NCBI RefSeq assembly: GCF_947331465.1
Contig: NZ_CAMZOK010000001.1
Coordinates: 1,116,001 to 1,180,000 of the forward strand
Source: Shimia sp. Alg240-R146
GTDB taxonomy: Bacteria > Pseudomonadota > Alphaproteobacteria > Rhodobacterales > Rhodobacteraceae
Direction of reading: 5' to 3'
Length of the DNA: 64,000 nt
Position 1 is the first letter of the stretch. Each line of letters begins with the position of its first letter. Positions 1 to 64,000 of the stretch are shown piece after piece. Position numbers and translations under genes: made by a program. The notes beneath the pieces were generated by a model. It saw nothing but the letters and a program-made list of their open reading frames with translations. It was not told where the DNA came from and searched no databases.

Positions 1-2
1 CC

Positions 3-269
3 CTCAAACGCACCAACTGCTTGCATTTGGCGAGCCGTTACGTCTTGGGCAACGAGGTCGATCTGCCAGAATCCGAACCGTTCTTCGAAGAACACCTGAA
101 TGTCATTTCCTCCATGCAAGCCAAAGATTTTGACGTCGTCAAAAAGGAAGCACTGCACCACCTAAAAACCGCGCTTCCCAAAGTGATCGCACGTGTTCAA
201 TCCGCAAAAATGGCGCTGGAACCCTTAAATTTGCCATTTGTTACCGACCTCAACTCCGCGTCAACTTAA
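3..269 (+). CDS. C-terminal part of a probable GntR/FCD-type transcriptional regulator (5' end outside the window)
   Basis: The reading frame is open from the first bases of the window to a TAA at 267-269, so only the C-terminus is seen. The last ~85 residues are helical. A stretch of the form FFEEHLNVISSMQAKDFD followed by a conserved HL resembles the last helices of FCD ligand-binding domains, where a conserved EH, an acidic/small patch and an HL recur. In that family the domain binds small carboxylates or sugar acids and controls an N-terminal winged helix. The DNA-binding half is not visible, so the family call is an inference from a short segment and could be wrong. Confidence 0.45.
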   Translation, partial: LKRTNCLHLASRYVLGNEVDLPESEPFFEEHLNVISSMQAKDFDVVKKEALHHLKTALPKVIARVQSAKMALEPLNLPFVTDLNSAST

Positions 270-585
270 CGATTTTCCTTTTGTAACGACGACACTGTCA
301 AAAATCGCCGCGGCGCCTGCAGCAAAGCGCACATGCAGCCGTCCGAGCGGGAAGCATCGAGGTCACTCCTGTCCGCACAGGCGATAACTGCCTCTAAGCA
401 CGCCGCACTTCTCATCAACGACCGCTTCTCACGCGGCATCGCGGCGATCGTGAGCTGTGCTCCCAGGCCGAAAGGCGGACTTTGCAAAGGTCGCAATCTG
501 CGCAGAGCTGCCGCTTGTGCTTTGAGCAGCATCCGTCAATTTGGGCTCAGAGCGGTCATTCGAAGAGCCGTTGAACTGGGAACCG
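270..585. other. Non-coding gap, possibly a degenerate dispersed repeat
   Basis: No convincing gene lies here; short open frames on both strands lack ribosome sites and have unlikely composition. The part around 470-575 (AAAGGCGGACTTTGCAAAGG, then a stretch ending GCGGTCATTCG) reminds me of the palindromic 'GCGGACATTC'-type intergenic sequences common in Rhodobacteraceae genomes. Only one copy is in this window, so its repeat nature cannot be shown here. Confidence 0.3.
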
Positions 586-942
586 CTACTCTAGTTCCAG
601 CGCAACCACGCCTTCGGACCAGCCATCCACATTGCACCGCGACCGCACATAAACCGTGGTGACGCCCTCCAGCACCGTGACGCCCGACTGAGACCGCGTG
701 AACGGTTGCTCGTTGACGTGTGGATGCGCCAGCACGCGGGTGGTCAGCACGGTGCCGTCGGCCAATTCAACGCGCCAGCCGTCGGCATAGTGGTCCCAGC
801 CGGTGTCGGGGTGCAATAGCGTCACATCAAAGCGCCATGTGCCGCCCTGCTGATTGGCGCGGGCGTCGGTGATCTGCGGGGCATCGGCGTGTACCGAAAC
901 GGTCGCCAGTAAGTACAGGCTTAGGGCAATGAAATGTTTCAT
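586..942 (-). CDS. Small secreted hypothetical protein
   Basis: About 118 residues from the ATG at 940-942. I chose this start because it opens a clear signal peptide (MKHFIALSLYLLATVSVHA, cleavage expected after the Ala) and the 26 codons upstream have no secretory character. The mature part is rich in Thr, Val and Trp, with alternating short strands, a pair WRFDVTLLHPDTGWDHYADGW and a single Cys. This suggests a small beta-sandwich exported to the periplasm. I do not recognise a named family. It is a single gene, transcribed away from the fasciclin gene that starts 170 bp further on. Confidence 0.6.
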   Translation of the reverse strand: MKHFIALSLYLLATVSVHADAPQITDARANQQGGTWRFDVTLLHPDTGWDHYADGWRVELADGTVLTTRVLAHPHVNEQPFTRSQSGVTVLEGVTTVYVRSRCNVDGWSEGVVALELE

Positions 943-1112
943 GTTTTGAGTGTGCCACAGCGGGGGAATATTGCGAACACATTGTGATAACGGTTTTGTC
1001 ATGCCTTTATTATCAACCACTTAAGTGAAATTCGCCGGTGGGCAGCATTGAGCGATTGATCTGAAACTGGAGGGGGCGCGTAGCTTTTGCATGTTCACAA
1101 GAGGAGATAGAC

Positions 1113-1613
1113 ATGCAGCGACGTAGCTTTATTGGAATGGTAACCGGACTTGCCTTGGCAGCGACCAGTTTTGGAGCCGCAATGGCGGGAAGTCAGTCCA
1201 AAATGGACATTGTGGACACCGCAGTAGGCGCTGGAAGTTTTGGAACTTTGGTCGCGGCGGTTCAGGCAGCAGGGCTGGTTGATACTTTGAAGGGCGAAGG
1301 TCCGTTTACTGTTTTTGCTCCAACCGATGAGGCCTTCGCGGCCCTGCCGGACGGTACCGTCGAGATGCTTTTGATGCCGGAAAACAAAGACAAACTGGTG
1401 GCGATTTTGACCTACCACGTGGTGTCCGGCAAAGTCATGGCTGCAGACATCGCAGGCAAGAAGGCGATGGTGCCGACGGTTCAGGGCAGCGAAATTTCTG
1501 TCGATGCCGTGCAAGCGGTGATGATCAACGACGCGACTGTCGTGGCGGCCGACGTGGCGGCGTCCAACGGCGTCATTCATGTAATCGACAAAGTTTTGAT
1601 CCCGCAAGGTTGA
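1113..1613 (+). CDS. Secreted fasciclin (FAS1) domain protein
   Basis: 166 residues. The N-terminus is a signal peptide with an RR pair ([19 protein letters not shown]), ending near an AMA|G site, so export could use Sec or Tat. The rest is one complete FAS1 domain: the N-terminal helix with [20 protein letters not shown], the H1 box [16 protein letters not shown], the YH motif ([10 protein letters not shown]) and the C-terminal box [16 protein letters not shown]1 domains mediate adhesion or matrix binding; in alphaproteobacteria many are free periplasmic or secreted proteins of unknown partner. An AGAGGAG site lies 8 bp before the ATG. A strong hairpin terminator follows 14 bp after the stop, so it is monocistronic. 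Confidence 0.9.
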
Positions 1614-1626
1614 TCCATAAGGCCAT

Positions 1627-1660
1627 AAAAAAAGGCGCGGTCGATACCGCGCCTTTTTTC
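1627..1660. terminator. Bidirectional rho-independent terminator between convergent genes
   Basis: A perfect stem AAAAAAGGCGCGGT / ACCGCGCCTTTTTT (1628-1641 and 1646-1659) with a CGAT loop has an A-run on one side and a T-run on the other. It therefore works for the fasciclin gene (plus strand) and for the sulfurylase gene ending at 1678 (minus strand). Confidence 0.9.
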
Positions 1661-1677
1661 ATTTTGGGGATCTGGCC

Positions 1678-3756
1678 TTAGCCGGAGATCAGACCCATGC
1701 TTTCCAGCTTCAGGATCACCTGATGCGCACAGTTGTCGACGTCGACGTTTTCGGTTTCGACAGACAGTTCAGGGTTCGCAGGCACATCATAGGGGTCGGA
1801 GATGCCGGTGAATTCCTTGATTTTGCCTTCGCGCGCCAGCTTGTAGAGGCCTTTGCGGTCGCGACGCTCACATTCCTCGATTGAGGTGGCGACGTGCACT
1901 TCGACAAAGGCGCCAAAGGCTTCGATGTCTTCACGTACCGCGCGGCGGGTGGTGGCGTAAGGCGCGATTGGCGCACAGATGGCAATACCGCCGTTCTTGG
2001 TGATCTCGGACGCAACATAGCCGATGCGGCGGATGTTGAGATCGCGGTGCTCTTTGGAGAAGCCCAGCTCGGAGCTGAGGTTTTTACGCACAATGTCACC
2101 ATCCAGAAGCGTGACCGGACGGCCGCCCATTTCCATCAGCTTGACCATCAGAGCGTTCGCAATGGTGGATTTGCCGGAACCGGAGAAGCCGGTGAAGAAC
2201 ACAGTGAAGCCCTGCTTGGAGCGTGGCGGCTTGGTTTTGCGCAGCTCTTTGACAACTTCGGGGAAAGAGAACCATTCAGGGATCTCAAGACCTTCGGCCA
2301 GACGGCGACGCAGTTCGGTGCCGGAGATGTTCAGGATGGTGACGTCGTCTTTGTCCTGAATTTCGTCCATTGGCTCATACTGGGCGCGTTCTTGCACCCA
2401 AACCATGTGTTTGAAGTCGACCATTGTGATGCCGATTTCTTCCTCATGGGTGCGGAACAGGTCCTGCGCGTCGTAAGGGCCGTAGAAGTCTTCGCCAGCA
2501 GAGTTTTTGCCGGGGCCGGCGTGGTCGCGGCCAACGATGAAGTGGGTGCAGCCGTGGTTGGCGCGGATCAAACCGTGCCATACAGCCTCGCGTGGGCCAG
2601 CCATACGCATGGCGAGGTTCAGGAGCGACATGGAGGTGGTGGACTGTGGGTATTTGTCCAACACGGCCTCGTAGCAGCGCACACGGGTGAAGTGGTCTAC
2701 ATCGCCCGGCTTGGTCATGCCCACAACAGGGTGGATCAACAGGTTGGCCTGAGCTTCTTTGGCGGCGCGGAACGTCAATTCCTGGTGCGCGCGGTGCAGC
2801 GGGTTGCGGGTTTGGAACGCAACCACCTTGCGCCAGCCCATTTTGCGGAAATAGGCGCGCAGCTCGTTTGGTGTGTCGCGACGGGCGCGGAAGTCATAGT
2901 GCACGGGCTGTTGGATGCCGGTTACCGGGCCGCCGAGGTACACTTTGCCAGCGTGGTTGTGCAGGTAGTTGACCGCAGGGTGGGCGTCGTCGTCCGCACC
3001 GAAGACTTTTTCGGCTTCGCGGACTTTGTTTGGCACCCAGTTGTCGGTGACGGTCATGGTCGCAAGGATCACGCCTTCTTGGTCGCGCAGGGCGATGTCC
3101 TGACCGGCCTCAAGGCTGGCGGCGAAGTCTTCGGACACATCCAGATTGATCGGCATTGGCCAGAGAGCGCCGCTCTCCAGACGCATGTTCTCGATCACGC
3201 CGTCGTAGTCTGCTTCGGTCAAAAAGCCTTTGAGCGGGTTGAAGCCGCCGTTCATCAGCAGTTCGAGGTCACAGATCTGGCGCGGGGTCAAATCCCAGCT
3301 GACCAGTTCGCCAGCTTCGATTTTGAGTTTCTGCGCGCTTTCATACGACACATACAGCTCTGGGATTGGTGCAAGGTTGTTTTGCATTGGATGAGTCCTG
3401 TGTTTGATTGGGGAGAGCCCGCTCGCGGTGCCGGTAAGCTCCGCGTGAAGGGCGTTGTATTCTGCAAGTTTGCGGTCAAGGAATTGGTCGGTGAGCCGCA
3501 TTTTTTCCGCGGCTCCACGGGCGGTCAGCGTATAGGCAAATCGCTGACGTTTGTCTGGGCCGGCACGGTCGCTGATCGAAATATGACCAGCGTCAGCAGC
3601 GGCGCGGAGTTGTCCGTTCAAAAGGCCGAGGGAGATGCCAAGCGCCGCCGCGGTCGCACGCTGGCTGGCACCGGGGGCGGTGTCCAGTTGGCGCAGAAGT
3701 CGGAAGAGCATGTCTTCTTCGTCCGGGGTGGGAGTGGCAACAGGGTCGGTCATCAA
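1678..3756 (-). CDS. HTH (MarR-type) - ATP sulfurylase - APS kinase fusion
   Basis: 692 codons with no stop. Residues ~11-107 form a winged-helix module like the 'EPS-associated MarR family' regulators (ATAAALGISLGLLNGQL recognition region, then FAYTLTARGAAEK and a C-terminal helix). From Met124 (ATG 3385-3387, with AGGA 9 bp upstream) runs a 569-residue bifunctional enzyme. ATP sulfurylase carries the nucleotide motif QTRNPLHRAHQEL and GRDHAGPGKNS; APS kinase carries the P-loop GFSGSGKST. Together they make PAPS from sulfate in the cytoplasm. The internal Met may be the main start, giving a separate enzyme and a regulator that shares its frame. Family homologues I recall start at this Met with the regulator as a separate upstream gene. 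Confidence 0.9.
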   Translation of the reverse strand: MMTDPVATPTPDEEDMLFRLLRQLDTAPGASQRATAAALGISLGLLNGQLRAAADAGHISISDRAGPDKRQRFAYTLTARGAAEKMRLTDQFLDRKLAEYNALHAELTGTASGLSPIKHRTHPMQNNLAPIPELYVSYESAQKLKIEAGELVSWDLTPRQICDLELLMNGGFNPLKGFLTEADYDGVIENMRLESGALWPMPINLDVSEDFAASLEAGQDIALRDQEGVILATMTVTDNWVPNKVREAEKVFGADDDAHPAVNYLHNHAGKVYLGGPVTGIQQPVHYDFRARRDTPNELRAYFRKMGWRKVVAFQTRNPLHRAHQELTFRAAKEAQANLLIHPVVGMTKPGDVDHFTRVRCYEAVLDKYPQSTTSMSLLNLAMRMAGPREAVWHGLIRANHGCTHFIVGRDHAGPGKNSAGEDFYGPYDAQDLFRTHEEEIGITMVDFKHMVWVQERAQYEPMDEIQDKDDVTILNISGTELRRRLAEGLEIPEWFSFPEVVKELRKTKPPRSKQGFTVFFTGFSGSGKSTIANALMVKLMEMGGRPVTLLDGDIVRKNLSSELGFSKEHRDLNIRRIGYVASEITKNGGIAICAPIAPYATTRRAVREDIEAFGAFVEVHVATSIEECERRDRKGLYKLAREGKIKEFTGISDPYDVPANPELSVETENVDVDNCAHQVILKLESMGLISG

Positions 3757-3870
3757 CGAAACTCAAAGTGTGTTCACACGTGAACGCAATACACGAAAAA
3801 TCTCGTTTGGGAAGCTTTTTCTGCGACTGCATAACGTTCTTGCGCGCAGTGCAACACTGCGAACAAAGGG

Positions 3871-5583
3871 TTAAGCGTCTGAATTCACCGGATTCACGGG
3901 TTTTGGCTGCAAAAGCTGCGACAGTTTGGCCGCCTTGGTGACTGGCAGTGCGGCCATGGGATCGGCGACACCGCGCAAATCCAACTCGACAAAGCTGAGA
4001 TGGCCGGTGTCGTGGCCGGCGGTCTTGAGCAGCTCCTCGGAAATCAGGGCCTCAACCGCCAATTCTTTGGTTTTGCCTTCGAGGCGGGAGGTGGCATTCA
4101 CCGTGTCGCCGATGATTGTGCGAGGCGCGTTGTCGGCGGCGCCGATTTCGCCCATCACCAGAGTGCCAAGGTGCAGCCCTATGCCGATGGCGACGGGCGG
4201 GGCTTTTTCGGCCTTGAGCGTCTGGTTGAAAGTGGCGAGCGCTGCGCCAATTCCAGCCGCCGCATCCAGTGCCGCCTGGGCAGAGTCGGCTTCGTTGCCC
4301 TGCTCAAAAACCGCCAGCAGGCCGTCGCCCAGATATTTGTCCACAGTGCCGCCTGCACCAGTGATCGACGGGACAATGGCATCAAAGAAACGGTTAAGCA
4401 AAAACACCACATCGTAGGGCAGCTGTCCGGTGGTGCGCGCGGTAAAGCTGCGCATGTCGAGAAACAGGATCGCCATGCGCCGTTCCTCGCCAAGGCTTTG
4501 GTGCGCGCGGGCGCGACGTCCGTCAGAGCGGAACACCTGGAGCACCGTGGCGGGTTCGGTTGGGCGCAACTGACAGGCTAAACGGGCGTTGGGAGGCGCG
4601 TTCACGGCCGCAAGACTTGCGGCTTCTTCGGGGGAGGGCGGGTGCAAGAGGTCGGCGCCGTCTTCGATGATAACGCGACACGTGGTGCAGCGCCCGCGCC
4701 CGCCACAAAGGGCCATGTGGTCCACGCCGTTCGCGCGAGACATTTCAAGGAGAGTCATGCCGCGCTGGCCCTTGATTTCCGGGCCGGACACATAGCGGAT
4801 CGGCACAGCGCCTCTGCGGATCACATAGCGGCGTGTCAGGTGGGTGATGAGTGTCAGGGCAACAATCGCCGCAAAAATCAGCAAGTTGCGGTTGGTGGTC
4901 TCTAATAGGACGCCGAATTGCTCGGGGGACAACCAGTTGTAACGCTCGGCCAGTGCTGGAAATGTTTCGGGATCGCTCAGCAACGCTTTTTGCGCGCGGC
5001 CCTGAATCATGAAACCGGTGAGCGCCCACGCCGGGATCAGAGTGGCAAGGCTGATCAGGATGGGCAAAAATTTGCGCCACCAACCCTGCGTGCGCAGCCA
5101 GAAATGCAGCCCCATACAGCCGTGGGTCCAAGTGATGAGAAGCAGAAGCGCCTGATTCCATCCGCTGGCGCTGTCCCAAATCAATCCGACGAGATAGCCC
5201 ATCCGGTCGTTCAGGCCAAAAAAATCGTTGGCCATGCGGGTGTGAACGATATGGGCGGTCAGAAACAGCGGTATCAGGATGCCAAGGATGATCTGAAACG
5301 CCTCCCAAGTTGGCATTTTCAGAGTGCGCCGTCGGGCGAGGCGATAAAGCGCCAACCCCATGTGCGTGAAGAGCGCGCCATACAGTAGAGTGGTGCCAAG
5401 CACCGAGCGATGCACCGCTTGTCGGATGTCCTGAAACGACTCCATGATTTCAAGCGAGAAGATACCCAGCCCGATATTGAGGAAGTGAAAGAACACGTAG
5501 GTGAACAGGACCAATCCGGAGAAGATTCGCGCGCGTGTGCGCCAGTTGCCTTTCCAAAGAGAGGAGCCGCCTGATTTTGCCAA
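3871..5583 (-). CDS. cyaC: CyaC-like class III adenylate cyclase with diheme-type membrane anchor and [2Fe-2S] domain
   Basis: About 570 residues if it starts at TTG 5583 (AGGA 7 bp upstream); the frame runs further up but then overlaps the P450 gene. Order: six hydrophobic helices with His at ~33, 74, 111/114 and 154/160; a ferredoxin-like domain with Cys ~293, 299, 302 and 337 (CGGRGRCTTC...CQ); then a class III cyclase with metal Asp residues in LFLDMRSFT (~376) and KYLGDGLLAVF (~420). Sinorhizobium meliloti CyaC has this architecture, with four histidines binding two b hemes that exchange electrons with quinone, plus a binuclear Fe-S cluster. I infer a quinone- or redox-sensing cAMP synthase in the inner membrane. 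The start remains uncertain. Confidence 0.85.
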   Translation of the reverse strand: MAKSGGSSLWKGNWRTRARIFSGLVLFTYVFFHFLNIGLGIFSLEIMESFQDIRQAVHRSVLGTTLLYGALFTHMGLALYRLARRRTLKMPTWEAFQIILGILIPLFLTAHIVHTRMANDFFGLNDRMGYLVGLIWDSASGWNQALLLLITWTHGCMGLHFWLRTQGWWRKFLPILISLATLIPAWALTGFMIQGRAQKALLSDPETFPALAERYNWLSPEQFGVLLETTNRNLLIFAAIVALTLITHLTRRYVIRRGAVPIRYVSGPEIKGQRGMTLLEMSRANGVDHMALCGGRGRCTTCRVIIEDGADLLHPPSPEEAASLAAVNAPPNARLACQLRPTEPATVLQVFRSDGRRARAHQSLGEERRMAILFLDMRSFTARTTGQLPYDVVFLLNRFFDAIVPSITGAGGTVDKYLGDGLLAVFEQGNEADSAQAALDAAAGIGAALATFNQTLKAEKAPPVAIGIGLHLGTLVMGEIGAADNAPRTIIGDTVNATSRLEGKTKELAVEALISEELLKTAGHDTGHLSFVELDLRGVADPMAALPVTKAAKLSQLLQPKPVNPVNSDA

Positions 5584-5647
5584 TGTTTTGTCCTGTCGCC
5601 TTTGGCCTAAAGAGTGGCGGCGCAAAGAGGGTGGGTCAAGGCGCGTA

Positions 5648-6988
5648 TCATTGTGCTCGTTTGCGCAGAACCACGGGCAGTCCACCTTTTGGTTGAGGAA
5701 TTGGCACGCGGATCCAGTCGATGGGGGCGTCACTTGCGTGCTCGATACGATAGGTTTTCAGGAGCGCTGCGAGGAAGATTTTCACCTGCATGGTGGCGAA
5801 GTGCAAACCGATGCACTTGTGCGCACCACCGCCAAACGGTGCCCATGCATATTTGTGCGTGCGGTCCTCTTGGCGGTCCGGCCCAAAGCGGTCGGGGTCA
5901 AACTTTTCGGGTTCGGTCCAGTATTCAGGCGACATCATCACGGTGCCGGGCGAGGCAGAGACCCATGTGCCAGCAGGGATTATATGCCCCTGCCATTCAA
6001 AATCGCGCACAGCACGGCGGGGGATCAAGGGCACAGGTGGCAAAAGGCGCAGAGCTTCCTTAAAAACAAGATCTGTGGCCTGCAAAGAGGCCAGTCCCGC
6101 GTCGTCAATTGGACCGTCAGGCAGAGCATCTACTTCAGAGATGATGCGGTCCTGCCAGTCGGAATAGGTCGCCAGCGCCCAAGCTACTTTGGTTAGGGCG
6201 GAGGCGGTGGTGTCATGCGCGGCCATCATCAGGAAGTTGAAATGGTCGACGAGGTCTTCAGCATCCCAGCTGTTGCCGTCCTCATCCGCAGCCAGCACCA
6301 TCTGAGAGAAAAAGTCGTCACCTGGGGCGGCACGCCGTTCGGGTATCATCTTTGCAAAATTCTGTGTCAACGTGGCACGAGCGGCCATGCCGCGGGCCAT
6401 TTTGGTGAATGGTACAGGTTTGCGGATCACAGACGTTGCTGCGGCGACTTCGGCGCGGAAGGCGTTGGACAGCAGATCCGCGCGCGGGTCATCCAGATCA
6501 AGGCCCATGAACACAGCCGCGCCCATGCGCAGGGTCATGTCTTTGATCGCAGGAAAAAATTTGAATGGCTGGTCAGCCTGCCAATCGGTCAGGAGCGTGG
6601 TGGTCGCGGTTTCCAGACGGGCGCGGTAGGCGTCCATGACAGGTTTGCGAAAGGCCGCCTGCATAATGCGGCGGTGCGCACGGTGGTCGTCAAAATCGCG
6701 CAACATCAAACCGCCGGGGAACAGCCTGTGCAGCATGTCCCAGCCCTCGTAGGAGGAGAAGAGTTTTTGCGTGTCCCCAAGGATGAACTCAAGCGCATCC
6801 GCGTTGCCAAGTGAGACCCGCCACTGCCCCAGCACTTTGACTTTGTAGACCGGACCGTAGGTTTGCGCTGCGCCCATATGCAAACCGATCGGGTCGCGCA
6901 AAAGGTCAAGCGTGTGGCCGACCACCGGCGTCAGCGGCGGGTGGGGGATGTCGTCTAAGCTGAGCGGCTTGGCGGGTGTGACAGGCAA
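5648..6988 (-). CDS. Cytochrome P450
   Basis: 446 residues, soluble, with the full P450 signature set: I-helix oxygen motif MMAAHDTTAS, K-helix ExxR (KEALRL), a meander region and the heme loop FGGGAHKCIGLHFA with the thiolate Cys at ~392. The heme loop and the WQGHIIPAGTWV segment resemble the CYP26/CYP120-like (retinoid, sterol or fatty-acid oxidising) branch more than class I camphor-type enzymes; substrate is unknown. No ferredoxin or ferredoxin reductase gene is adjacent, so electrons must come from elsewhere. It lies 64 bp upstream of the cyclase gene on the same strand and could be co-transcribed with it. Confidence 0.93.
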   Translation of the reverse strand: MPVTPAKPLSLDDIPHPPLTPVVGHTLDLLRDPIGLHMGAAQTYGPVYKVKVLGQWRVSLGNADALEFILGDTQKLFSSYEGWDMLHRLFPGGLMLRDFDDHRAHRRIMQAAFRKPVMDAYRARLETATTTLLTDWQADQPFKFFPAIKDMTLRMGAAVFMGLDLDDPRADLLSNAFRAEVAAATSVIRKPVPFTKMARGMAARATLTQNFAKMIPERRAAPGDDFFSQMVLAADEDGNSWDAEDLVDHFNFLMMAAHDTTASALTKVAWALATYSDWQDRIISEVDALPDGPIDDAGLASLQATDLVFKEALRLLPPVPLIPRRAVRDFEWQGHIIPAGTWVSASPGTVMMSPEYWTEPEKFDPDRFGPDRQEDRTHKYAWAPFGGGAHKCIGLHFATMQVKIFLAALLKTYRIEHASDAPIDWIRVPIPQPKGGLPVVLRKRAQ

Positions 6989-7039
6989 GGTTTGCTCCGG
7001 ATGATGTACGGGAACGCTACGGCTTTGGCACCTGTTATG

Positions 7040-7063
7040 GCAACCGGCAGTTGCGCCGGTTGC
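7040..7063 (-). terminator. Hairpin between trxB and the P450 gene
   Basis: Perfect 9-bp stem GCAACCGGC / GCCGGTTGC with the loop AGTTGC. In the minus-strand (trxB) direction no T-run follows; a run of T follows only on the plus strand. It may be a weak or rho-assisted terminator, or an mRNA end-stabilising structure. Confidence 0.4.
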
Positions 7064-7088
7064 TGTGTTTTTCTGATCGTGTCAGGCG

Positions 7089-8030
7089 TTATTCCTGTCC
7101 GGCGATAAATTTTTCTGCATCCAGCGCAGCCATGCAACCCATGCCTGCGGAGGTCACCGCCTGACGGTAAATGTGATCGGTCAAATCGCCTGCAGCAAAC
7201 ACGCCTGGAATGGATGTGCGGGTGGAGCCGGGCTCGACGTTGACATAGCCGCCGTTGTGCAGCTCCAGCTGGTCCGCAACCAGTTCGGACGCGGGCGCGT
7301 GGCCGATGGCAATAAAGACGCCAGCGGCTGGCACTTCGGTGATTTCGCCGGTTTTTGTGTGTTTGACCTTCACGCCAGTCACGCCTTTGGGCATGTCGGT
7401 GCCGACAACTTCTTCGAGTTCGTGGAACCAGAGGGTCTCGATTTTCTCGTGTTTGAACAAGCGGTCCTGCAGGATCTTCTCCGCGCGCAGCTCATCGCGG
7501 CGGTGGATCAGCGTCACCTTGGACGCAAAGTTCGTCAGGAACAGCGCTTCCTCAACAGCGGTGTTGCCGCCGCCGACAACCACGATTTCCTGACCGCGGT
7601 AAAAGAAGCCGTCACAAGTGGCGCAAGCGGATACGCCGAATCCCTTGAAGGCTTCTTCGCTGTCTAGACCAAGCCATTTGGCGCGGGCGCCGGTGCACAG
7701 GATTACGGCGTCAGCTGTGTAAAGCGTGCCGCTGTCGCCTTTGGCCTTGAAGGGACGCTCGGACAGATCGAGGTCAGTGATGATGTCGCCGACGATTTCG
7801 CAGCCCATGGCGCGGGCGTGCTCTTCCATCTTGATCATCAGGTCGGGGCCTTGGACCTCGACAAACGAAGGATAGTTTTCGACTTCTGTGGTGGTGGTCA
7901 ACTGGCCGCCCGGCTCAAGACCCTGCACCAGAACAGGTTCCAACATGGCGCGGCTGGCATAAACGCCTGCGGTGTAACCTGCGGGGCCGGAGCCGATGAT
8001 CAGAACCTTGGTGTGTTTCGTGTCGGCCAT
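7089..8030 (-). CDS. trxB: Thioredoxin-disulfide reductase
   Basis: 313 residues, the normal length for low-molecular-weight bacterial TrxR. It has the N-terminal FAD motif [14 protein letters not shown], the redox pair in SACATCDGF (Cys136 and Cys139), the NADPH motif [11 protein letters not shown] and the C-terminal FAD motif [15 protein letters not shown]. It reduces thioredoxin with NADPH in the cytoplasm. The gene is transcribed divergently from an Lrp-family regulator 216 bp away. That arrangement suggests, but does not prove, regulation of trxB by the regulator. Confidence 0.97.
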
Positions 8031-8246
8031 GAGGCACCTTTTTGAAATGTGTTTGCGAGTCCGATAGCGGATATAGCTGCCCGTTGCCTATAGGAAAAGA
8101 CCTTGGGTGGTTTCCGGAACACACGGTCTCGCGATTTGCCTTTCGGCGGGACATTGCAAAAGGATATTGCGCAAGCGCGAAACATTATTGCGCGTTAGCG
8201 CGGCGGTGATATAAGAACCGCAAACTCAAGGGAGTGACGTTTTCAC

Positions 8247-8747
8247 ATGGCTGGACACCGGCTCGATCCGATTGATCGCAAAATTCTCGCAGAATTGCAG
8301 GCCGACGGCCGGATGACAAACGTGGAACTCGCCAAGCGAGTCGGCATTTCGGCGCCGCCATGTCTGCGCCGGGTACGTACCTTGGAAGAAGCTGGATTTA
8401 TCCGTGGCTATCATGCCGATGTGGACAGCCGAGAGCTGGGCTTTGAGGTGCAGGTATTTGCTATGGTCGGTTTGGTCAGCCAAGCCGAAGCGGACCTGAG
8501 CGCGTTTGAAGAACGGTGCCGCAACTGGCCTTTGGTTCGTGAGTGTCACATGCTGAATGGCGAGGTGGATTTTATCCTCAAGTGTGTTGCGCCTGACCTG
8601 AGCACGTTTCAGACCTTTCTGACCGAGGACCTGACCAGCGCGGACAACGTGGCCAGCGTGAAAACGTCTTTGGTTATCCGTGGTGCCAAAGATGCACCCG
8701 GCGTGCCGTTTGAGGTGCTTGAAGAACGGTTGAGCCGGGACGCATAG
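8247..8747 (+). CDS. Lrp/AsnC family transcriptional regulator
   Basis: 166 residues. The N-terminal winged helix has the recognition segment LAKRVGISAPPCLRRVRTLE (positions ~28-47). The C-terminal RAM effector domain has the usual EVQVFAMVGL strand and the GEVDFILKCVAPDL region. Such proteins form octamers that respond to amino acids. GGAG lies ~10 bp before the ATG. It is monocistronic, closed by the hairpin at 8787-8819, and divergent from trxB. Its target is not visible beyond this divergent pairing. Confidence 0.92.
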   Translation: MAGHRLDPIDRKILAELQADGRMTNVELAKRVGISAPPCLRRVRTLEEAGFIRGYHADVDSRELGFEVQVFAMVGLVSQAEADLSAFEERCRNWPLVRECHMLNGEVDFILKCVAPDLSTFQTFLTEDLTSADNVASVKTSLVIRGAKDAPGVPFEVLEERLSRDA

Positions 8748-8786
8748 AAGCGCAATCGCACGCTTCCTTTTCCCCGACCCTAAAAC

Positions 8787-8819
8787 AAAAGAAGCCGCCC
8801 ACAGAGGGCGGCTCTTTTA
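8787..8819. terminator. Bidirectional rho-independent terminator
   Basis: Stem AGCCGCCC / GGGCGGCT (8793-8800 and 8806-8813) with an ACAGA loop is flanked by an A-rich stretch on the left and TTTT on the right. It ends the Lrp gene and, on the other strand, the small gene whose stop is at 8844. Confidence 0.85.
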
Positions 8820-8843
8820 CGAAATGTCTCGGGTCGCCGAAGC

Positions 8844-8981
8844 TTAGGCTGCTTTGGCAAGGCCTTCGGCGGTGCGCTTGGCGATGAACGCTGCGCGGCG
8901 TGCGCCGCGGGCCCATGGCATGGCGGGTGCGTCTGCTTTGGATGCGGCTACGACCGATTTGATAAAGCGTTGGTTTTTCAT
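8844..8981 (-). CDS. Conserved-looking 45-residue basic small protein
   Basis: 45 codons from ATG 8979-8981, with GGAGAG 6 bp upstream. The sequence starts MKNQRFIKSVVAASKA and continues with a PWARGARRAAF core and a KRTAEGLAKAA tail. It is strongly basic, has no signal or membrane segment and is probably helical. I recall similar 40-50 residue proteins with a PW-RGARR core annotated as hypothetical across Rhodobacteraceae, but cannot verify this here. The frame extends upstream to a 91-codon version, but that part has poor coding character and no ribosome site. Function unknown; the charge pattern would suit nucleic-acid or ribosome contact. Confidence 0.7.
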   Translation of the reverse strand: MKNQRFIKSVVAASKADAPAMPWARGARRAAFIAKRTAEGLAKAA

Positions 8982-9160
8982 GTCTGCTCTCCGTGGCTGT
9001 CGACCCTTCTTGTGGGGCCGGTTTGTTTCCGTGTTGAGAACAATTTCGCCTCCGATTGGGGCGGAGATGGGGCAAGATTGGTCAGATTTAAGGAAAATAC
9101 CAAACCAAATTTTAGGCAATCTGTCTCAATTGTGGCGGTGAGCGTGGTGAATGCCTGAAT

Positions 9161-9919
9161 TTACAGGCGGATCACGGAAATCAGGCGGCCATAATCCGCT
9201 TCGCCGGCGTGTGTCGTTCTGCGGTAGGAATAGAACCGGTCGGCATCAGCGTAGGTACAATGACGTGTCCATTCCGCGGCGCCGATTCCAGCTGAGCGCA
9301 GGCGGTGGAGCCCGTAGCTGGGCAAATCAAAATGCATCCGGTCCCCTTCGCCTTGGGCGAAAAAGCGACTGTTATCGGGGGTATTCGCGATGAAGGCGTC
9401 CAGAAACTCTGGGCCGACCTCATAGGCGGCTTGTGAAATGGAGGGGCCGATCACAGCTCTGGTGTCGGCGCGGGAGGCCCCCAGTGCTTCCATGGCGTCC
9501 AGTGTTGCCTCCAGCACGCCATCCAATGCGCCGCGCCAGCCTGCGTGGGCCGCGCCCACCACACCAGCATCGGTGTCAGCAAACAGCACGGGTTGGCAAT
9601 CAGCGGTCAGAACCGCAAGCGCAAGGCCCGGCGTGGCCGTGACAACTGCGTCCGCCTTGGGGCGTGTGCCGTTTTGTGGCTCGGTGATGGTCAATACGTC
9701 GGCGGAGTGCACCTGATATGGGTGGGCCATATGCGTGAGAGGCACGTCCATGGCCTCGGCCACACGGGAGCGGTTGATAGTCACGATTTCGGATTGGTCC
9801 GAACTGCCCATACCGCAGTTCAGCCCGGCAAACACCCCGGAGGACGCTCCGCCGCGACGCGTGAAAAACCCGTGACGCACGGGGCCAAGCAAGTCGGACG
9901 TGAGAATTTCCAGTGTCAT
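9161..9919 (-). CDS. pgeF: Peptidoglycan editing factor PgeF (YfiH/laccase-fold family)
   Basis: About 252 residues from the ATG at 9917-9919, which shares ATGA with the stop of the upstream methyltransferase; an in-frame ATG 9 bp earlier is the alternative. Family motifs: HGFFTRRGGASSGVF at the N-terminus, YQVHSADVL, LTADCQPVLFAD and GAAHAGWRGAL, which supply the His/Cys/His metal site. YfiH homologues in E. coli remove wrongly incorporated L-Ser from peptidoglycan precursors; older annotation is polyphenol oxidase. It is the last gene of the lgt-midA-pgeF operon, in which each gene overlaps the next by 4 bp. Confidence 0.93.
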   Translation of the reverse strand: MTLEILTSDLLGPVRHGFFTRRGGASSGVFAGLNCGMGSSDQSEIVTINRSRVAEAMDVPLTHMAHPYQVHSADVLTITEPQNGTRPKADAVVTATPGLALAVLTADCQPVLFADTDAGVVGAAHAGWRGALDGVLEATLDAMEALGASRADTRAVIGPSISQAAYEVGPEFLDAFIANTPDNSRFFAQGEGDRMHFDLPSYGLHRLRSAGIGAAEWTRHCTYADADRFYSYRRTTHAGEADYGRLISVIRL

Positions 9920-10971
9920 GTGATGCATCCGGGCGGAGGGGGGGCGCCTTTGGGAAAGAGCGCAAGAACCTTGAACAGGTTTCCCATTTCCTGTGGATGC
10001 GTCAAGCGCCGATGCGCTGCGATATGTGATTTCAGCGCTTCGCCGCTAAGACGGGACGCCAATGTTTGGGCGCGCTGGGTGATGCCAAGGTGTTCGAGGA
10101 ACACACCTTGCGGTGTCAGGGGCGCATGGGCACAGGGTGCTGCTTTGGCGAGAGCTTCGAAATCCACATGGGCCGTTAAATCGGCGGTGCCGGGTGTTGC
10201 GAGCGGATCGGCAGGTGCATGGTTTTGCAAGGCTTGCAGCGTGTCACCAAGCGAGGTCCAGCCACCGTAGTCAATCAACAGCGCTGCTCCGCCATGGGTT
10301 TCTATCGATGCCCCAGCGTGATCGCATACCGCCCGCGCTGGGGCGCAGGTTTCGACGATCTGGTCGGGCACCGTATCCGCGAGGCGGTGTTCAAGATCCG
10401 GTTGTGGCAACTCAGGACCTAAGCCAAATGTCAGTGCGCCATCCCGAGAGGTGATCAGGCGTTCATGCCACCCGGTGTCCGCACGCAGGAATTGACGGAT
10501 CGGCAAAGCGTCAAAAAACTCGTTGGCTACAAGGAATAGAGGTTGGGCAGGCAGGGTGTCGATGTTGGTGTGCCATGTGGCGTCGTCGACCAGCGCCTGC
10601 TGTTTGGCGCGCAAAGTGGGCGAGGCTTCGACCAGATGAACTTTTGCGGCGGCGTGAAAGCCGGGAACCTGGCGGGTGGCGCGCAGGATGTCGGCCATCA
10701 GAGTGCCGCGACCGGGACCGAGTTCCGCCAGCGTGAAGGGCGAAGGGGCGCCCTGATCGAGCCAGGCTTGCGCCAGCGCAAGGCCAATAAGTTCGCCAAA
10801 CATCTGCGAAATCTCAGGCGCCGTGGTGAAATCGCCGGCAGCACCCAAGGGGTCGCGTGTGGTGTAGTAGCCGTGCTCGGGATGCAGCAGCGCTTCGGTC
10901 ATGAAATCAGCGACCGTCATCGGTCCGTGCGCCTCGATCCGGGCCAGCAGGTGTGGTGTCAGGTCGCTCAC
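9916..10971 (-). CDS. SAM-dependent protein methyltransferase, MidA/NDUFAF7 family
   Basis: 351 residues. The N-terminal MidA region ([21 protein letters not shown], then [15 protein letters not shown]) precedes the SAM-binding loop [17 protein letters not shown] and the post-I region [16 protein letters not shown]7/MidA in mitochondria methylates an arginine of a complex I subunit; bacterial members are thought to act on the related NDH-1 subunit. It overlaps lgt by 4 bp upstream and pgeF by 4 bp downstream, so the three proteins are translationally coupled. Confidence 0.92.
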
Positions 10972-11849
10972 GCCGGTTTGGCCCGCACGATCAGAAACGC
11001 CCCAAGTAGGATCATCGGCAGGGACAGCAGCTGGCCCATGGTGAGACCATAGTTGCCTAGTTGCAGAGCAAGGCCAAGCGGGTTGCCTTCGGTCACAAAA
11101 TGCGCGTCGGGCTGGCGGTAGAATTCAACGATGAAGCGCGCGAGACCGTAACCCGCAAAGAATGTGCCGGTGAGAAGGCCGGGGGTTTTGAAACCGTTGC
11201 GGCGCCACGCCAGCCAAAGCAGGAGGGCGCCAAGGATCAAGCCTTCCATCAAGGCCTCATAGAGTTGCGAGGGATGGCGCGCGCAGAGACCAAGCAGCTG
11301 GCCGCAGTCCTGCGCCGCGTGGCCGGGGAAAACCACGCCCCACGCAACGTCGGTTTGGCGGCCCCAGAGTTCGGCATTGATGAAATTGGCGATGCGACCC
11401 AGCAGTAGGCCAGGCCAGATGCCCAGCACCATTGCGTCCGCCACGCGCAGTTTGTTGAGTTTGTGAGCGCTGGTGTAGATCCACGCTGCGATTACCACAC
11501 CCAGCATACCGCCATGAAACGCCATGCCCCCTTGCCAGATTTGCAGGATTTCTCCGGGGTTGGCGGCGTAATACGTCGGTTTGTAAAACAGCACATAGCC
11601 AAGCCGGCCGCCAAGAATTACGCCGAGAATAACCCATGTGAGCAGGTCTTCGATCTGGCGCGGATTGATTGGGGCCTCGTCATCTGGCCACAAGCGCTGG
11701 GCGCGCACGGCGGCCACAACGATGCGCCAGCCAACAAGAATGCCGACGATATAGGCCAGTGCGTACCAGCGCAGGGCAAACTCCATGCCAAAGGCTGAAA
11801 TCGAGAATATCTCTGGCGAGATATCGGGGAAGAAAATGGATGCGCGCAT
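10968..11849 (-). CDS. lgt: Phosphatidylglycerol--prolipoprotein diacylglyceryl transferase
   Basis: 293 residues with seven likely membrane helices. The Lgt signature is present: [14 protein letters not shown] near residues 145-160, the AFHGGMLGV region and the Arg-rich substrate segments. It transfers diacylglycerol to the lipobox cysteine of prelipoproteins in the inner membrane, the first step of lipoprotein maturation. It is the first gene of the lgt-midA-pgeF operon and divergent from the ubiK-like gene. The downstream DUF2927 lipoprotein at 45.5-46.4 kb is a predicted client. Confidence 0.96.
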
Positions 11850-11970
11850 GGGACCTCACCTGTTGAGGCATAAGTGGGCGCGCAGGGCGGGCAAAGTCAA
11901 GGTGGGCAAACGATCTTGTGTCGCCGTCCAACCCGCCCCATATAGGGGACAGCCAAAAGCGGAGAGATCA

Positions 11971-12210
11971 ATGCAGACCCGTAACAAGTTTATGGACGAC
12001 ATGTCCCAGCTGATGACCAATGCAATGGGCGTGGCCCAAGGCGCAAAGGACGAAGCGGAAAACGCGATGAAATCGATGATGGACCGCTGGCTCGCGGACC
12101 GTGATTTTGTCACCCGTGAAGAATTTGACGCTGTGCGCGGCATGGCGCAAAAGGCACGCGAAGAAAACGAGGCGCTCAAGGCGCGCATCGAGGCGCTTGA
12201 AAACAAGTAA
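11971..12210 (+). CDS. ubiK: Ubiquinone biosynthesis accessory factor UbiK-like (BMFP domain)
   Basis: 79 residues, all helix. The N-terminal amphipathic part (MQTRNKFMDDMSQLMTNAM) and the C-terminal coiled coil (DFVTREEFDAVRGMAQKA, then REENEALKARIEALE) are diagnostic of the BMFP/YqiC family. E. coli UbiK binds lipids and UbiJ and helps aerobic coenzyme Q synthesis. GGAGAG lies 6 bp before the ATG. An in-frame extension upstream exists but crosses the lgt promoter region and looks non-coding. A hairpin follows at 12220-12240. Confidence 0.88.
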   Translation: MQTRNKFMDDMSQLMTNAMGVAQGAKDEAENAMKSMMDRWLADRDFVTREEFDAVRGMAQKAREENEALKARIEALENK

Positions 12211-12219
12211 GTGCTTTTG

Positions 12220-12240
12220 ATCAGGCGCGTTTCGCCTGAT
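12220..12240 (+). terminator. Hairpin after the ubiK-like gene
   Basis: Perfect 8-bp inverted repeat ATCAGGCG / CGCCTGAT with a 5-base loop starts 10 bp after the stop codon. No T-run follows, so intrinsic termination would be weak. Confidence 0.4.
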
Positions 12241-12304
12241 ACCTTGCGACACATAGACAGGGCCGCGCTTGCGGCCTAGTCTCCTTTAGCGAGAAGGAGA
12301 CGTC

Positions 12305-13033
12305 ATGTCGGATCGCAAGACGCAGCCCCCACGCACCACATTCAAAACCCGTGGCTTGACCAAGGTCTATGGGGAAGGCGCGGCCGCTGTTCACGCGTTG
12401 CGCGGAGTGGATCTGGAAGTTCCTGAGGGTGAAATCGTTGTGTTGTTGGGGCCGTCGGGGTCCGGCAAATCGACGCTTTTGAATATCCTTGGCGGCTTGG
12501 ATCGGGCAAGCGACGGCGAGGCCTTTTTCCAAGACCAGAACCTGAGTGAGATGAGCGATCGCGCATTGACGTTGTATCGACGCGACCACGTTGGGTTTGT
12601 CTTTCAATTTTACAATCTGATGCCGTCGTTGACCGCGTTTGAAAACGTCGAGCTGGTCACCGAAATTGCCGAGAACCCGATGGAGGCGGACCGCGCCTTG
12701 CAGTTGGTGGGGCTTGGGGAGCGGGTGAACCACTTTCCGGCGCAAATGTCGGGTGGGGAGCAACAACGTGTGGCGATCGCGCGCGCAGTCGCCAAGAATC
12801 CGACAGTGCTGTTTTGCGATGAACCTACGGGCGCGCTGGATAGTGCGACGGGCCGTGCCGTGCTGCATGTGATCAACGACATTAACCGAGAGCTGGGCGC
12901 AACCGTGATGATTGTGACCCACGCGGCGGCGACAGCGCAGATGGCCCATCGGGTCATTCATTTTGCGGACGGCGCCATCCGGTCGGTGACAGAAAACGAT
13001 TCCCGAGTTAGTCCCGACGAGATCGCGTGGTGA
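12305..13033 (+). CDS. ABC transporter ATP-binding protein (MacB/LolD type)
   Basis: 242 residues with Walker [10 protein letters not shown], signature [14 protein letters not shown], Walker [14 protein letters not shown] and the H-loop IVTHAA. The N-terminal [20 protein letters not shown] and the [14 protein letters not shown]-loop are typical of the MacB/LolD branch. That branch drives transfer across or extraction from the inner membrane rather than classical import. AAGGAGA lies 5 bp before the ATG. It is the first gene of a three-gene operon with an FtsX-type permease (4 bp later) and an HlyD-type adaptor. Confidence 0.94.
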
Positions 13034-13037
13034 TCTG

Positions 13038-15401
13038 ATGCGGGCGCTTGATCGGAAACTTTTGCGGGATATGTGGCGCATCAAGGGGCAGGCGGGGGCG
13101 ATTGCCGTCGTGGTTGCTGTCGGTGTTCTGTTGCAGGTGATGATGTCGGGGATGATCTCCTCGCTCGAAGAAACGCGGGCCACATACTATGAGCGCTACC
13201 GGCTGGCAGATGTGTTTGCACCGGTTACCCGCGCACCGCAAAAGATGCTGTCGAGGCTTGCCGACATTCCCGGTGTGGCTGCAGTGGAAGGCCGTGTTCA
13301 GGGCGGGGCGCTGGTGGATATTGCGGGGCAGGACTTGCCGGTGCGGGCGCAAGTCATGAGCCTGCCGGAGTGGCGAGATCCCTGGCTGAACGATGTGTAT
13401 CTGTCCGAAGGGCAGCGGCCGCGGATCGGGCGCACGGACGAGGTGCTTTTGCTGCGCAGTTTTGCGCAGGCGCATGATCTGGCGTTGGGAGACGTTTTGT
13501 CGGCGACGCTTTATGGCAGCAAGCGCACGTTCCGCATTGTGGGGATCGCGCAATCGCCGGAATTCCTGTTCACCACCGCCCCCGGAGAGCTGGTGCCTGA
13601 CGATGCGCGCTTTGCTGTGCTGTGGTTGAACGCCGAAGCGTTGGAGGCGGCGTTTGATCTGAAAGGCGCCTTTAATGAAGCGCTGTTGTCGCTGGAGCGC
13701 GGCACGGACGTCGCGCCGGTTCTGGCCGCTGTGGATGCGCTGTTGGATCGTTACGGCGGGCTGGGGGCATATGCGCTTGAGGATCAAGTCAGCAATCGGT
13801 TTCTGAGTGAGGAAATCAAGGGATTGAAGGCGACGTCCAAAGCGGTGCCGCCCATATTCATGGGGGTTGCGGCGTTTCTGTTGTACATCGTCGTGAGCCG
13901 AATGGTCAGCGCAGAACGCGAGCAGATCGGCTTGATCAAGGCGTTTGGCTATACTGACACAGAGGTTTCGCTGCACTACTTCAAACTGGTGGTGAGTATT
14001 GCGCTTGCCGGTGCGGCGCTTGGCTGTTTGGGCGGGGTCTGGGCGGGGCGCGCGTTGGCGGGGCTTTATCAAGCGCTGTATCATTTGCCGTTTCTGGTGT
14101 TCCGCGTTGACCCGTCGAGTTTCGCATCGGGCGTGCTGATTTCGGTTTTGGCAGCGGTTGTTGGTGGCGTGTCGGTCTTGCGGCAGGTGTTTGCCCTGAC
14201 GCCGGCTGTGGCGATGCGCCCGCCAGCGCCTGCGGATTATTCTAAGTCAGGGGCGCTCACTGCGTCGCTCAAGACTTGGCTGGATCAGCCAAGCCGCATG
14301 GTGCTGCGGCGGGTTTTGCGCAATCCGGGGCGGATCTTTGGCGCGGTGATTGGTATTGCGGCGGGGATGGGGCTGAGTTCGGCGCAAATGTCGGTGATGT
14401 CTGGATTTAACGACGTGCTGGACACGACCTATGGTGTGATTGACCGCTCTGACGTTGCGGTGACGTTTTTTGAGCAAATGCCAGATAAGGCAGCGTTTGA
14501 TTTGGCGCATTTGCCCGGTGTCATCGAGGTGGAGCCGATACGAGCCGTGGGGGCTGTTCTGCGCAATGGCACCGAAAGCTATCGCGGATCAGTGACGGGG
14601 CTTGTGGAAAACGCGCGACTGAATCGCGCCGTGGATGCGGATCATGTCGATATTGCAATGCCTGACAGCGGCATTGTGTTGGCAAAATCGCTGGCGGATA
14701 CGCTGGGAATTGGCGCTGGCGATACGGTGTCGGTGGAAGTTTTGGAAGGACGGCGGCCGATCTTGGAGTTGCGTGTTGCGCGGATTGCCGAGACTTTGAT
14801 GGGCGCGCCGGCCTTTATGCATATTAAGGTTCTCAACCGCGCTTTGGGAGAACCAGGGCGGATTTCGGGCGCCTATATGCGGGTTGATGCAGGCGCATAT
14901 CCGGCGCTGTTTGCGGCGTTGAAAGATGTACCGAGTGTTGCCGGCGTGACCCGCAAAAACGATGCCCGCGCGGCGATGAAAAAGCTTATGGACGAAGGTG
15001 CGGGCACCATGCGCTATGTCATGGCGCTTATTGCGGGCGTGATTACCTTTGGCATTGTTTATAACAGTGCGCGCATCAGTTTTGGCGAGCAATCCCGAGA
15101 CCTTGCCAGCTTGCGGGTCATGGGGTTCACCCAGGGCGAGGCCGCCTTTATTTTGCTTGGGGAGTTGGCAATCGTGGTCTTGCTGGCGCTGCCGATCGGC
15201 GTGCTTTTGGGGTATGGGTTGTCCTATCTGGTGGCAGCCGGGTTTAGCACCGATCTGTACCAGATTCCGACGGGGTTCCGCCCCGATGCCTTTGGCGTTG
15301 CGGGATTGGCGGTGGTCGCAGCGGCGCTTATCAGCGGATGGCTGGTGAAGCGGGAAATCGAGCGGGTTGACCTTGTGGCGACCCTGAAGACGAGAGAGTG
15401 A
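13038..15401 (+). CDS. ABC transporter permease with duplicated FtsX domains
   Basis: 787 residues. Two FtsX/MacB-type units each have a TM helix, a large extracytoplasmic domain and three further helices. The first begins at LLRDMWRIKGQAGAIAVVVA with the TM bundle around residues 265-385; the second begins near residue 425 (RRVLRNPGRIFGAVIGIAAG) with the last bundle at ~660-770. This double arrangement is seen in DevC/LolCE-like permeases for lipids, lipoproteins or hydrophobic molecules. Substrate is unknown. It starts 4 bp after the ATPase gene and overlaps the adaptor gene by 4 bp. Confidence 0.92.
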   Translation: MRALDRKLLRDMWRIKGQAGAIAVVVAVGVLLQVMMSGMISSLEETRATYYERYRLADVFAPVTRAPQKMLSRLADIPGVAAVEGRVQGGALVDIAGQDLPVRAQVMSLPEWRDPWLNDVYLSEGQRPRIGRTDEVLLLRSFAQAHDLALGDVLSATLYGSKRTFRIVGIAQSPEFLFTTAPGELVPDDARFAVLWLNAEALEAAFDLKGAFNEALLSLERGTDVAPVLAAVDALLDRYGGLGAYALEDQVSNRFLSEEIKGLKATSKAVPPIFMGVAAFLLYIVVSRMVSAEREQIGLIKAFGYTDTEVSLHYFKLVVSIALAGAALGCLGGVWAGRALAGLYQALYHLPFLVFRVDPSSFASGVLISVLAAVVGGVSVLRQVFALTPAVAMRPPAPADYSKSGALTASLKTWLDQPSRMVLRRVLRNPGRIFGAVIGIAAGMGLSSAQMSVMSGFNDVLDTTYGVIDRSDVAVTFFEQMPDKAAFDLAHLPGVIEVEPIRAVGAVLRNGTESYRGSVTGLVENARLNRAVDADHVDIAMPDSGIVLAKSLADTLGIGAGDTVSVEVLEGRRPILELRVARIAETLMGAPAFMHIKVLNRALGEPGRISGAYMRVDAGAYPALFAALKDVPSVAGVTRKNDARAAMKKLMDEGAGTMRYVMALIAGVITFGIVYNSARISFGEQSRDLASLRVMGFTQGEAAFILLGELAIVVLLALPIGVLLGYGLSYLVAAGFSTDLYQIPTGFRPDAFGVAGLAVVAAALISGWLVKREIERVDLVATLKTRE

Positions 15402-16642
15402 GCGGGATGGCAAAAAAGAGGCAATCGCGGCGAGTTTTGACGGTGGCCGCGGCTTTGGTGATCGCGGTGGCGCTCGGGGCGGCGTTCTGGCCCAAACCGA
15501 TGCCGGTGGATCTGGGCGAGGTAACGCGCGGCCCGTTGGTGGTCACGGTTGACGAGGAAGCCCGCACGCAGGTGCGCGACCCCTATGTTGTGTCCACACC
15601 GATCGCAGGTCGACTGATGCGCGTGGCGTTGGAGCCTGGCGATTTTGTCGAGGCGGGAAAAACCGTCGTGGCGCAGATGTTGCCAACCAATCCCGCGGCA
15701 CTTGATATCCGAACACGCGAACAAGCAAACGCCGCCATTGCCGCCGCCGAGGCCGCGTTACGAGTGGCCGAGGCAGACGTAAACAAGGCCATGGCGGATC
15801 GTGATTTGGCAGAAGAAGACGTCAAACGCGCCCGTGCTTTGTTCAAGCAGGACACCATTTCAAAGGCGGCATTGGATCGCGCGGAGGGCACGTGGCGATC
15901 GGTGCAAGCCATCGTGGATACCGCGCGCGCCGCAATTTCGATGCGGGTTGCGGACCTTAACAACGCAAAGGCGCGGTTGATCGGATTTGATGATCAGGGG
16001 CTGTATCAAGCCTCTCCGGGATCAGACAGCAAACCGATCTCTTTGCCCTCACCAATCACGGGACGTGTGCTGCGAGTCATCCAAAGAAGTGAAACCACGC
16101 TTGGGGCTGGGGCGCCCATTCTGGAGGTCGGAGACACTGCAAGCGATCTGGAAGTAGTGGTTGAACTGCTGTCCACGGATGCGGTGCGGGTGGATGTTGG
16201 AAATCAGGTTATCATCACCAATTGGGGCGGGATCGGTGATCTTGCAGGCGAAGTCGAGCGGATTGACCCCTGGGGGTTCACCAAGCACTCCGCGTTGGGC
16301 GTTGAAGAACAGAGGGTCAATGCCGTGATCCAGTTCACCAGCGATCCGGAGCAATGGCGCACGCTTGGCCATGGCTTTCGGGTGGAGACCCGGATCGTGG
16401 TTTGGGAAGCAGAGAATGCGGTGATCGCGCCATCCAGCGCGTTGTTTCGGCAAAACGGTCGCTGGATGGTTTTTGTCGCTCAAGCTGATGGCGTGGCTGT
16501 GTTGCGTGAAGTGAAAGCTGGCCGCAACAACGGGTTGCACGCGCAAATTTTGGAGGGGCTTGAGGTCGGTGAAAACGTGGTGCTTTACCCCTCAGCAGGG
16601 CTGACCGATGGCGCAAAGATTGTGCAACGCGCGGCAAACTAA
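15398..16642 (+). CDS. HlyD/RND-type periplasmic adaptor (membrane fusion protein)
   Basis: 414 residues. Order: an N-terminal membrane anchor (VLTVAAALVIAVALGAAFW), a lipoyl-type half (RDPYVVSTPIAGRLMRVALEPGDFV), an alpha-helical hairpin rich in Ala and charged residues at ~105-200, the second lipoyl half (LPSPITGRVLRVI) and beta-barrel domains. Such adaptors bridge inner-membrane transporters to an outer-membrane channel; no TolC gene is adjacent. Start is GTG 15398, which overlaps the permease stop (GTGA), or ATG 15407. With the two preceding genes it forms a DevBCA-like export system. Confidence 0.92.
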   Translation: MSGMAKKRQSRRVLTVAAALVIAVALGAAFWPKPMPVDLGEVTRGPLVVTVDEEARTQVRDPYVVSTPIAGRLMRVALEPGDFVEAGKTVVAQMLPTNPAALDIRTREQANAAIAAAEAALRVAEADVNKAMADRDLAEEDVKRARALFKQDTISKAALDRAEGTWRSVQAIVDTARAAISMRVADLNNAKARLIGFDDQGLYQASPGSDSKPISLPSPITGRVLRVIQRSETTLGAGAPILEVGDTASDLEVVVELLSTDAVRVDVGNQVIITNWGGIGDLAGEVERIDPWGFTKHSALGVEEQRVNAVIQFTSDPEQWRTLGHGFRVETRIVVWEAENAVIAPSSALFRQNGRWMVFVAQADGVAVLREVKAGRNNGLHAQILEGLEVGENVVLYPSAGLTDGAKIVQRAAN

Positions 16643-16827
16643 TCCTGTCGGATGGGTACCGTAGGGTTTGCGACGTTGACATTCGCGCCCGCCATAATGG
16701 CCGTGGGCAGCCGCGGGAGAGCTGTCAATTCATAGGCGATCAGCGAAGAATTTGGTCTCGCGCGGGGCTGGCGGGCGAGGGGGCAGGTCACGCCTGCGTC
16801 TTGTGCTGAATTCAGTTTAATCCACAA
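16639..16827 (-). CDS. Doubtful small ORF overlapping the adaptor stop
   Basis: 62 codons from a TTG, ending in a TAG that overlaps the adaptor's TAA tail to tail. The C-terminal part (ANVNVANPTVPIRQD) reads like protein, but there is no clear ribosome site, signal or domain. I list it only because it is the sole candidate in the 344-bp gap 16643-16986. Otherwise the gap holds a DnaA box (16837-16845) and an AT-rich stretch. Confidence 0.2.
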   Translation of the reverse strand: MWIKLNSAQDAGVTCPLARQPRARPNSSLIAYELTALPRLPTAIMAGANVNVANPTVPIRQD

Positions 16828-16836
16828 CTTATTGCG

Positions 16837-16845
16837 TTATCCACA
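16837..16845 (+). promoter_or_regulatory. Perfect DnaA box (TTATCCACA) in an AT-rich leader
   Basis: The 9-mer TTATCCACA matches the consensus high-affinity DnaA box, and a near match (TTAATCCACA) lies ~20 bp upstream. They sit ~140 bp before the YbjN gene. Two boxes are too few for an origin, and no usual alphaproteobacterial origin neighbours (hemE, parAB, gidA) are here. DnaA-dependent transcription or titration is possible; chance is not excluded. Confidence 0.4.
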
Positions 16846-16986
16846 GATATTTTGCTTTACAGAGGGCGGCCACCGCACCACGATATGTTGTAAGAGCCGT
16901 GGCAATCGCCACAGGGTCTAGAGCAGGCACCAAGCGCTAGGGGCGCTGCCAATCCCTAAGCGCAACAGCAAAAACGAGGTGGCGCT

Positions 16987-17487
16987 ATGGCATTGTCCGA
17001 GCAGTTTTTTGAAGAAGACCTCCATCCTATCGACATCGTTGAACACATCGCGACACACTACGATTGGAATTTTGATCGTATCGCGGATGACCAGATCGCA
17101 ATGGCCGTAGAAGGCCAGTGGAAGACCTATTCGATTACGCTGGCGTGGTCGGCGTATGATGAAACGCTTCGCCTTGTGTGCTCCTTTGAAAATGAGCCGC
17201 CAGAAGAGAAGCTGCCGCAGCTTTACGAAGCGCTTAACGCTGTGAATGACGAGTGCTGGGCGGGTGCTTTCACATACTGGCAAAAGCAACAATTGATGAT
17301 CTATCGCTACGGCCTGGTGTTGACCGGCGGGCAGGTGGCAAGCCCCGAGCAGATCGACACGTTGATCCGTCTGGCGGTCGAAGCTTGCGAGCGGTTTTAC
17401 CCTGCATTCCAGCTGGTGGTCTGGGGAGACCGCAAGGTTGAGGACGCGATGCAGGTAGCCATTGCAGAGGCCTACGGGCGGGCGTAA
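16987..17487 (+). CDS. YbjN domain protein
   Basis: 166 residues, cytoplasmic, with the YbjN fold that resembles type III secretion chaperones. The pattern is an acidic N-terminus (EEDLHPIDIVEHIATHYDW), the core WSAYDETLRLVCSFE, and a two-helix C-terminus with ACERFYPAFQLVVWG. E. coli YbjN affects motility and stress phenotypes; the molecular role is unknown. Alphaproteobacterial genomes often carry this gene next to proC, as here (34 bp downstream on the same strand), suggesting an operon. Confidence 0.9.
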   Translation: MALSEQFFEEDLHPIDIVEHIATHYDWNFDRIADDQIAMAVEGQWKTYSITLAWSAYDETLRLVCSFENEPPEEKLPQLYEALNAVNDECWAGAFTYWQKQQLMIYRYGLVLTGGQVASPEQIDTLIRLAVEACERFYPAFQLVVWGDRKVEDAMQVAIAEAYGRA

Positions 17488-17521
17488 CACTTTCCCCCAA
17501 ACGAGATTGAGGGGAAATTTC

Positions 17522-18337
17522 ATGGATATGAACGAGGTGGCAGCGAACGGGCTGGTCTTGCTGGGATGCGGCAAGATGGGGTCGGCGATGTTGCAGGGTT
17601 GGCTCGCAGATGGATTGCCCGCAACGTCTGTGTGGGTGCAGGACCCGTTTCCCAACGATTTCGTCAAAGGCGCTGGCGTTCATGTAAACACTGACCTGCC
17701 GAAATCACCGGCGATTGTTCTGATTGCTGTAAAGCCGCAGATGATGGCGGATGCTTTGCCCGCACTGGCAGCAATGGGCAATGGCGAGACATTGTTTGTG
17801 TCGGTGGCCGCTGGCATTTCGATCGCAACGTATGAGGACATGTTGGGGGCTCAGACGCCAATCGTGCGCGCGATGCCGAACACTCCGGCGGCGGTTGGCA
17901 AAGGAATTTCCGCGATTATTGGCAACACACACGCAGGGGCCGCAGGCCTGGACGCGGCCGAAGGTTTGCTGCGCGCTGTGGGTCAAGTTGTGCGGCTGGA
18001 GCGCGAGACCCAGATCGACGCAGTTACAGGTGTCAGCGGTTCCGGCCCGGCGTATGTCTTTCATTTGATTGAGACTTTGGCGGCAGCTGGCGAGGCGCAA
18101 GGGTTGCCGGCGGAGTTGTCGATGGCGTTGGCTAAAGCCACGGTTGCGGGCGCTGGAGCCTTGGCTGAGGCGGCAGATGAGACACCGGAGCAGTTGCGGA
18201 TCAATGTGACGAGCCCGAATGGCACAACCCAAGCAGGGCTTGAAGAATTGATGGACCCTGCGGATGGCTTGCCACCTTTGATGTTGCGCACCGTAGGTGC
18301 CGCAACGCTGCGCAGTCAGGAATTGTCCAATGGCTGA
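17522..18337 (+). CDS. proC: Pyrroline-5-carboxylate reductase
   Basis: 271 residues from ATG 17522, chosen because GAGGGG lies 7 bp upstream and the sequence then opens directly into the Rossmann motif LLGCGKMGSAMLQGW. The substrate-side signature VSGSGPAYVFHLIETLAAAG and the TSPNGTTQAGLE loop near the C-terminus identify P5CR. It converts pyrroline-5-carboxylate to proline with NAD(P)H. It overlaps the next gene by 8 bp, so it heads a coupled run with csaA and the hydroxyacid dehydrogenase. Confidence 0.96.
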   Translation: MDMNEVAANGLVLLGCGKMGSAMLQGWLADGLPATSVWVQDPFPNDFVKGAGVHVNTDLPKSPAIVLIAVKPQMMADALPALAAMGNGETLFVSVAAGISIATYEDMLGAQTPIVRAMPNTPAAVGKGISAIIGNTHAGAAGLDAAEGLLRAVGQVVRLERETQIDAVTGVSGSGPAYVFHLIETLAAAGEAQGLPAELSMALAKATVAGAGALAEAADETPEQLRINVTSPNGTTQAGLEELMDPADGLPPLMLRTVGAATLRSQELSNG

Positions 18338-18668
18338 GATCGATTTTGACGCGTTTTTGAAGGTCGATATCCGTGTGGGGACGGTGACCCGTGCTGAGCC
18401 CTATCCCGAAGCGCGCAAACCTGCGATCAAGCTGTGGGTGGATTTCGGCGGCGACATTGGTGAGCGTAAAAGCTCGGCCCAGATCACCAAACACTATGAG
18501 CCAGAGCAATTGATCGGCAAACAGGTGATGGCAGTGGTGAATTTCCCGCCGCGCCAGATTGGCAAGTTCATGAGCGAAATTCTGGTGCTTGGTTTGCCGG
18601 ATGCGGATGGGGAAATTGTACTAATTGGACCTGATAAAGATGTGCCCGCTGGAGGGCGAATGCATTGA
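18330..18668 (+). CDS. csaA: CsaA-like tRNA-binding domain protein
   Basis: 112 residues, a single OB-fold tRNA-binding domain. The start VDIRVGTVTRAEPYPEARKP, the QITKHYEPEQLIG segment and the VVNFPPRQIGKFMSEILVLG core are the CsaA/EMAP-II signature. CsaA is a dimeric tRNA-binding protein with chaperone-like activity towards exported proteins in Bacillus. It starts inside the end of proC and its stop overlaps the TTG start of the next gene (TTGA), so translation of all three is linked. Confidence 0.93.
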   Translation: MAEIDFDAFLKVDIRVGTVTRAEPYPEARKPAIKLWVDFGGDIGERKSSAQITKHYEPEQLIGKQVMAVVNFPPRQIGKFMSEILVLGLPDADGEIVLIGPDKDVPAGGRMH

Positions 18669-19618
18669 AAAAGCTATATATTACACGCCCTTTGCCAGAA
18701 CAGGTGGAAGAAGCGGCGAGAAAAGAATTTGATGTGGTTTTGCGGCGCAACAATAGCCCGCTCAGTCAGAGTGACATGCGTCATGCGCTGCGCGAATATG
18801 ATGTGATCCTGCCAACGCTGGGCGATATGTTTGACGCGCAGGTTTTTGCGGACGTGCCCGCGCCACGCTGTAAGCTGTTGGCCAATTTTGGTGTAGGTTT
18901 CAACCACATAGACGTTGCGGCGGCACGTGCTGCGGGGGTTGAGGTGACCAACACGCCGGGGGCGGTGACTGACGCGACGGCGGACATTGCGATAACGCTG
19001 ATGCTGATGAGTGCGCGGCGTGCGGCCGAAGGCGAGCGTTTGGTGCGGTCGGGCAAGTGGAGCGGGTGGCATCCGACGCAAATGCTGGGCATGCATCTGT
19101 CGCGCAAGACCGTGGCGATTGCGGGCATGGGGCGTATTGGTCAAGCCATTGCGCAGCGGTGCTTTTTTGGATTCGGGATGAAGGTACTTTATTGGAATCG
19201 CTCGAAAAAGCCGATGGAGTTCGAAGCTGAGCGGGTCGAGGATCTGAGTGAAATGGCGGCCGTGGCCGACGTTGTTGTGGCGGCGGTTCCAGGCGGGCCG
19301 GAGACACGCCATCTGTTTGATGCGGACGTGTTCAACGCCATGCAACCGCATGCGCATTTCATCAACATCTCGCGCGGTGAAGTGGTTGATGAACAGGCAC
19401 TTATTGCGGCACTGCAGGACAAGGTCATTGGCGGTGCGGGGCTGGATGTCTATGAGTTTGAACCCCAAGTGCCGGACGCTTTGAAGGCGTTGGACACTGT
19501 CACTCTGTTGCCGCATCTGGGCACGGCCACGCTTGAGGTGCGCACCCAAATGGGGATGATGGCAATCGACAATTTGCGGGCGTTTGCGCGCGGTGAGACA
19601 CCGCCCAACAGGGTGTAG
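18665..19618 (+). CDS. D-2-hydroxyacid dehydrogenase (glyoxylate/hydroxypyruvate reductase type)
   Basis: 317 residues. NAD(P)-binding motif AIAGMGRIGQAIAQR, the substrate loop NFGVGFNHIDVAAA, catalytic Arg in HFINISRGEVVDE, Glu in GAGLDVYEFEP and His in LLPHLGTAT form the complete catalytic set. The NRSKKP segment after the nucleotide motif suggests NADPH preference, typical of glyoxylate/hydroxypyruvate or D-glycerate enzymes. The TTG start overlaps the csaA stop. Given the serine-glyoxylate-type aminotransferase at 25.8 kb, a role in the serine/glyoxylate route is plausible but unproven. Confidence 0.92.
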   Translation: MKKLYITRPLPEQVEEAARKEFDVVLRRNNSPLSQSDMRHALREYDVILPTLGDMFDAQVFADVPAPRCKLLANFGVGFNHIDVAAARAAGVEVTNTPGAVTDATADIAITLMLMSARRAAEGERLVRSGKWSGWHPTQMLGMHLSRKTVAIAGMGRIGQAIAQRCFFGFGMKVLYWNRSKKPMEFEAERVEDLSEMAAVADVVVAAVPGGPETRHLFDADVFNAMQPHAHFINISRGEVVDEQALIAALQDKVIGGAGLDVYEFEPQVPDALKALDTVTLLPHLGTATLEVRTQMGMMAIDNLRAFARGETPPNRV

Positions 19619-19625
19619 AACCGCA

Positions 19626-19658
19626 GTCTGTATCGCGTCGGTATTGCGACTGTATCGC
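19626..19658. repeat. 11-bp tandem repeat, three units (consensus GWCNGTATYGC)
   Basis: Units GTCTGTATCGC, GTCGGTATTGC and GACTGTATCGC follow without gaps, and a decayed fourth unit (GACAGTGTCAGC) follows. They fill the 47-bp space between the convergent dehydrogenase and tdk genes. The first unit is identical to one at 54127-54137, where the same 11-bp register recurs. Confidence 0.7.
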
Positions 19659-19665
19659 GACAGTG

Positions 19666-20256
19666 TCAGCCGAGCGGTTGATCGCCCATCGCATCGCGCC
19701 AATGACGGCGGCACAGAGACACGTAGGTTTCGTTGCCGCCGATCTGAACCTGCGCCCCTTCGCGCAGGGCATTGCCGTTTTCGTCCTGGCGCACGACCAT
19801 CGTGGCTTTCTTCCCGCAGTGACAAATGGTGCGGACTTCGCGCATTTCATCAGAGAGCGCCAGAAGCGCGGCTGATCCGGGGAAAAGGTGCCCCTGAAAG
19901 TCAACGCGCAGGCCGTAGCACATCACCGGCACCTTGAGATCATCAACTGCGCGGGCCAATTGCCAGACCTGATCCTGCGTGAGGAATTGCGCCTCGTCGA
20001 TAAAGACGCAGGCAAAGTTCTCTTTGCCGGATTGCTGGCGAATGCGTTCAAAAAGATCGGTTGTGCCGTCAAACGTATCCGCGTCCTCGGAAATGCCGAT
20101 GCGCGAGGCGATTTTGCCCGCGCCGGCGCGCTTGTCGAATTGCGCGGTCAACAAATAGGTCGACATGCCGCGTTCACGATAGTTGTGGGCGGCTTGCAAC
20201 AGCACCGTCGATTTGCCGGCGTTCATGGTGGAGTAGTGAAAATAGAGCTTGGCCAA
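19666..20256 (-). CDS. tdk: Thymidine kinase (type II, TK1-like)
   Basis: 196 residues from TTG 20254-20256, chosen because AGGTG lies 5 bp upstream and homologues begin AKLYFHYSTMNAGKST at this point; the frame is open further upstream but unlike the family. P-loop STMNAGKST, the DEAQFLT motif carrying the catalytic Glu, the lasso region and zinc ligands (ICHCGKKA and CRRHW) are all present. It phosphorylates thymidine in the salvage pathway. Confidence 0.95.
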   Translation of the reverse strand: MAKLYFHYSTMNAGKSTVLLQAAHNYRERGMSTYLLTAQFDKRAGAGKIASRIGISEDADTFDGTTDLFERIRQQSGKENFACVFIDEAQFLTQDQVWQLARAVDDLKVPVMCYGLRVDFQGHLFPGSAALLALSDEMREVRTICHCGKKATMVVRQDENGNALREGAQVQIGGNETYVSLCRRHWRDAMGDQPLG

Positions 20257-20803
20257 AACGCACCTTTTGCTTGGGCTGTGATCGATTGGGCGTGAGGTTC
20301 CCAGAGTTCCATCAGTCCTAGCGCTGCGGGATGCGAAAATCCACAGGTGTCGTTTGGTTAGACCCGCCATTAAACGACGCTGAGCAATTGGTAGGGCAAC
20401 CTAGCAAATTTTTCGGCAAAGATCTCGTTGACGATGTCGAGTGCTCTTGCACGGTTTGTTGTGGGTTGGGTTGAGCGTGGGATGGAGGGCTGCCAACAAA
20501 ACGGGGCGGAAATAAAAACCAATTTCCGCCCCGCCCCAGCACTGAGGGTGCACTTTCCGTCCCGTAAAGGCTTTGACCTTTGGGGATGGATGAGACGGTC
20601 CGTGCGGCCGGGTGGGCTGCGGGGCACCGATGGACAGATCGTTACGTGCCTAAGTCAGCCCCTTTGCTGTGAACTTTTCAACTCGTCACTCCGGATATGT
20701 GCATCCGGTCTTTTTCAAATGACAAATTCCGGTTAAGTCTTTAATGGGAAAAGACTTGGCAAATTCCCCCAAAACAGGGGCGCCGGAAAACGGAGCGCGC
20801 GTG
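20257..20803. other. 547-bp gap with a strong GC stem (20503-20532)
   Basis: Short open frames on both strands here have no ribosome site or domain and I do not accept them. The gap contains a 10-bp perfect stem GGGGCGGAAA / TTTCCGCCCC (20503-20512 and 20523-20532) with a 10-base loop. On the minus strand this is followed by GTTTTGTT, compatible with a terminator for an unseen minus-strand transcript (possibly a small RNA). A second hairpin (20691-20715) is listed separately. Confidence 0.45.
20691..20715 (+). terminator. Short hairpin with T-run upstream of the HTH-like gene
   Basis: CCGGAT / ATCCGG stem (20691-20696 and 20703-20708), 6-base loop, then TCTTTTT. It lies 89 bp before the chosen start of the next plus-strand gene. 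It either ends an unannotated upstream transcript or acts as a leader attenuator. Confidence 0.5.
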
Positions 20804-21262
20804 ATGAGTGTTGTAGGCAGCTATCTCAAGAAACACACCGAGGCCTTGGTCAAGGACGTTGGTATTGAGGCAGCATGTGAGTTGAGCGGTAAATCCAAGG
20901 CCACGTTGGGGCGGTATTATTCCTCTCATGACGAGCATCAGGACCGCTTTATGCCGATTGACGCGGTGGCCGCGCTTGAGGAAGCGGCGTCTTATCCGCA
21001 TGTGACCTCGGCCTTGGCCGAGCTGAAAGGCAGCACGCTCAACCATGATCAACGCCGCCGTAACTCCGACGATACCGGCGGTGTTAACGCAGATGTGATC
21101 GCGTTGAGCCAGCGGTTTGCGGTGTTGATGGCGGAATACGGCCAATCCATCGAAGACGGCATCATCACGGTGACCGAAGCCAAGCGGCTGTTGCGGGAGA
21201 CCGTGGCGCTGCAACAAGTGCTGGTCGATATGAAGTTGCACCTTGAGGAGGAAACGGTCTGA
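20804..21262 (+). CDS. Hypothetical protein with HTH-like segment, coupled to a LuxR regulator
   Basis: About 152 residues from ATG 20804 (GGAG 8 bp upstream); ATG 20744 would add 20 residues but has no ribosome site. Residues ~20-40 (EAACELSGKSKATLGRYYSS) look like a helix-turn-helix: a DVGIEAACELSGKS turn followed by a recognition-like helix. The C-terminal half is a long helix with heptad character (RFAVLMAEYGQSIEDGI, then LRETVALQQVLVDMKLHLEEE), suggesting dimerisation. No membrane segment. The stop TGA overlaps the proposed start of the LuxR gene, so the two are probably co-translated and may act together. I do not recognise a named family. Confidence 0.75.
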   Translation: MSVVGSYLKKHTEALVKDVGIEAACELSGKSKATLGRYYSSHDEHQDRFMPIDAVAALEEAASYPHVTSALAELKGSTLNHDQRRRNSDDTGGVNADVIALSQRFAVLMAEYGQSIEDGIITVTEAKRLLRETVALQQVLVDMKLHLEEETV

Positions 21263-22155
21263 GCACGCCGCCGCGATCTGAACGGCGACCGCTGTTTCAG
21301 GCGGAACGTCTTACGCCGGAGCTTTTGCACCAGTTTCTGGTGGATCTGGAATCCACCAACAGTTCGGCCGAAGTCTGGGCCCTGATCGTGTCCGTGGGGC
21401 GGGATTTGAACCTGCCGTTTGTGGATTTTGTGACGGCCGACAATTACGCGGATTGGAAGCGTACGTTGTTTGTGCGCACGTCTTATGATTCCAGCTGGTT
21501 GAATGATCTGAATGCGGATCCGGACGTGGTCAAATGGTCCTATTTCCGGACGCATGCGATACACCACCTGACACCTTTGGCCACCGGGGTGGAGTTTATC
21601 GACGACTATATGCACATTCCGGAAGCGCGCCATGAAGTGCTGAAGGAGGCCGCGCGCCGCGGAATTCGGGCCGGGTTTTCGATTCCGTTGCGCACACACG
21701 CGCCGCCGCAGGCATCGATGATTACGTTTTCCGGCGATCATTCCAAACGCGAGATGCGGCGCATTATCCAGACCCATGGTTGGGTATTGAATGCGGTCGC
21801 CATGATGGGGTTTCAACGCTATCTGGCGCATTTCTCGGCGGAATTTGTGGACCGCAACCGGATATCGGAAAAGCAGCGTGAGCTTCTGGAGATGATTGGT
21901 GCGGGGCTGCAGGACAAAGTGATTGCCGAGCGGCTTGGCGTTACGGTCTCGGCGGTGCGGCAGCGTATGAATAATATTCTGGCGAAAACCGGCTTGGCCA
22001 ATCGTGCTGATCTGGCGGCCTTGGCAATGAGCGTCGGGTTGGTGCCCGATCCGCTAAGCCGGTCCAGCGCGCGCGATCCGGTTGTGCTGGTGGAGATGGG
22101 CGTCGCGCCTCAGGGCAAAGGGCGGTTTCGGCGTCGGGATCCGCAAGATCACTGA
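21259..22155 (+). CDS. LuxR-family regulator with autoinducer-binding-like domain (no luxI nearby)
   Basis: The N-terminal ~165 residues match the autoinducer-binding fold loosely (ADPDVVKW, then RGIRAGFSIPLRTH). The C-terminal HTH is clear: KQRELLEMIGAGLQDKVIAE, RLGVTVSAVRQRMNNIL and AKTGLANRADLAALA. It resembles VjbR-like proteins of alphaproteobacteria. The start is unclear. A strong GAGGAGG site ends 7 bp before CTG 21259, which overlaps the previous stop as CTGA; the first standard start in frame is TTG 21325, without a good site. With no luxI in the window it is a solo regulator whose ligand is unknown. Confidence 0.88.
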   Translation: MSTPPRSERRPLFQAERLTPELLHQFLVDLESTNSSAEVWALIVSVGRDLNLPFVDFVTADNYADWKRTLFVRTSYDSSWLNDLNADPDVVKWSYFRTHAIHHLTPLATGVEFIDDYMHIPEARHEVLKEAARRGIRAGFSIPLRTHAPPQASMITFSGDHSKREMRRIIQTHGWVLNAVAMMGFQRYLAHFSAEFVDRNRISEKQRELLEMIGAGLQDKVIAERLGVTVSAVRQRMNNILAKTGLANRADLAALAMSVGLVPDPLSRSSARDPVVLVEMGVAPQGKGRFRRRDPQDH

Positions 22156-22187
22156 GTGCAGATGCGCATCACGGGGTGCCAAAAATA

Positions 22188-22216
22188 AGGGTGTCCCGGC
22201 AAAGCCGAGACACCCT
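22188..22216 (+). terminator. Terminator hairpin after the LuxR gene
   Basis: AGGGTGTCCCGGC / GCCGAGACACCCT (one mismatched pair) with an AAA loop starts ~33 bp after the LuxR stop. Only a weak A/T stretch follows, but the stem is very stable. Confidence 0.7.
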
Positions 22217-22407
22217 CACGTCATAAAAAGACATACAGGAACATATGCACGGGTGTGCAATAGACAACGCTTCGTACGGGACTGCACAAAGCAGAAGGGG
22301 GTCATGGAGCAATTCCAGAACCTGCCTGAGGTCACAGGCTGCCTGGGGAAGCAGCACGGCGCGACAACAGCACCTTCCTAGGATTATGCTATCGCAGGAA
22401 TGTAAAC

Positions 22408-22566
22408 ATGTCTGTCACAGCCGAGCGCAAAATTGCGTCTCTCTGGCTGATAATTTTGGCTGTAATTAGCAGTTTGACTGTAAATAATGACAGTTATTGG
22501 GCCGAAGATGTTATTGAAAACCGACTCACCATAACATGCGTACAGGCGCGCTTGGCGCGGCCTTAG
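22408..22566 (+). CDS. Possible 52-residue small membrane protein
   Basis: From ATG 22408 (AGGA 8 bp upstream) a 52-codon frame encodes a short charged N-terminus, one hydrophobic helix (IASLWLIILAVISSLTV) and a polar tail. Its TAG overlaps the stop of the convergent KAS III gene. The region is more AT-rich than its neighbours. No family is recognised; it may be chance. It is the only candidate in the 346-bp gap 22217-22562. Confidence 0.3.
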   Translation: MSVTAERKIASLWLIILAVISSLTVNNDSYWAEDVIENRLTITCVQARLARP

Positions 22567-23678
22567 TGGCGACGCACCAGCACCGACCCAACGGAGTATC
22601 CCGCGCCAAAGGAGCAGATCATGCCGTACTCGCCGGGCTGCAAATCATCGGAGAATTTCGAAAACGCGATGATAGATCCGGCCGACGATGTGTTGGCGTA
22701 GTCTTGCAGGATGTTGGGCTGCTCACCGGTTTCGGGGGTGCGGCCCATCACCTTTTTGCCAATGAAGTCGTTCATCGACTTGTTGGCCTGGTGCAGCCAG
22801 AGACGGCGCACATCGGAGACGCCTTCGGCCTCAAGATGGCTCAGCATGTGGGCCGAGACCATCGGCACAACCTCTTTGAACACTTTGCGCCCGTTCTGCA
22901 TGAATTGCATGTCGCGCCGGTCGTCAACGCCATCGGGGCGCGAGCGGCGCAGAAAGCCGAGGTTGTTACGGATGTTGTTGGAGAATTTTGTGGCGCAGCG
23001 GGTCGAGATGATTTCGAAGTAGTCGCCCTTGGCGTCCTCGCTGCGCTCGATCACGGTGGCTGTCGCGACGTCGCCAAAGATGAAGTGGCAATCACGGTCG
23101 CGCCATTCCAAATGGCCCGAGCAGATTTCAGGGTTCACAACAATGGCGCGGCGCACGGAACCGGAGCGCACCATATCGGCGGCGGCCTGAATGCCGAAGG
23201 TAGCAGAAGAGCAGGCGACGTTCATGTCAAAGGCAAAGCCCTGCGCGCCCAGGTCTTGTTGAATTTCGATAGCGACGGCGGGGTAGGCGCGCTCCATGTT
23301 GGAGGCGGCGCAGATCACCAAGTCGATGTCAGAGCCTTCGAGACCAGCCTGCGTCAGCGCTTTTGTGCAAGCGTCCACAGCCATCTCGGTCATGACACCG
23401 GGTTCATCGTCGCCGCGTTGGCGCAACAGAGGGTGCATGACGTCGGGATCCAGCACGCCGGATTTGTCCAGCACGTGGCGCTGCTCAATGCCTGACGCTT
23501 TGAAGATGAATTCGCTTGAGGAATGCGGGACTGGGTCCATGTCGCCCGCGGCAATCGCGTCTGCGTTTTGCGCGTTCATCTTGTCGGCATAGGCGTTGAA
23601 GCTTTCGACCAGTTCGTCGTTGGTAATGACTTGATCGGGCGTAAAGACACCGGAACCGGTGATGGCAGGCTGGAACAT
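22563..23678 (-). CDS. Beta-ketoacyl-ACP synthase III-like enzyme
   Basis: 371 residues, longer than E. coli FabH (317) and like the FabH-like branch that primes with longer acyl-CoA. Catalytic triad positions are intact: Cys in NVACSSATFGIQAA, His in LWLHQANKSM and Asn in DYANTSSAGS. The C-terminal GAGYSVGSVLVR box matches KAS III. It would condense an acyl-CoA with malonyl-ACP. It carries an extended N-terminal loop (VESFNAYADKMNAQNADAI) not found in housekeeping FabH. The next gene upstream on the same strand is an MsbA-like lipid exporter 119 bp away, so a role in a specialised lipid is possible. Confidence 0.9.
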   Translation of the reverse strand: MFQPAITGSGVFTPDQVITNDELVESFNAYADKMNAQNADAIAAGDMDPVPHSSSEFIFKASGIEQRHVLDKSGVLDPDVMHPLLRQRGDDEPGVMTEMAVDACTKALTQAGLEGSDIDLVICAASNMERAYPAVAIEIQQDLGAQGFAFDMNVACSSATFGIQAAADMVRSGSVRRAIVVNPEICSGHLEWRDRDCHFIFGDVATATVIERSEDAKGDYFEIISTRCATKFSNNIRNNLGFLRRSRPDGVDDRRDMQFMQNGRKVFKEVVPMVSAHMLSHLEAEGVSDVRRLWLHQANKSMNDFIGKKVMGRTPETGEQPNILQDYANTSSAGSIIAFSKFSDDLQPGEYGMICSFGAGYSVGSVLVRRH

Positions 23679-23797
23679 GGATCACTCTTGCTGTTCTTGT
23701 GGCGCGCAGCTAGCACCCAAACTCCCCTGAAGGTCAAGAGTTTACTCAAGGTCAGTCCGGGGCGGCAAGTCCGCGCCGGTTCGCGCGAACGGATCAA

Positions 23798-25669
23798 TCA
23801 GTTGCGTATTAAGCTTCCGAACAGGCGGCCAAGCAGGCCGGGTCGGCGGTCGTTGCTGTCTGCCTTCACTGCGGCCACAGGTGTCAGGGCTTGCTGCTCT
23901 GCAGTGGCGCCCTCGGTGGCAAATTGCAGACGGTGCAGTTCGGCGTAGACGCCGCCACGGTCCAGCAACTCTTTGTGCGAGCCTTCGTCCACGACTTCGC
24001 CTTTGTCCATTACCACAATCTTGTCGGCCTCGCGCACAGTCGACAGGCGGTGGGCGATGACCAATGTGGTGCGGCCTTTAGAAAGTCGGTCCAAAGCCTT
24101 TTGCACAACGGTTTCGGATTTGGTGTCGAGTGCGGATGTTGCCTCGTCCAGCAACAGGATCGGTGTATCGCGCAGCAGTGCGCGGGCGATCACGACGCGT
24201 TGTCGTTGCCCGCCAGACAGGTTGGAGCCGCGCGGGCCGACTTCGGTGTCCAGGCCATTGGCCAGTTTGGGCAGAAAGTCAGAAACATGCGCGGCGTCGA
24301 GCACGGATTTCAGGTCCTCATCGGAGACATCTTCGCGTCCGAGCAGAATGTTTTCGCGTACGGTTTCATCAAACAGCAGCGCCTCTTGGGAGACCACAGA
24401 GAACATATTGCGCAGGCTGTGCAGGGTCAGGTAGTGGTTGTTTACATTCTGGATCGTGATTTTGCCGGATTGCGGATCCACGAGGCGCGTGAGCACGTTG
24501 AAAATCGTGGATTTACCGGCACCGGATGCACCGACGATCGCTGTTGTCTTGCCGGCCTCGGCGGTGAAGCTCGTGCCCTGAAGCACGGGCGTTCCACCAT
24601 AGGCCAGTTTGACGTCTGAGAGCGTGATCTCAGGCACGCCTTCGGGTGTTGGCTTTGGTTTGGCAGGGTCGGCGATTGTTGGCTTAAGATCCATCAATTC
24701 CTTGAGGCGTTCGATTGCGGCGGCAGCGACCTGCCACAGGCCGGTAATGCCGGCAAGTCGGCGCAAAGGTTCAAACATCATGCCGACCGCTGTGAAGAAG
24801 GCCATAAACTCGCCAACAGTCTTCTCGCCAGACACGATTTCGGAGCCACCATAAAGCAGCACGCAGAACACGCCGAGGCCAGCGGTGAGATCAACCATGC
24901 CCGAAATCGAGGATGTGCCTGCCGTGGCTTTGACCTGCGCTTTGACCAATGCCTTGGTATCGCGCCGGAACCGATCCGCCTGGTATTTTTCGAGGCGGTT
25001 GAGCTTGGTTGGCACGATGCCGTGGAAAATTTCGTCAAGACGGGTGGAGATATCCGCACCAAGATCGCGGGCCTCGCGCGCACGGCGGCGCACGAAACGC
25101 TGAGCGCCCAAGGCGGGTAGCACCAGAATCGGCGTGCCGACGAAGGCCACCAGTGTCCAAAGCCAGTCGATGCTTAGCGCAACGCCAATCAGGGAAATCA
25201 GCGCGATCATGTCACGGCCCGCGCCAGTGATGAAGGCAGCCCAAACGCCGTTGATGGATTGCACGTCAGCCTGCACACGTTGGATCAGGTGACCCGGCGG
25301 GTGGGTTTGGTGAAAGGCGTTGTCTTGCACCATAAGATTGCCGACCAGACCAATGCGCAGGTCGGCGCCGGATTTTTGCGACACGAAGGCCAGCAGAATT
25401 TTGTGCAACACGCTGGTCACGCCACGCAGCACAAAAATACCGCCAAAGATCAGGCTGACAGACAGAAGCGCGCCGGTGTCGCCGCTGGCGAATGCCGTGT
25501 CAAACATCGGCTTCATCATGTAGCTAAAGGCGCCAAGAGAGCCGCCTTCGAGCGCCATGAGGATTGCCGCGACAAGCAGGAACCACTTGTATTTTGTGAG
25601 GTATCCGGTCCAAAGCCAGCGCATCAGCGGCAGGGCTTTGGTCTCAGGGAGGGCCTGTTGCGTGTCCAC
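23798..25669 (-). CDS. ABC transporter, fused permease/ATPase (MsbA-like)
   Basis: 623 residues. An N-terminal six-helix exporter domain (residues ~20-330, including HQTHPPGHLIQRVQADVQ) is followed by a nucleotide-binding domain with Walker A GASGAGKST, signature LSGGQRQRVVIARALL, Walker B ILLLDEATSALD and IAHRLSTVREAD. Length and domain order fit MsbA/lipid-A-type half-transporters that act as homodimers in the inner membrane. The C-terminal ~45 residues after the NBD (FATEGATAEQQALTPV onward) are an unstructured extension. Confidence 0.93.
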   Translation of the reverse strand: MDTQQALPETKALPLMRWLWTGYLTKYKWFLLVAAILMALEGGSLGAFSYMMKPMFDTAFASGDTGALLSVSLIFGGIFVLRGVTSVLHKILLAFVSQKSGADLRIGLVGNLMVQDNAFHQTHPPGHLIQRVQADVQSINGVWAAFITGAGRDMIALISLIGVALSIDWLWTLVAFVGTPILVLPALGAQRFVRRRAREARDLGADISTRLDEIFHGIVPTKLNRLEKYQADRFRRDTKALVKAQVKATAGTSSISGMVDLTAGLGVFCVLLYGGSEIVSGEKTVGEFMAFFTAVGMMFEPLRRLAGITGLWQVAAAAIERLKELMDLKPTIADPAKPKPTPEGVPEITLSDVKLAYGGTPVLQGTSFTAEAGKTTAIVGASGAGKSTIFNVLTRLVDPQSGKITIQNVNNHYLTLHSLRNMFSVVSQEALLFDETVRENILLGREDVSDEDLKSVLDAAHVSDFLPKLANGLDTEVGPRGSNLSGGQRQRVVIARALLRDTPILLLDEATSALDTKSETVVQKALDRLSKGRTTLVIAHRLSTVREADKIVVMDKGEVVDEGSHKELLDRGGVYAELHRLQFATEGATAEQQALTPVAAVKADSNDRRPGLLGRLFGSLIRN

Positions 25670-25810
25670 AGTCGGGGCCTTTGATAGTGTCCGTTGTCGC
25701 CCGTTTATCGTGCAGGCCGCGATGAGGCCAGAACAAAGTCATGGTGTGCGGATTGACGCTGCTGCCTTTGGGCGTAGTGTCAGCTTGCTACGGATCAGGA
25801 GACTTACACA

Positions 25811-27007
25811 ATGACGCTTGCCAACGGTCAGACCTATCTTGCCATTCCCGGCCCTTCTGTGATGCCGGAGGCGGTGTTGCGCGCCATGCATCGCAGCGCC
25901 CCCAATATCTATGAAGGTGAGCTGATTGACATGACCTATGGCCTGTTGCCGGACCTCAAAATGGTGGCAGGCACGGCCCACGATGTGGCGATCTACCTTG
26001 GCAACGGCCATGCGGCGTGGGAGGCGGCTTTGGCCAACGTGATTGCGCCGGGCGACAAGGTGTTGGTGCCAGCCGCTGGTCGGTTTGGCCACGGCTGGGG
26101 AGAAATGGCAACGGGGCTGGGCGCAGATACTGAAGTGATCGATTTTGGCCGCAGCAGTCCGATTGATCCGGCACGGGTTGCGGAGCGTTTGGCGGCGGAC
26201 AAGGACCACAGCATCAAAGCAGTGCTGGCAGTACATGTGGACACGTCAAGTTCCGCCAAATCCGACATTGCGGCCTTGCGGGCGGCGATGGATGCGGTGG
26301 GGCATCCGGCTTTGTTGATGGCGGACTGTATCGCCTCGCTGGGCTGTGACCGGTTCGAGATGGACGCTTGGGGCGTCGATGTGATGGTGGCGGCCAGCCA
26401 GAAAGGGTTGATGGTGCCGCCGGGGATGGCCTTTGTATTTTTCAACGAAAAGGCGGCGGGCGTGCGCTCGGAGATGGCGCGGGTGAGCCGGTATTGGGAC
26501 TGGCAGCCGCGCGCCAATCCGGAGCTTTATTACGAGTTGTTTTGCGGCACTGCGCCGACGCATCACCTTTATGGGCTGAGGGTGGCACTTGATATGATCA
26601 AGGCCGAAGGCCTTGAGGCGGTCTGGGCGCGGCATGAGACATTGGCGCGGATGATTTGGGCTGCAGGTGACGCTTGGGCCACCGGTGGGCCGTTTGCGTT
26701 GAACATGCCCGACGTTGCGGCGCGCAGTCACGCGGTGACAGCGCTGCGGATTGGCAAGGAAAACGGCACGAGATTGCGGCGGTGGTGTCAGGATCAGGCG
26801 GGGCTGACGCTGGGCATTGGGCTTGGCATGAGCACTGAGGAGGATCCCAAGGGTGACGGGTTTTTCCGGTTCGGCCATATGGGGCATGTGAACGCGCAGA
26901 TGATCCTTGGGCTGTTGGCGACGGTACAGACCGGCATGCAGGTCCTCGACATCCCGTATGGCGCGGGCGCGCTGGAAGCGGCGGCGGATGTGATTGCGGC
27001 GGGCTAG
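25811..27007 (+). CDS. Class V PLP aminotransferase (serine/alanine--glyoxylate type)
   Basis: 398 residues. YLAIPGPSVMPEAVLRAM at the N-terminus, the PLP-binding Asp region LMADCIASLG and the Schiff-base Lys in VAASQKGLMVPPG define class V (AGXT/SgaA) aminotransferases. YYELFCGTAPTHHLYGL and RVSRYWDW are substrate-side segments of the glyoxylate group. It would transfer the amino group of serine or alanine to glyoxylate. AGGAGA lies 9 bp before the ATG. Its TAG and the stop of the small minus-strand gene 27004-27174 share CTAG. Confidence 0.9.
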   Translation: MTLANGQTYLAIPGPSVMPEAVLRAMHRSAPNIYEGELIDMTYGLLPDLKMVAGTAHDVAIYLGNGHAAWEAALANVIAPGDKVLVPAAGRFGHGWGEMATGLGADTEVIDFGRSSPIDPARVAERLAADKDHSIKAVLAVHVDTSSSAKSDIAALRAAMDAVGHPALLMADCIASLGCDRFEMDAWGVDVMVAASQKGLMVPPGMAFVFFNEKAAGVRSEMARVSRYWDWQPRANPELYYELFCGTAPTHHLYGLRVALDMIKAEGLEAVWARHETLARMIWAAGDAWATGGPFALNMPDVAARSHAVTALRIGKENGTRLRRWCQDQAGLTLGIGLGMSTEEDPKGDGFFRFGHMGHVNAQMILGLLATVQTGMQVLDIPYGAGALEAAADVIAAG

Positions 27008-27174
27008 CGGCGGGCGAGGCGATTGATGCCCTGATTCAGGAGCCAGCCTGTCAACAGCACCCAGCCAAAACCGAAAAAGGCCCAAATGGCGGCGAAAATC
27101 CACAAGAGGTTTACCAAACCGAGCACAAGGCAGGTGGTGGTATAATTCTCGACGGGTTGGACCGGTCTGGACAT
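27004..27174 (-). CDS. 56-residue small membrane protein
   Basis: From ATG 27172-27174 with an AAGGAG site 6 bp upstream, 56 codons end at a TAG sharing CTAG with the aminotransferase stop on the other strand. The protein starts MSRPVQPVENYTTTC and has two hydrophobic stretches (LVLGLVNLLWIFAAIWAFF and GWVLLTGWLLN) separated by a Gly-Phe-Gly turn, then a basic tail NRLARR. This is a hairpin-like inner membrane protein with the C-terminus probably cytoplasmic. Strong ribosome site, coding-like composition and a perfect fit into the gap argue that it is real. Function unknown. Confidence 0.75.
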   Translation of the reverse strand: MSRPVQPVENYTTTCLVLGLVNLLWIFAAIWAFFGFGWVLLTGWLLNQGINRLARR

Positions 27175-27271
27175 GGCGCACTCCTTGGTAAGGAGTGTAG
27201 CGTGGAATTCAGATCGCGCGATGCCACATTTTTGTGAGCGCGCGTTCGGGGCTCAAGCCGCAGCCAGCTGC

Positions 27272-28375
27272 TTAGTCCAGCTCGGCCAAAACCTCTTCCA
27301 ATGCCTCGTCAAACAGGGCCAGCGCGTCGGCTGGACCACAGCTGAGCCGGATGCAGCGGTTTTGCGGCGCCACAAAGGGCATGCGCACAAAGACGCCCCG
27401 CGCAACCAGACCATCCAGAATGGCTTTGGCATAGGCGCCGTCGCGACCGCAGTCGATGGCGACAAAATTGGTGGCCGAAGGCAGCGCCTTGAGGCCGTAT
27501 TTCTCGGAGATGCCCGCAATGGTATCGCGTGCCTCGGCCACTTTGGCTTGCGTTTGCGCCAGCCAGTCGGCGTCTTGCAGCGCCGCCAAGGCACCGGCCT
27601 GCGCGGCGCGGTTCAGGCCGAAGTGGTTGCGGATTTTCTCAAAGGCGCGGATGAAGTGTGCCTCTCCGAGCGCATAACCTATGCGCGCGCCGGCCATGCC
27701 GTAGCCTTTGGAAAACGTGCGCATGCGGATCACGCGGTCGTCGTTTATGTCAACCGGTACAGCGGTGCCTTCTGGCGCGAGCTCGATATAAGCTTCGTCA
27801 ATCAACAGCACGCAGCCGTCGGGGATGTTGTCCAACTGCGCGACGATGTCGGCGCCGGTGGACCAGCTGCCCATCGGGTTGTCGGGATTGGCATAGTACA
27901 CCAGTTTGGCGTCGACCTCGGCGGCTTTGGCCAAGAGAGCTGGCAGGTCTTCGGCGTCATCACGATATGGCACGGTGTGCAGCGTGCCGCCGAAACCGGC
28001 GACGTGGTAGTTGAACGTTGGATAGGCGCCTTGAGAGGTGACGACGTTGTCGCCCTCCTCAACCAACAGGCGGACCAGATAGCCAAGCAGCCCATCGATG
28101 CCTTCGCCCACCACGATGTTTTGCGGCGTGACGTCGTGAAACTCGGCGAGTGCGTGGCGCAGGTCGTAGCTTTCGGGATCGGCATACATCCAGATATCGG
28201 ACGCCGCTTTCGTCATCGCCTCAATCGCTTTGGGCGAAGGACCAAAGATGTTTTCATTCGCACCCAAACGGGCAGCAAAGGGGCGCGACATCGCGCGTTC
28301 CTGTGCCTCGGGGCCAACAAAGGGCACGGTGGCGGGCAAGGACAGGGCGAGTTTTGTGTATCGAGGTGTGCTCAT
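27272..28375 (-). CDS. Class I/II PLP aminotransferase, histidinol-phosphate aminotransferase-like
   Basis: 367 residues from ATG 28375. Motifs: RLGANENIFGPSPKAIEAM (HisC-type N-terminus), the Asn/Asp pair in YYANPDNPMGSWS and LLIDEAYIEL, Schiff-base Lys in RTFSKGYGMAGARIGY and the C-terminal Arg in NRCIRLSCGP. HisC-like proteins with this ANENIFG form occur as second copies outside his operons and may use aromatic amino acids. The gene stands alone here (no his genes nearby), so I do not assign hisC. Confidence 0.88.
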   Translation of the reverse strand: MSTPRYTKLALSLPATVPFVGPEAQERAMSRPFAARLGANENIFGPSPKAIEAMTKAASDIWMYADPESYDLRHALAEFHDVTPQNIVVGEGIDGLLGYLVRLLVEEGDNVVTSQGAYPTFNYHVAGFGGTLHTVPYRDDAEDLPALLAKAAEVDAKLVYYANPDNPMGSWSTGADIVAQLDNIPDGCVLLIDEAYIELAPEGTAVPVDINDDRVIRMRTFSKGYGMAGARIGYALGEAHFIRAFEKIRNHFGLNRAAQAGALAALQDADWLAQTQAKVAEARDTIAGISEKYGLKALPSATNFVAIDCGRDGAYAKAILDGLVARGVFVRMPFVAPQNRCIRLSCGPADALALFDEALEEVLAELD

Positions 28376-28498
28376 GACCGTTAAGTGCCGCAACGGCGGT
28401 CGTCGGGCAAGATAAAATGCCCTCACGTCAGGGTGGATTTCCTTGAGGCGGTGGCGAGAGTAGGCTGCAACAAACCTGATCTTAGGAGGAGGCTGCCC

Positions 28499-29290
28499 AT
28501 GGCCCGCGTATCAATCGAAGTCGAAAACCACATCGCTCGTGTCACCCTGACCCGTGGCGACAAGATGAACGCGCTCGACCCGGCGATGCTTGAGGCTATT
28601 GCCGAAGCGGGTGAAAGCCTGATGGAGCGTGACGATGTGCGCGTTGTGGTGTTGTCGGGCGAAGGCGCATCGTTCTGTGCCGGTCTGGACGTGATGAGCT
28701 TTGGCGCGATGGCGGGCGGCAGTCCCGAAGATCTTTTGATGCCGCGCACCCATGGCAACGCGAACCTGTTCCAACAGGTGCCGCTGGTGTGGCGCAAGCT
28801 TCCGATGCCAGTGATCGTTGCTCTGCAAGGTGTGGCCTATGGCGGCGGGTTCCAAATCGCGTTGGGCGCGGATGTGCGGTTCGCGGCGCCGGGCACCAAG
28901 TTTTCGATTATGGAGATGAAGTGGGGCATAGTGCCGGACATGGGCGGCATGGCCTTGTTGCCGCATCTGACGCGGTCCGATGTGATCCGCCGCCTCACGT
29001 ATACAGCGCAATCGTTTGTGGCAGAACAGGCGCTGGAGTGGGGGTTGGTGAGCGAGATCGTGGACGATCCGTTGGCGGCTGCCATGGAATTGGCCGAAGA
29101 GATCGCAGGCAAGAGTCCGTCAGCCATTCGCGCCGCCAAGGCGTTGATCGGATTTGCCGAGGACAACATGGATGATCCCGACGCTGTTTTGCTGGAGGAA
29201 AGCCGTTTGCAAGCGACCCTGATTGGCAAGGCACATCAAATGGAAGTCATTGCGGCCAATATGCAAAAACGTCCGGCCAAGTTTGACTAA
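28499..29290 (+). CDS. Crotonase/enoyl-CoA hydratase family protein
   Basis: 263 residues, with an AGGAGGAGG ribosome site before ATG 28499. Oxyanion hole segments: GASFCAGLDVMSFGAM and GVAYGGGFQIALGADVRF. In hydratases two Glu act. Here the first is replaced by Gln (GGGFQIA, where hydratases have GGCELA), while the second is kept in IMEMKWGIVPD. This pattern is known in isomerase-like members, so dehydration of 3-hydroxyacyl-CoA should not be assumed. A terminator follows at 29350. Divergent from the aminotransferase upstream. Confidence 0.9.
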   Translation: MARVSIEVENHIARVTLTRGDKMNALDPAMLEAIAEAGESLMERDDVRVVVLSGEGASFCAGLDVMSFGAMAGGSPEDLLMPRTHGNANLFQQVPLVWRKLPMPVIVALQGVAYGGGFQIALGADVRFAAPGTKFSIMEMKWGIVPDMGGMALLPHLTRSDVIRRLTYTAQSFVAEQALEWGLVSEIVDDPLAAAMELAEEIAGKSPSAIRAAKALIGFAEDNMDDPDAVLLEESRLQATLIGKAHQMEVIAANMQKRPAKFD

Positions 29291-29349
29291 AGACACTCAA
29301 AGAAATGCGCACCAAGCGTCGTATGGGCGTGGGTGCGGTTCATAAGCCG

Positions 29350-29384
29350 AGGCCGTCAGCAGAAATGCGACGGCCTTTTTCCTT
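29350..29384 (+). terminator. Rho-independent terminator after the crotonase gene
   Basis: AGGCCGTC / GACGGCCT stem with an AGCAGAAATGC loop, then TTTTTCC. Confidence 0.85.
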
Positions 29385-29433
29385 TGAAAGGTAGCGCTGG
29401 GCCTTACCGTAGGGAGAGGCGGGCTTGAGTGGG

Positions 29434-29760
29434 TTACTTCATGAAGTTCAAATAAGCTTCACGTTCGATGTTGTAGGCCAACTCCAGTTTGGTGATCTCT
29501 GCCATCAGGGACTCTTTCGCCTTGGGGTCGATTTCTCGTGAGAGACGACTGCGGGCGGCTTCGATTTGCTCTTTGAGCGGAGCTGGTGATTTGGGCACAC
29601 CGATGCCAGCCTTAATAGTTTGGCTGACCGACGCGCCGCCGCCTGGGATTACATATGTCCTCCGCAACGGTTTGCCCGCGCCGGAGAGGTTATTAAGCTG
29701 ACCCTCAGCTTGCGCTTTGAGGATCTGCCGTTCGATGAGTGCGTTCATGGAGTTTGTCAT
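29434..29760 (-). CDS. DUF1992 (DnaJ-associated) protein, copy 1
   Basis: 108 residues. The N-terminus ALIERQILKAQAEGQLNNLS and the Gly-rich GAGKPL box are the DUF1992 signature, and the C-terminus (ELAYNIEREAYLNFMK) is a conserved helix. DUF1992 is also found at the C-terminus of DnaJ-like proteins such as E. coli YdjE/DJC28 homologues; molecular function is unknown. The middle part (RRTYVIPGGGASVSQTIKAG) differs from copy 2 at 30229-30555, although the ends are well conserved. Both copies are 108 residues on the same strand, 468 bp apart, a likely old tandem duplication. Confidence 0.9.
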   Translation of the reverse strand: MTNSMNALIERQILKAQAEGQLNNLSGAGKPLRRTYVIPGGGASVSQTIKAGIGVPKSPAPLKEQIEAARSRLSREIDPKAKESLMAEITKLELAYNIEREAYLNFMK

Positions 29761-30228
29761 GCCAATGAGTTAGGAGCGAAACGCGTGGCTTTCAAAGGCC
29801 TTAGCATCCGTTCGGCAAGATTTTGCACGGGCCTTTGGCAGGACTTTGAAACCGTTTGGTGCAGGTGGATTGGGGCGGTGTTTTTGATGGCGATATCCCT
29901 CGGAAAGATCATGGATTTTGGGATTTTGAGACACAAGAGAGAGGTGTCGCGCGGTGCATATCAGCGCAATTAATTAACTGAAAAATTACAATTTTTCGCA
30001 ACAAATTTGCTTGCGCCGCCCTTTATGTCTGCAAAGTTTGGAATTGCGGCCATGGACGATCTTCGCGCGGAGATTCCTCTGGATCTTACAACTGTGACAT
30101 TGTGCCCATGTGCCCAAATCCGCCGATGATGGGCGCAAATTTTCTCATGTTGTTTGCATGCCTGACAAGGCGCGTATCGTGCGCTGAAAGGTTCAAAATC
30201 TGACAGGTTGTTGGGGCGGTTGGTGGAA
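29761..30228. other. 468-bp AT-rich gap between the DUF1992 paralogues, with a perfect palindrome
   Basis: No gene found. Positions 29980-29997 form GAAAAATT-AC-AATTTTTC, an 8-bp perfect inverted repeat next to AATTAATTAA. The gap is clearly more AT-rich than its surroundings. Promoter elements for copy 1 (29434-29760) should lie here. The sequence does not match a regulator site I can name with confidence. Confidence 0.5.
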
Positions 30229-30555
30229 TTACTTCAAAAAATTCCTGTATGCTTCGCGCTCGACATTGTATTCCAATTCTAGCAGCGAAACCTTCGTCAT
30301 CAGCGCCTTTTTCTCGGCAGGATCAGATGTTTTCTTAAGCTCCTCGCGGGCTTTATCCAAACGTTCCTTGAGGGTGAATTGCCGCGGCTTTACGCCTGCG
30401 CTGGCCATCATTGCATGGCCAACCGATGCCACAGATGTCTGTAACCCCGAATGCTTGTCGAGTGGTTTTCCCGCGCCGGACAGATTGTCCAGCTTTCCTT
30501 GAAGCTGGGCTTGCCGGATCTGGCGTTCGATGAGTGCGTCAAAAGAAGGTGCCAT
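30229..30555 (-). CDS. DUF1992 (DnaJ-associated) protein, copy 2
   Basis: 108 residues, paralogue of the copy at 29434-29760. It shares the ALIERQIRQAQLQGKLDNLS start, the GAGKPL box, a KKALMTKVSLLELEYN segment and the EREAYRNFLK end. The middle (LDKHSGLQTSVASVGHAMMA) is unrelated to that of copy 1. A duplicated ATGATATGGTATGGC-type stretch lies around its start codon. It ends 38 bp... upstream is valS on the same strand, whose stop is at 30597, so read-through from valS is possible. Confidence 0.9.
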   Translation of the reverse strand: MAPSFDALIERQIRQAQLQGKLDNLSGAGKPLDKHSGLQTSVASVGHAMMASAGVKPRQFTLKERLDKAREELKKTSDPAEKKALMTKVSLLELEYNVEREAYRNFLK

Positions 30556-30596
30556 ACCAAATGATATGGTATGGCACGCGTTTTTTGCAACTTTTC

Positions 30597-33500
30597 CTAG
30601 TCTAGCTCAGCGAGTTTGTTCAGAGCGGCCTGAATTTTGGCCTCTTCTTCTTCGCGCGCGGCGAGGTTTGCGCGGGCTTCGACCACCACTTCATCCGGCG
30701 CGGAGGCGACGAATTTCGGGTTGTTGAGACGACCGCGCAGCCCACCAAGTTCCTTAGCGAGTTTGCCGAGGCCTTTTTCAAGGCGGGCTTTCTCGGCATC
30801 GATGTCGATGATGTCGGCCAGCGGCAGACCCAAGGTGGCGCCGTCCACGGCGACTGTGGCCGTGCCTTTGGGGAAAGCGTCGACTTCGGTCATGGACACC
30901 ACGCGGGCGATCTTGAAGATCAGCGCTTCGTTGCTCTTGAGCGCCGCGCGGTTCTGGTCGGTGATGTCGTTGACGACCACGTCGATTTTGGCGCCGGCGT
31001 TTACGCCCATCTGGGCGCGCACCGAGCGGATCTGATCGATCACCGAAATGACCCAGTTCATCTCGCGGTCGGCATCGGCGTTGACGAAATCTGCCGCCGT
31101 GTAGGTCGGCCAATCGGCGTGCACCAGCATCTTTTCACGATCGCCCAACTCGCCCCACAGCTCTTCGGTGATGAAGGGCATGATGGGGTGCAGCATGATC
31201 AGACATTGATCGATCACCCAGCGCATAGTGGCTTTGGTTTCGGCCACAGCGGCGGCGTCTTCCGCGCCAAACAACGGCTTGGAGAATTCCACATACCAGT
31301 CGCAGACCTTGCCCCAGACAAAGGCATAAAGCCCGTTGGCGGCGTCGTTGAAGCGGAAGCTTTCGAGTGCGGCGTCGACCTCTTCGCGAACTTTGGCGGT
31401 TTCGCCGATGATCCAGAGGTTGGCGGTTTGTGTCAGTTGCTCGCCGGACCACGCGGTCACGTCGTCTTCAAACACGCCGTTCATTTCGGCAAACCGCGCG
31501 GCGTTCCAAAGCTTGGTGCCGAAATTGCGGTAGCCCGCGATGCGCTGCATGTCGAGTTTGAGAACGCCACCCAAAGCCGCCATGGCGGCCGAGGAGAAGC
31601 GCAGCGCGTCGGCGCCGTATTCGTCGATGATCTCCAGCGGGTCCATGACGTTGCCGGTGGATTTGGACATCTTCTTGCCTTTGGCATCGCGCACGAGGCC
31701 ATGCAGGTAAACGGTGTCGAACGGGATTTGATCCACGACGGCCAACTGCATCATCATCATGCGGGCAACCCAGAAGAACAGGATGTCCTGACCGGTGACC
31801 AGCGTGGAGGTCGGGAAGTATTTTTCCAACTCCGGCGTATTGTCGGGCCAGCCGAGGGTGCCGATGGGCCAGAGGCCGGAGGAGAACCAAGTGTCGAGCA
31901 CGTCGGGGTCGCGGGTTAGCGCGATCGGGTCCGACTTGTAAGCGGCTGCGATGATTGCATTGGTCGCGTCATCGCGTTCCGCGTACTGCTCCTCAGAATC
32001 GTGATATCGACTCTGATAGTGATCGCGCGCAAGTTCGACGGCCTCTGCCTCTGTTACGGCGCAAAAATGCGTGCCGTCTGGCCCATACCAAACCGGAATC
32101 TGGTGACCCCACCACAGCTGGCGCGAGATGCACCAGGGCTCGATGTTTTCCAGCCAGTGGTAGTAGGTTTTCTCACCCGACTCCGGCAGGATTTTCACGG
32201 TGCCGTCGCGCACAGCATCGAGCGCGGGGCCGACGATTTTGTCGGTTTCCACAAACCATTGATCGGTCAGCATCGGCTCGATGACCACTTTGGAGCGGTC
32301 ACCAAAGGGCTGCATGACGGGTTTGTTTTCCACGTAAGGCACGGTCTGCGTGACCTCGGACGTGTTGCCGTCCTCATCCTTGACCGTCGTGGTCTCGGTG
32401 GTCATCACCGCGAGGCCTTCGTCGGTGATTTGCTGAACCACCAGTTTGCGCGCCTCAAAGCGGTCCAGACCACGGATGTCTTCAGGCACGAGGTTCACGG
32501 CGTCGGCTTCTGGAACGCTCAGTGTCTTCTCACCCTTGGCCACAGCCATGGCGATGGTCGCGGCAGCATCATAGCTGTCGCCATCCGCCCGCATCGCGCC
32601 TTTGGTGTCCATCAGGCGGTACATCGGGATGCCGCCGCGCTTGGCGACCTGGTAGTCGTTGAAGTCATGCGCGCCGGTGATCTTCACCGCGCCGGAGCCG
32701 AAGTCTTTGTCGGGGTAGTCGTCGGTGATGATCGGGATCAGGCGGCGGTGCTCTTTGGGGCCGACCGGAATTTCGCAGAGTTTGCCCACGATGGGCGCAT
32801 AACGTTCGTCCGAGGGGTGCACAGCAACTGCGCCATCACCAAGCATCGTCTCGGGACGCGTTGTAGCGATGGAGATATAGTCGCGGGTTTCGCGCAGTGT
32901 CTCGTTTCCGTCTTCGTCTTTCTCGACATATTCATAGGTCGCCCCGCCCGCGAGCGGGTATTTGAAGTGCCACATGTGACCGGCGACTTCGATGTTTTCT
33001 ACTTCGAGGTCAGAGATCGCAGTTTCAAAATGCGGGTCCCAGTTTACGAGGCGTTTGCCGCGATAGATGAGACCTTTGTTGTACATCTCGACAAAGACCT
33101 TGAGCACGGCGTCGTGGAAGTTGCCGCCAGCCACGTCAGCAGGCGCGCCGGGCGCGCCGGACATGGTGAAAGCTTCGCGGTCCCAATCACAGGACGCGCC
33201 AAGGCGCTTAAGCTGGTTGATGATGGTGCCGCCGCTTTCGGCTTTCCAGTCCCAGACTTTTTCAAGGAATTTTTCGCGGCCCAATTCGGCACGGGACGGC
33301 TGCCCGGTCTCGGCCAGCTTGCGCTCGACAACCATTTGGGTGGCGATCCCCGCGTGGTCGGTGCCCGGCTGCCAAAGGGTGTCAAAGCCCTGCATGCGTT
33401 TCCAGCGCATCAGGATGTCCTGAAGCGTGTTGTTAAACGCGTGACCGATGTGCAGAACGCCAGTGACATTCGGCGGCGGGATCATGATGCAATAGGTGGA

Positions 33501-33608
33501 CGCACCTGGTTTGGCATTCGCGCCTGCGGTGAAGCAGCCTGCTTTTTCCCAAGCGTTATAAAGCCGGCCTTCGGCCTCGGCTGCGTTGAAGGTTTTTTCC
33601 ATCGCCAT
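30597..33608 (-). CDS. valS: Valyl-tRNA synthetase
   Basis: 1003 residues from ATG 33608 (a second in-frame ATG is at 33602); the frame is open 36 codons further up but unlike the family. Class Ia motifs: the HIGH box in [14 protein letters not shown] and KMSKS in [15 protein letters not shown]. The editing (CP1) domain has [15 protein letters not shown], the anticodon-binding domain follows, and the C-terminal ~70 residues are the ValS coiled coil ([20 protein letters not shown], then [20 protein letters not shown]). It charges tRNA-Val and removes Thr by editing. Stop lies 41 bp before the DUF1992 copy 2 start. Confidence 0.98.
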
Positions 33609-33896
33609 CGGTCTTGATCCCTTTATCCGGTCGCGCCTGTCTCTAGCGAAAGCAGAGCCAAAGGGGAAGCGCGAAGGGCGGGGTTTGAGAGCAAGATTGT
33701 TGAGGTGGAGCTTCACGAGCAGTGATGAGCTTGTTTGAGGGCGCGGCGCAGTGGGTATTTTGGCCGGCGCCTCATGCGCGGTCGTTGCGACGGCGGGTGG
33801 GTCGAAAGTAGGGAATCCATATCTTGAGCCACCGGCACCTCATGCTAAGTTTCGCCAATTGTTAAAGACTTTTGAGACTTGGAATTGAGGGGCGTG

Positions 33897-34433
33897 ATGG
33901 CCACAAATAGCCGGCGCGGGCCGAGCAAAGCGGATCGTGTGCGGCATGAAGCGCGTAAGGAGCAGCGCAACAACACTTTTGTGGGGTGTGTGCTTTTGAT
34001 CGTTGCTGCGTTGCTCGCAATTGGCGTGAGCTTTCTGAACAACGAAGCGAGGAGGCTCGATGCCAATGGTGTGGCAACCGTTGGCACGGTGATCTCGGTG
34101 AACAGCGGTGTGAAGTCACAAGGGACAGAAGACGAGTATTTCCTTGAGGTCGGATTTTCCTTTCCGTTGGAAAGTGGCGAGGTGTTCTTCAACGACAAGC
34201 GGATCACCAGCGAGACGTCAGTGATTCAAAACCCGTTTGGCGCGCAAGGGGATCAGTTTAACATCCGCTACCTGCGCGACAGGCCGGCAGTTTATGAACT
34301 GGGCGCGGGGAGGTTCAGCGATCAAGCGCGCGTGTATTTTTGGCTGGCGGTATGTTGTGGGCTTGTGGGCGCCGGGATGGCGGGTTTGGCGCAGTGGCGC
34401 ATACGCCAATTGGACAAGGAGAGCACGGCATGA
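33897..34433 (+). CDS. DUF3592 membrane protein
   Basis: 178 residues from ATG 33897 (GAGGGG upstream). A short basic N-terminus (RRGPSKADRVRHEARKEQRN) precedes TM1 (FVGCVLLIVAALLAIGVSF), then a beta-rich DUF3592 domain (ANGVATVGTVISVNSGVKSQ, then EVGFSFPLESGEVFF and DQFNIRYLRDRPAVYEL) and TM2 (VYFWLAVCCGLVGAGMAGLA). Function unknown; such proteins are usually periplasm-facing with two TM anchors. Stop overlaps the ATG of the next gene (ATGA). Confidence 0.8.
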   Translation: MATNSRRGPSKADRVRHEARKEQRNNTFVGCVLLIVAALLAIGVSFLNNEARRLDANGVATVGTVISVNSGVKSQGTEDEYFLEVGFSFPLESGEVFFNDKRITSETSVIQNPFGAQGDQFNIRYLRDRPAVYELGAGRFSDQARVYFWLAVCCGLVGAGMAGLAQWRIRQLDKESTA

Positions 34434-34801
34434 CGGAGCCACGTGAACCGACATGGGTCCGCTATTACTCTTGGCAGCTGCGATCCATGGAAGAGCTGAC
34501 AAAAGCGACGCGGGCAGATTGGCGGCAAGCTGCAGCGGATGGGGCTGTGGTGTGTTTTTGGGCCCTTGCCCTTATTGTGGCGATGGTCTTGTTGATCTGG
34601 GGCTGGGACGTGGGGCCAAACGGGTCACGGACGGAGCCGCTGTCGGGGTGGTGGTCCATTCTGGGTGGCGGTCTTGCAGTGATGGGGCTGTCAGGGTTGG
34701 CGTTGTGGCGCTACGGGCGTTTGGCGAGCGCGCGGTATGAGCGGCGACAAGAATTGAGGGCCGTGAAAACACGCGGCAAAGCCAAGAAAAAAGCAGGCTG
34801 A
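34430..34801 (+). CDS. Small membrane protein coupled to the DUF3592 gene
   Basis: 123 residues. An amphipathic start (TWVRYYSWQLRSMEELTKAT) precedes TM1 (GAVVCFWALALIVAMVLLIW), a short loop, TM2 (WWSILGGGLAVMGLSGLALW) and a long basic tail ending KTRGKAKKKAG, which should face the cytoplasm. The 4-bp overlap with the DUF3592 gene implies joint synthesis and probably interaction. I do not recognise a named family. Confidence 0.75.
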   Translation: MTEPREPTWVRYYSWQLRSMEELTKATRADWRQAAADGAVVCFWALALIVAMVLLIWGWDVGPNGSRTEPLSGWWSILGGGLAVMGLSGLALWRYGRLASARYERRQELRAVKTRGKAKKKAG

Positions 34802-34845
34802 CATTTGGTCGTTCGCTTTAACCGCCTGCGGCGTCAGATGCCGCG

Positions 34846-35484
34846 TCAGGCGCGGGAAGCGGCAACTTTTGCGTCCGTAAGCGGGGCGCGGACGCCGGTC
34901 TGGATCACTGTTGGATCATAAGCCTGCCGGTCAAAGACCTCTCGTACCATGGGGGCAAAGAATTCGATGGGCTTGGTGACATAGTCTGGGTCGAAACTGG
35001 CCTGATCCCAACGTTCACAGAAGGTTTCGTTGTCGTCGAAATAGGGATGGCCGCGGTGGCGTTCGCGTTTGTTTTGGTCAAAGCCGTCAAGGTGTTGGCC
35101 GTAGTAGACCATTTGGAAATCGCCGTGGGTTTGCACAACCCAAGTGCATTGCTCGCGCACAAAGGGTTTCAGAATGGTGGCGGCGTATTCGTCGTGATTG
35201 TAAGGCGCATAGATGTCGCCGATGTCGTGCAGCAACGCCGCGACCACCCAGTCGATGTCGGCACCGTCATTCCACGCTCGGGTGGCGGATTGCAACGAAT
35301 GGCCCAAGCGGGTGATCTGGTATCCCGACAGGCTTTCATCCAGCTCCACCAGCGCCTTGAGCAGGCGGTCAGCAGTGTGCCGCGTGTGGTCGATTTCCAG
35401 CGCGTTGAGGAATTCGTATTCGTCTTTGGTGCCGTCTTTCATCTGTGTGAAGTCGACGCGGTCCATTTTTGGCGTGTCCGTCAT
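34846..35484 (-). CDS. HD-domain protein with PhnZ-like mixed-valent diiron oxygenase ligand set
   Basis: 212 residues. A standard HD phosphohydrolase reading is possible, but the metal ligands match the oxygenase PhnZ: His62 (LGHSLQ), His86-Asp87 (LLHDIGD), His97, His120 (QTHGDF) and Asp160 (RWDQASFD). The 24-residue spacing between the first two is the same as PhnZ (34 to 58). PhnZ uses O2 to split the C-P bond of a 1-hydroxyphosphonate. The PhnZ lid residues (Tyr24 and Glu27) are not matched at the aligned places (Leu52, Tyr55), so the substrate may differ. It starts in a 4-bp overlap with the PhyH gene upstream. Confidence 0.85.
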   Translation of the reverse strand: MTDTPKMDRVDFTQMKDGTKDEYEFLNALEIDHTRHTADRLLKALVELDESLSGYQITRLGHSLQSATRAWNDGADIDWVVAALLHDIGDIYAPYNHDEYAATILKPFVREQCTWVVQTHGDFQMVYYGQHLDGFDQNKRERHRGHPYFDDNETFCERWDQASFDPDYVTKPIEFFAPMVREVFDRQAYDPTVIQTGVRAPLTDAKVAASRA

Positions 35485-36338
35485 CCGTAGAGCCCTTTTT
35501 TGTCTTTGCTGCCTTTCATCAGGGAGGCTGCCTGAGCTTTCCTGATTTCCTCGTAGAGGTCCAGTGTGGCCGGCGCAAAAAGGTCTTTGGGCGGCGCGAG
35601 GTGAATGAAGTTGCCGATGCGATCCACGCCGCGCACCAGCATGGCGTAGTCTTTGTCCGCCACTTCCTGCGCGATTTCGGGTTTGATGTAGCGGATGACA
35701 AAGCCGATGCGGCGGTCGTCAGACTGATTTGGACCGGAGCCATGTATCGTCAGGCCGTGGTGCAGGGACATCTGTCCTGCCTGCAGTTCAATGGCGGTTT
35801 TGTCTTCGGGGGCGATATCCACAACGACTTCTTGACCGCGCGATAGCAAGTTGTCCTCGCCGTGGGTGTCGGTATGCGGCAGGATCGGGTTCTTGTGGCT
35901 GGCATGCACAAAATCCATGCAGCCGGAGGCAACAGTGGCAGGCGAAAGAGCGATCCATGCTGTGACCAGACCGTCCACGGCATCAAGCCCCCAATAGGTC
36001 AGATCCTGATGCATCGAAACGAAGGATTTGGTGTTGGGTTCCTTGATGAAGAACTCGGCGCTCCAGACCAGAATATTGGGGCCCAGCACACCCTCGACAA
36101 TGTCCAAAACGCGTGGATCAGCGGCAAGGCGGGCGGCCATGGGCATGACCACGTAGGAATTCACGCGCTTGTAGCTGTTGATCGGCAAGGGCAGGCCGGC
36201 ATCGAGCCAGTCGCGTTCGATGGTTTCGATTTCGGCACGCCAGCGGGCGGCCTCGTCAGACGACATGATGTCCAGGGGGTAAAGGTAGCCATCTTCCCAA
36301 TATTGGGATTGCTGTGCTGCAGATAGAGTGGCGGGCAT
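35481..36338 (-). CDS. Phytanoyl-CoA dioxygenase (PhyH) family 2-oxoglutarate oxygenase, PhnY-like
   Basis: 285 residues. Fe(II) ligands: His110-x-Asp112 in SMHQDLTYWG and His199 in LTIHGSGPN, followed eleven residues later by Arg210 for 2-oxoglutarate, the PhyH spacing. This family hydroxylates small substrates; PhnY hydroxylates 2-aminoethylphosphonate at C1 for PhnZ. The pairing with a PhnZ-like enzyme in a 4-bp overlapping operon mirrors PhnY-PhnZ. No phosphonate transporter or C-P lyase gene is near. A divergent LysR gene shares the 105-bp upstream region and probably controls the pair. Confidence 0.88.
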   Translation of the reverse strand: MPATLSAAQQSQYWEDGYLYPLDIMSSDEAARWRAEIETIERDWLDAGLPLPINSYKRVNSYVVMPMAARLAADPRVLDIVEGVLGPNILVWSAEFFIKEPNTKSFVSMHQDLTYWGLDAVDGLVTAWIALSPATVASGCMDFVHASHKNPILPHTDTHGEDNLLSRGQEVVVDIAPEDKTAIELQAGQMSLHHGLTIHGSGPNQSDDRRIGFVIRYIKPEIAQEVADKDYAMLVRGVDRIGNFIHLAPPKDLFAPATLDLYEEIRKAQAASLMKGSKDKKGLYG

Positions 36339-36443
36339 GGGCGTGGTCCTGAGTGATTGACAAGTTGGAGCCTATGGCAATGGCGCGGGATTGCAGCATG
36401 ATGGTTCTGGACGGACAGGCTAAGTTTTACTTATGCTCGCGTC

Positions 36444-37334
36444 ATGAAGAGCCGTATCCCATCGCTGAACTGGCTGCGCGTTTTTGAGGCCGCTGCACGG
36501 ACCGAGAGTTTCGCGCGGGCGGCGGAGCAGTTGCACATGTCGCCCGCTGCCGTGAGCCAACAGGTCAAAAGCCTTGAGGAGCGGTTGGGTGCGCCGTTGT
36601 TTGTGCGCAAGGCCCATGCGGTGACGTTGACAGAGGCAGGACGTGCCTATTTAGCGCCGGTCCAGCAATCGTTGATGACGCTGGAGGAAGCCACCGAAGG
36701 CTTGTTTGGCCGCACACGGGAGCAGGCGCTGTATCTCAATTGCGTGTTGATTTTCGCGCACGGGATTTTGGCGCAGGGTCTGTCAGAGTTCGAGATAGAC
36801 AATCCGGGGCTGTCAGTGGTGATGAACACCGGAAATTCGGCGGTGGATTTTCATCAGGGGTTCGTTGATCTGAAGATCATCTTTGGCAATCCACATGCCT
36901 ACGGCGCGGAAAGCGACCGGATTATGGGGGAATGGCTTTATCCGGTGGCGATGCCGGATGTCGCGGCACAGATCACCCAGCCTGCGGATCTCTTGGATTG
37001 GCCGCTGATTGAGGTTGGCACCCATCGCAGCGGTTGGCGGCAGGTGCTGGAAGAGGTCAAGGTCATGCCTGGTGCTGCGCGGATGGTGTTTGCTGACAGC
37101 ACGGTGATGGCGATGGCGATGGCGCGGGCAGGACGGGGCATTGCGTTAGCGCGTGCGCCTGCCAGCGATGCCGAAATGGAAGGCGCAGGACTGGTGCCGT
37201 GCCTTGCGGGGCTGCGAGTTCGGGGCAGTCAGGCCTATCATCTGGTTTACGACGATCTGCGGGCATTGCGCCCGCCGGCGCGCAAATTTCGCGACTGGTT
37301 GTTGGCATGGGGTGCCGCGCAAGGTTGGGATTAG
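36444..37334 (+). CDS. LysR-family transcriptional regulator (GcvA-like)
   Basis: 296 residues. The N-terminal winged helix (RVFEAAARTESFARAAEQLH, then MSPAAVSQQVKSLEERLG) is typical of the GcvA/AmpR branch, and the effector-binding domain follows. It is divergent from the PhyH/HD operon with a shared 105-bp intergenic space, the classical layout for a LysR protein regulating its neighbour. The likely inducer is the substrate or product of the oxygenase pair. This is inference from position. Confidence 0.92.
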   Translation: MKSRIPSLNWLRVFEAAARTESFARAAEQLHMSPAAVSQQVKSLEERLGAPLFVRKAHAVTLTEAGRAYLAPVQQSLMTLEEATEGLFGRTREQALYLNCVLIFAHGILAQGLSEFEIDNPGLSVVMNTGNSAVDFHQGFVDLKIIFGNPHAYGAESDRIMGEWLYPVAMPDVAAQITQPADLLDWPLIEVGTHRSGWRQVLEEVKVMPGAARMVFADSTVMAMAMARAGRGIALARAPASDAEMEGAGLVPCLAGLRVRGSQAYHLVYDDLRALRPPARKFRDWLLAWGAAQGWD

Positions 37335-37373
37335 GCGGCCCGTGTTGGACCATTGCAGCGCGGAGTTGAGCCA

Positions 37374-37811
37374 TCAGGCGCGGAGACGGTCCAATCGCGT
37401 GGAGAGGTGGATCAGGCTTTCCGAGCTTTTGACGCCCTGCGCTTCGCCGATGCGGTCCAGGGTGTCGTCCAGTTCCGAGGTGCTGTCAGCGGCCAATTGC
37501 ACAATCAGATCCACGCGGCCTGAGCAGGTATGGACGGTTTCCACCGCCGGCAACGATTTCAGCTTTTGCAGCACTGCGGGCCCCGCACGCAACTCGATCG
37601 ACAAAAGCGCTGTGGCGCGGATGCGGGGACGGGCGACGTCACCCAATCGTAACGTGTAGGCGGCAATCGCGCCCGTGTTTTCCAATCGGTCCAGGCGGGC
37701 CTGCACAGTGGTGCGCGCGAGGTTGAGTTTGCGCGCCAAAGTGGCCACGGGCGCGCGGGCGTTCTCTGACAGCAGCGAGAGCAGTTTTTGGTCTGTTTCG
37801 TCAAGTTGCAT
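37374..37811 (-). CDS. Lrp/AsnC family regulator
   Basis: 145 residues. DETDQKLLSLLSENARAPVA and the HTH LARKLNLARTTVQARLDRLE form the DNA-binding domain; the RAM domain contains SLPAVETVHTCSGRVDLIVQ. It is divergent from the decarboxylase gene at 37917 across a 105-bp gap, so it is the probable regulator of that gene, responding to ornithine, lysine or arginine. It also converges on the LysR gene end (40 bp). Confidence 0.92.
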   Translation of the reverse strand: MQLDETDQKLLSLLSENARAPVATLARKLNLARTTVQARLDRLENTGAIAAYTLRLGDVARPRIRATALLSIELRAGPAVLQKLKSLPAVETVHTCSGRVDLIVQLAADSTSELDDTLDRIGEAQGVKSSESLIHLSTRLDRLRA

Positions 37812-37916
37812 GAGTGCTTCGTCGATTCGTTTGAATTTTTCGACTGTTTAGCAGTATCGACGCGTGAAATCGACAGACGAGCCGCCCAGTCTGAAAAGAA
37901 AACGAAGAGGCAGGGT

Positions 37917-39047
37917 ATGCGCAATCAACCGGCTTTGTGGCCGTCACCGAACTGGCATTTGCCAAAGTTTAAACCGGACGCGCCGGTTTTGTATTTTGCA
38001 CCCGAAGTGTTGCAGGCCACGGCGAAACGATTTCTGGATGGGTTTGACGGTCTGGTCACCTATGCGGTTAAGGCCAACGATCACGAAGCGGTTCTGCACA
38101 ATCTGGTGAACGCCGGCATTGCTGCGTTTGACGTGGCCTCACCAATGGAAATGGCGCGGGTACGGCGGGCGAAGGCGGATGCGGTGCTGCATTATCATAA
38201 CCCTGTCCGGTCACGGGCGGAGATTGCCGAAGCGGTGGGGCATGGCATTGCCAGTTGGTCGGTGGATTGCGCGAGCGAGTTGGCAAAGTTGGCCGATGTG
38301 CCGCGTCACGACACCGAGATTGCGGTGCGGCTGCGGTTGCCCGTGGCGGGAGCCGCCTATGATTTTGGCGAGAAATTTGGTGCCGATCCGGCGGCGGCGG
38401 TTGGGCTTTTGCAGGCGGCGCATAACATGGGGTTTGCGACGTCGATCACATTTCATCCCGGCACCCAGTGTGCCGACCCGGAGGCCTGGGCGGTTTATGT
38501 CGGTGTCGCTGCGGATGTGGCGCGACAAGCCGGCGTGCGGCTGAAGCGGTTGAACGTCGGCGGCGGGTTTGCAGCGCATCGCAGCGGTGCAGCGCCTGAT
38601 ATTGAAGCGGTTTTTCAGCGTATCACCGAGGAGGTGCAGACGGTTTTTGACAAAGACGCACCCGGTCTGGTCTGTGAACCGGGGCGCGCGATGGTTGCAG
38701 AGGCCTTTACGCTGGCGTTGCGGGTGAAAGCGGTCAGAGGCGGGGCGGTGTTTCTGAATGACGGCGCCTATGGGGCGTTGACCGAGTTGCGCGATATCGG
38801 CCTGCCGGATCGGGTGCAGGTGTTGCGATCAGACGGGGCAAATGTCGATGGAGACCTGGTGCCGTATGTGGTGTTCGGGCCGACGTGTGACAGCCTTGAC
38901 CGGTTGCCGGATTTGATGCCTTTGCCGACAGAGATCTCGGAAGAAGACTATGTTTTGATCCGCGCAATGGGGGCCTATTCCGCGTCGATTTCCACAGGTT
39001 TCAACGGCTATGGCAGGCAAGAGATTGTAACTGTCGCAACGTTGTGA
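37917..39047 (+). CDS. Fold-type III PLP decarboxylase (ornithine/lysine decarboxylase-like)
   Basis: 376 residues from ATG 37917 (GAGG upstream); earlier in-frame codons overlap the Lrp promoter. PLP Lys is in VTYAVKANDH, followed by the FDVASPMEMARV sheet. The Gly-rich phosphate loop is LNVGGGFAAH, with EPGRAMVAEA and the C-terminal Cys region VFGPTCDSLDRL completing the ODC fold. Such enzymes remove CO2 from ornithine, lysine or diaminopimelate; the length and the CDS/D motif favour a polyamine-type ODC. Divergent from its probable Lrp regulator. Confidence 0.9.
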   Translation: MRNQPALWPSPNWHLPKFKPDAPVLYFAPEVLQATAKRFLDGFDGLVTYAVKANDHEAVLHNLVNAGIAAFDVASPMEMARVRRAKADAVLHYHNPVRSRAEIAEAVGHGIASWSVDCASELAKLADVPRHDTEIAVRLRLPVAGAAYDFGEKFGADPAAAVGLLQAAHNMGFATSITFHPGTQCADPEAWAVYVGVAADVARQAGVRLKRLNVGGGFAAHRSGAAPDIEAVFQRITEEVQTVFDKDAPGLVCEPGRAMVAEAFTLALRVKAVRGGAVFLNDGAYGALTELRDIGLPDRVQVLRSDGANVDGDLVPYVVFGPTCDSLDRLPDLMPLPTEISEEDYVLIRAMGAYSASISTGFNGYGRQEIVTVATL

Positions 39048-39120
39048 AGCGCAACACCACTGGACACCGCAAATGTGGGCGCTACTGTCCCTCACGTCAC
39101 ACGTGCGCGGAGAGTCAGCC

Positions 39121-41421
39121 ATGGAAAAATTCGGGAAAAGCCAACCGGTCAAACGGTTCGAAGACACACGGTTCCTGACCGGTGCGGGGCAATATGTGGA
39201 TGACATTGCGCCGGAGGGGGCTTTGCACGCGTATTTCCTGCGTTCGCCAGTGGCGCATGCAGAGATTACAGAGCTCGATGTAAGCGACGCGCGCGAAGCA
39301 GACGGTGTGGCTGTGGTGCTGACGCAAGAAGACTTGCTGGCGGCCGGTATGGACGCAACGCTGGAGGGCACACAGGTGCAAAACCGCGATGGGTCCAAAG
39401 GGGCAGGGCCTGCGCGGCCTTTGCTGGCGACGGGGCGTGTGCGTTATGTTGGTGAGCCGTTGGCGGTGATTGTGGCCGAGACTATGGATCAGGCGCGCGA
39501 TGCGGCCGAGATGATCATGTTTGACTACGACGATCTGGACGCCCACATCGCGCTGTCGCGCGGAGGTGCGCCTTTGCACGCAGAAGCGCCGGAAAACCTC
39601 GCATTCGATTGGGGTTTGGGCGATGAGGCCGCAACTGAGGCCGCGTTTCAGGCGGCCACACATGTGGTCAGCCTTGAAGTGGGCGACAACCGCGTGATCG
39701 TCAACGCAATGGAGCCGCGCGGCGCCTTTGCCGAATGGGGCGAGGACGGCCGTGTGCACGTGGCGATCAACGGTCAGGGTGTTTGGGGGCCGAAAGCGCA
39801 GATCGCGCGTATGCTGGCGATTGATCCCGAACAGGTGAAAGTCACCAACCCCGACACGGGTGGCGGCTTTGGCATGAAAGCGATGATGTACAACGAGCCT
39901 GGCGTGATTGCTCAGGCGGCCAAGGTTATCGGAAAGCCGGTGCGCTGGATTGCGGACCGTACGGAATCGATGTTGTCGGACAACGCGGGACGGGATCTGA
40001 CCTCGACCGTGGAAATGGCGTTTGATGAAACCCTCAAAGCCACGGCCTATCGCGTGCTGAGCGTCGCCAATATGGGCGCTTATAACTCGCAATTCGCGCA
40101 GGCCATTCAAACACAGCTGTTCAGCCGTGTTTTGATGGGCGTGTACGATGTGCAGACCACATGGTTGCAGGTGGACGGGGTTTATACCAACTCGACGCCC
40201 GTGGATGCCTATCGCGGTGCGGGGCGCCCCGAGGCGATTTACGCGCTGGAACGTCTGATGGACCGCGCGGCGCGGGAATTGGGCGTGTCGGGCTCCGAGC
40301 TGCGACGACGCAATTTCATTCCTAAGGCGGCGTTCCCGTATAAAACCACAACGGATGAGACCTATGACGTGGGTGATTTTGATCGGGTGCTGGATCGTGC
40401 TGAGGCGTTTGCCGATCTGAGTGGGTTCGGCGCACGCAAGGCGGCGTCTGAGGCGGCGGGCAAGCTGCGCGGCGTCGGGTTGTGTTATTACATCGAAAGT
40501 ATTCTGGGCGATCCGAGCGAAAGCGCACGGGTGGAATTCAACGAGGATGGCACCGCGTCGATTTTTGTGGGTACGCAGTCCAACGGGCAGGGCCACGAGA
40601 CGGTTTATGCGCAGTTTTTGAGCGATCAGACCGGCATTCCGGTGGATTTGATTGAGGTTGTGCAGGGCGACAGTGACCGCATCAAACAAGGTGGCGGCAC
40701 TGGCGGATCACGCTCTGTCACCGTGCAGAACACCGCGACACTGGCGACAGTGTCCACGATGATCACCGCTTTCACACAATATCTCGCGGATAAGATGGGT
40801 GTGAATGAGGCTGACGTTTCTTTTGATGACGAACAGTTCCGCGCCGAGGGGTCTAACCTGCACCCGACGATGCTTGAGGCCGCTGAAATGGCGCGGGCGG
40901 ACGGGCGCGAAGATTTGTTGGTGCATGAAGAACGCACAACGCTTCCGGCGCGCAGTTTCCCCAACGGGGCGCATTTTGCAGAGATAGAAATTGATCCCGA
41001 GACTGGTCAGGTCACGATGGATCGTTACAACGTCGTGGATGATTTCGGCAACCTTATTAATCCGATGCTTGCCGAGGGTCAGGTGCATGGCGGGGTCGCG
41101 CAGGGCGCAGGTCAGGCCTTGATGGAGCATGTGGTGTTTGATGAGGACGGTCAGTTGTTGACCGCAACCTTTATGGATTACGCGATGCCACGCGCCAGCG
41201 ATATGCCGATGATCGGCTTTACCACCGAGGCCGTGCCGTCGACAGCGAACATCATGGGCATGAAAGGCTGTGGCGAAGCGGGCACCGTGGGGGCAATGGC
41301 GGCCGTGGCCAACGCCGTGCAGGACGCGCTGTGGGATCGCGGAGTGCGTCAGGCTGACATGCCGTTTACCCCGCTGCGGGTCTGGGAAATGCTGCGCGAA
41401 GCCGCGCCTGATGCTGCATAA
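39121..41421 (+). CDS. Form II CoxL-like molybdenum hydroxylase large subunit (xanthine dehydrogenase family)
   Basis: 766 residues from ATG 39121 (GGAGAG upstream). Moco-binding domains match the CoxL/XdhB family: the VDAYRGAGRPEAIY loop is the form II signature (form I CO dehydrogenases have AYXCSFR), and the active Glu lies in GMKGCGEAGTVGA. The usual partners, an FAD subunit (CoxM) and a [2Fe-2S] subunit (CoxS), are absent on either side, so this is an orphan large subunit here. Likely substrates are purines, aldehydes or N-heterocycles; CO is unlikely. Its 3' end overlaps the DUF2235 gene by 11 bp. Confidence 0.92.
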   Translation: MEKFGKSQPVKRFEDTRFLTGAGQYVDDIAPEGALHAYFLRSPVAHAEITELDVSDAREADGVAVVLTQEDLLAAGMDATLEGTQVQNRDGSKGAGPARPLLATGRVRYVGEPLAVIVAETMDQARDAAEMIMFDYDDLDAHIALSRGGAPLHAEAPENLAFDWGLGDEAATEAAFQAATHVVSLEVGDNRVIVNAMEPRGAFAEWGEDGRVHVAINGQGVWGPKAQIARMLAIDPEQVKVTNPDTGGGFGMKAMMYNEPGVIAQAAKVIGKPVRWIADRTESMLSDNAGRDLTSTVEMAFDETLKATAYRVLSVANMGAYNSQFAQAIQTQLFSRVLMGVYDVQTTWLQVDGVYTNSTPVDAYRGAGRPEAIYALERLMDRAARELGVSGSELRRRNFIPKAAFPYKTTTDETYDVGDFDRVLDRAEAFADLSGFGARKAASEAAGKLRGVGLCYYIESILGDPSESARVEFNEDGTASIFVGTQSNGQGHETVYAQFLSDQTGIPVDLIEVVQGDSDRIKQGGGTGGSRSVTVQNTATLATVSTMITAFTQYLADKMGVNEADVSFDDEQFRAEGSNLHPTMLEAAEMARADGREDLLVHEERTTLPARSFPNGAHFAEIEIDPETGQVTMDRYNVVDDFGNLINPMLAEGQVHGGVAQGAGQALMEHVVFDEDGQLLTATFMDYAMPRASDMPMIGFTTEAVPSTANIMGMKGCGEAGTVGAMAAVANAVQDALWDRGVRQADMPFTPLRVWEMLREAAPDAA

Positions 41422-42469
41422 ACGCCTGTGGGATTGGCTGCGCGGGGGCACTCGCGCAGACCATTCCAAAGTCACCGCGCGTCGCGGGGCGGTCACCCAT
41501 ATCCTTATTCTGGACGGCACTTTGTCGAGCTTGCGCACTGGTGAGGAAACCAACGCTGGGCTGACCTATCGCATTTTGCAAAAGATGGGGCCCGAAGTAT
41601 CGCTGTATTATGAGGCGGGGGTACAATGGCCCGGCTGGCGGCAGACGCTGGACGTGATGATGGGGCGTGGGATCAACCGGCAAATCCGGCGGGCTTATGG
41701 CTATCTGGCGAGCCGCTATCGTCCCGGTGATCGCATATTCCTGATGGGATATTCGCGGGGCGCTTTTGCCGTTCGGTCGTTGGCAGGTGTGATTGACCGC
41801 GTCGGGTTGTTGCGGGCGGAATGCGCGACAGAGCGCAACATCCGCACCGCGTATCGCCACTATGAATTGACGCCGGACAGCGACGTGGTTGGTACCTTTG
41901 CCGAGGCGCATTGCCATGAAAACGTTGCGATTGAGATGATCGGTGTCTGGGACACGGTCAAGGCGCTGGGCGCGCGATTGCCGCTTTTGTGGCGGCTTAC
42001 GGAGAAGCGGCACGCGTTTCACAACCACCACCTGAGCCCCGTCGTGCGCCATGGATTTCAGGCGCTGGCGCTGGACGAAACGCGGTCAGTGTTCGCGCCG
42101 GAGATGTGGGAATGCCCCGACATGTGGGACGGGCGGGTGGAACAGGTCTGGTTTCGCGGCGCGCATGGCGACGTGGGCGGGCAGCTTCACGGGTTTGCGG
42201 CGGCACGTCCCTTGGGGAATATCTCGCTTGTCTGGATGCTGGAGCGGCTGGAAAGCTGTGATGTGGCTTTGCCTGTCGGGTGGCAGGAGCGGATCGTGTG
42301 CGACGCAGAAGTGCCAATGTTGGGCACCTGGCGGCGTTGGGGTAAGTTTTTCTGGATCCGTAAACGCCGGATTGCCGGACGGGATCGCAGCGAAAGTTTA
42401 CATGAAAGTGCGAAACCCTTTGTGGCGGCGGGCGATGTAAAAGCGCGGGTTGTGGGCGACTTGCGCTAA
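41411..42469 (+). CDS. DUF2235 (alpha/beta-hydrolase-type) protein
   Basis: 352 residues from ATG 41411, inside the end of the CoxL-like gene. It contains the DUF2235 nucleophile elbow IFLMGYSRGAFAVRSLAG, the LILDGTLSS strand near the N-terminus and later His residues (KRHAFHNHHL and RGAHGDVGGQ) for the Ser-Asp-His triad. DUF2235 proteins include type VI phospholipase effectors and intracellular hydrolases; there is no T6SS gene here, so an effector role has no support. Coupled start with the CoxL-like gene is odd for an unrelated enzyme and may mean shared expression. Confidence 0.85.
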   Translation: MLHKRLWDWLRGGTRADHSKVTARRGAVTHILILDGTLSSLRTGEETNAGLTYRILQKMGPEVSLYYEAGVQWPGWRQTLDVMMGRGINRQIRRAYGYLASRYRPGDRIFLMGYSRGAFAVRSLAGVIDRVGLLRAECATERNIRTAYRHYELTPDSDVVGTFAEAHCHENVAIEMIGVWDTVKALGARLPLLWRLTEKRHAFHNHHLSPVVRHGFQALALDETRSVFAPEMWECPDMWDGRVEQVWFRGAHGDVGGQLHGFAAARPLGNISLVWMLERLESCDVALPVGWQERIVCDAEVPMLGTWRRWGKFFWIRKRRIAGRDRSESLHESAKPFVAAGDVKARVVGDLR

Positions 42470-42504
42470 GACGGCGTTTGAGGCGCGCCCCCAGCGACTG
42501 ACGG

Positions 42505-43176
42505 CTAGTCTTTCCACTCGACAAATTCGTCCAGCTCGGCGCGATCGGTGCGGAACTGGTTGATGTCGGCCTGATCATCCGGATAGCCAAACGAAATAGC
42601 CGCCAGCACTTTGCGATCGTCAGGGATGGCGAATTGCGCGCGCACGGCGTCGGAGAACAACGACAATGCGGCCTGAGGTACGGTGCCAAGGCCTTGGGCC
42701 TGCGCGGAGAGGCAGAAGGCGGTGATAAAGCCGCCGCAATCCAGCACACCGTACGGGCCGAGTTCTTCGGGGCAGGTGATCACCGCCACGTGGGGGGCGC
42801 CAAACAGCGTGTAGTTTTCCCGCATTTGTGCAGCGCGGCCCTCGCGGTCACCACGTCCGATGCCGACAGCTTCGTATAGCTGCATGCCGCAGGTACGGCG
42901 GCGTTGCAGGTGGGCGCCGGTATACGTCGACGGAAAAGGATAATCAGGCGCGGGTTTACCAGCGTCAAAGGCGCTTGCCATGGTGTCGCGGAAGGCGTCG
43001 GTTTGCGCACCGGAGGCCACAATCACTTTCCACGGTTGGGCGTTGCACCAACTGGGCGCGCGGCCAGCGTCACGCAGAACTTGTTCGATCACATCGCGGG
43101 GGACCGGATCCTTGCGGAAGGCACGACAGGAAAATCGGCTGTTGAGAAGCTCTTGAAGGGCGGAATGCGGGGTCAT
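42505..43176 (-). CDS. Nitroreductase family FMN oxidoreductase
   Basis: 223 residues. FSCRAFRKDPVPRDVIEQVL at the N-terminus, the substrate/FMN segment APSWCNAQPWKVIVASG, and the C-terminal AISFGYPDDQADINQFRTDR are the nitroreductase signatures. It reduces nitro or quinone-type compounds with NAD(P)H, as a homodimer in the cytoplasm. Converges with DUF2235 (36 bp) and lies 18 bp after the zinc-ribbon gene's stop on the same strand, so it may be at the tail of that operon. Confidence 0.9.
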   Translation of the reverse strand: MTPHSALQELLNSRFSCRAFRKDPVPRDVIEQVLRDAGRAPSWCNAQPWKVIVASGAQTDAFRDTMASAFDAGKPAPDYPFPSTYTGAHLQRRRTCGMQLYEAVGIGRGDREGRAAQMRENYTLFGAPHVAVITCPEELGPYGVLDCGGFITAFCLSAQAQGLGTVPQAALSLFSDAVRAQFAIPDDRKVLAAISFGYPDDQADINQFRTDRAELDEFVEWKD

Positions 43177-43194
43177 CGGGTCGTCCCAAGTCTT

Positions 43195-44301
43195 TTATTG
43201 GTTTTGGGCGATGATATAGCCAATTGCAGCGGCGGCAAGCAATCCGAGCGTGACGGCGATCGCAATCTTGATCGCGGAATAGGGTCTTTCGCCCTGAACA
43301 CGTCCGGTTTGTCCATTGACCACAAAGCGATAGGTCTTGCCGCGGTATTTGTACGCAGCCATCCAAACCGGCAAAAGAATGTGCTTGAAAGTCACGTCAT
43401 TCACGGCTGTGGAGATGTGGTGAATGCGCTGTCGGTCGCCGCCGATGTCAAAGGCCACGTCGCGGCGGATTACGGCGTCCATATGGGCGCGGGCTTCGTC
43501 ATAGCCGTCTTGAAGCTCGACGCTGTAGCCCTCGGCCTGAAACCCTGCGAGGAATTCAGGCGAGTAGGGTTCCAGCTTGGACAGGTCCCATGGTTGCAAT
43601 GCGTCTGTGTAGCGTTTTGGAAGCGCCCGTGAGGCCAGCACCAGCACGTCGTCAAACCAGCGTTTGACGCGGCCCGAGGCGGGGCGCCAGCGGACTTTCT
43701 GTACTTGGCGTTGCTCGGGTTTGCCGTCACGCATCACGGTTTCGGTGACGTAGTAGACGGTACCACGCTCGCCTTGATAGCGGGATTTGGTGTCTGCGTC
43801 ATAGGTCCAGTAAGGCACGTAGACGCCGTTCATCTTGCGCCCTTTGCGGGCGTAGGCGGCCAGACCGTTGGGGGCAAACCAGAGCTTGCCAAGCCATGTG
43901 TTCATGGCGTCATGGGCGGTGCGTTCCGCAAGCTGGAACGGGAGCACGGCGCGCGGTTTAATCTGGCGATGCGTGCCGGTGTCGACGACTACAGGCGTGG
44001 CGCAGAACGGACATTCGGTGGCGTGGGTGTCGCCCTCAAACACCACATGCGCGGCGCAGTTTGGACAAGAGCTCGCGCGGGTTTCGACAATCTCGGCAGC
44101 GGGCAGTTGCTCGGCCAGTGCCGCCTTGAAATCAAGCTCGGCAATCGCGGTGTCACGGTCGCCTTGCTCCGTCGGTTCCTCATGGCCGCAATGATCGCAG
44201 ACCAATTTGGCCTGTTTGGGCGCAAAACGGTAATCCGCGCCACAGTTGGGGCAAGGGAAACGGGTGGTTTCTTGGGGCACAGGGGGCGGTAAGTCTGTCA
44301 C
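43195..44301 (-). CDS. Zinc-ribbon membrane-anchored protein of the SPFH/TelA cluster
   Basis: 368 residues, start GTG 44301 (frame opens further up but inside the SPFH gene). Two zinc ribbons: CPNCGADYRF...CDHCGHEEP and CPNCAAHVVF...CPFCATPVVV. A large middle domain contains the VPYWTYDADTKSRYQGERGT segment seen in TFIIB-type zinc ribbon proteins linked to SPFH partners. It ends with a TM helix (IAIAVTLGLLAAAAIGYII). Function unknown; the family is recurrently next to SPFH genes. The gene starts 11 bp after the SPFH stop. Confidence 0.85.
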   Translation of the reverse strand: MTDLPPPVPQETTRFPCPNCGADYRFAPKQAKLVCDHCGHEEPTEQGDRDTAIAELDFKAALAEQLPAAEIVETRASSCPNCAAHVVFEGDTHATECPFCATPVVVDTGTHRQIKPRAVLPFQLAERTAHDAMNTWLGKLWFAPNGLAAYARKGRKMNGVYVPYWTYDADTKSRYQGERGTVYYVTETVMRDGKPEQRQVQKVRWRPASGRVKRWFDDVLVLASRALPKRYTDALQPWDLSKLEPYSPEFLAGFQAEGYSVELQDGYDEARAHMDAVIRRDVAFDIGGDRQRIHHISTAVNDVTFKHILLPVWMAAYKYRGKTYRFVVNGQTGRVQGERPYSAIKIAIAVTLGLLAAAAIGYIIAQNQ

Positions 44302-44311
44302 TTTTTTGGCC

Positions 44312-45454
44312 TTAAATCCCCGGAGGTGGTGGTGGCAAAATCGTGAAGAGCTGGGCCAGTTCGGCCACGTCTTCGGCGTGTTTCCAGCCGTCTTGGCCTG
44401 CGGTCCAAACATGGGTTTCGCGGGTAATTTCACCGGCGGTTGCCATGCGACCCAGAGCGGCCTTGGAGAATGGGCCTTTGGTGGCGCCGTTCTCTGCAAT
44501 GTGCCAGACGTGCTCGAGCGGAGGCGGCGGAGGCGGTGCTGCGGCGGCTTGCGGAGCAGGAGCCGCGGCGGGGGCGGCGCCCCACGGGCCCACTTGGGGC
44601 TGCGCATTTTGCGCAGCCATCTGTTGGGCCATCGCCATGCCCATTCCCATGCCAAGACCCGCGCCCATGCCAGAGTTGGGCGTCTGTGCAGCGGCGGTCA
44701 TAGCTTCGGCTGCGGAAAACTGTGTGTAGGCGCCAAGGTCACCGACGATGCCCATTGATGTGCGCTTGTCCATCGCTGCCTCAACAGCAGGCGGAAGCGA
44801 GATGTTTTCGATGTAAAGCTCGGGGATCGAGAGGCCGTATTCAGCCAATGTGCCTGAGATTTCAGCCGCGACCAGCTTGCCCAAATCGGCGGTGTTAGCG
44901 GCCATGTCCAGCACTGGAATGCCCGAGGACGCAATCACGCGGGAGAATTCCTGTACGATGATATTGCGGATCTGATAGCTGATCTCGTCCATGGTGAATT
45001 CGCCGTCGGTGCCGACGATTTCGGTCAGGAAGCGTGCAGGGTCGACAACACGGATCGCATAGGTGCCATAGGCGCGCAGGCGCACGGGGCCAAATTCTGG
45101 GTCACGCGCCATGATCGGGTTTTTGGTGCCCCATTTCAGATCGGCAAAGCGCGTGGTGTTGACGTAGTAGATCTCGGATTTGAACGGGCTTTTGAAGCCG
45201 TGATCCCAGTGCTGCAACGTGGTCATTACCGGCATGTTGTTGGTTTCCAACATATAAAGACCGGGGGTGAACACGTCGGCCAGTTGGCCTTCGTGCACAA
45301 ACACGGCAGCCTGACCTTCGCGGACCGTCAGCTTGGCACCGTATTTGATTTCGTGGCCTTCACGCTCGAACCGCCAAACAAGCGTGTCGCGGGTGTCGTC
45401 TACCCAGTGGATGACGTCGATGAATTCACCGGTGAGAAAGTCGAAGATACCCAT
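44312..45454 (-). CDS. SPFH domain protein with C-terminal GYF_2 domain
   Basis: 380 residues. No N-terminal TM helix. The SPFH/band-7 core (YAKL..., RAYGTYAIRVVDPARFLTEI, VQEFSRVIASSGIPVLDMAA) covers residues 1-240. A Met-Gly-rich linker (GMGAGLGMGMGMAMAQQM) and an Ala-Pro-rich linker follow. The last ~65 residues form a GYF_2-type domain (HVWHIAENGATKGPF and HVWTAGQDGWKHAEDVAEL), a likely peptide-binding tail. SPFH proteins build oligomeric scaffolds at membranes; virion core protein/YdjI-type relatives occur with zinc-ribbon partners. Confidence 0.88.
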   Translation of the reverse strand: MGIFDFLTGEFIDVIHWVDDTRDTLVWRFEREGHEIKYGAKLTVREGQAAVFVHEGQLADVFTPGLYMLETNNMPVMTTLQHWDHGFKSPFKSEIYYVNTTRFADLKWGTKNPIMARDPEFGPVRLRAYGTYAIRVVDPARFLTEIVGTDGEFTMDEISYQIRNIIVQEFSRVIASSGIPVLDMAANTADLGKLVAAEISGTLAEYGLSIPELYIENISLPPAVEAAMDKRTSMGIVGDLGAYTQFSAAEAMTAAAQTPNSGMGAGLGMGMGMAMAQQMAAQNAQPQVGPWGAAPAAAPAPQAAAAPPPPPPLEHVWHIAENGATKGPFSKAALGRMATAGEITRETHVWTAGQDGWKHAEDVAELAQLFTILPPPPPGI

Positions 45455-45478
45455 GTGGCGGTTCCTTTCGAAGAAAAA

Positions 45479-46408
45479 TCAGTAAACGCGGCCCGTCTGT
45501 TCACGGGCCAAGATGTAAATGATGGGGCGGGCTTCGTCCACGGTCATGCCCGCGGTGAGGCGGGGATCATAAAGCATGTTCAGAAGCATTTCGTCATGTG
45601 TGGTGAGCAGCGCAAATTCGTCGTCGTCGTTGAAAATCGACGGGCGGGCCTTCTGGTAATCGTTGGGCAGGCCGAGGCCTTGGGCGATTTCTTCGTGCAG
45701 GCAGGACTTGCGCAAAAGGTCAGGCTGTTCGGCGCGGATGAGCGCCACGGCGGTGTCATAATGATGCCCGGGCTCGGAGGTGGAGAAGGTGGTTACGAAA
45801 CACAAGAAGTCGCGCGGGATGTTCAGGAACAGATTGCGAGTCGACGGAGACGCGTTGGGCAGAAGCGTGTCGATGCGGGCGGCCAATGTGTCGCGGTCAT
45901 CCTGGCCCATCACCAGCACATGAAAATTCGCCCGCGTGGCGTTTTGCGAAATTCTGTGGCCGGTTGCCGTCGCAAGGCGCGGCACCAGCGCGTCCAGTGC
46001 TGCACGGTCCTTGGCAATCATGTCCGCAGTTGCCGACGGGCCAAATTCGAGGCTGATGCGTACGGGGCGGTTCCACCGGCGCAGATCAGAGGCCTGCCCT
46101 TTTTGGCTGATGCCGCTGTTGCGGGCGTATTCCTCAAAAAAGGCGATGTTTTCAAAATTGCGCGCCAGCATGTCGGGCGTAAAGGGCGTGTCCGGTCCAC
46201 CGCCATCAACCCGCAGCAAGCCGCGGGCCTGATGATCCTGTTGCAGATGCACATAGTAGTTGCGCAGCGATTGGCTGGCTTCGGATACCGTCGGTTTGGC
46301 CGCGACAGTTGGCGCGGTGCCTGTGCCTCTGGCCGTGTCGATGGTGTCGCAGGCGGCCAGAGCGGCCGCCAACGACAGGGTCAAAGCTATGCGACGGGCT
46401 GCCTTCAC
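45479..46408 (-). CDS. DUF2927 lipoprotein with metalloprotease-like motif
   Basis: 309 residues from GTG 46408, which overlaps the telA stop as GTGA. The signal peptide ends in a lipobox (SLAAALAAC, Cys20), so it is lipid-anchored after Lgt/Lsp processing. The DUF2927 core has a metal-site-like CLHEEIAQGLGLPND segment (HExxxQxxGLxND), seen in this family in place of a classic HExxH. This suggests a zinc-dependent peptidase of the outer periplasmic face, but activity is unproven. Part of the Tel island. Confidence 0.85.
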   Translation of the reverse strand: MKAARRIALTLSLAAALAACDTIDTARGTGTAPTVAAKPTVSEASQSLRNYYVHLQQDHQARGLLRVDGGGPDTPFTPDMLARNFENIAFFEEYARNSGISQKGQASDLRRWNRPVRISLEFGPSATADMIAKDRAALDALVPRLATATGHRISQNATRANFHVLVMGQDDRDTLAARIDTLLPNASPSTRNLFLNIPRDFLCFVTTFSTSEPGHHYDTAVALIRAEQPDLLRKSCLHEEIAQGLGLPNDYQKARPSIFNDDDEFALLTTHDEMLLNMLYDPRLTAGMTVDEARPIIYILAREQTGRVY

Positions 46409-47604
46409 GCGCCGGGCACGGCGGTCGCGGCAGAGTCGCCCAGACCGGTTTTGCGGGCTTTGGCGGATGCCAGCGTGTCGCGCAGTTCGGCTTCCATCTT
46501 TTTCATGTCCTCCTCGGCGGCGGCGCGCTTGGCTTTGCCGTCATCCGCGATTTGAAGCGACTCGTTGATGGTGGCGATGAGGTCGGCGTTGGCCTGTTTC
46601 ACGGCTTCGATGTCAAACACACCGCGTTCCATTTCCTCGCGCACAACCTTGTTGGTTTCGCGCAGGTTTTTGGCGTTGGCGGTCAACAGCTCGTTGGTCA
46701 AATCGTTGGCGTCGCGCACGGCGGCAGCTGCTTCGGCCGAACGCTGAATGGTCACAGCCTGCGCCAGTTGGGTTTCCCAAAGCGGCACGGTGTTGACCAG
46801 TGTCGAGTTGATCTTGGTGACCAGCGACTTGTCGTTTTCTTGCACGAGTCGAATGGACGGCAGCGATTGCATGGTGACCTGACGGGTCAGTTTGAGGTCG
46901 TGCACGCGGCGTTCCAGATCGTCACGCGCAGCGCGCAGATCCCGCAGTTCCTGCGCCTTCATGACCTGAGCGTTTTCATCCGCAGCCTGCACTTCGGCTT
47001 CTTTGGCTGGAATGGTTTCAGTATCAAGCTCGGCGATTTTGGCCTCACCCGCAGCGATATAGAGCGCCAGTTCGTCATAAAACGCGAGGGTTTTATCATA
47101 GAGCACATCGAGCGACTTGATGTCTTTGAGCAGCGTGTGTTCGTGGCCCAACAGATTGTCGGTGACCTTGTCGATCTGATCCTGCACTTCCTCAAAACGA
47201 GCGGTGAACTGGGCAAACGGCGCGGCGCGACCCAGCAGTTTTTCCCAGAACGAGCGCTTGCGGCGCACGTCGAGTTCGGAGACCGAGAAGCCACGGATCG
47301 TGGTGACAATGTCGCGCAGGCTGTCACCGGCGGGGCCGACGTCTTTGTTGCGCACGTCCTGCAGCATGGCTTGCGAGATGGTTTGCAATTCCGACTGCGC
47401 GGCGGAGCCAAATGACACGATCGAGTTGGTGTTGGACATGTCCAGTTCGGCCATGCGCTTGGTGATCTCGGCAGAGACCGGCGCATCCGCTTCTGCCAGA
47501 GCCACAATTGCAGTGGCTTCGGTTGGCTCGGGCAGGATCACGGCGGAAACCTGTTCGACTTCGGCCAGCGCGGCCTCGGCTTTTTGGCGGGTGGTGTCAG
47601 ACAT
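46405..47604 (-). CDS. telA: Toxic anion resistance protein TelA family
   Basis: 399 residues, almost entirely alpha-helical, cytoplasmic. The family core is present: MSNTNSIVSFGSAAQSELQT..., RSFWEKLLGRAAPFAQF, LRDLRAARDDLERRVHDLKL and the TVPLWETQLAQAVTIQRSAE segment, with ANADLIATINESLQIADDGK at the C-terminus. TelA/KlaA proteins confer tellurite, selenite or general membrane-stress tolerance and recur beside XpaC, TerC and SPFH genes. It lies 29 bp downstream of the XpaC-like gene and overlaps the DUF2927 gene. Confidence 0.93.
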   Translation of the reverse strand: MSDTTRQKAEAALAEVEQVSAVILPEPTEATAIVALAEADAPVSAEITKRMAELDMSNTNSIVSFGSAAQSELQTISQAMLQDVRNKDVGPAGDSLRDIVTTIRGFSVSELDVRRKRSFWEKLLGRAAPFAQFTARFEEVQDQIDKVTDNLLGHEHTLLKDIKSLDVLYDKTLAFYDELALYIAAGEAKIAELDTETIPAKEAEVQAADENAQVMKAQELRDLRAARDDLERRVHDLKLTRQVTMQSLPSIRLVQENDKSLVTKINSTLVNTVPLWETQLAQAVTIQRSAEAAAAVRDANDLTNELLTANAKNLRETNKVVREEMERGVFDIEAVKQANADLIATINESLQIADDGKAKRAAAEEDMKKMEAELRDTLASAKARKTGLGDSAATAVPGA

Positions 47605-47633
47605 AGTGGTCCCTCTCCTGTGGAGTTTTGACG

Positions 47634-48518
47634 TCAGTTGTGGTGCACGCCTTCGCGGGCAAGCCGCTCGCGCAGCACGTCGATTTCAATGTTCAGATCG
47701 CCCTTGTCATCCAGAAGCAGCTTTTGGTTGCGGGCGGCAAAGTTTTCTTCGAGATCATCCAGCAATTCTTCGTATTCGATGCGGGCCTCGGGGTTGCGGG
47801 TACGGCTGTAAAGGTCGGCAAACTTGACTGTCGCGTCCTTGGCGCCCAGCAAATAGACGCCCAGATAGCGTCGCGCCGACGATAAATCGCGCGGGTCGTT
47901 CTCCACCGTGCGAAACAGGGCGCGGGCAGCTTGTTGGAACTGTGCAACGCGGCCCTCTAGCGCGCGGTCGCCGGAGCGTTTGATGGCGTCTTCCATGGCG
48001 CGAAGGTGCTCTTCGGCATCTTCTACGGCGCGGGCGACGCGGTCGGTTTGATGAAGGTTCACACCCTCCATGCCCTTGTCGCGCAGCGGGTCAGGGCCAA
48101 AGGCAAAAAGATGTAAGCAAAACCCGACAACGGCAAAGATCGCCGCCTCGACCAGCCCGTGACCGGCGAAGCCAGCCAGTGCAAGGCCGCCACCGGTCAA
48201 CACCGCGCCCAGAATTTTTCGGGGCAAGGCCGGGCGCCGGGCAACTTTGCGGGTGTCATAGGCGTCGTGCGCTTCTTGGCCGGAGCGCGTCAGCCATGCG
48301 GCCAGCAACAGAACACCCAAAGCGCCGAGGTATTGCGCCATGACGACAGGCTCAGATGTGAACGCCTTCCAGATCAGCGGCAGTGGCGCGATAAACAGCA
48401 GGTTTACCCGTCCTCCGGCCCGGGAACGGCGTGCGTTCTGAAAGGCTTCCGTCTGAGGGGTTGATCCCCCGGATTGCCCATCGGGGCTGAATTTTCCACC
48501 AAATTTCTGAGCCATCAT
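47634..48518 (-). CDS. XpaC-like (5-bromo-4-chloroindolyl phosphate hydrolysis) family protein
   Basis: 294 residues from the first of two adjacent ATGs (48518 or 48515). The GGAGG site sits 3 bp before the first and 6 bp before the second, so the second is more likely used. A short polar N-terminus, hydrophobic pairs at ~40-85 and ~105-140, then a helical coil with the XpaC pattern (VARAVEDAEEHLRAMEDAIK, ARALFRTVENDPRDLSSARR and YLGVYLLGAKDATVKFADLY). XpaC proteins accompany TelA in stress clusters; the biochemical role is unknown. Its start overlaps the 27-codon gene's stop (ATGA). Confidence 0.88.
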   Translation of the reverse strand: MMAQKFGGKFSPDGQSGGSTPQTEAFQNARRSRAGGRVNLLFIAPLPLIWKAFTSEPVVMAQYLGALGVLLLAAWLTRSGQEAHDAYDTRKVARRPALPRKILGAVLTGGGLALAGFAGHGLVEAAIFAVVGFCLHLFAFGPDPLRDKGMEGVNLHQTDRVARAVEDAEEHLRAMEDAIKRSGDRALEGRVAQFQQAARALFRTVENDPRDLSSARRYLGVYLLGAKDATVKFADLYSRTRNPEARIEYEELLDDLEENFAARNQKLLLDDKGDLNIEIDVLRERLAREGVHHN

Positions 48519-48598
48519 GCGCCTCCGGTCACCGTCACATAAAGGATCAGGATGACAAGAAGAACAAAGGATAGTTTTTGCAATCCGCTTTCAGACAT
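48515..48598 (-). CDS. 27-residue membrane microprotein upstream of the XpaC-like gene
   Basis: 27 codons from ATG 48598 (GAGGGG 9 bp upstream) to a TGA that overlaps the XpaC ATG. The sequence has a short polar start (MSESGLQKLS) and a single hydrophobic helix (FVLLVILILYVTVTGGA); the GGAGGC that encodes its Gly-Gly end is also the ribosome site of the next gene. Size, ribosome site and coupled stop/start make a real translated leader gene likely. It could be a TM microprotein partner of XpaC/TerC, or simply a coupling leader. Confidence 0.65.
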   Translation of the reverse strand: MSESGLQKLSFVLLVILILYVTVTGGA

Positions 48599-48722
48599 GA
48601 CTGTTTGGCCCCTCTAACCCGCTTTGAAATCTAGGAACTCTGCCGCTCCGTGGCTAGGGGGAAGATTCCTGACCACGCCGCAGGACGGGCTGAGACAGAG
48701 TGCCCAGCCCGCCAGAGCCTGA

Positions 48723-49550
48723 TCAGTGAGTGCCGCCGTCCTGTTCGGCAGCGCGTTCCGCAGACAGCTTGCGGGCGTAGCCCGATTGCAGGATTTCCAC
48801 GATAAACAGCACGGCCACCGAGAAGTAGAAGGTGGTCTTGGACATCGGGATAACTTCGTAGCCGAAGAATTTGAGCGCCAACGCCGGATCATGCATGGCG
48901 TGGGCTGCCGCCTGACCGGCTTCGCCCAAAAGCACCACACCGACGATCAGCAGGATAAAGAGGCCCAGCACTTCGTACATGCGGTTTTTCTTGAGGAACT
49001 CGGTCACCCCGTCCGCCAAAAGCAGCATGGCCGCGCCTGAAAGCAAAATAGCCGTGGCCAAAATTGGGAAGACGTCGGTGATGGCGAGCGCGGAAAGCAC
49101 TGAGTCAAAGGAGAAAATCAGGTTCATGGCGACGATCAGCAGCACAACTTGAACCGCAGATTTGCGGCCCTTGTGGTTGACGTCGGTGCCCAGATGCTCA
49201 AGCGAGAGCATGTGGCTGATCTCCTTGACGGCCGTATACATCAGGAAGATGCCGCCAACGATAAAGATCACTGTGGCAAAGTTCATGCCGCCCTCGATTA
49301 TGCCGCCTTCAGCAAAGACCACAAACGGCTCGGCCATGGCGTCGATCAGTTGGATCATAGTGAACAGAAGAACCACCCGCAGGGCCACAGCAATGATGAT
49401 GCCCCAAAAGCGCACGGATTTTTGCTGCGCGGCGGGCGCACGTTGGCTTTCGATCGAGATATACAGAAGGTTGTCGAACCCAAGCACCGCCTGCAAAAAG
49501 CAGAGCATCAGCAAATCGGTGAGGTTTCCCAAGGTTAGAAGGTCGGCCAT
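48723..49550 (-). CDS. TerC family integral membrane protein
   Basis: 275 residues, 7-8 TM helices. Family motifs: VLGFDNLLYISIESQ (FDN acidic pair in TM1) and LIFSFDSVLSALAIT (the second acidic motif), each thought to bind metal ions. TerC proteins link metal ion homeostasis (Mn2+ export) to tellurite/membrane stress in Ter systems. The C-terminus ends in a polar tail rich in Glu and Gly. It is the first gene of the Tel island; 124 bp then separate it from the microprotein gene. Confidence 0.93.
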   Translation of the reverse strand: MADLLTLGNLTDLLMLCFLQAVLGFDNLLYISIESQRAPAAQQKSVRFWGIIIAVALRVVLLFTMIQLIDAMAEPFVVFAEGGIIEGGMNFATVIFIVGGIFLMYTAVKEISHMLSLEHLGTDVNHKGRKSAVQVVLLIVAMNLIFSFDSVLSALAITDVFPILATAILLSGAAMLLLADGVTEFLKKNRMYEVLGLFILLIVGVVLLGEAGQAAAHAMHDPALALKFFGYEVIPMSKTTFYFSVAVLFIVEILQSGYARKLSAERAAEQDGGTH

Positions 49551-49759
49551 CGCGCGTGTCCCCGTTGGTTTTTATGCGTTTTTTGGCTCAATACCGCATG
49601 ACGAGTGACAAACAAATGAAATTCGTACCGCCAAATTCCCCCCGCCCTTGTACATGCTGACAGATAACGGGGTGGGCGACAGCCTGCTGTCGCAGGGGCA
49701 AGGCCCCTTTAGGCTCAAAGCGGTGCGTTGAGCCCTACCAAAAGAAACACGTGCAGAGA

Positions 49760-50635
49760 TTATTTCCGACGGCGTGTTGGCGTGCGGCGCGTTTCAGGTG
49801 GTACGGCGCCGTCCAAGCCGAGCTGATCGCGCACCACGCGGCGGCGCAGCTCCTCGACCGCGCCGGCCTTGAGGTTGCCTAGCTGGAAAGGTCCATAGCT
49901 GACGCGGATCAACCGGTTCACGGACAGGCCGATGGCCTCCATGGCGCGGCGGATTTCGCGGTTTTTGCCCTCGCGCAAACCCACGGACACCCATGCGTTT
50001 GCGCCTTGTTGGCGGTCCAGCGTTAGCTCCATAGGTTGGAATTTTTCGCCGTCCACCACGATACCCTTTCGCAACGGAGCAAAGGTGTCCTCGGTGGGGC
50101 GACCGTTAACGCGCACGCGGTATTTGCGCAGCCATCCGGTTTCCGGCAGCTCAAGCTTGCGTTTGACACCGCCATCATTGGTCAACAGCAGAAGACCTTC
50201 GGAGTTGATGTCGAGCCGACCCACCGTCATTACGCGCGGCAGTTCGGGGGGCAATTTGTCAAAGATCGTTGTGCGGCCTTTTTCGTCGCTGTTTGTGGTC
50301 ACCAGTCCAAGAGGCTTGTGGTAGAGCCAGATGCGTTCGGGCTCGGGTTCGGCAATGGGTTTGCCATCCACCAGGATGCGGGCCTTGTCGGTCACGTTCA
50401 GCGCGGGGCTGTCGATCACCTTGCCATTCACGCTGACACGACCTGCGCCAATCATACGCTCGGCCTCGCGGCGCGAGGCCACGCCGGCGCGGGCAAGAAC
50501 TTTGGCAATGCGGTCGCCCTCGGGCGTGGCGCCAGCTGGTGTGGCCGGCGCTTTGTGCGCAGTTTTCTGAGGCCGCGCCGATGAGCGTGAGGCGGGCTTG
50601 GAGGACGGGCCGGGCTTTGTGGGTTTGCGGTTCAT
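49760..50635 (-). CDS. Pseudouridine synthase, RsuA/RluB family
   Basis: 291 residues. The low-complexity N-terminal ~40 residues (Lys/Pro/Ser/Ala) precede an S4 RNA-binding domain (GDRIAKVLARAGVASRREAE). The catalytic domain follows with the Asp in VGRLDINSEGLLLLTNDG. KPLGLVTTNSDEKGR and EGKNREIRRAMEAIGL complete the RsuA/RluB/E/F group pattern. It isomerises U to pseudouridine in rRNA. The exact member (RluB versus RsuA) cannot be set from sequence alone. Divergent from tadA, a common pairing in this group. Confidence 0.93.
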   Translation of the reverse strand: MNRKPTKPGPSSKPASRSSARPQKTAHKAPATPAGATPEGDRIAKVLARAGVASRREAERMIGAGRVSVNGKVIDSPALNVTDKARILVDGKPIAEPEPERIWLYHKPLGLVTTNSDEKGRTTIFDKLPPELPRVMTVGRLDINSEGLLLLTNDGGVKRKLELPETGWLRKYRVRVNGRPTEDTFAPLRKGIVVDGEKFQPMELTLDRQQGANAWVSVGLREGKNREIRRAMEAIGLSVNRLIRVSYGPFQLGNLKAGAVEELRRRVVRDQLGLDGAVPPETRRTPTRRRK

Positions 50636-50699
50636 TTGGTTCCTCTAGCGGCATTTGAGGGATTGCGAAAGGGGGCGCGAGCAGGCATCACCTAGCCCC

Positions 50700-51152
50700 A
50701 TGACGTTCAAGAGCCATATGGCGCAGGCTTTGGCCGAGGCGCGCAAAGCCGCCACACGGGGCGAGGTGCCGGTGGGCGCCGTGATTGTGTCCCCTGACGG
50801 CGCAGTGGTTGCGGCGGCGGGCAACCGCACGCGCGAGTTGAGCGATCCGACAGCGCATGCCGAAGTTCTGGCGATCCGCGCCGCCTGTGCCGAATTGGGC
50901 AGCGAGCGGCTACCGGGGCACGACTTATACGTGACGCTGGAGCCCTGTCCGATGTGTGCCAGCGCGATCAGCCAGGCGCGGATTGCGCGGGTATACTATG
51001 GCGCGTCCGATCCCAAATCCGGCGGTGTCGCACAGGGGCCACGCGTGTTTTCCCATCCGCAAAGCCATCATGTGCCCGAGGTTTACGACGGCATCGCCGC
51101 TGACGAGGCTGAGGCGATGCTTAAGGCTTTCTTTGCTGCCAAACGTCCCTAG
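50700..51152 (+). CDS. tadA: tRNA-specific adenosine deaminase
   Basis: 150 residues from ATG 50700. Zinc and catalytic motifs of the cytidine-deaminase fold: TAHAEVLAIRAA (HAE) and LEPCPMCASAI (PCxxC). VPVGAVIVSPDG and GVAQGPRVFSHPQ complete the TadA pattern. It makes inosine at the wobble base of tRNA-Arg(ACG). Its TAG shares CTAG with the stop of the UPF0173 gene on the other strand. Confidence 0.93.
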   Translation: MTFKSHMAQALAEARKAATRGEVPVGAVIVSPDGAVVAAAGNRTRELSDPTAHAEVLAIRAACAELGSERLPGHDLYVTLEPCPMCASAISQARIARVYYGASDPKSGGVAQGPRVFSHPQSHHVPEVYDGIAADEAEAMLKAFFAAKRP

Positions 51153-51853
51153 ACCGCGGCGATTTCAATGGCTTGCATCAACTGTGGCTCGACCACATCC
51201 ACGCCCGGCAATCCGTCGATCAGATCCTGCGCGGACTGTTCCAGTATCGGGAATGTGCCGTAGTGGCACGGGATCACCGTTTTGAAGCTGAAATAACGTT
51301 TGGCGGCATAGGCGGCGCCGCGCATGTCCATGGTGAAATGCCCGCCCGCAGAGAGGATGCCAATGTCGGGTTTGTAGTAATCGGCCATCCAATCCATGTC
51401 GGCCATGATGTCGGTGTCGCCGGACAGATAAACAGTGTGACCTTCGGCCTGCAGCATAAAGCCGACTTCGGTGCCGCCGGTGCGGGGACCGGTGTCGGTG
51501 CCAAAAGTGGAGCTATGGGACGCTGGCACCATCGACAGTTTGACAGTCTCGCTCAAAGCCACTGTGCCGCCCTTGTTAAACCCAACAGTTTCAATGCCTT
51601 CGTGCTCTGACCAATAGCCCATCAGATCATATTGCCCCACCACCGGAATGTTCAATTTACGCGCGAGAGGTAGCATGTCGGCGACGTGATCAAAATGCGC
51701 GTGCGTTAGGATCAGATGTGTGGCGCCAGCAGTCGCGGTGTCGTGTTGATCTTCAGGCAATACCGGATTGCCGGTCAGCCATGGGTCGAGCAACAGCACA
51801 AGATCGCCGGTTTCGATTCGAAAAGAGCCGTGGCCCATCCAGATAATTTTCAT
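51149..51853 (-). CDS. UPF0173 metal-dependent hydrolase (metallo-beta-lactamase fold)
   Basis: 234 residues from ATG 51853 (MKIIWMGHGSFRIETGD); twelve more codons upstream are open but are not family-like. LILTHAHFDHVADMLPLARK carries the HxHxDH metal motif, then YLSGDTDIMADM and the final CHYGTFPILEQS. It is a di-metal hydrolase of the UPF0173 group with no known physiological substrate. Convergent with tadA, sharing a 4-bp CTAG stop overlap. Confidence 0.9.
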   Translation of the reverse strand: MKIIWMGHGSFRIETGDLVLLLDPWLTGNPVLPEDQHDTATAGATHLILTHAHFDHVADMLPLARKLNIPVVGQYDLMGYWSEHEGIETVGFNKGGTVALSETVKLSMVPASHSSTFGTDTGPRTGGTEVGFMLQAEGHTVYLSGDTDIMADMDWMADYYKPDIGILSAGGHFTMDMRGAAYAAKRYFSFKTVIPCHYGTFPILEQSAQDLIDGLPGVDVVEPQLMQAIEIAAV

Positions 51854-51913
51854 GCTGTGTCTCCTGATGCTTTGAGGCAAGACTAACACGGGCGGAAAAG
51901 ATGGGAAGAGAAC

Positions 51914-52567
51914 ATGCAGTGGACGCAGTATATTGACGCCTATTGCGAGCGGTCAGGGCCGGAGTATTGGGCCGAGCCGGTGAACGCGGTGACGAATGCG
52001 GCCTTTTTGATTGCGGCGCTGATTATGTGGCGGCGGGTGCAGGGACCGAGGATGGGATTGGCGCAGGCGCTCTGCGTCATTCTCGGGTTGATTGGAGTGG
52101 GCAGCTATCTGTTTCACACCCATGCGGTGGTCTGGGCCGCGGTGGCGGATACAACGCCGATTGCCGCTTATGTTTTGCTCTACATTTTTGCGGCCAACCG
52201 CGACTTCCGGGGCATGTCCGGCCTTTGGGCTTTTGTCGCGACGCTGCTGTTTTTCCCCTTTGCTTATGTCTTGATGCCTATGTTTGAGGCGCTCCCCGTT
52301 TTGGGTGTTTCTGCTGCGTATCTGCCGGTTCCGGCGATGATTGCGCTTTACGCAATCGCCCTTCGCAAGCGCTTGCCCAGGGTGTCCACAGGACTGGCCA
52401 TTGGCGTGGTGATCCTGATGGTATCGCTGACGATGCGGTCAGTTGATGCGCGTGTTTGCACGACGCTTCCGCTTGGTACGCATTTCTTGTGGCACATCCT
52501 GAATGCCGTCATGCTGGGGTGGATGATCGAGGTATACCGGCGTCACGTGGAGGCTCAGCAAGGCTGA
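51914..52567 (+). CDS. Ceramidase-domain (CREST superfamily) membrane protein
   Basis: 217 residues, seven TM helices. CREST motifs: the Ser-His/Asp-type residues in GSYLFHTHAVVWAAVADTTP and the late His residues in GTHFLWHILNAVMLGW. AEPVNAVTNAAFLIAALIM is the first helix. Alkaline ceramidase-type enzymes cleave the amide of sphingoid lipids; bacterial substrates are unknown. GAAGAG is upstream of the ATG. The gene starts 60 bp after the divergent UPF0173 start. Confidence 0.85.
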   Translation: MQWTQYIDAYCERSGPEYWAEPVNAVTNAAFLIAALIMWRRVQGPRMGLAQALCVILGLIGVGSYLFHTHAVVWAAVADTTPIAAYVLLYIFAANRDFRGMSGLWAFVATLLFFPFAYVLMPMFEALPVLGVSAAYLPVPAMIALYAIALRKRLPRVSTGLAIGVVILMVSLTMRSVDARVCTTLPLGTHFLWHILNAVMLGWMIEVYRRHVEAQQG

Positions 52568-52705
52568 GCCGGGCCCAACAGGAGGGTGCGTGGCGCAGCC
52601 GGGTGCCGGACAGGCGGGAGCATTTGGTGTGATGCCGGCGCGACAAAGAGCGACAGGGCCATGGATGGGGTTTTCGCGCGAACCAAAAGAGCTTAGGAAG
52701 TCAGT

Positions 52706-53365
52706 ATGACTTGGAATGTGCCCAATATGCTGTCGGTTCTGCGGCTTGCCGCTGCGCCGATGATCGCCGTGATGTTTTTATACTTCACAAGGCCTTACGC
52801 CGACTGGTTTGCGCTTTGTCTTTTCTTGATCGCCTCTGTCACCGATTGGTTTGACGGGTATTTGGCGCGACTATGGAAGCAGGAAACCCGACTTGGCGCG
52901 ATGATCGACCCGATTGCCGACAAGGCGATGGTGGTGATCGCGTTGATGGTCATTGTGGGCTACTCGTCGATGTCACCCTGGCTGGTGCTTCCGGCGACTT
53001 TGATCCTGTTCCGCGAAGTGTTTGTCAGCGGATTACGCGAATTTCTGGGCGATGTCGCCGGCACGTTGAAAGTCACCAAACTGGCAAAATGGAAGACCGC
53101 GACACAAATGGTGGCGATTGCCATTCTGTTCGGGCAGGGCGTGTTTGAACACTATCTCGGTATGTCGGCATGGGGCATGGATCAGGCGATGGTCGATCAG
53201 GTGATGACCGGTGCCGTTGAGGACACGCAAGGGCTGTTGTGGAAACACGCGGGCATGGTCTGGACCGGATGGATCGGGTTGGTGTTGCTGTGGGTCGCGG
53301 CGGCGCTAACAGCGATCACCGGGTATGACTATTTCCGCAAAGCTTTGCCGCATCTGAAGGATTGA
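52706..53365 (+). CDS. pgsA: CDP-diacylglycerol--glycerol-3-phosphate 3-phosphatidyltransferase
   Basis: 219 residues. The CDP-alcohol phosphotransferase signature D-x2-DG-x2-AR-x8-G-x3-D-x3-D is complete in TDWFDGYLARLWK and GAMIDPIADK. Four to six TM helices follow. It makes phosphatidylglycerophosphate, the precursor of PG and cardiolipin, in the inner membrane. It heads the pgsA-moaD-moaE group, whose genes are only 5 and 14 bp apart. Confidence 0.95.
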   Translation: MTWNVPNMLSVLRLAAAPMIAVMFLYFTRPYADWFALCLFLIASVTDWFDGYLARLWKQETRLGAMIDPIADKAMVVIALMVIVGYSSMSPWLVLPATLILFREVFVSGLREFLGDVAGTLKVTKLAKWKTATQMVAIAILFGQGVFEHYLGMSAWGMDQAMVDQVMTGAVEDTQGLLWKHAGMVWTGWIGLVLLWVAAALTAITGYDYFRKALPHLKD

Positions 53366-53370
53366 GCACG

Positions 53371-53616
53371 ATGGATGTTTTGTATTTTGCATGGGTGCGC
53401 GAGCGGATCGGTGTTCCGAAGGAAGTCGTTGAAACACAAGCAAAAACCGTGACTGATCTGGTTGAGGAATTGCGCGGGCGCGAAGAGCGTTACGCTGCCG
53501 CGTTTGCGGATTTGAGCGCGCTGCGGGTGGCAGTAGATCAGGAGCTGACCGAGTTTGACGCCTCACTTGAGGGCGCACGGGAAGTGGCGTTTTTCCCGCC
53601 GATGACTGGCGGCTAA
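53371..53616 (+). CDS. moaD: Molybdopterin synthase sulfur carrier subunit
   Basis: 81 residues with the ubiquitin-like beta-grasp and C-terminal PPMTGG (Gly-Gly), the sulfur-carrying thiocarboxylate end. Start ATG 53371 is preferred: AAGGA lies 9 bp upstream, whereas TTG 53362 is too close to it. It delivers sulfur to MoaE for molybdopterin. The window's CoxL-like enzyme needs this cofactor. Confidence 0.93.
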   Translation: MDVLYFAWVRERIGVPKEVVETQAKTVTDLVEELRGREERYAAAFADLSALRVAVDQELTEFDASLEGAREVAFFPPMTGG

Positions 53617-53630
53617 AGAGGGTTTCCGTC

Positions 53631-54074
53631 ATGAAAATCGCAGTTCAGTCTGAGCCGTTTGATCTGGGTGCCGAGGCCAGCGCCTTTGCCAGCGGGCATC
53701 GCGACATGGGGGCAATTGTGACCTTTACCGGTGTCGTGCGGGATCTAGCACGGGGCGATTTGGACCGGATGGTAATCGAACACTACCCCGGCATGACGCT
53801 GAAAGCGTTGGAAAAAATCGCGAATGAGGCGCGGGATCGTTGGAGCCTTGGGGATGTTTTGGTCATTCACCGCTATGGTGATCTGGCACCGGGTGAGATG
53901 ATCATGATGGTTGCGACGGCCTCACCGCATCGCAAGGACGCCTTTGAGGCGGCGGAGTTTTTGATGGACTACCTCAAATCCCGCGCGCCGTTCTGGAAGA
54001 AAGAAATCACCTCTGACGGGGCCGATTGGGTTGCCGCGAAAGATGAAGACGAAGACGCGTTGAACCGCTGGTGA
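53631..54074 (+). CDS. moaE: Molybdopterin synthase catalytic subunit
   Basis: 147 residues. The MoaE signature includes GAIVTFTGVVRDLARGD, the VIHRYGDLAPGEMIMMVAT region and the catalytic Lys segment DYLKSRAPFWKKE. It forms the active site with MoaD's C-terminus. The C-terminal acidic DEDEDALNRW tail is slightly longer than the minimum. It is the last gene of the pgsA-moaD-moaE group, followed by a gap with the 11-bp repeat. Confidence 0.95.
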   Translation: MKIAVQSEPFDLGAEASAFASGHRDMGAIVTFTGVVRDLARGDLDRMVIEHYPGMTLKALEKIANEARDRWSLGDVLVIHRYGDLAPGEMIMMVATASPHRKDAFEAAEFLMDYLKSRAPFWKKEITSDGADWVAAKDEDEDALNRW

Positions 54075-54126
54075 TCGGCGTCAGGCGAATCCCGCGTTAA
54101 CTTTCTGAAATTGCAAGAAAACGCCT

Positions 54127-54159
54127 GTCTGTATCGCGGCTGCAAAACGTCGGTATCGC
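54127..54159. repeat. 11-bp periodic repeat units (GTCTGTATCGC ... GTCGGTATCGC)
   Basis: GTCTGTATCGC at 54127 and GTCGGTATCGC at 54149 are exactly 22 bp apart, with a degraded unit between them (GGCTGCAAAAC) and a partial unit after (GTCGGTGCGAA). Same units and period as 19626-19658. It lies in the gap between convergent moaE and the signal peptidase pseudogene. Confidence 0.65.
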
Positions 54160-54261
54160 GTCGGTGCGAATTTCGCCGGGCGACATTGTTCACGCAACGG
54201 TCGGTGCTCTATTTTTTCACCGGCAACCAGAACCGGCTTTCGGTGGGCCGCGGCGCATTGG

Positions 54262-55215
54262 TCATTGTTGGATCGGCGGCAGAATATAAAACGATTGCCC
54301 GCGACTGGTGACGTTTTCCAGAGGCACGAATCCGACGCCACGGTGGGCGGCGGGCAAACGGCTGTCGACTGAATTGTCACGATTGTCTCCAAGGACAAAG
54401 ATATGACCTTCGGGCACGGTGTAGAGGCCAGTGTTGTCGACCCGTGTATTGCCGACATTCAAAACAGCCTGTTGTGTCCCGTCGGGTAGGGTTTCGAGAA
54501 ACTGGTCCTTTTCGCACCAGTCGGAAATTGCCACGGGAGCGTTCGCACACCTTGGCAAAGTGTCAAATGAGCCCCGTCTCATCATGATTTCGCGGAACGG
54601 CGGCAAAGCTGCCATTCCGGCGCTCTCGCCGTTTATGAGAACACGACCCTCTTTCATCTGGATCGTTTCTCCGGGGAGGCCAATGACACGTGCAATCCAG
54701 GACTCAGGCTGTTGCGGGTGTTTGAAAACGATGACCTCGCCGCGCTCGACGTGTTGGGATTTTACCGCGATCACGTAGTCGCCCACGAGCAAGTTCGGCG
54801 TCATACTGCCAGAGGCGATAGAGAAAGGTTCCCAGAAGGCGCGGCTAATGCAAAGTGCCAGGAATAGGGTCAACACCCCTTGTCCAAGCCGATGTGTGAA
54901 GTGGGTGGGCCATGCTTGTTGCGGCAGGGTTGCGGCGCGCAAGAAGCCGATCACAGGCAATACGAGGATCCAAAGCCCAAAGAGGCAAAGAAGGGACCAA
55001 TATCCGTTTCGGCCTGCGTCATGCAACCGGCGAACGCAGAGCGGCCACAGAGTAAGTTGCGCAAATGCGACCGTGGTCAGGGCGATCTATTTGGGCCAGT
55101 TCAGATATGTTTGAACAAAGAGGAACGTGAAAGTGAGCGCCAGAATGCTGAGGCTGGCGATCCAAAAAGGCTTACGCGACAGGGTGCCGCTCCACTTGAA
55201 GGGAGAGAAATGCAA
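54262..55215 (-). pseudogene. DUF805-signal peptidase I fusion, interrupted by a premature TAG and lacking the catalytic lysine
   Basis: Reading from TTG 55215, the frame gives a DUF805-type N-terminus (FKWSGTLSRKPFW), then TAG at 55087-55089, then continues in the same frame with LCVRRLHDAGRNGYW (DUF805 end), a TM segment and an SPase I domain. The serine box SIASGSMTPN and the NRDNSVDSR box are present. The lysine box reads SWIARVIGLPGE where SPase I has IKRVIGLPG, so Ala replaces the general base. A shorter product from TTG 55026 (254 residues) is possible. I infer a decaying extra SPase; the housekeeping lepB must be elsewhere. Confidence 0.75.
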
Positions 55216-55297
55216 AGTATGTCAGCCTGTTGAAGCGTAGGAGGTGCCGCAACTGTCACCGAGTTTGAGTTTGAATACAACTTTTAAGAGTGTGTGC

Positions 55298-55624
55298 TCA
55301 GCCTGCGTTCATGCGCTCGACGTGGGCGCGCAATTCCTCTGCATCGGTGCGGGCATCGCGCAGGCCATCCATCGCGGCGCGCAGCTCGGCTTCGGTCTGG
55401 GTCAGCTGATTGGTCAGCTCGGCCTCGCGCTGTTGCAGGTAGGTGATCGCCTGATCACGGGTCTCTTCGGCTTCGTGCAACTCTTGGCTCATGCGCTCAA
55501 GTTGATCCACGTCAGCTTGTGCGACGCGGGTGAAACGGTGCACCAGCCAATTGGCAAACCACCCCATTGAGAAAGCCACAAACAGGATGACGGCTGTTGT
55601 CAGGATGAAGTCAATTCTGGTCAT
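55298..55624 (-). CDS. Membrane-anchored coiled-coil protein
   Basis: 108 residues from ATG 55624, overlapping the end of the ompA-like gene by 14 bp. One N-terminal TM helix (FILTTAVILFVAFSMGWFAN), then a continuous coiled coil (ELHEAEETRDQAITYLQQRE, then QTEAELRAAMDGLRDARTDA). No signal cleavage site. Translationally coupled to the OmpA protein, so a spacer or adaptor for envelope organisation is plausible but unproven. Confidence 0.75.
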   Translation of the reverse strand: MTRIDFILTTAVILFVAFSMGWFANWLVHRFTRVAQADVDQLERMSQELHEAEETRDQAITYLQQREAELTNQLTQTEAELRAAMDGLRDARTDAEELRAHVERMNAG

Positions 55625-57671
55625 TGGTCGTCTCCTCGCCCGCGGCGTCTGGGTCCGCTGTTTCGGCGTTGTCTGCGTCTGCCTCACTGTCGGTGTCGGC
55701 TTCTTGGGCCTCGGAGTCAACGGCTTCGCCATCAGTTTCCGGAGTTGTTTGCGCTTGGGCATCGGAGGTATCGGCCGTCTCCGGTTCTGATGTGGCGGTG
55801 TCAGACGCGTCGGTTTCTGCGTCGGCCTCAGCCTCGCCTTCGGTCTGTTCCTCGGTCTCAGGCATGACTTGCACAAATTCGATCCGGCGGTTGGCGTCGC
55901 GGCCTTCTTGCGTCTCGTTGTCGGCGATGGGTTTGCTTTCCCCATATCCGACGGCGACAAACCCTTTGGTCAGGATGCGGCGGTCTTGCAGCGCGGTCAG
56001 AACGGATTGGGCGCGGGTTTGGCTGAGCGCCTGGTTCATCGACTCGCGCCCCTGGCTGTCGGTGTGGCCTTGGATTTCCAATTGCAGGTCAGGGCAGTCG
56101 GCGATCTTGATCGCGATGGAGTCCAGCACGTCGGCGGCAGACGCGTCCAGCGTGCCCGAGCCGGGTTCAAACACAATTTTGTTTTCCTTGGCGAAGGCCT
56201 GAATATCGGCGATGCATTCTTCGACAGTGGGCAGGGCGGCGAGCGGGTCAAGTTCCTCGACATAAAGCACATCAATCGAGAAGTGGTCTGTGGAGGAAAG
56301 CTTGTCCGCGAGGATTTGGGCAATGCGGGCGTTGGCCTCAAGATCGCCGGTGCGGCCGGTTATGGCCAGCGATTCCGGTGTTACCATCAGCGAGCCGTTG
56401 TGCAGTTGCGCCAGTGCATCCAGACCGGCCATCACCCGGAACGGCCAGCTTTGCGGCAAGGTGTCGTCAAGGCGGGCTGCCATGTAAACCTGTTCGCTGC
56501 CAAAGCGGGCGTGGGCATAGCTTTCAGTTGTGGTGCGGGAGATTTCGTTGGAGAGGCGACCGCGCAGTTGAACCAACCCTTCGGGGCTGAGGGTGGCGTT
56601 GAATTCCGGTGTGGTGCCCTCGGCCAAGGCCTCGGGAGTGGCGGGCAGGGTCGCGCTGAGCGCAAATACGTCTGGCAGTGCGCTTTCCACTTCGCCGACG
56701 ACCTTGTCAAACAACGCCGGATCGGTGCCTTGCGCGGCGATAAGGGTGATGTCGGCATCCGAGAAGGTCACAGAGCCTTGGCCCAATTCGGCCAGACCTG
56801 TGATCGCGGTTTCCACGGCGTCGGCCCAAGTCGGCGAGGGCACGCCCAAGCCGATCGTACAAATGGAGCGTCCCGGGCTGAGGCCTGCGTCGCGAGCAGA
56901 CTTGAGGATCATGGTGCGGGCGCGGTCGGTGTCTGCCGAGCAGGCATCAAACCGTGCTCCGGCCTCGTCGATCAGAAACCGAAGGGTGAACGGCGTGATC
57001 ACGGGGCGTGGCGCCGAGATGTTGAGGTTCACATCAACAGTCGCCGGCGCAGTGCGCACCAATTTCGCGGACAGCTGTTGGCGGTCTTCGGGGCTGTTGG
57101 CCATGGCGGTGATGCTGACTTGTCCGGCCTCCACGGAAATCTTGGAGCGGGGCAGGTCGCGCAGGGCCTCGATAGCGTAGCCGAGGCTTTGATCCCAAGC
57201 CACAGGAGCGTCATAAGCGGCTGTTTCCAGCAGATCAGTGACGTCGCGGGTGCCAACCAGTTTGCTGATGTCGCGCAGGATGGCGGCACGGTCGCTGCTT
57301 TGGGGCACCAGACCAATCAGGGAAATGCCAGAATCGTTGCGCAGAATTTCAACCGAAAAGCGGGGCGGGGCGATATCGGCGGTGGCGACCACTTGCATAT
57401 TGTCGATCACCCGCGCTGCATCAACGATGCGACCGGCGGCGGTCATGGCGCGAAACCGTGCGGCTTCCGTCGGCGCGGTGCCAGCAAGGAAGACGTTCAG
57501 GCCTTCGGCATGCACATCGGCCCAGTCTTGCCCGTCAAGGGACAGTTCGCGTTTGACGGCCTCTCGGGAGCTGTCTTCGATTAGATCAGCGGAGAGGCTT
57601 GCGGCCACAACAGAGAGCAACGCCGCAGTGGCGAAGGTGGCGCAGACGATAAGGAGGGAAGAGAGTCGCAT
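55611..57671 (-). CDS. OmpA-family outer membrane/peptidoglycan-binding protein with BON-like repeats and acidic tail
   Basis: 686 residues. N-terminal signal/anchor (LLIVCATFATAALLSVVA), then repeated BON-like units over residues ~40-450 (e.g. FLAGTAPTEAARFRAMTAAG and VQLRGRLSNEISRTTTES). The C-terminal OmpA/MotB domain has EIQGHTDSQGRESMNQALSQ and VGYGESKPIADNET for peptidoglycan binding. The last ~80 residues are almost only Glu, Asp, Ala, Thr and Ser. It may tie outer membrane to cell wall. First gene of a pair with the coiled-coil protein. Confidence 0.9.
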   Translation of the reverse strand: MRLSSLLIVCATFATAALLSVVAASLSADLIEDSSREAVKRELSLDGQDWADVHAEGLNVFLAGTAPTEAARFRAMTAAGRIVDAARVIDNMQVVATADIAPPRFSVEILRNDSGISLIGLVPQSSDRAAILRDISKLVGTRDVTDLLETAAYDAPVAWDQSLGYAIEALRDLPRSKISVEAGQVSITAMANSPEDRQQLSAKLVRTAPATVDVNLNISAPRPVITPFTLRFLIDEAGARFDACSADTDRARTMILKSARDAGLSPGRSICTIGLGVPSPTWADAVETAITGLAELGQGSVTFSDADITLIAAQGTDPALFDKVVGEVESALPDVFALSATLPATPEALAEGTTPEFNATLSPEGLVQLRGRLSNEISRTTTESYAHARFGSEQVYMAARLDDTLPQSWPFRVMAGLDALAQLHNGSLMVTPESLAITGRTGDLEANARIAQILADKLSSTDHFSIDVLYVEELDPLAALPTVEECIADIQAFAKENKIVFEPGSGTLDASAADVLDSIAIKIADCPDLQLEIQGHTDSQGRESMNQALSQTRAQSVLTALQDRRILTKGFVAVGYGESKPIADNETQEGRDANRRIEFVQVMPETEEQTEGEAEADAETDASDTATSEPETADTSDAQAQTTPETDGEAVDSEAQEADTDSEADADNAETADPDAAGEETTNDQN

Positions 57672-57729
57672 TCGTGCCGGCAGTCATGAAAGGTTGCAGA
57701 GTGATACGCCGAGACGCGCGCGCTTGCAA

Positions 57730-58695
57730 TCACAGGAACAGGGCAATTGAAAAAAACGCAACGGCGAGGAGCCCGGTGTCGCGATTGGACCGGAACAGCA
57801 TCAGGAGCCGGTCAGGGTCTTCGGTTCTGAGCATCCGAAGTTGCCATTGCATGTGCCAGCCCATGACCACAGGGCCGATAAGGGCGACAACAAGTGCAAG
57901 CGGCGTGGCAGCGATGCCGGCCATGATGACCGCGATACCAATAAGAGAGACGGTGGCGATCAAAAAGAATTGAAGCCATTGCGGGGTTTTCTCGGCAAAC
58001 AGGCGTGCGGTGGATTTCACGCCGATCAAAGCGTCGTCATCGGTGTCCTGATGGGCATAAATGGTGTCGTAGAACAGGGTCCATGCGATGCCGCCAAGAT
58101 AGAGCACAACCGCAGGTGCCTGAAGCTGACCGGTGTGGGCCGTCCATGCCAGAAGCGCCCCCCAGTTAAACGCAATGCCCAAAAAGACCTGCGGCCACCA
58201 GGTGAAGCGCTTGGCGAACGGATAGACCGCAACTGGCGCAAGCGAGACGATGCCAAGAACGATGGCTTGGGTGTTGAAGCTGAGCAGGATGGCCAGCGCG
58301 ATGAGAGCCTGAAGGCCCATCCAGACGGCAGCCTGTTTGGCGCTGACTTGGCCTGAAGGGATCGGGCGGGAGCGTGTGCGTTCAACCTTGGCGTCATAGT
58401 CGCGGTCGGTGATGTCGTTCCATGTGCAGCCTGCGCCGCGCATCAAAAAGGCGCCAAGCGCGCAGCCCACCGCGATCCAGAGGTCATGCCAGCTGGCGGT
58501 GCCGTCGGACAGCATGGCCAATGCGAGGCCCATCCAGCAGGGCAGCAGCAACAGCCACGTCCCAATCGGGCGGTCCGCGCGTGAAAGGCGCAGGTAGGGG
58601 CGGGAGAAGGCGGGCGCGAGGTGGTCCACCCAATTGCCTTTGACGGCGTCGGAAACCTGACCTTGGGGCTCTGGCGTTGTGGGCGTGTCGGCCAT
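57730..58695 (-). CDS. ubiA: 4-hydroxybenzoate octaprenyltransferase
   Basis: 321 residues from ATG 58695; further open frame upstream belongs to the antisense of rsmE. Polyprenyltransferase motifs GCTWNDITDRDYDAKVERTR (first Asp-rich) and YDTIYAHQDTDDD (second Asp-rich) with eight or nine TM helices define UbiA. It attaches the polyprenyl tail to 4-hydroxybenzoate in ubiquinone synthesis. Together with the ubiK-like gene it covers two coenzyme Q functions. Divergent from rsmE by 12 bp, so the two promoters must overlap the coding ends. Confidence 0.95.
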   Translation of the reverse strand: MADTPTTPEPQGQVSDAVKGNWVDHLAPAFSRPYLRLSRADRPIGTWLLLLPCWMGLALAMLSDGTASWHDLWIAVGCALGAFLMRGAGCTWNDITDRDYDAKVERTRSRPIPSGQVSAKQAAVWMGLQALIALAILLSFNTQAIVLGIVSLAPVAVYPFAKRFTWWPQVFLGIAFNWGALLAWTAHTGQLQAPAVVLYLGGIAWTLFYDTIYAHQDTDDDALIGVKSTARLFAEKTPQWLQFFLIATVSLIGIAVIMAGIAATPLALVVALIGPVVMGWHMQWQLRMLRTEDPDRLLMLFRSNRDTGLLAVAFFSIALFL

Positions 58696-58707
58696 ATGTA
58701 GGATTCC

Positions 58708-59433
58708 ATGAAACAGGCAAAAGTCAGATTGTATGTAGAGCAGGGGCTGGGGGAAGGGCAAACCATTCCTCTCGCGCGCGATCAGGCGCATTACCTGTTT
58801 GGTGTGATGCGCATGGCGGTGGGCGATCCGGTGCTGCTGTTTAATGGCCGCGATGGCGAGTGGCGCTGTGAGGTGGCTGTTGCTGGCAAGCGCGGCGGTG
58901 AGTTGGTGTGTCGTGAACAGACCAAACCGTTGCAGATGCCGCCGGATTTGTGGCTGCTGTTTGCGCCGATCAAGAAAGCGCGCACGGATTTCATCGTGGA
59001 AAAGGCCGCCGAGATGGGGGCCGCGAAGATTGTACCGGTGCAGACCGAGTTCACCAATTCCGAGCGCATCCGGCAGGACCGTTTGCAAGCCCATGCGGTT
59101 GAGGCGGCGGAGCAGTGTGGCGGGACGTATGTGCCTGAGGTTGCAGAGCTTACCAAGCTTGAGCGGCTGTTGGCGGAGTGGCCCGAGGGGCGGCAGCTGA
59201 TGTTTTGTGATGAGGCGGAGGTGGGCGCGGCCAAGCGGCTGGCGGCATCCTCTGCGAAACAATGGGCGATCCTGATCGGGCCGGAAGGTGGATTTTCTGA
59301 GGCGGAACGAGCGAAGCTGAAAGTGTTGCCGTTTGCCCATGTCGTCAGCCTCGGGCCGCGCATATTGCGGGCGGATACGGCGGCGGTGGCAGCGATGACG
59401 ATGTGGCAGAAGGCATTAGGGGATTGGGGATGA
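58708..59433 (+). CDS. rsmE: 16S rRNA (uracil-1498-N3)-methyltransferase
   Basis: 241 residues, SPOUT fold. The N-terminal PUA-like part (ARDQAHYLFGVMRM) is followed by the SAM knot motifs (IGPEGGFSEAERA and LGPRILRADTAAVAAM). It methylates U1498 in the decoding region of 16S rRNA. Overlaps the next gene by 4 bp (ATGA). Confidence 0.95.
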   Translation: MKQAKVRLYVEQGLGEGQTIPLARDQAHYLFGVMRMAVGDPVLLFNGRDGEWRCEVAVAGKRGGELVCREQTKPLQMPPDLWLLFAPIKKARTDFIVEKAAEMGAAKIVPVQTEFTNSERIRQDRLQAHAVEAAEQCGGTYVPEVAELTKLERLLAEWPEGRQLMFCDEAEVGAAKRLAASSAKQWAILIGPEGGFSEAERAKLKVLPFAHVVSLGPRILRADTAAVAAMTMWQKALGDWG

Positions 59434-59939
59434 GTTTCATACGTCCGGAGGCGCGGGTCGCAATTGTCAAATGGCGCGAAGTTTTGGTTGGGCTGGTGGT
59501 GCTATTGCTTGGTCTGTGGTGGGCCAGCGGTGGCGGCATTTTGCGCTGGATCGGTTTTGCGGTGTTAATCGCGGGGATTGCGCTGATTGTCAGTGGTATT
59601 CAGCGGGCGCGGTTCCGGCGTGGCACGGGTGGGCCGGGCGTGGTGCAGGTGGTCGAGGGCGAGGTCGCCTATTTCGGGCCGCTCAATGGCGGCAGTGTGG
59701 CTGTGCGGGCCTTGAGCCGTCTGGTGCTGGATGGGCGGTCCAATCCTGCGGTTTGGGCGCTGTATCAGCCCGGTCGTCCGCAGCTTCACATCCCTGTGAA
59801 CGCTGAAGGTGGCGAGGCTTTGTTTGACGCTTTCGCCAGTCTGCCGGGGTTAAAAACCGAACAAATGTTGGCCAGATTGCAGGACGTGAAAGCAGAGCCG
59901 GTTCTGATCTGGGCGAAGGATGATCGGCGATTGAGCTAA
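59430..59939 (+). CDS. Conserved hypothetical membrane protein downstream of rsmE
   Basis: 169 residues. Two adjacent hydrophobic helices (VLVGLVVLLLGLWWASGGG and WIGFAVLIAGIALIVSGIQ), then a soluble beta-rich domain (VVQVVEGEVAYFGPLNGGSV, then RALSRLVLDGRSNPAVWALY) with WAKDDRRLS at the end. The 4-bp ATGA overlap indicates co-translation with rsmE. No named family recognised; I recall it as a frequent neighbour of rsmE in Rhodobacteraceae. Confidence 0.75.
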   Translation: MSFIRPEARVAIVKWREVLVGLVVLLLGLWWASGGGILRWIGFAVLIAGIALIVSGIQRARFRRGTGGPGVVQVVEGEVAYFGPLNGGSVAVRALSRLVLDGRSNPAVWALYQPGRPQLHIPVNAEGGEALFDAFASLPGLKTEQMLARLQDVKAEPVLIWAKDDRRLS

Positions 59940-60021
59940 CTGTGCATCAGAGCACATTGACAGTCTCGCCAAATCGGCTCACGACTGATTGTCACGACAT
60001 TTTTTGCAGCGGAGCGAGCGC

Positions 60022-61392
60022 ATGTCCATTCCCCAGTCCGGCGGCGGCCCGATTGAGCATCACGACCAGTTGGCAGAGTATTTGTCCTCGGGCTGCAAGC
60101 CCAAGGATGAGTGGCGTATTGGCACCGAGCACGAGAAGTTCGGCTATTGCAAAGAGACGCTGCAACCGTTGCCGTATGAAGGCGAGCGGTCGATTTTGGC
60201 TGTGCTGCAAGGGCTGCGCGACGGGCATGGCTGGGCGCCGCTGGAAGAAGGCGGCAAGCTGATCGGGCTGGAAAAAGACGGCGCCAATGTGAGCCTTGAG
60301 CCGGGGGGGCAGCTGGAGCTTTCGGGCGCACCTTTGGAGACCATTCACCAGACCTGTGACGAGGTGAACGAGCACCTGCAGGATGTGAAGGACATTGCCG
60401 ACAAGATTGGCGTTGGTTTCATCGGCCTTGGCGCAGCGCCGGAATGGTCTCATGAACAGATGCCGGTGATGCCCAAGGGGCGGTATCGGTTGATGACCGA
60501 TTACATGGATCGCGTCGGCACGATGGGCAAAGTGATGATGTATCGGACCTGCACGGTGCAGGTGAACCTCGATTTCGCGTCCGAGCCTGACATGGTTCAA
60601 AAGCTGCGGGTGGCGCTGGCGTTGCAGCCGGTGGCCAATGCGCTGTTTGCCAACTCGCCGTTTCTGGACGGCAAGCCCAATGGCATGAAATCCACGCGCG
60701 GGCTGGTGTGGCGGCATCTGGATGATGCGCGCACGGGCATGTTGCCGTTTGTGTTTGAAGAGGGCTTTGGCTTTGAGCGTTGGGTGCAATACGCGCTCGA
60801 TGTGCCGATGTATTTTGTCTATCGCGACGGCAAATACATCGACGCGCTGGGCATGAGTTTCCGCGATTTCCTGAAGGGTGAACTGCCGGCGTTGCCAGGT
60901 GAAATGCCTACCCTGAGCGATTGGGCGGATCATTTGACCACGGCCTTCCCCGAAGCGCGGATCAAGAAATACATGGAGATGCGTGGCGCAGACGGAGGAC
61001 CTTGGCGGCGGCTTTGCGCGTTGCCGGCCTTCTGGGTTGGTCTGATGTATGACCAATCCTCGCTTGATGCCGCTTGGGATCTGGCGAAAGGCTGGGACGC
61101 GGAGACGCGCGAGGCCTTGCGCGTGGCGGCCAGCGAAGATGGCCTGCAGGCCGAAGTGAACGGCATCAAGATGCACGATCTGGCGCGTGATGTGGTGGCG
61201 ATTTCCGAAGCAGGTCTGAAGGCGCGGGCGCGGCCCGGTGCGGGTGGTCTGGTGCCGGATGAGACGCATTTCCTCAATGCGCTGAAGGACAGTGTTGAGA
61301 GTGGCAAAGTGCCGGCGGATGAATTGCTGGAGCGCTATCACGGCGACTGGAATGGCGATCTGAGCAAGATTTACGGCGAATACAGCTATTGA
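60022..61392 (+). CDS. gshA: Glutamate--cysteine ligase (plant/alphaproteobacterial type)
   Basis: 456 residues from ATG 60022 (SD-like GGAGCGAGCG upstream). WRIGTEHEKFGYCKETLQPL opens the family; GANVSLEPGGQLELSGAPL and GAAPEWSHEQMPVMPKGRYR are active-site regions, and FGFERWVQYALDVPMYFVYR is conserved. It makes gamma-glutamylcysteine, the first step of glutathione synthesis. Same strand as rsmE and the hypothetical 59430-59939, 82 bp away; a common order in this group. Confidence 0.95.
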   Translation: MSIPQSGGGPIEHHDQLAEYLSSGCKPKDEWRIGTEHEKFGYCKETLQPLPYEGERSILAVLQGLRDGHGWAPLEEGGKLIGLEKDGANVSLEPGGQLELSGAPLETIHQTCDEVNEHLQDVKDIADKIGVGFIGLGAAPEWSHEQMPVMPKGRYRLMTDYMDRVGTMGKVMMYRTCTVQVNLDFASEPDMVQKLRVALALQPVANALFANSPFLDGKPNGMKSTRGLVWRHLDDARTGMLPFVFEEGFGFERWVQYALDVPMYFVYRDGKYIDALGMSFRDFLKGELPALPGEMPTLSDWADHLTTAFPEARIKKYMEMRGADGGPWRRLCALPAFWVGLMYDQSSLDAAWDLAKGWDAETREALRVAASEDGLQAEVNGIKMHDLARDVVAISEAGLKARARPGAGGLVPDETHFLNALKDSVESGKVPADELLERYHGDWNGDLSKIYGEYSY

Positions 61393-61684
61393 TGTGGCGC
61401 AGTTTGCACACACGCGGATAGGTAGTGGCGCTTGTTCGCGTTCCGCGCTGTCTTTGTCGGCTTAAACGATAGCCTAGGTTTAGGAATCGTTGGATTTAAG
61501 GCGCAAGTGGGCCGAGCATGGTGGGGGAGTACGCCCCTATATTAATTGTAGAATCTAAAGCCCTTATCTCCGCTTGAAACTTGGCGATGAACTTCGTAGT
61601 TCGTTTTCAGTAAAGCCGCGCACGTTGGTGTCGTTGCCTTAACTGAATTTCAGAGGCTCTTTTGACGACGACAAGGTTGCAATC

Positions 61685-62884
61685 ATGAGGCGAGCAGCGG
61701 TGATAGGTGCTGGATTGACTGGGACGGTCACAGCCCTTTGTCTGTCTGACGCAGGCGTTCATGTGGACCTCTACGAAAGAAATGCTTCGCCGCTTCTCGG
61801 GGCGAGCGGCGTGAACGAGGGCAAAATCCATCTTGGCTATGTTTATGCCATGGATCAAAGCCTAAAGACGGCCAAAACGATGTTGCGAGGTGCGGCGTGT
61901 TTTCGAACTATCCTCGAACGCTGGGTCGGTTCAGCCGTATTTGAAAACCACACATCATCGTCATTCTCCTATGCGGTGCCTTTTTCAAGCATGTTGGATT
62001 TGGATTCGATTCGTGCGCATTTTGCACGAGTTTCCATGCTGTCTCAGAATCTTGGCCCACACGCGATGCTGGCCCGCGAAACCGAAGCGCGAGAGCAATC
62101 TGGTCGGGAACTGGAATGCGCCTTTGATCCGGAGCACGTAGCGGCCAGTTTCAAAACCAACGAGATCGCGATTGACCCTTGGGCCTTGCGACTTGCGCTC
62201 TTGTCTGCGGTGAAAGACTCAAAGAACATCACTGCACGTTATTCGACTGAAATTTCATCCATCCATGAAGACGGCACGGGTTACCTTGTTGCAGGCAAGG
62301 ATGCTCAGGGAATGGTTTCTGAGAGCTACAATGCCGTTGTGAACGCAACATGGCATCAACGCCTCAAACTAGATGCCACATTTGGGATCAAGAGGTCGCA
62401 AGACGCGATTCATCGTTACAAATGCGGTCTGCGTTCGACCGATCCATCGGTTGCCAAAGGTCTGCCATCGACCACCTTTATTGTAGGCGAATACGGCGAC
62501 ACAGTCGCATACGGCGACAATGCTTTTGTTTCTTGGTATCCAGCCGGGCTCATCTCACAGGAAGTCGGTCTAAGCCCGGCGATTGACGATATCCTGCTTA
62601 GCTCGACACGACGGGCCGACTTGATCGAGTCGACACTGTACAATTTGCAAAAACTGTTGCCGGGTGCTTCGGGTTCACTTTCAGCAAAGCCTGAAAGCTG
62701 GGAGATTGTTGGCGGCTACATTTCTGCTTGGGGGAAAACCGGTATTAATCACGCAGATAGCAAATTGCACGATCGCTACGAGGTTGGTGTGCACAGTGAC
62801 GGTGGTTATCACTCCATCGATACGGGCAAATTCACTTTGGCCCCGCTGTTCGCAACTGAAGTGGCTTCCCGGATCCTTGAATAG
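61685..62884 (+). CDS. FAD-dependent (DAO-type) oxidoreductase
   Basis: 399 residues. N-terminal FAD Rossmann motif VIGAGLTGTVTALCLSDAGV and the flavin-linked segment GASGVNEGKIHLGYVYAM, a form seen in DAO-like proteins of polysaccharide loci. No transit peptide. Substrate unknown; relatives are found with glycosyltransferases and may act on an amino sugar or amino acid moiety. The DNA here is visibly less GC-rich than before 61.4 kb. It starts ~290 bp after gshA, in a gap in which I see no gene. A glycosyltransferase follows 14 bp later. Confidence 0.83.
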   Translation: MRRAAVIGAGLTGTVTALCLSDAGVHVDLYERNASPLLGASGVNEGKIHLGYVYAMDQSLKTAKTMLRGAACFRTILERWVGSAVFENHTSSSFSYAVPFSSMLDLDSIRAHFARVSMLSQNLGPHAMLARETEAREQSGRELECAFDPEHVAASFKTNEIAIDPWALRLALLSAVKDSKNITARYSTEISSIHEDGTGYLVAGKDAQGMVSESYNAVVNATWHQRLKLDATFGIKRSQDAIHRYKCGLRSTDPSVAKGLPSTTFIVGEYGDTVAYGDNAFVSWYPAGLISQEVGLSPAIDDILLSSTRRADLIESTLYNLQKLLPGASGSLSAKPESWEIVGGYISAWGKTGINHADSKLHDRYEVGVHSDGGYHSIDTGKFTLAPLFATEVASRILE

Positions 62885-62898
62885 CGCTGGAGGCTAAT

Positions 62899-63858
62899 TT
62901 GCTGACCGTTTGTATACCTGCCTATCGCGCTTCGGACTTTATTGCGGAAACTGTGAAATCCGTATTGTCTCAAACATTTACTGATTTTAACGTCAAAATT
63001 GCAATTGATCCTCCTGACGATGACAGCCCTGACGGAACGTACGAAGCGCTCGAACCATTCCTGAGTGATCCGCGCATTCGGGTTTCAACAAATTCTGTCC
63101 GATTGGGATGGGCGGAGAACATAGACGCGCTGATTAAGTCTGTGGAAACCGAGTTCTATGTAATCCTGCCGCATGACGATCTTTGGCTGCCTAATTATTT
63201 GGAAACGCTTTTCCCTTTGGTTTGCGAAAACGCCGAAGCTTCGGTCGCTTATGCTGACCTAACCATGCTCGCGACCCCCCATCTTCCCAAAAGGGAAGTG
63301 GTTTTGCCGAGGAACGAGAGCCGGGGTCTACATTTGTTGAGATTCCACCTCCAAAACGCTCACGCGATGCCCTGGCGCGGAGTAACCCGTCGCTCCACAA
63401 TTGCTACGACTGGAGGTTTTCCTTCCGACAACTATCTAGGCTTTGCTGTTGAGTGCGAATATGCGCTTGGTCTTCTTCATGCAGGTCGGGCGATTCACGT
63501 TCCAGAAACTCTGTATCAAAAACGCCTGTTCCGGAACGGGCGGGTCTCCGCGTCTAAAGAACGGCGCAAATTGCAGTCTGTGGAGCGGCGGTTTCAAGCT
63601 TGGGAACGGCACAAAGACGAAATGCTAAAACGCAGTGAACAGATGATTGTCGACCAAGATTTGGAACATGATATTGCGCTGCTGTGCCGAAGTGCGGCGT
63701 ATGGCGCGATGGTCTCGAGGAGGTTCTCGATGGTTCGTCGTGGTTTGCTTTCAGGCGAGCCAGAGATACTTCAGAACGTGATTAAGGAATGCGGGCGTCT
63801 CGCGCATCCAATGGCTCCAGATGTGGTCGAAAAACTACAGCTCTTGATCGCCAAGTAG
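62899..63858 (+). CDS. Family 2 glycosyltransferase
   Basis: 319 residues from TTG 62899 (GGAGG 9 bp upstream). GT-A fold: the VCIPAYRASDFIAETVKSVL nucleotide-binding start, DDDSPDGTYEALEPF, the HDD motif in YVILPHDDLWLP, and later a C-terminal helical region with Arg/Glu. No TM helices, so a cytosolic or peripheral enzyme building an envelope glycan. It follows the FAD oxidoreductase gene by 14 bp, in the same lower-GC region. Confidence 0.87.
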   Translation: MLTVCIPAYRASDFIAETVKSVLSQTFTDFNVKIAIDPPDDDSPDGTYEALEPFLSDPRIRVSTNSVRLGWAENIDALIKSVETEFYVILPHDDLWLPNYLETLFPLVCENAEASVAYADLTMLATPHLPKREVVLPRNESRGLHLLRFHLQNAHAMPWRGVTRRSTIATTGGFPSDNYLGFAVECEYALGLLHAGRAIHVPETLYQKRLFRNGRVSASKERRKLQSVERRFQAWERHKDEMLKRSEQMIVDQDLEHDIALLCRSAAYGAMVSRRFSMVRRGLLSGEPEILQNVIKECGRLAHPMAPDVVEKLQLLIAK

Positions 63859-64000
63859 CTCGAGATTGGGCGCGCCTCTAAGTGGGCAATGGCGCGCAAA
63901 TTTGCGCTATCAGAATTTCTTTCCGCAGATGCCTAAATAGCGGTTTGCGTAGCTTTGCGAAACGCGCTTGCCGCGCAAAGCAGACGGTCGGCACAGTGCT
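63859..64000. other. Window end, non-coding, with a 14-bp palindrome
   Basis: No open frame of note. GCGCAAATTTGCGC at 63894-63907 is a perfect palindrome and could be a regulatory or terminator element of the next gene beyond the window. Confidence 0.4.

Follow-up and report, generated by a model that had tools for sequence, protein, structure and literature searches.

The excerpted text of a 2020 review names three HD-domain oxygenases, MIOX, PhnZ and TmpB, which act on inositol and phosphonates, and it sets MIOX apart from PhnZ and TmpB, both of which work in tandem with a hydroxylase. The same source describes YxxE as the substrate-binding loop motif of PhnZ and TmpB and states that some HD hydrolases are dinuclear (PMC8177086). 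Excerpts of a second paper, from which the PhnZ ligand numbering was taken, show that PhnZ His62, located after the HD-x-G motif, contacts the substrate hydroxyl (PMC7916636).

In a window of 64,000 nucleotides, the whole stretch of DNA analyzed here, a sequence-only reading had pointed to a PhyH oxygenase and a PhnZ-like HD protein encoded next to a divergent LysR gene. The HD gene (34846..35484, minus strand) encodes a 212-aa HD-domain protein that was designated a putative mixed-valent diiron oxygenase on the basis of its Pfam HD domain, profile, fold and ligands. The second gene (35481..36338, minus strand) encodes a 285-aa PhyH-family Fe(II)/2-oxoglutarate oxygenase, a putative hydroxylase upstream of the HD step, and the two genes share 4 bp in an ATGA stop/start overlap (35481..35484, minus strand). 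A divergent intergenic region of 105 bp (36339..36443), the presumed promoter/operator, lies between this pair and a GcvA-like LysR gene (36444..37334, plus strand; 296 aa), the presumed regulator of the pair. The open reading frames, strands and lengths, including the overlap and the divergent gap, were confirmed as they had first been read. Pfam domains at the locus were HD (25 bits, cut-off 22), PhyH (PF05721, 95.7 bits, cut-off 22) and LysR. Scans of the divergent region for inverted repeats and promoters gave nothing useful, and the scan of positions 34500-36700 contained no match to the sigma-70 consensus. The best NCBIfam name of the LysR protein was GcvA-like (211 bits, below the cut-off of 288) and was uninformative.

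Elsewhere in the window, a pyridoxal-dependent ornithine/diaminopimelate decarboxylase-like gene (37959-39047, plus strand) adjoins an Lrp/AsnC gene (37374-37811, minus strand). In several relatives the two genes occur together close to HD, and homologues of a gene matching the Tle1-like phospholipase catalytic domain (41411-42469, plus strand; PF09994, 202.5 bits) are likewise recurrent there. Near valS, two 108-aa genes with similar starts are present (29434-29760 and 30229-30555, minus strand), one of which matches DJC28_CD (DnaJC28 conserved domain), the other having no Pfam match at 1e-8.

To compare the locus with its relatives, genes were called with our own codon-usage caller at 170 loci, of which 154 had an HD gene; removal of 4 identical proteins left 150 distinct HD loci, a convenience set drawn from the best matches, the fractions of which are not population frequencies. 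Nine of the 16 loci without a called HD gene had been fetched for PhyH (L163-L167, L170-L172 and L220), and at the other seven (L113, L120, L149, L151, L168, L221 and L224) the HD match was missed by the caller or broken. The short loci L001-L030 were left out, and the 80 genome-contig loci were the best 80 of at least 578. An HD tree was built from 149 rows after removal of X and stop signs. Genome-level counts were performed on 248 genomes of the window's taxonomic family with tests that ignore kinship; the HD count excluded two fragments in G224 and four weak rows (1e-4; G210, G245, G090 and G054) that lie on genuine TmpB genes.

The sequence-only reading had listed a full set of PhnZ-type diiron ligands in the HD protein, and alignment confirmed all six in order: His62, His86-Asp87, His97, His120 and Asp160. 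The first ligand spacing is 24 residues in both the HD protein and PhnZ. All six ligands align with TmpB and the first three also with PhnZ; TmpB has longer stretches ahead of the third His and of the last Asp. Among the 150 distinct homologues H86, D87, H97, H120 and D160 were invariant, and H62 was present in 149. Because some HD hydrolases are also dinuclear, these six ligands alone do not separate oxygenases from dinuclear HD hydrolases. The HD protein could accordingly be such a hydrolase (a phosphoesterase or other), with PhyH as a side oxidation enzyme of the same regulon, and a plasmid relative (41%) is indeed annotated as a phosphohydrolase.

Profile and fold searches separate the two enzyme kinds better than the ligand set does. 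A profile of 18 HD homologues searched against the PDB matched PhnZ (1.3e-10) and TmpB (4e-9), the sole further match at E <= 1 being Cas10 (0.027). The AlphaFold model of the HD protein had a pLDDT of 93, and all 10 of its Foldseek matches with E <= 1e-3 were PhnZ or TmpB chains, with moderate TM-scores (query length) of 0.52-0.60. Beyond these, E was 0.09 for MIOX, 0.15 for the first non-oxygenase and 0.39 for the PgpH phosphodiesterase. The structure prediction that had been suggested as a check thus placed the HD fold nearest to PhnZ and TmpB, and the alignment removed none of the six diiron ligands. The predicted fold is closer to PhnZ, TmpB and MIOX than to HD hydrolases. These matches, together with partner 2-oxoglutarate oxygenases that come from two families, speak against the hydrolase, which we regard as unlikely, and the HD protein is likely to be an oxygenase. 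Its best NCBIfam names were Phn-HD (34 bits, cut-off 214.6), the TmpB equivalog NF049941 (32.5 bits, cut-off of 300 not reached) and PhnZ1, all far below cut-off, and it is a separate family inside the oxygenase branch, distinct from TmpB.

The residues around the substrate differ from those of the phosphonate enzymes. As had been pointed out before, the PhnZ lid residues Tyr24 and Glu27 are unmatched, and the HD protein has Leu52 and Tyr55 at those positions of the YxxE loop, which is therefore absent; Leu52 was found in 124 and Tyr55 in 136 of the 150 homologues. The TmpB glutamate near the amino group of the substrate corresponds to Tyr55. The substrate-contacting His after HD-x-G is also absent, position 90 being Asp where PhnZ has His62, and this Asp was present in 148/150 homologues. 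All 150 homologues have Gln124 at the place of the TmpB lysine after the fourth His. In the alignments, the PhnZ residues for the amino group and the hydroxyl are replaced by other conserved residues in this HD family.

These replacements bear on a phosphonate pathway, in which PhyH would hydroxylate an amino- or trimethylamino-alkylphosphonate and the HD protein would release phosphate, as in PhnY/PhnZ and TmpA/TmpB. PhnZ and TmpB are the closest folds and profiles, and Phn-HD and TmpB are the best NCBIfam matches, though far below cut-off; against this pathway stand the exchanges of PhnZ Tyr24/Glu27/His62 for Leu52/Tyr55/Asp90 and of the TmpB lysine for Gln124.

The co-occurrence of genes was analyzed for the same question. 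The HD gene was detected in 85 of the 248 family genomes (86 matches) and is also found in rhizobia. No association with phnJ was observed (40/85 HD genomes vs 78/163 genomes without HD, odds ratio 0.97, p 1.0); in the window's genome phnJ is located at C1:777781, ∼337 kb before the window. Genuine TmpB did show a positive co-occurrence (24/85 vs 8/163, odds ratio 7.6, p 1e-6, kinship ignored), which favors the phosphonate pathway, but genuine TmpB (over its cut-off in 32/248 genomes) is a separate gene that coexists with this HD gene in 24 genomes, and both occur in the congener G210. No TmpB match at E <= 1e-10 was found in the window's genome. Carnitine or choline neighbors at part of the loci also argue against a phosphonate. 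The linkage to phosphonates, tested by phnJ co-occurrence and by residues, was thus unsupported, and we consider this reading quite unlikely. The organophosphonate put forward by the sequence-only reading, the wording of which left room with 'or related', found no support, and its suggestion that the substrate may be new is supported in that the substrate would differ from those of PhnZ and TmpB.

The PhyH protein contains the H-x-D...H facial triad and an arginine. His110, Asp112, His199 and Arg210, to which the sequence-only reading had assigned these roles, were invariant in 12 homologues, and Arg210 is the presumed 2-oxoglutarate-binding residue. Halogenases are not known to have an acid at the position of Asp112, and this residue argues for a PhyH hydroxylase; a halogenase, suggested by the best NCBIfam name (chlorin-enz, 61.2 of 226.3 bits), was ruled out on this ground.

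PhyH was immediately upstream of HD in 43 of the 150 distinct loci. The 4-bp overlap was called at 21 of these 43, and at 15 a LysR homologue (at least 40%) was present on the opposite strand, at most two genes away. A PhyH of the window's subfamily (at least 240 bits) was encoded in 41 of the 248 family genomes, 40 of which carry HD (Fisher 3.5e-21, kinship ignored); the sole exception, G139, consists of ∼470 contigs and has a partial PhyH match. In 35 of the PhyH genomes the gene was linked upstream of HD on the same strand, in 34 of these with no more than 54 bp separating the match ends, and none of the 21 weaker PhyH matches (100-240 bits) adjoined HD. The window's genome has a single HD gene, paired with PhyH, and two further PhyH genes elsewhere. 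On the HD tree (149 rows) PhyH linkage changes 25 times, 17 of which are forced by well-supported branches, and none of the six HD matches at 42-47% identity has an adjacent PhyH. The PhyH-HD pairing is not due to chance, and this linkage supports, together with profile and fold, the proposed two-step logic of a 2-oxoglutarate hydroxylase followed by a PhnZ-like HD diiron oxygenase. A PhyH of the window's subfamily was lacking in 45 HD genomes, so the HD step should also be supplied with substrate by a route other than PhyH.

At seven loci (L056, L067, L094, L100, L105, L119 and L217) HD was followed directly by an FA_hydroxylase/sterol desaturase homologue; two of these loci, L094 and L100 from Roseovarius, also have PhyH. 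The homologue is a possible third enzyme of the PhyH-HD module.

A different association was found with carnitine catabolism. Carnitine 3-dehydrogenase (E <= 1e-80) was present in 83/85 HD genomes vs 99/163 genomes without HD (odds ratio 27, Fisher 8.5e-12, kinship ignored), and the two HD genomes that lacked it were 74% complete (G033) or consisted of ∼870 contigs (G102). Urease, used as a control, was present in 64/85 HD genomes vs 129/163 others (odds ratio 0.8, p 0.52). At 28 of the 150 distinct loci, from Mesorhizobium, Tabrizicola, Hoeflea and other genera, HD was found inside a carnitine operon, with BKACE directly upstream in 27 and carnitine 3-dehydrogenase directly downstream in 24. 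The representative locus L115 has the order GbdR-like AraC gene (below cut-off), BKACE, HD, carnitine 3-dehydrogenase, acyl-CoA dehydrogenase, CoA ligase and crotonobetainyl-CoA hydratase-like gene (below cut-off). The carnitine 3-dehydrogenases of L115 and L159 scored 595.5 and 744.6 bits (cut-off 592), and those at the other carnitine loci were assigned by similarity to these two. The HD proteins of these operons are 65-71% identical to the window's HD protein and belong to the same well-supported tree branch. PhyH and carnitine genes were found together among the examined neighbors at none of the 150 loci.

Other loci contained choline genes. On a Pseudomonas plasmid, HD (51% identity) is preceded by a TauD/TfdA dioxygenase with TmpA (347.5 bits, cut-off 400) and gamma-butyrobetaine dioxygenase (266 bits, cut-off 414.75) as best NCBIfam names, and it is followed by a choline-binding protein, choline dehydrogenase and an aldehyde dehydrogenase that is nearest to BADH but below cut-off. 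A second TauD-HD pair is present at locus L225. Homologues of choline genes lie close to HD on a rhizobial plasmid, and MttB is present at two loci that have a second HD copy. An amidohydrolase gene was found at five loci, two of these with MttB and one with choline-gene homologues; among them, a Rieske ferredoxin was tested in L132.

The carnitine locus of the window's genome is on another contig and has no HD gene; it comprises a BKACE homologue, a dehydrogenase of long, thioesterase-fused length and an SDR-like gene (assigned by eye). Between BKACE and the carnitine dehydrogenase there is a gap of ∼470 bases (L264, 8434-8899), where HD sits in other genomes, and tblastn detected no HD relic in it. 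HD was co-located with carnitine genes at 28/150 family loci, but not in the window's own genome. A gamma-butyrobetaine dioxygenase gave no match at 1e-10 elsewhere in this genome; no control genome matched either, and its absence is not firm.

The substrate could also be a non-betaine solute or amino acid derivative of marine bacteria, for example of the DMSP, proline or ectoine type, in which case the carnitine linkage would reflect a later recruitment of HD. PhyH has an NCBIfam match to ectoine hydroxylase, at 26.7 bits far below the cut-off of 336.5, and proline hydroxylases were among the matches in its fold search. The carnitine linkage is restricted to a small number of HD-tree branches (2 changes), 63 of the 150 loci had none of the sought neighbors, and a class II aldolase neighbor was present at 3 of the 150; all of this is consistent with a non-betaine substrate. 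The carnitine 3-dehydrogenase in 83/85 HD genomes and the TmpA-like partner beside choline genes argue against it, and we hold it to be somewhat unlikely. Class II aldolase/adducin genes were also observed beside or near distant HD homologues (40-42% identity; L222, L237, L242 and L219), which perhaps have a different function.

We favor, with a rough probability of 0.5, the reading that PhyH and HD together make up a catabolic module that degrades a quaternary-ammonium compound of the betaine type in two O2-dependent steps; gamma-butyrobetaine/carnitine or a close analogue is the most likely candidate. Taken separately, a betaine is the probable substrate, and its assignment to the carnitine type is tentative. 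In the order of steps that we infer, PhyH would hydroxylate the betaine near CH2-N(CH3)3 using Fe(II) and 2-oxoglutarate. The HD protein, acting like PhnZ, TmpB and MIOX as a mixed-valent diiron oxygenase, would then remove the carbinol C-H and, in a four-electron oxidation, cleave the C-C bond next to it; MIOX shows that the HD diiron cofactor is capable of such cleavage. Glycine betaine (or an analogue) would be released together with a small acid, and for L-carnitine we propose glycine betaine and glycolate as the balanced products. The chemistry would resemble that of TmpA/TmpB with a carbon leaving group instead of the phosphonate. The HD step would be the constant part: where PhyH is missing the hydroxylated compound would come from elsewhere, as in the carnitine operon, and in other bacteria a TmpA-like enzyme would be the partner. 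LysR presumably senses the substrate.

A complete route to glycine betaine is already present in the carnitine operon, which speaks against this reading; the HD step there may act on a stereoisomer or a side product, or be of use in an O2-rich niche. More speculatively, this new family of HD mixed-valent diiron oxygenases might provide a second, O2-dependent carnitine/betaine route in which a beta-hydroxy betaine is oxidatively split at a C-C bond to give glycine betaine directly; the hydroxylases that feed it would be interchangeable (PhyH, TmpA-like and perhaps a membrane FA_hydroxylase). The locus is real and non-random and represents a new family of a known enzyme kind with a probable new substrate class. 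This class would stand beside inositol and phosphonates for HD oxygenases, the hydroxylase-plus-HD logic would be modular, and there would be a testable route from carnitine-type compounds to glycine betaine in marine and soil bacteria. Current annotations of such genes as inositol oxygenase family or phosphohydrolase need caution.

Compared with known systems, the L-carnitine degradation operon (carnitine 3-dehydrogenase, BKACE and betainyl-CoA thioesterase) houses members of the HD family. PMC5806209 and PMC12482172 describe how such enzymes convert carnitine to glycine betaine; an HD step was not noticed in the excerpts of the former, taken without a search for HD, the term 'hd domain' occurs 0 times in those of the latter, and among the titles and abstract starts listed by searches of an open library none concerned an HD gene in carnitine catabolism. 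MIOX is likewise an HD diiron oxygenase, and its reaction breaks a C-C bond; a plasmid relative of the HD protein is annotated as inositol oxygenase family. The match of the window's HD protein to MIOX is weak both in Pfam (PF05153, 21.7 bits, below the gathering score of 25) and in fold (Foldseek E 0.09). PhnY/PhnZ, which acts on 2-aminoethylphosphonate, shares the two-step logic, the fold, the ligands and the first ligand spacing with the window's pair and differs in substrate residues and loops, and the window's HD family has no association with phnJ. The TmpA/TmpB pair of the 2-trimethylaminoethylphosphonate pathway of Leisingera caerulea differs in that the window's hydroxylase is a PhyH and not a TauD/TfdA protein and that the HD family has carnitine and choline contexts. 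The window's HD protein also scores far below the TmpB cut-off, with replacements of the YxxE loop, of the lysine and of the His that follows HD-x-G, and with shorter stretches between the ligands. Both systems nevertheless combine a 2-oxoglutarate hydroxylase with an HD diiron oxygenase that has six common ligands, one relative of the window's HD family has a TmpA-like partner, and the two perhaps share a trimethylammonium-type substrate.
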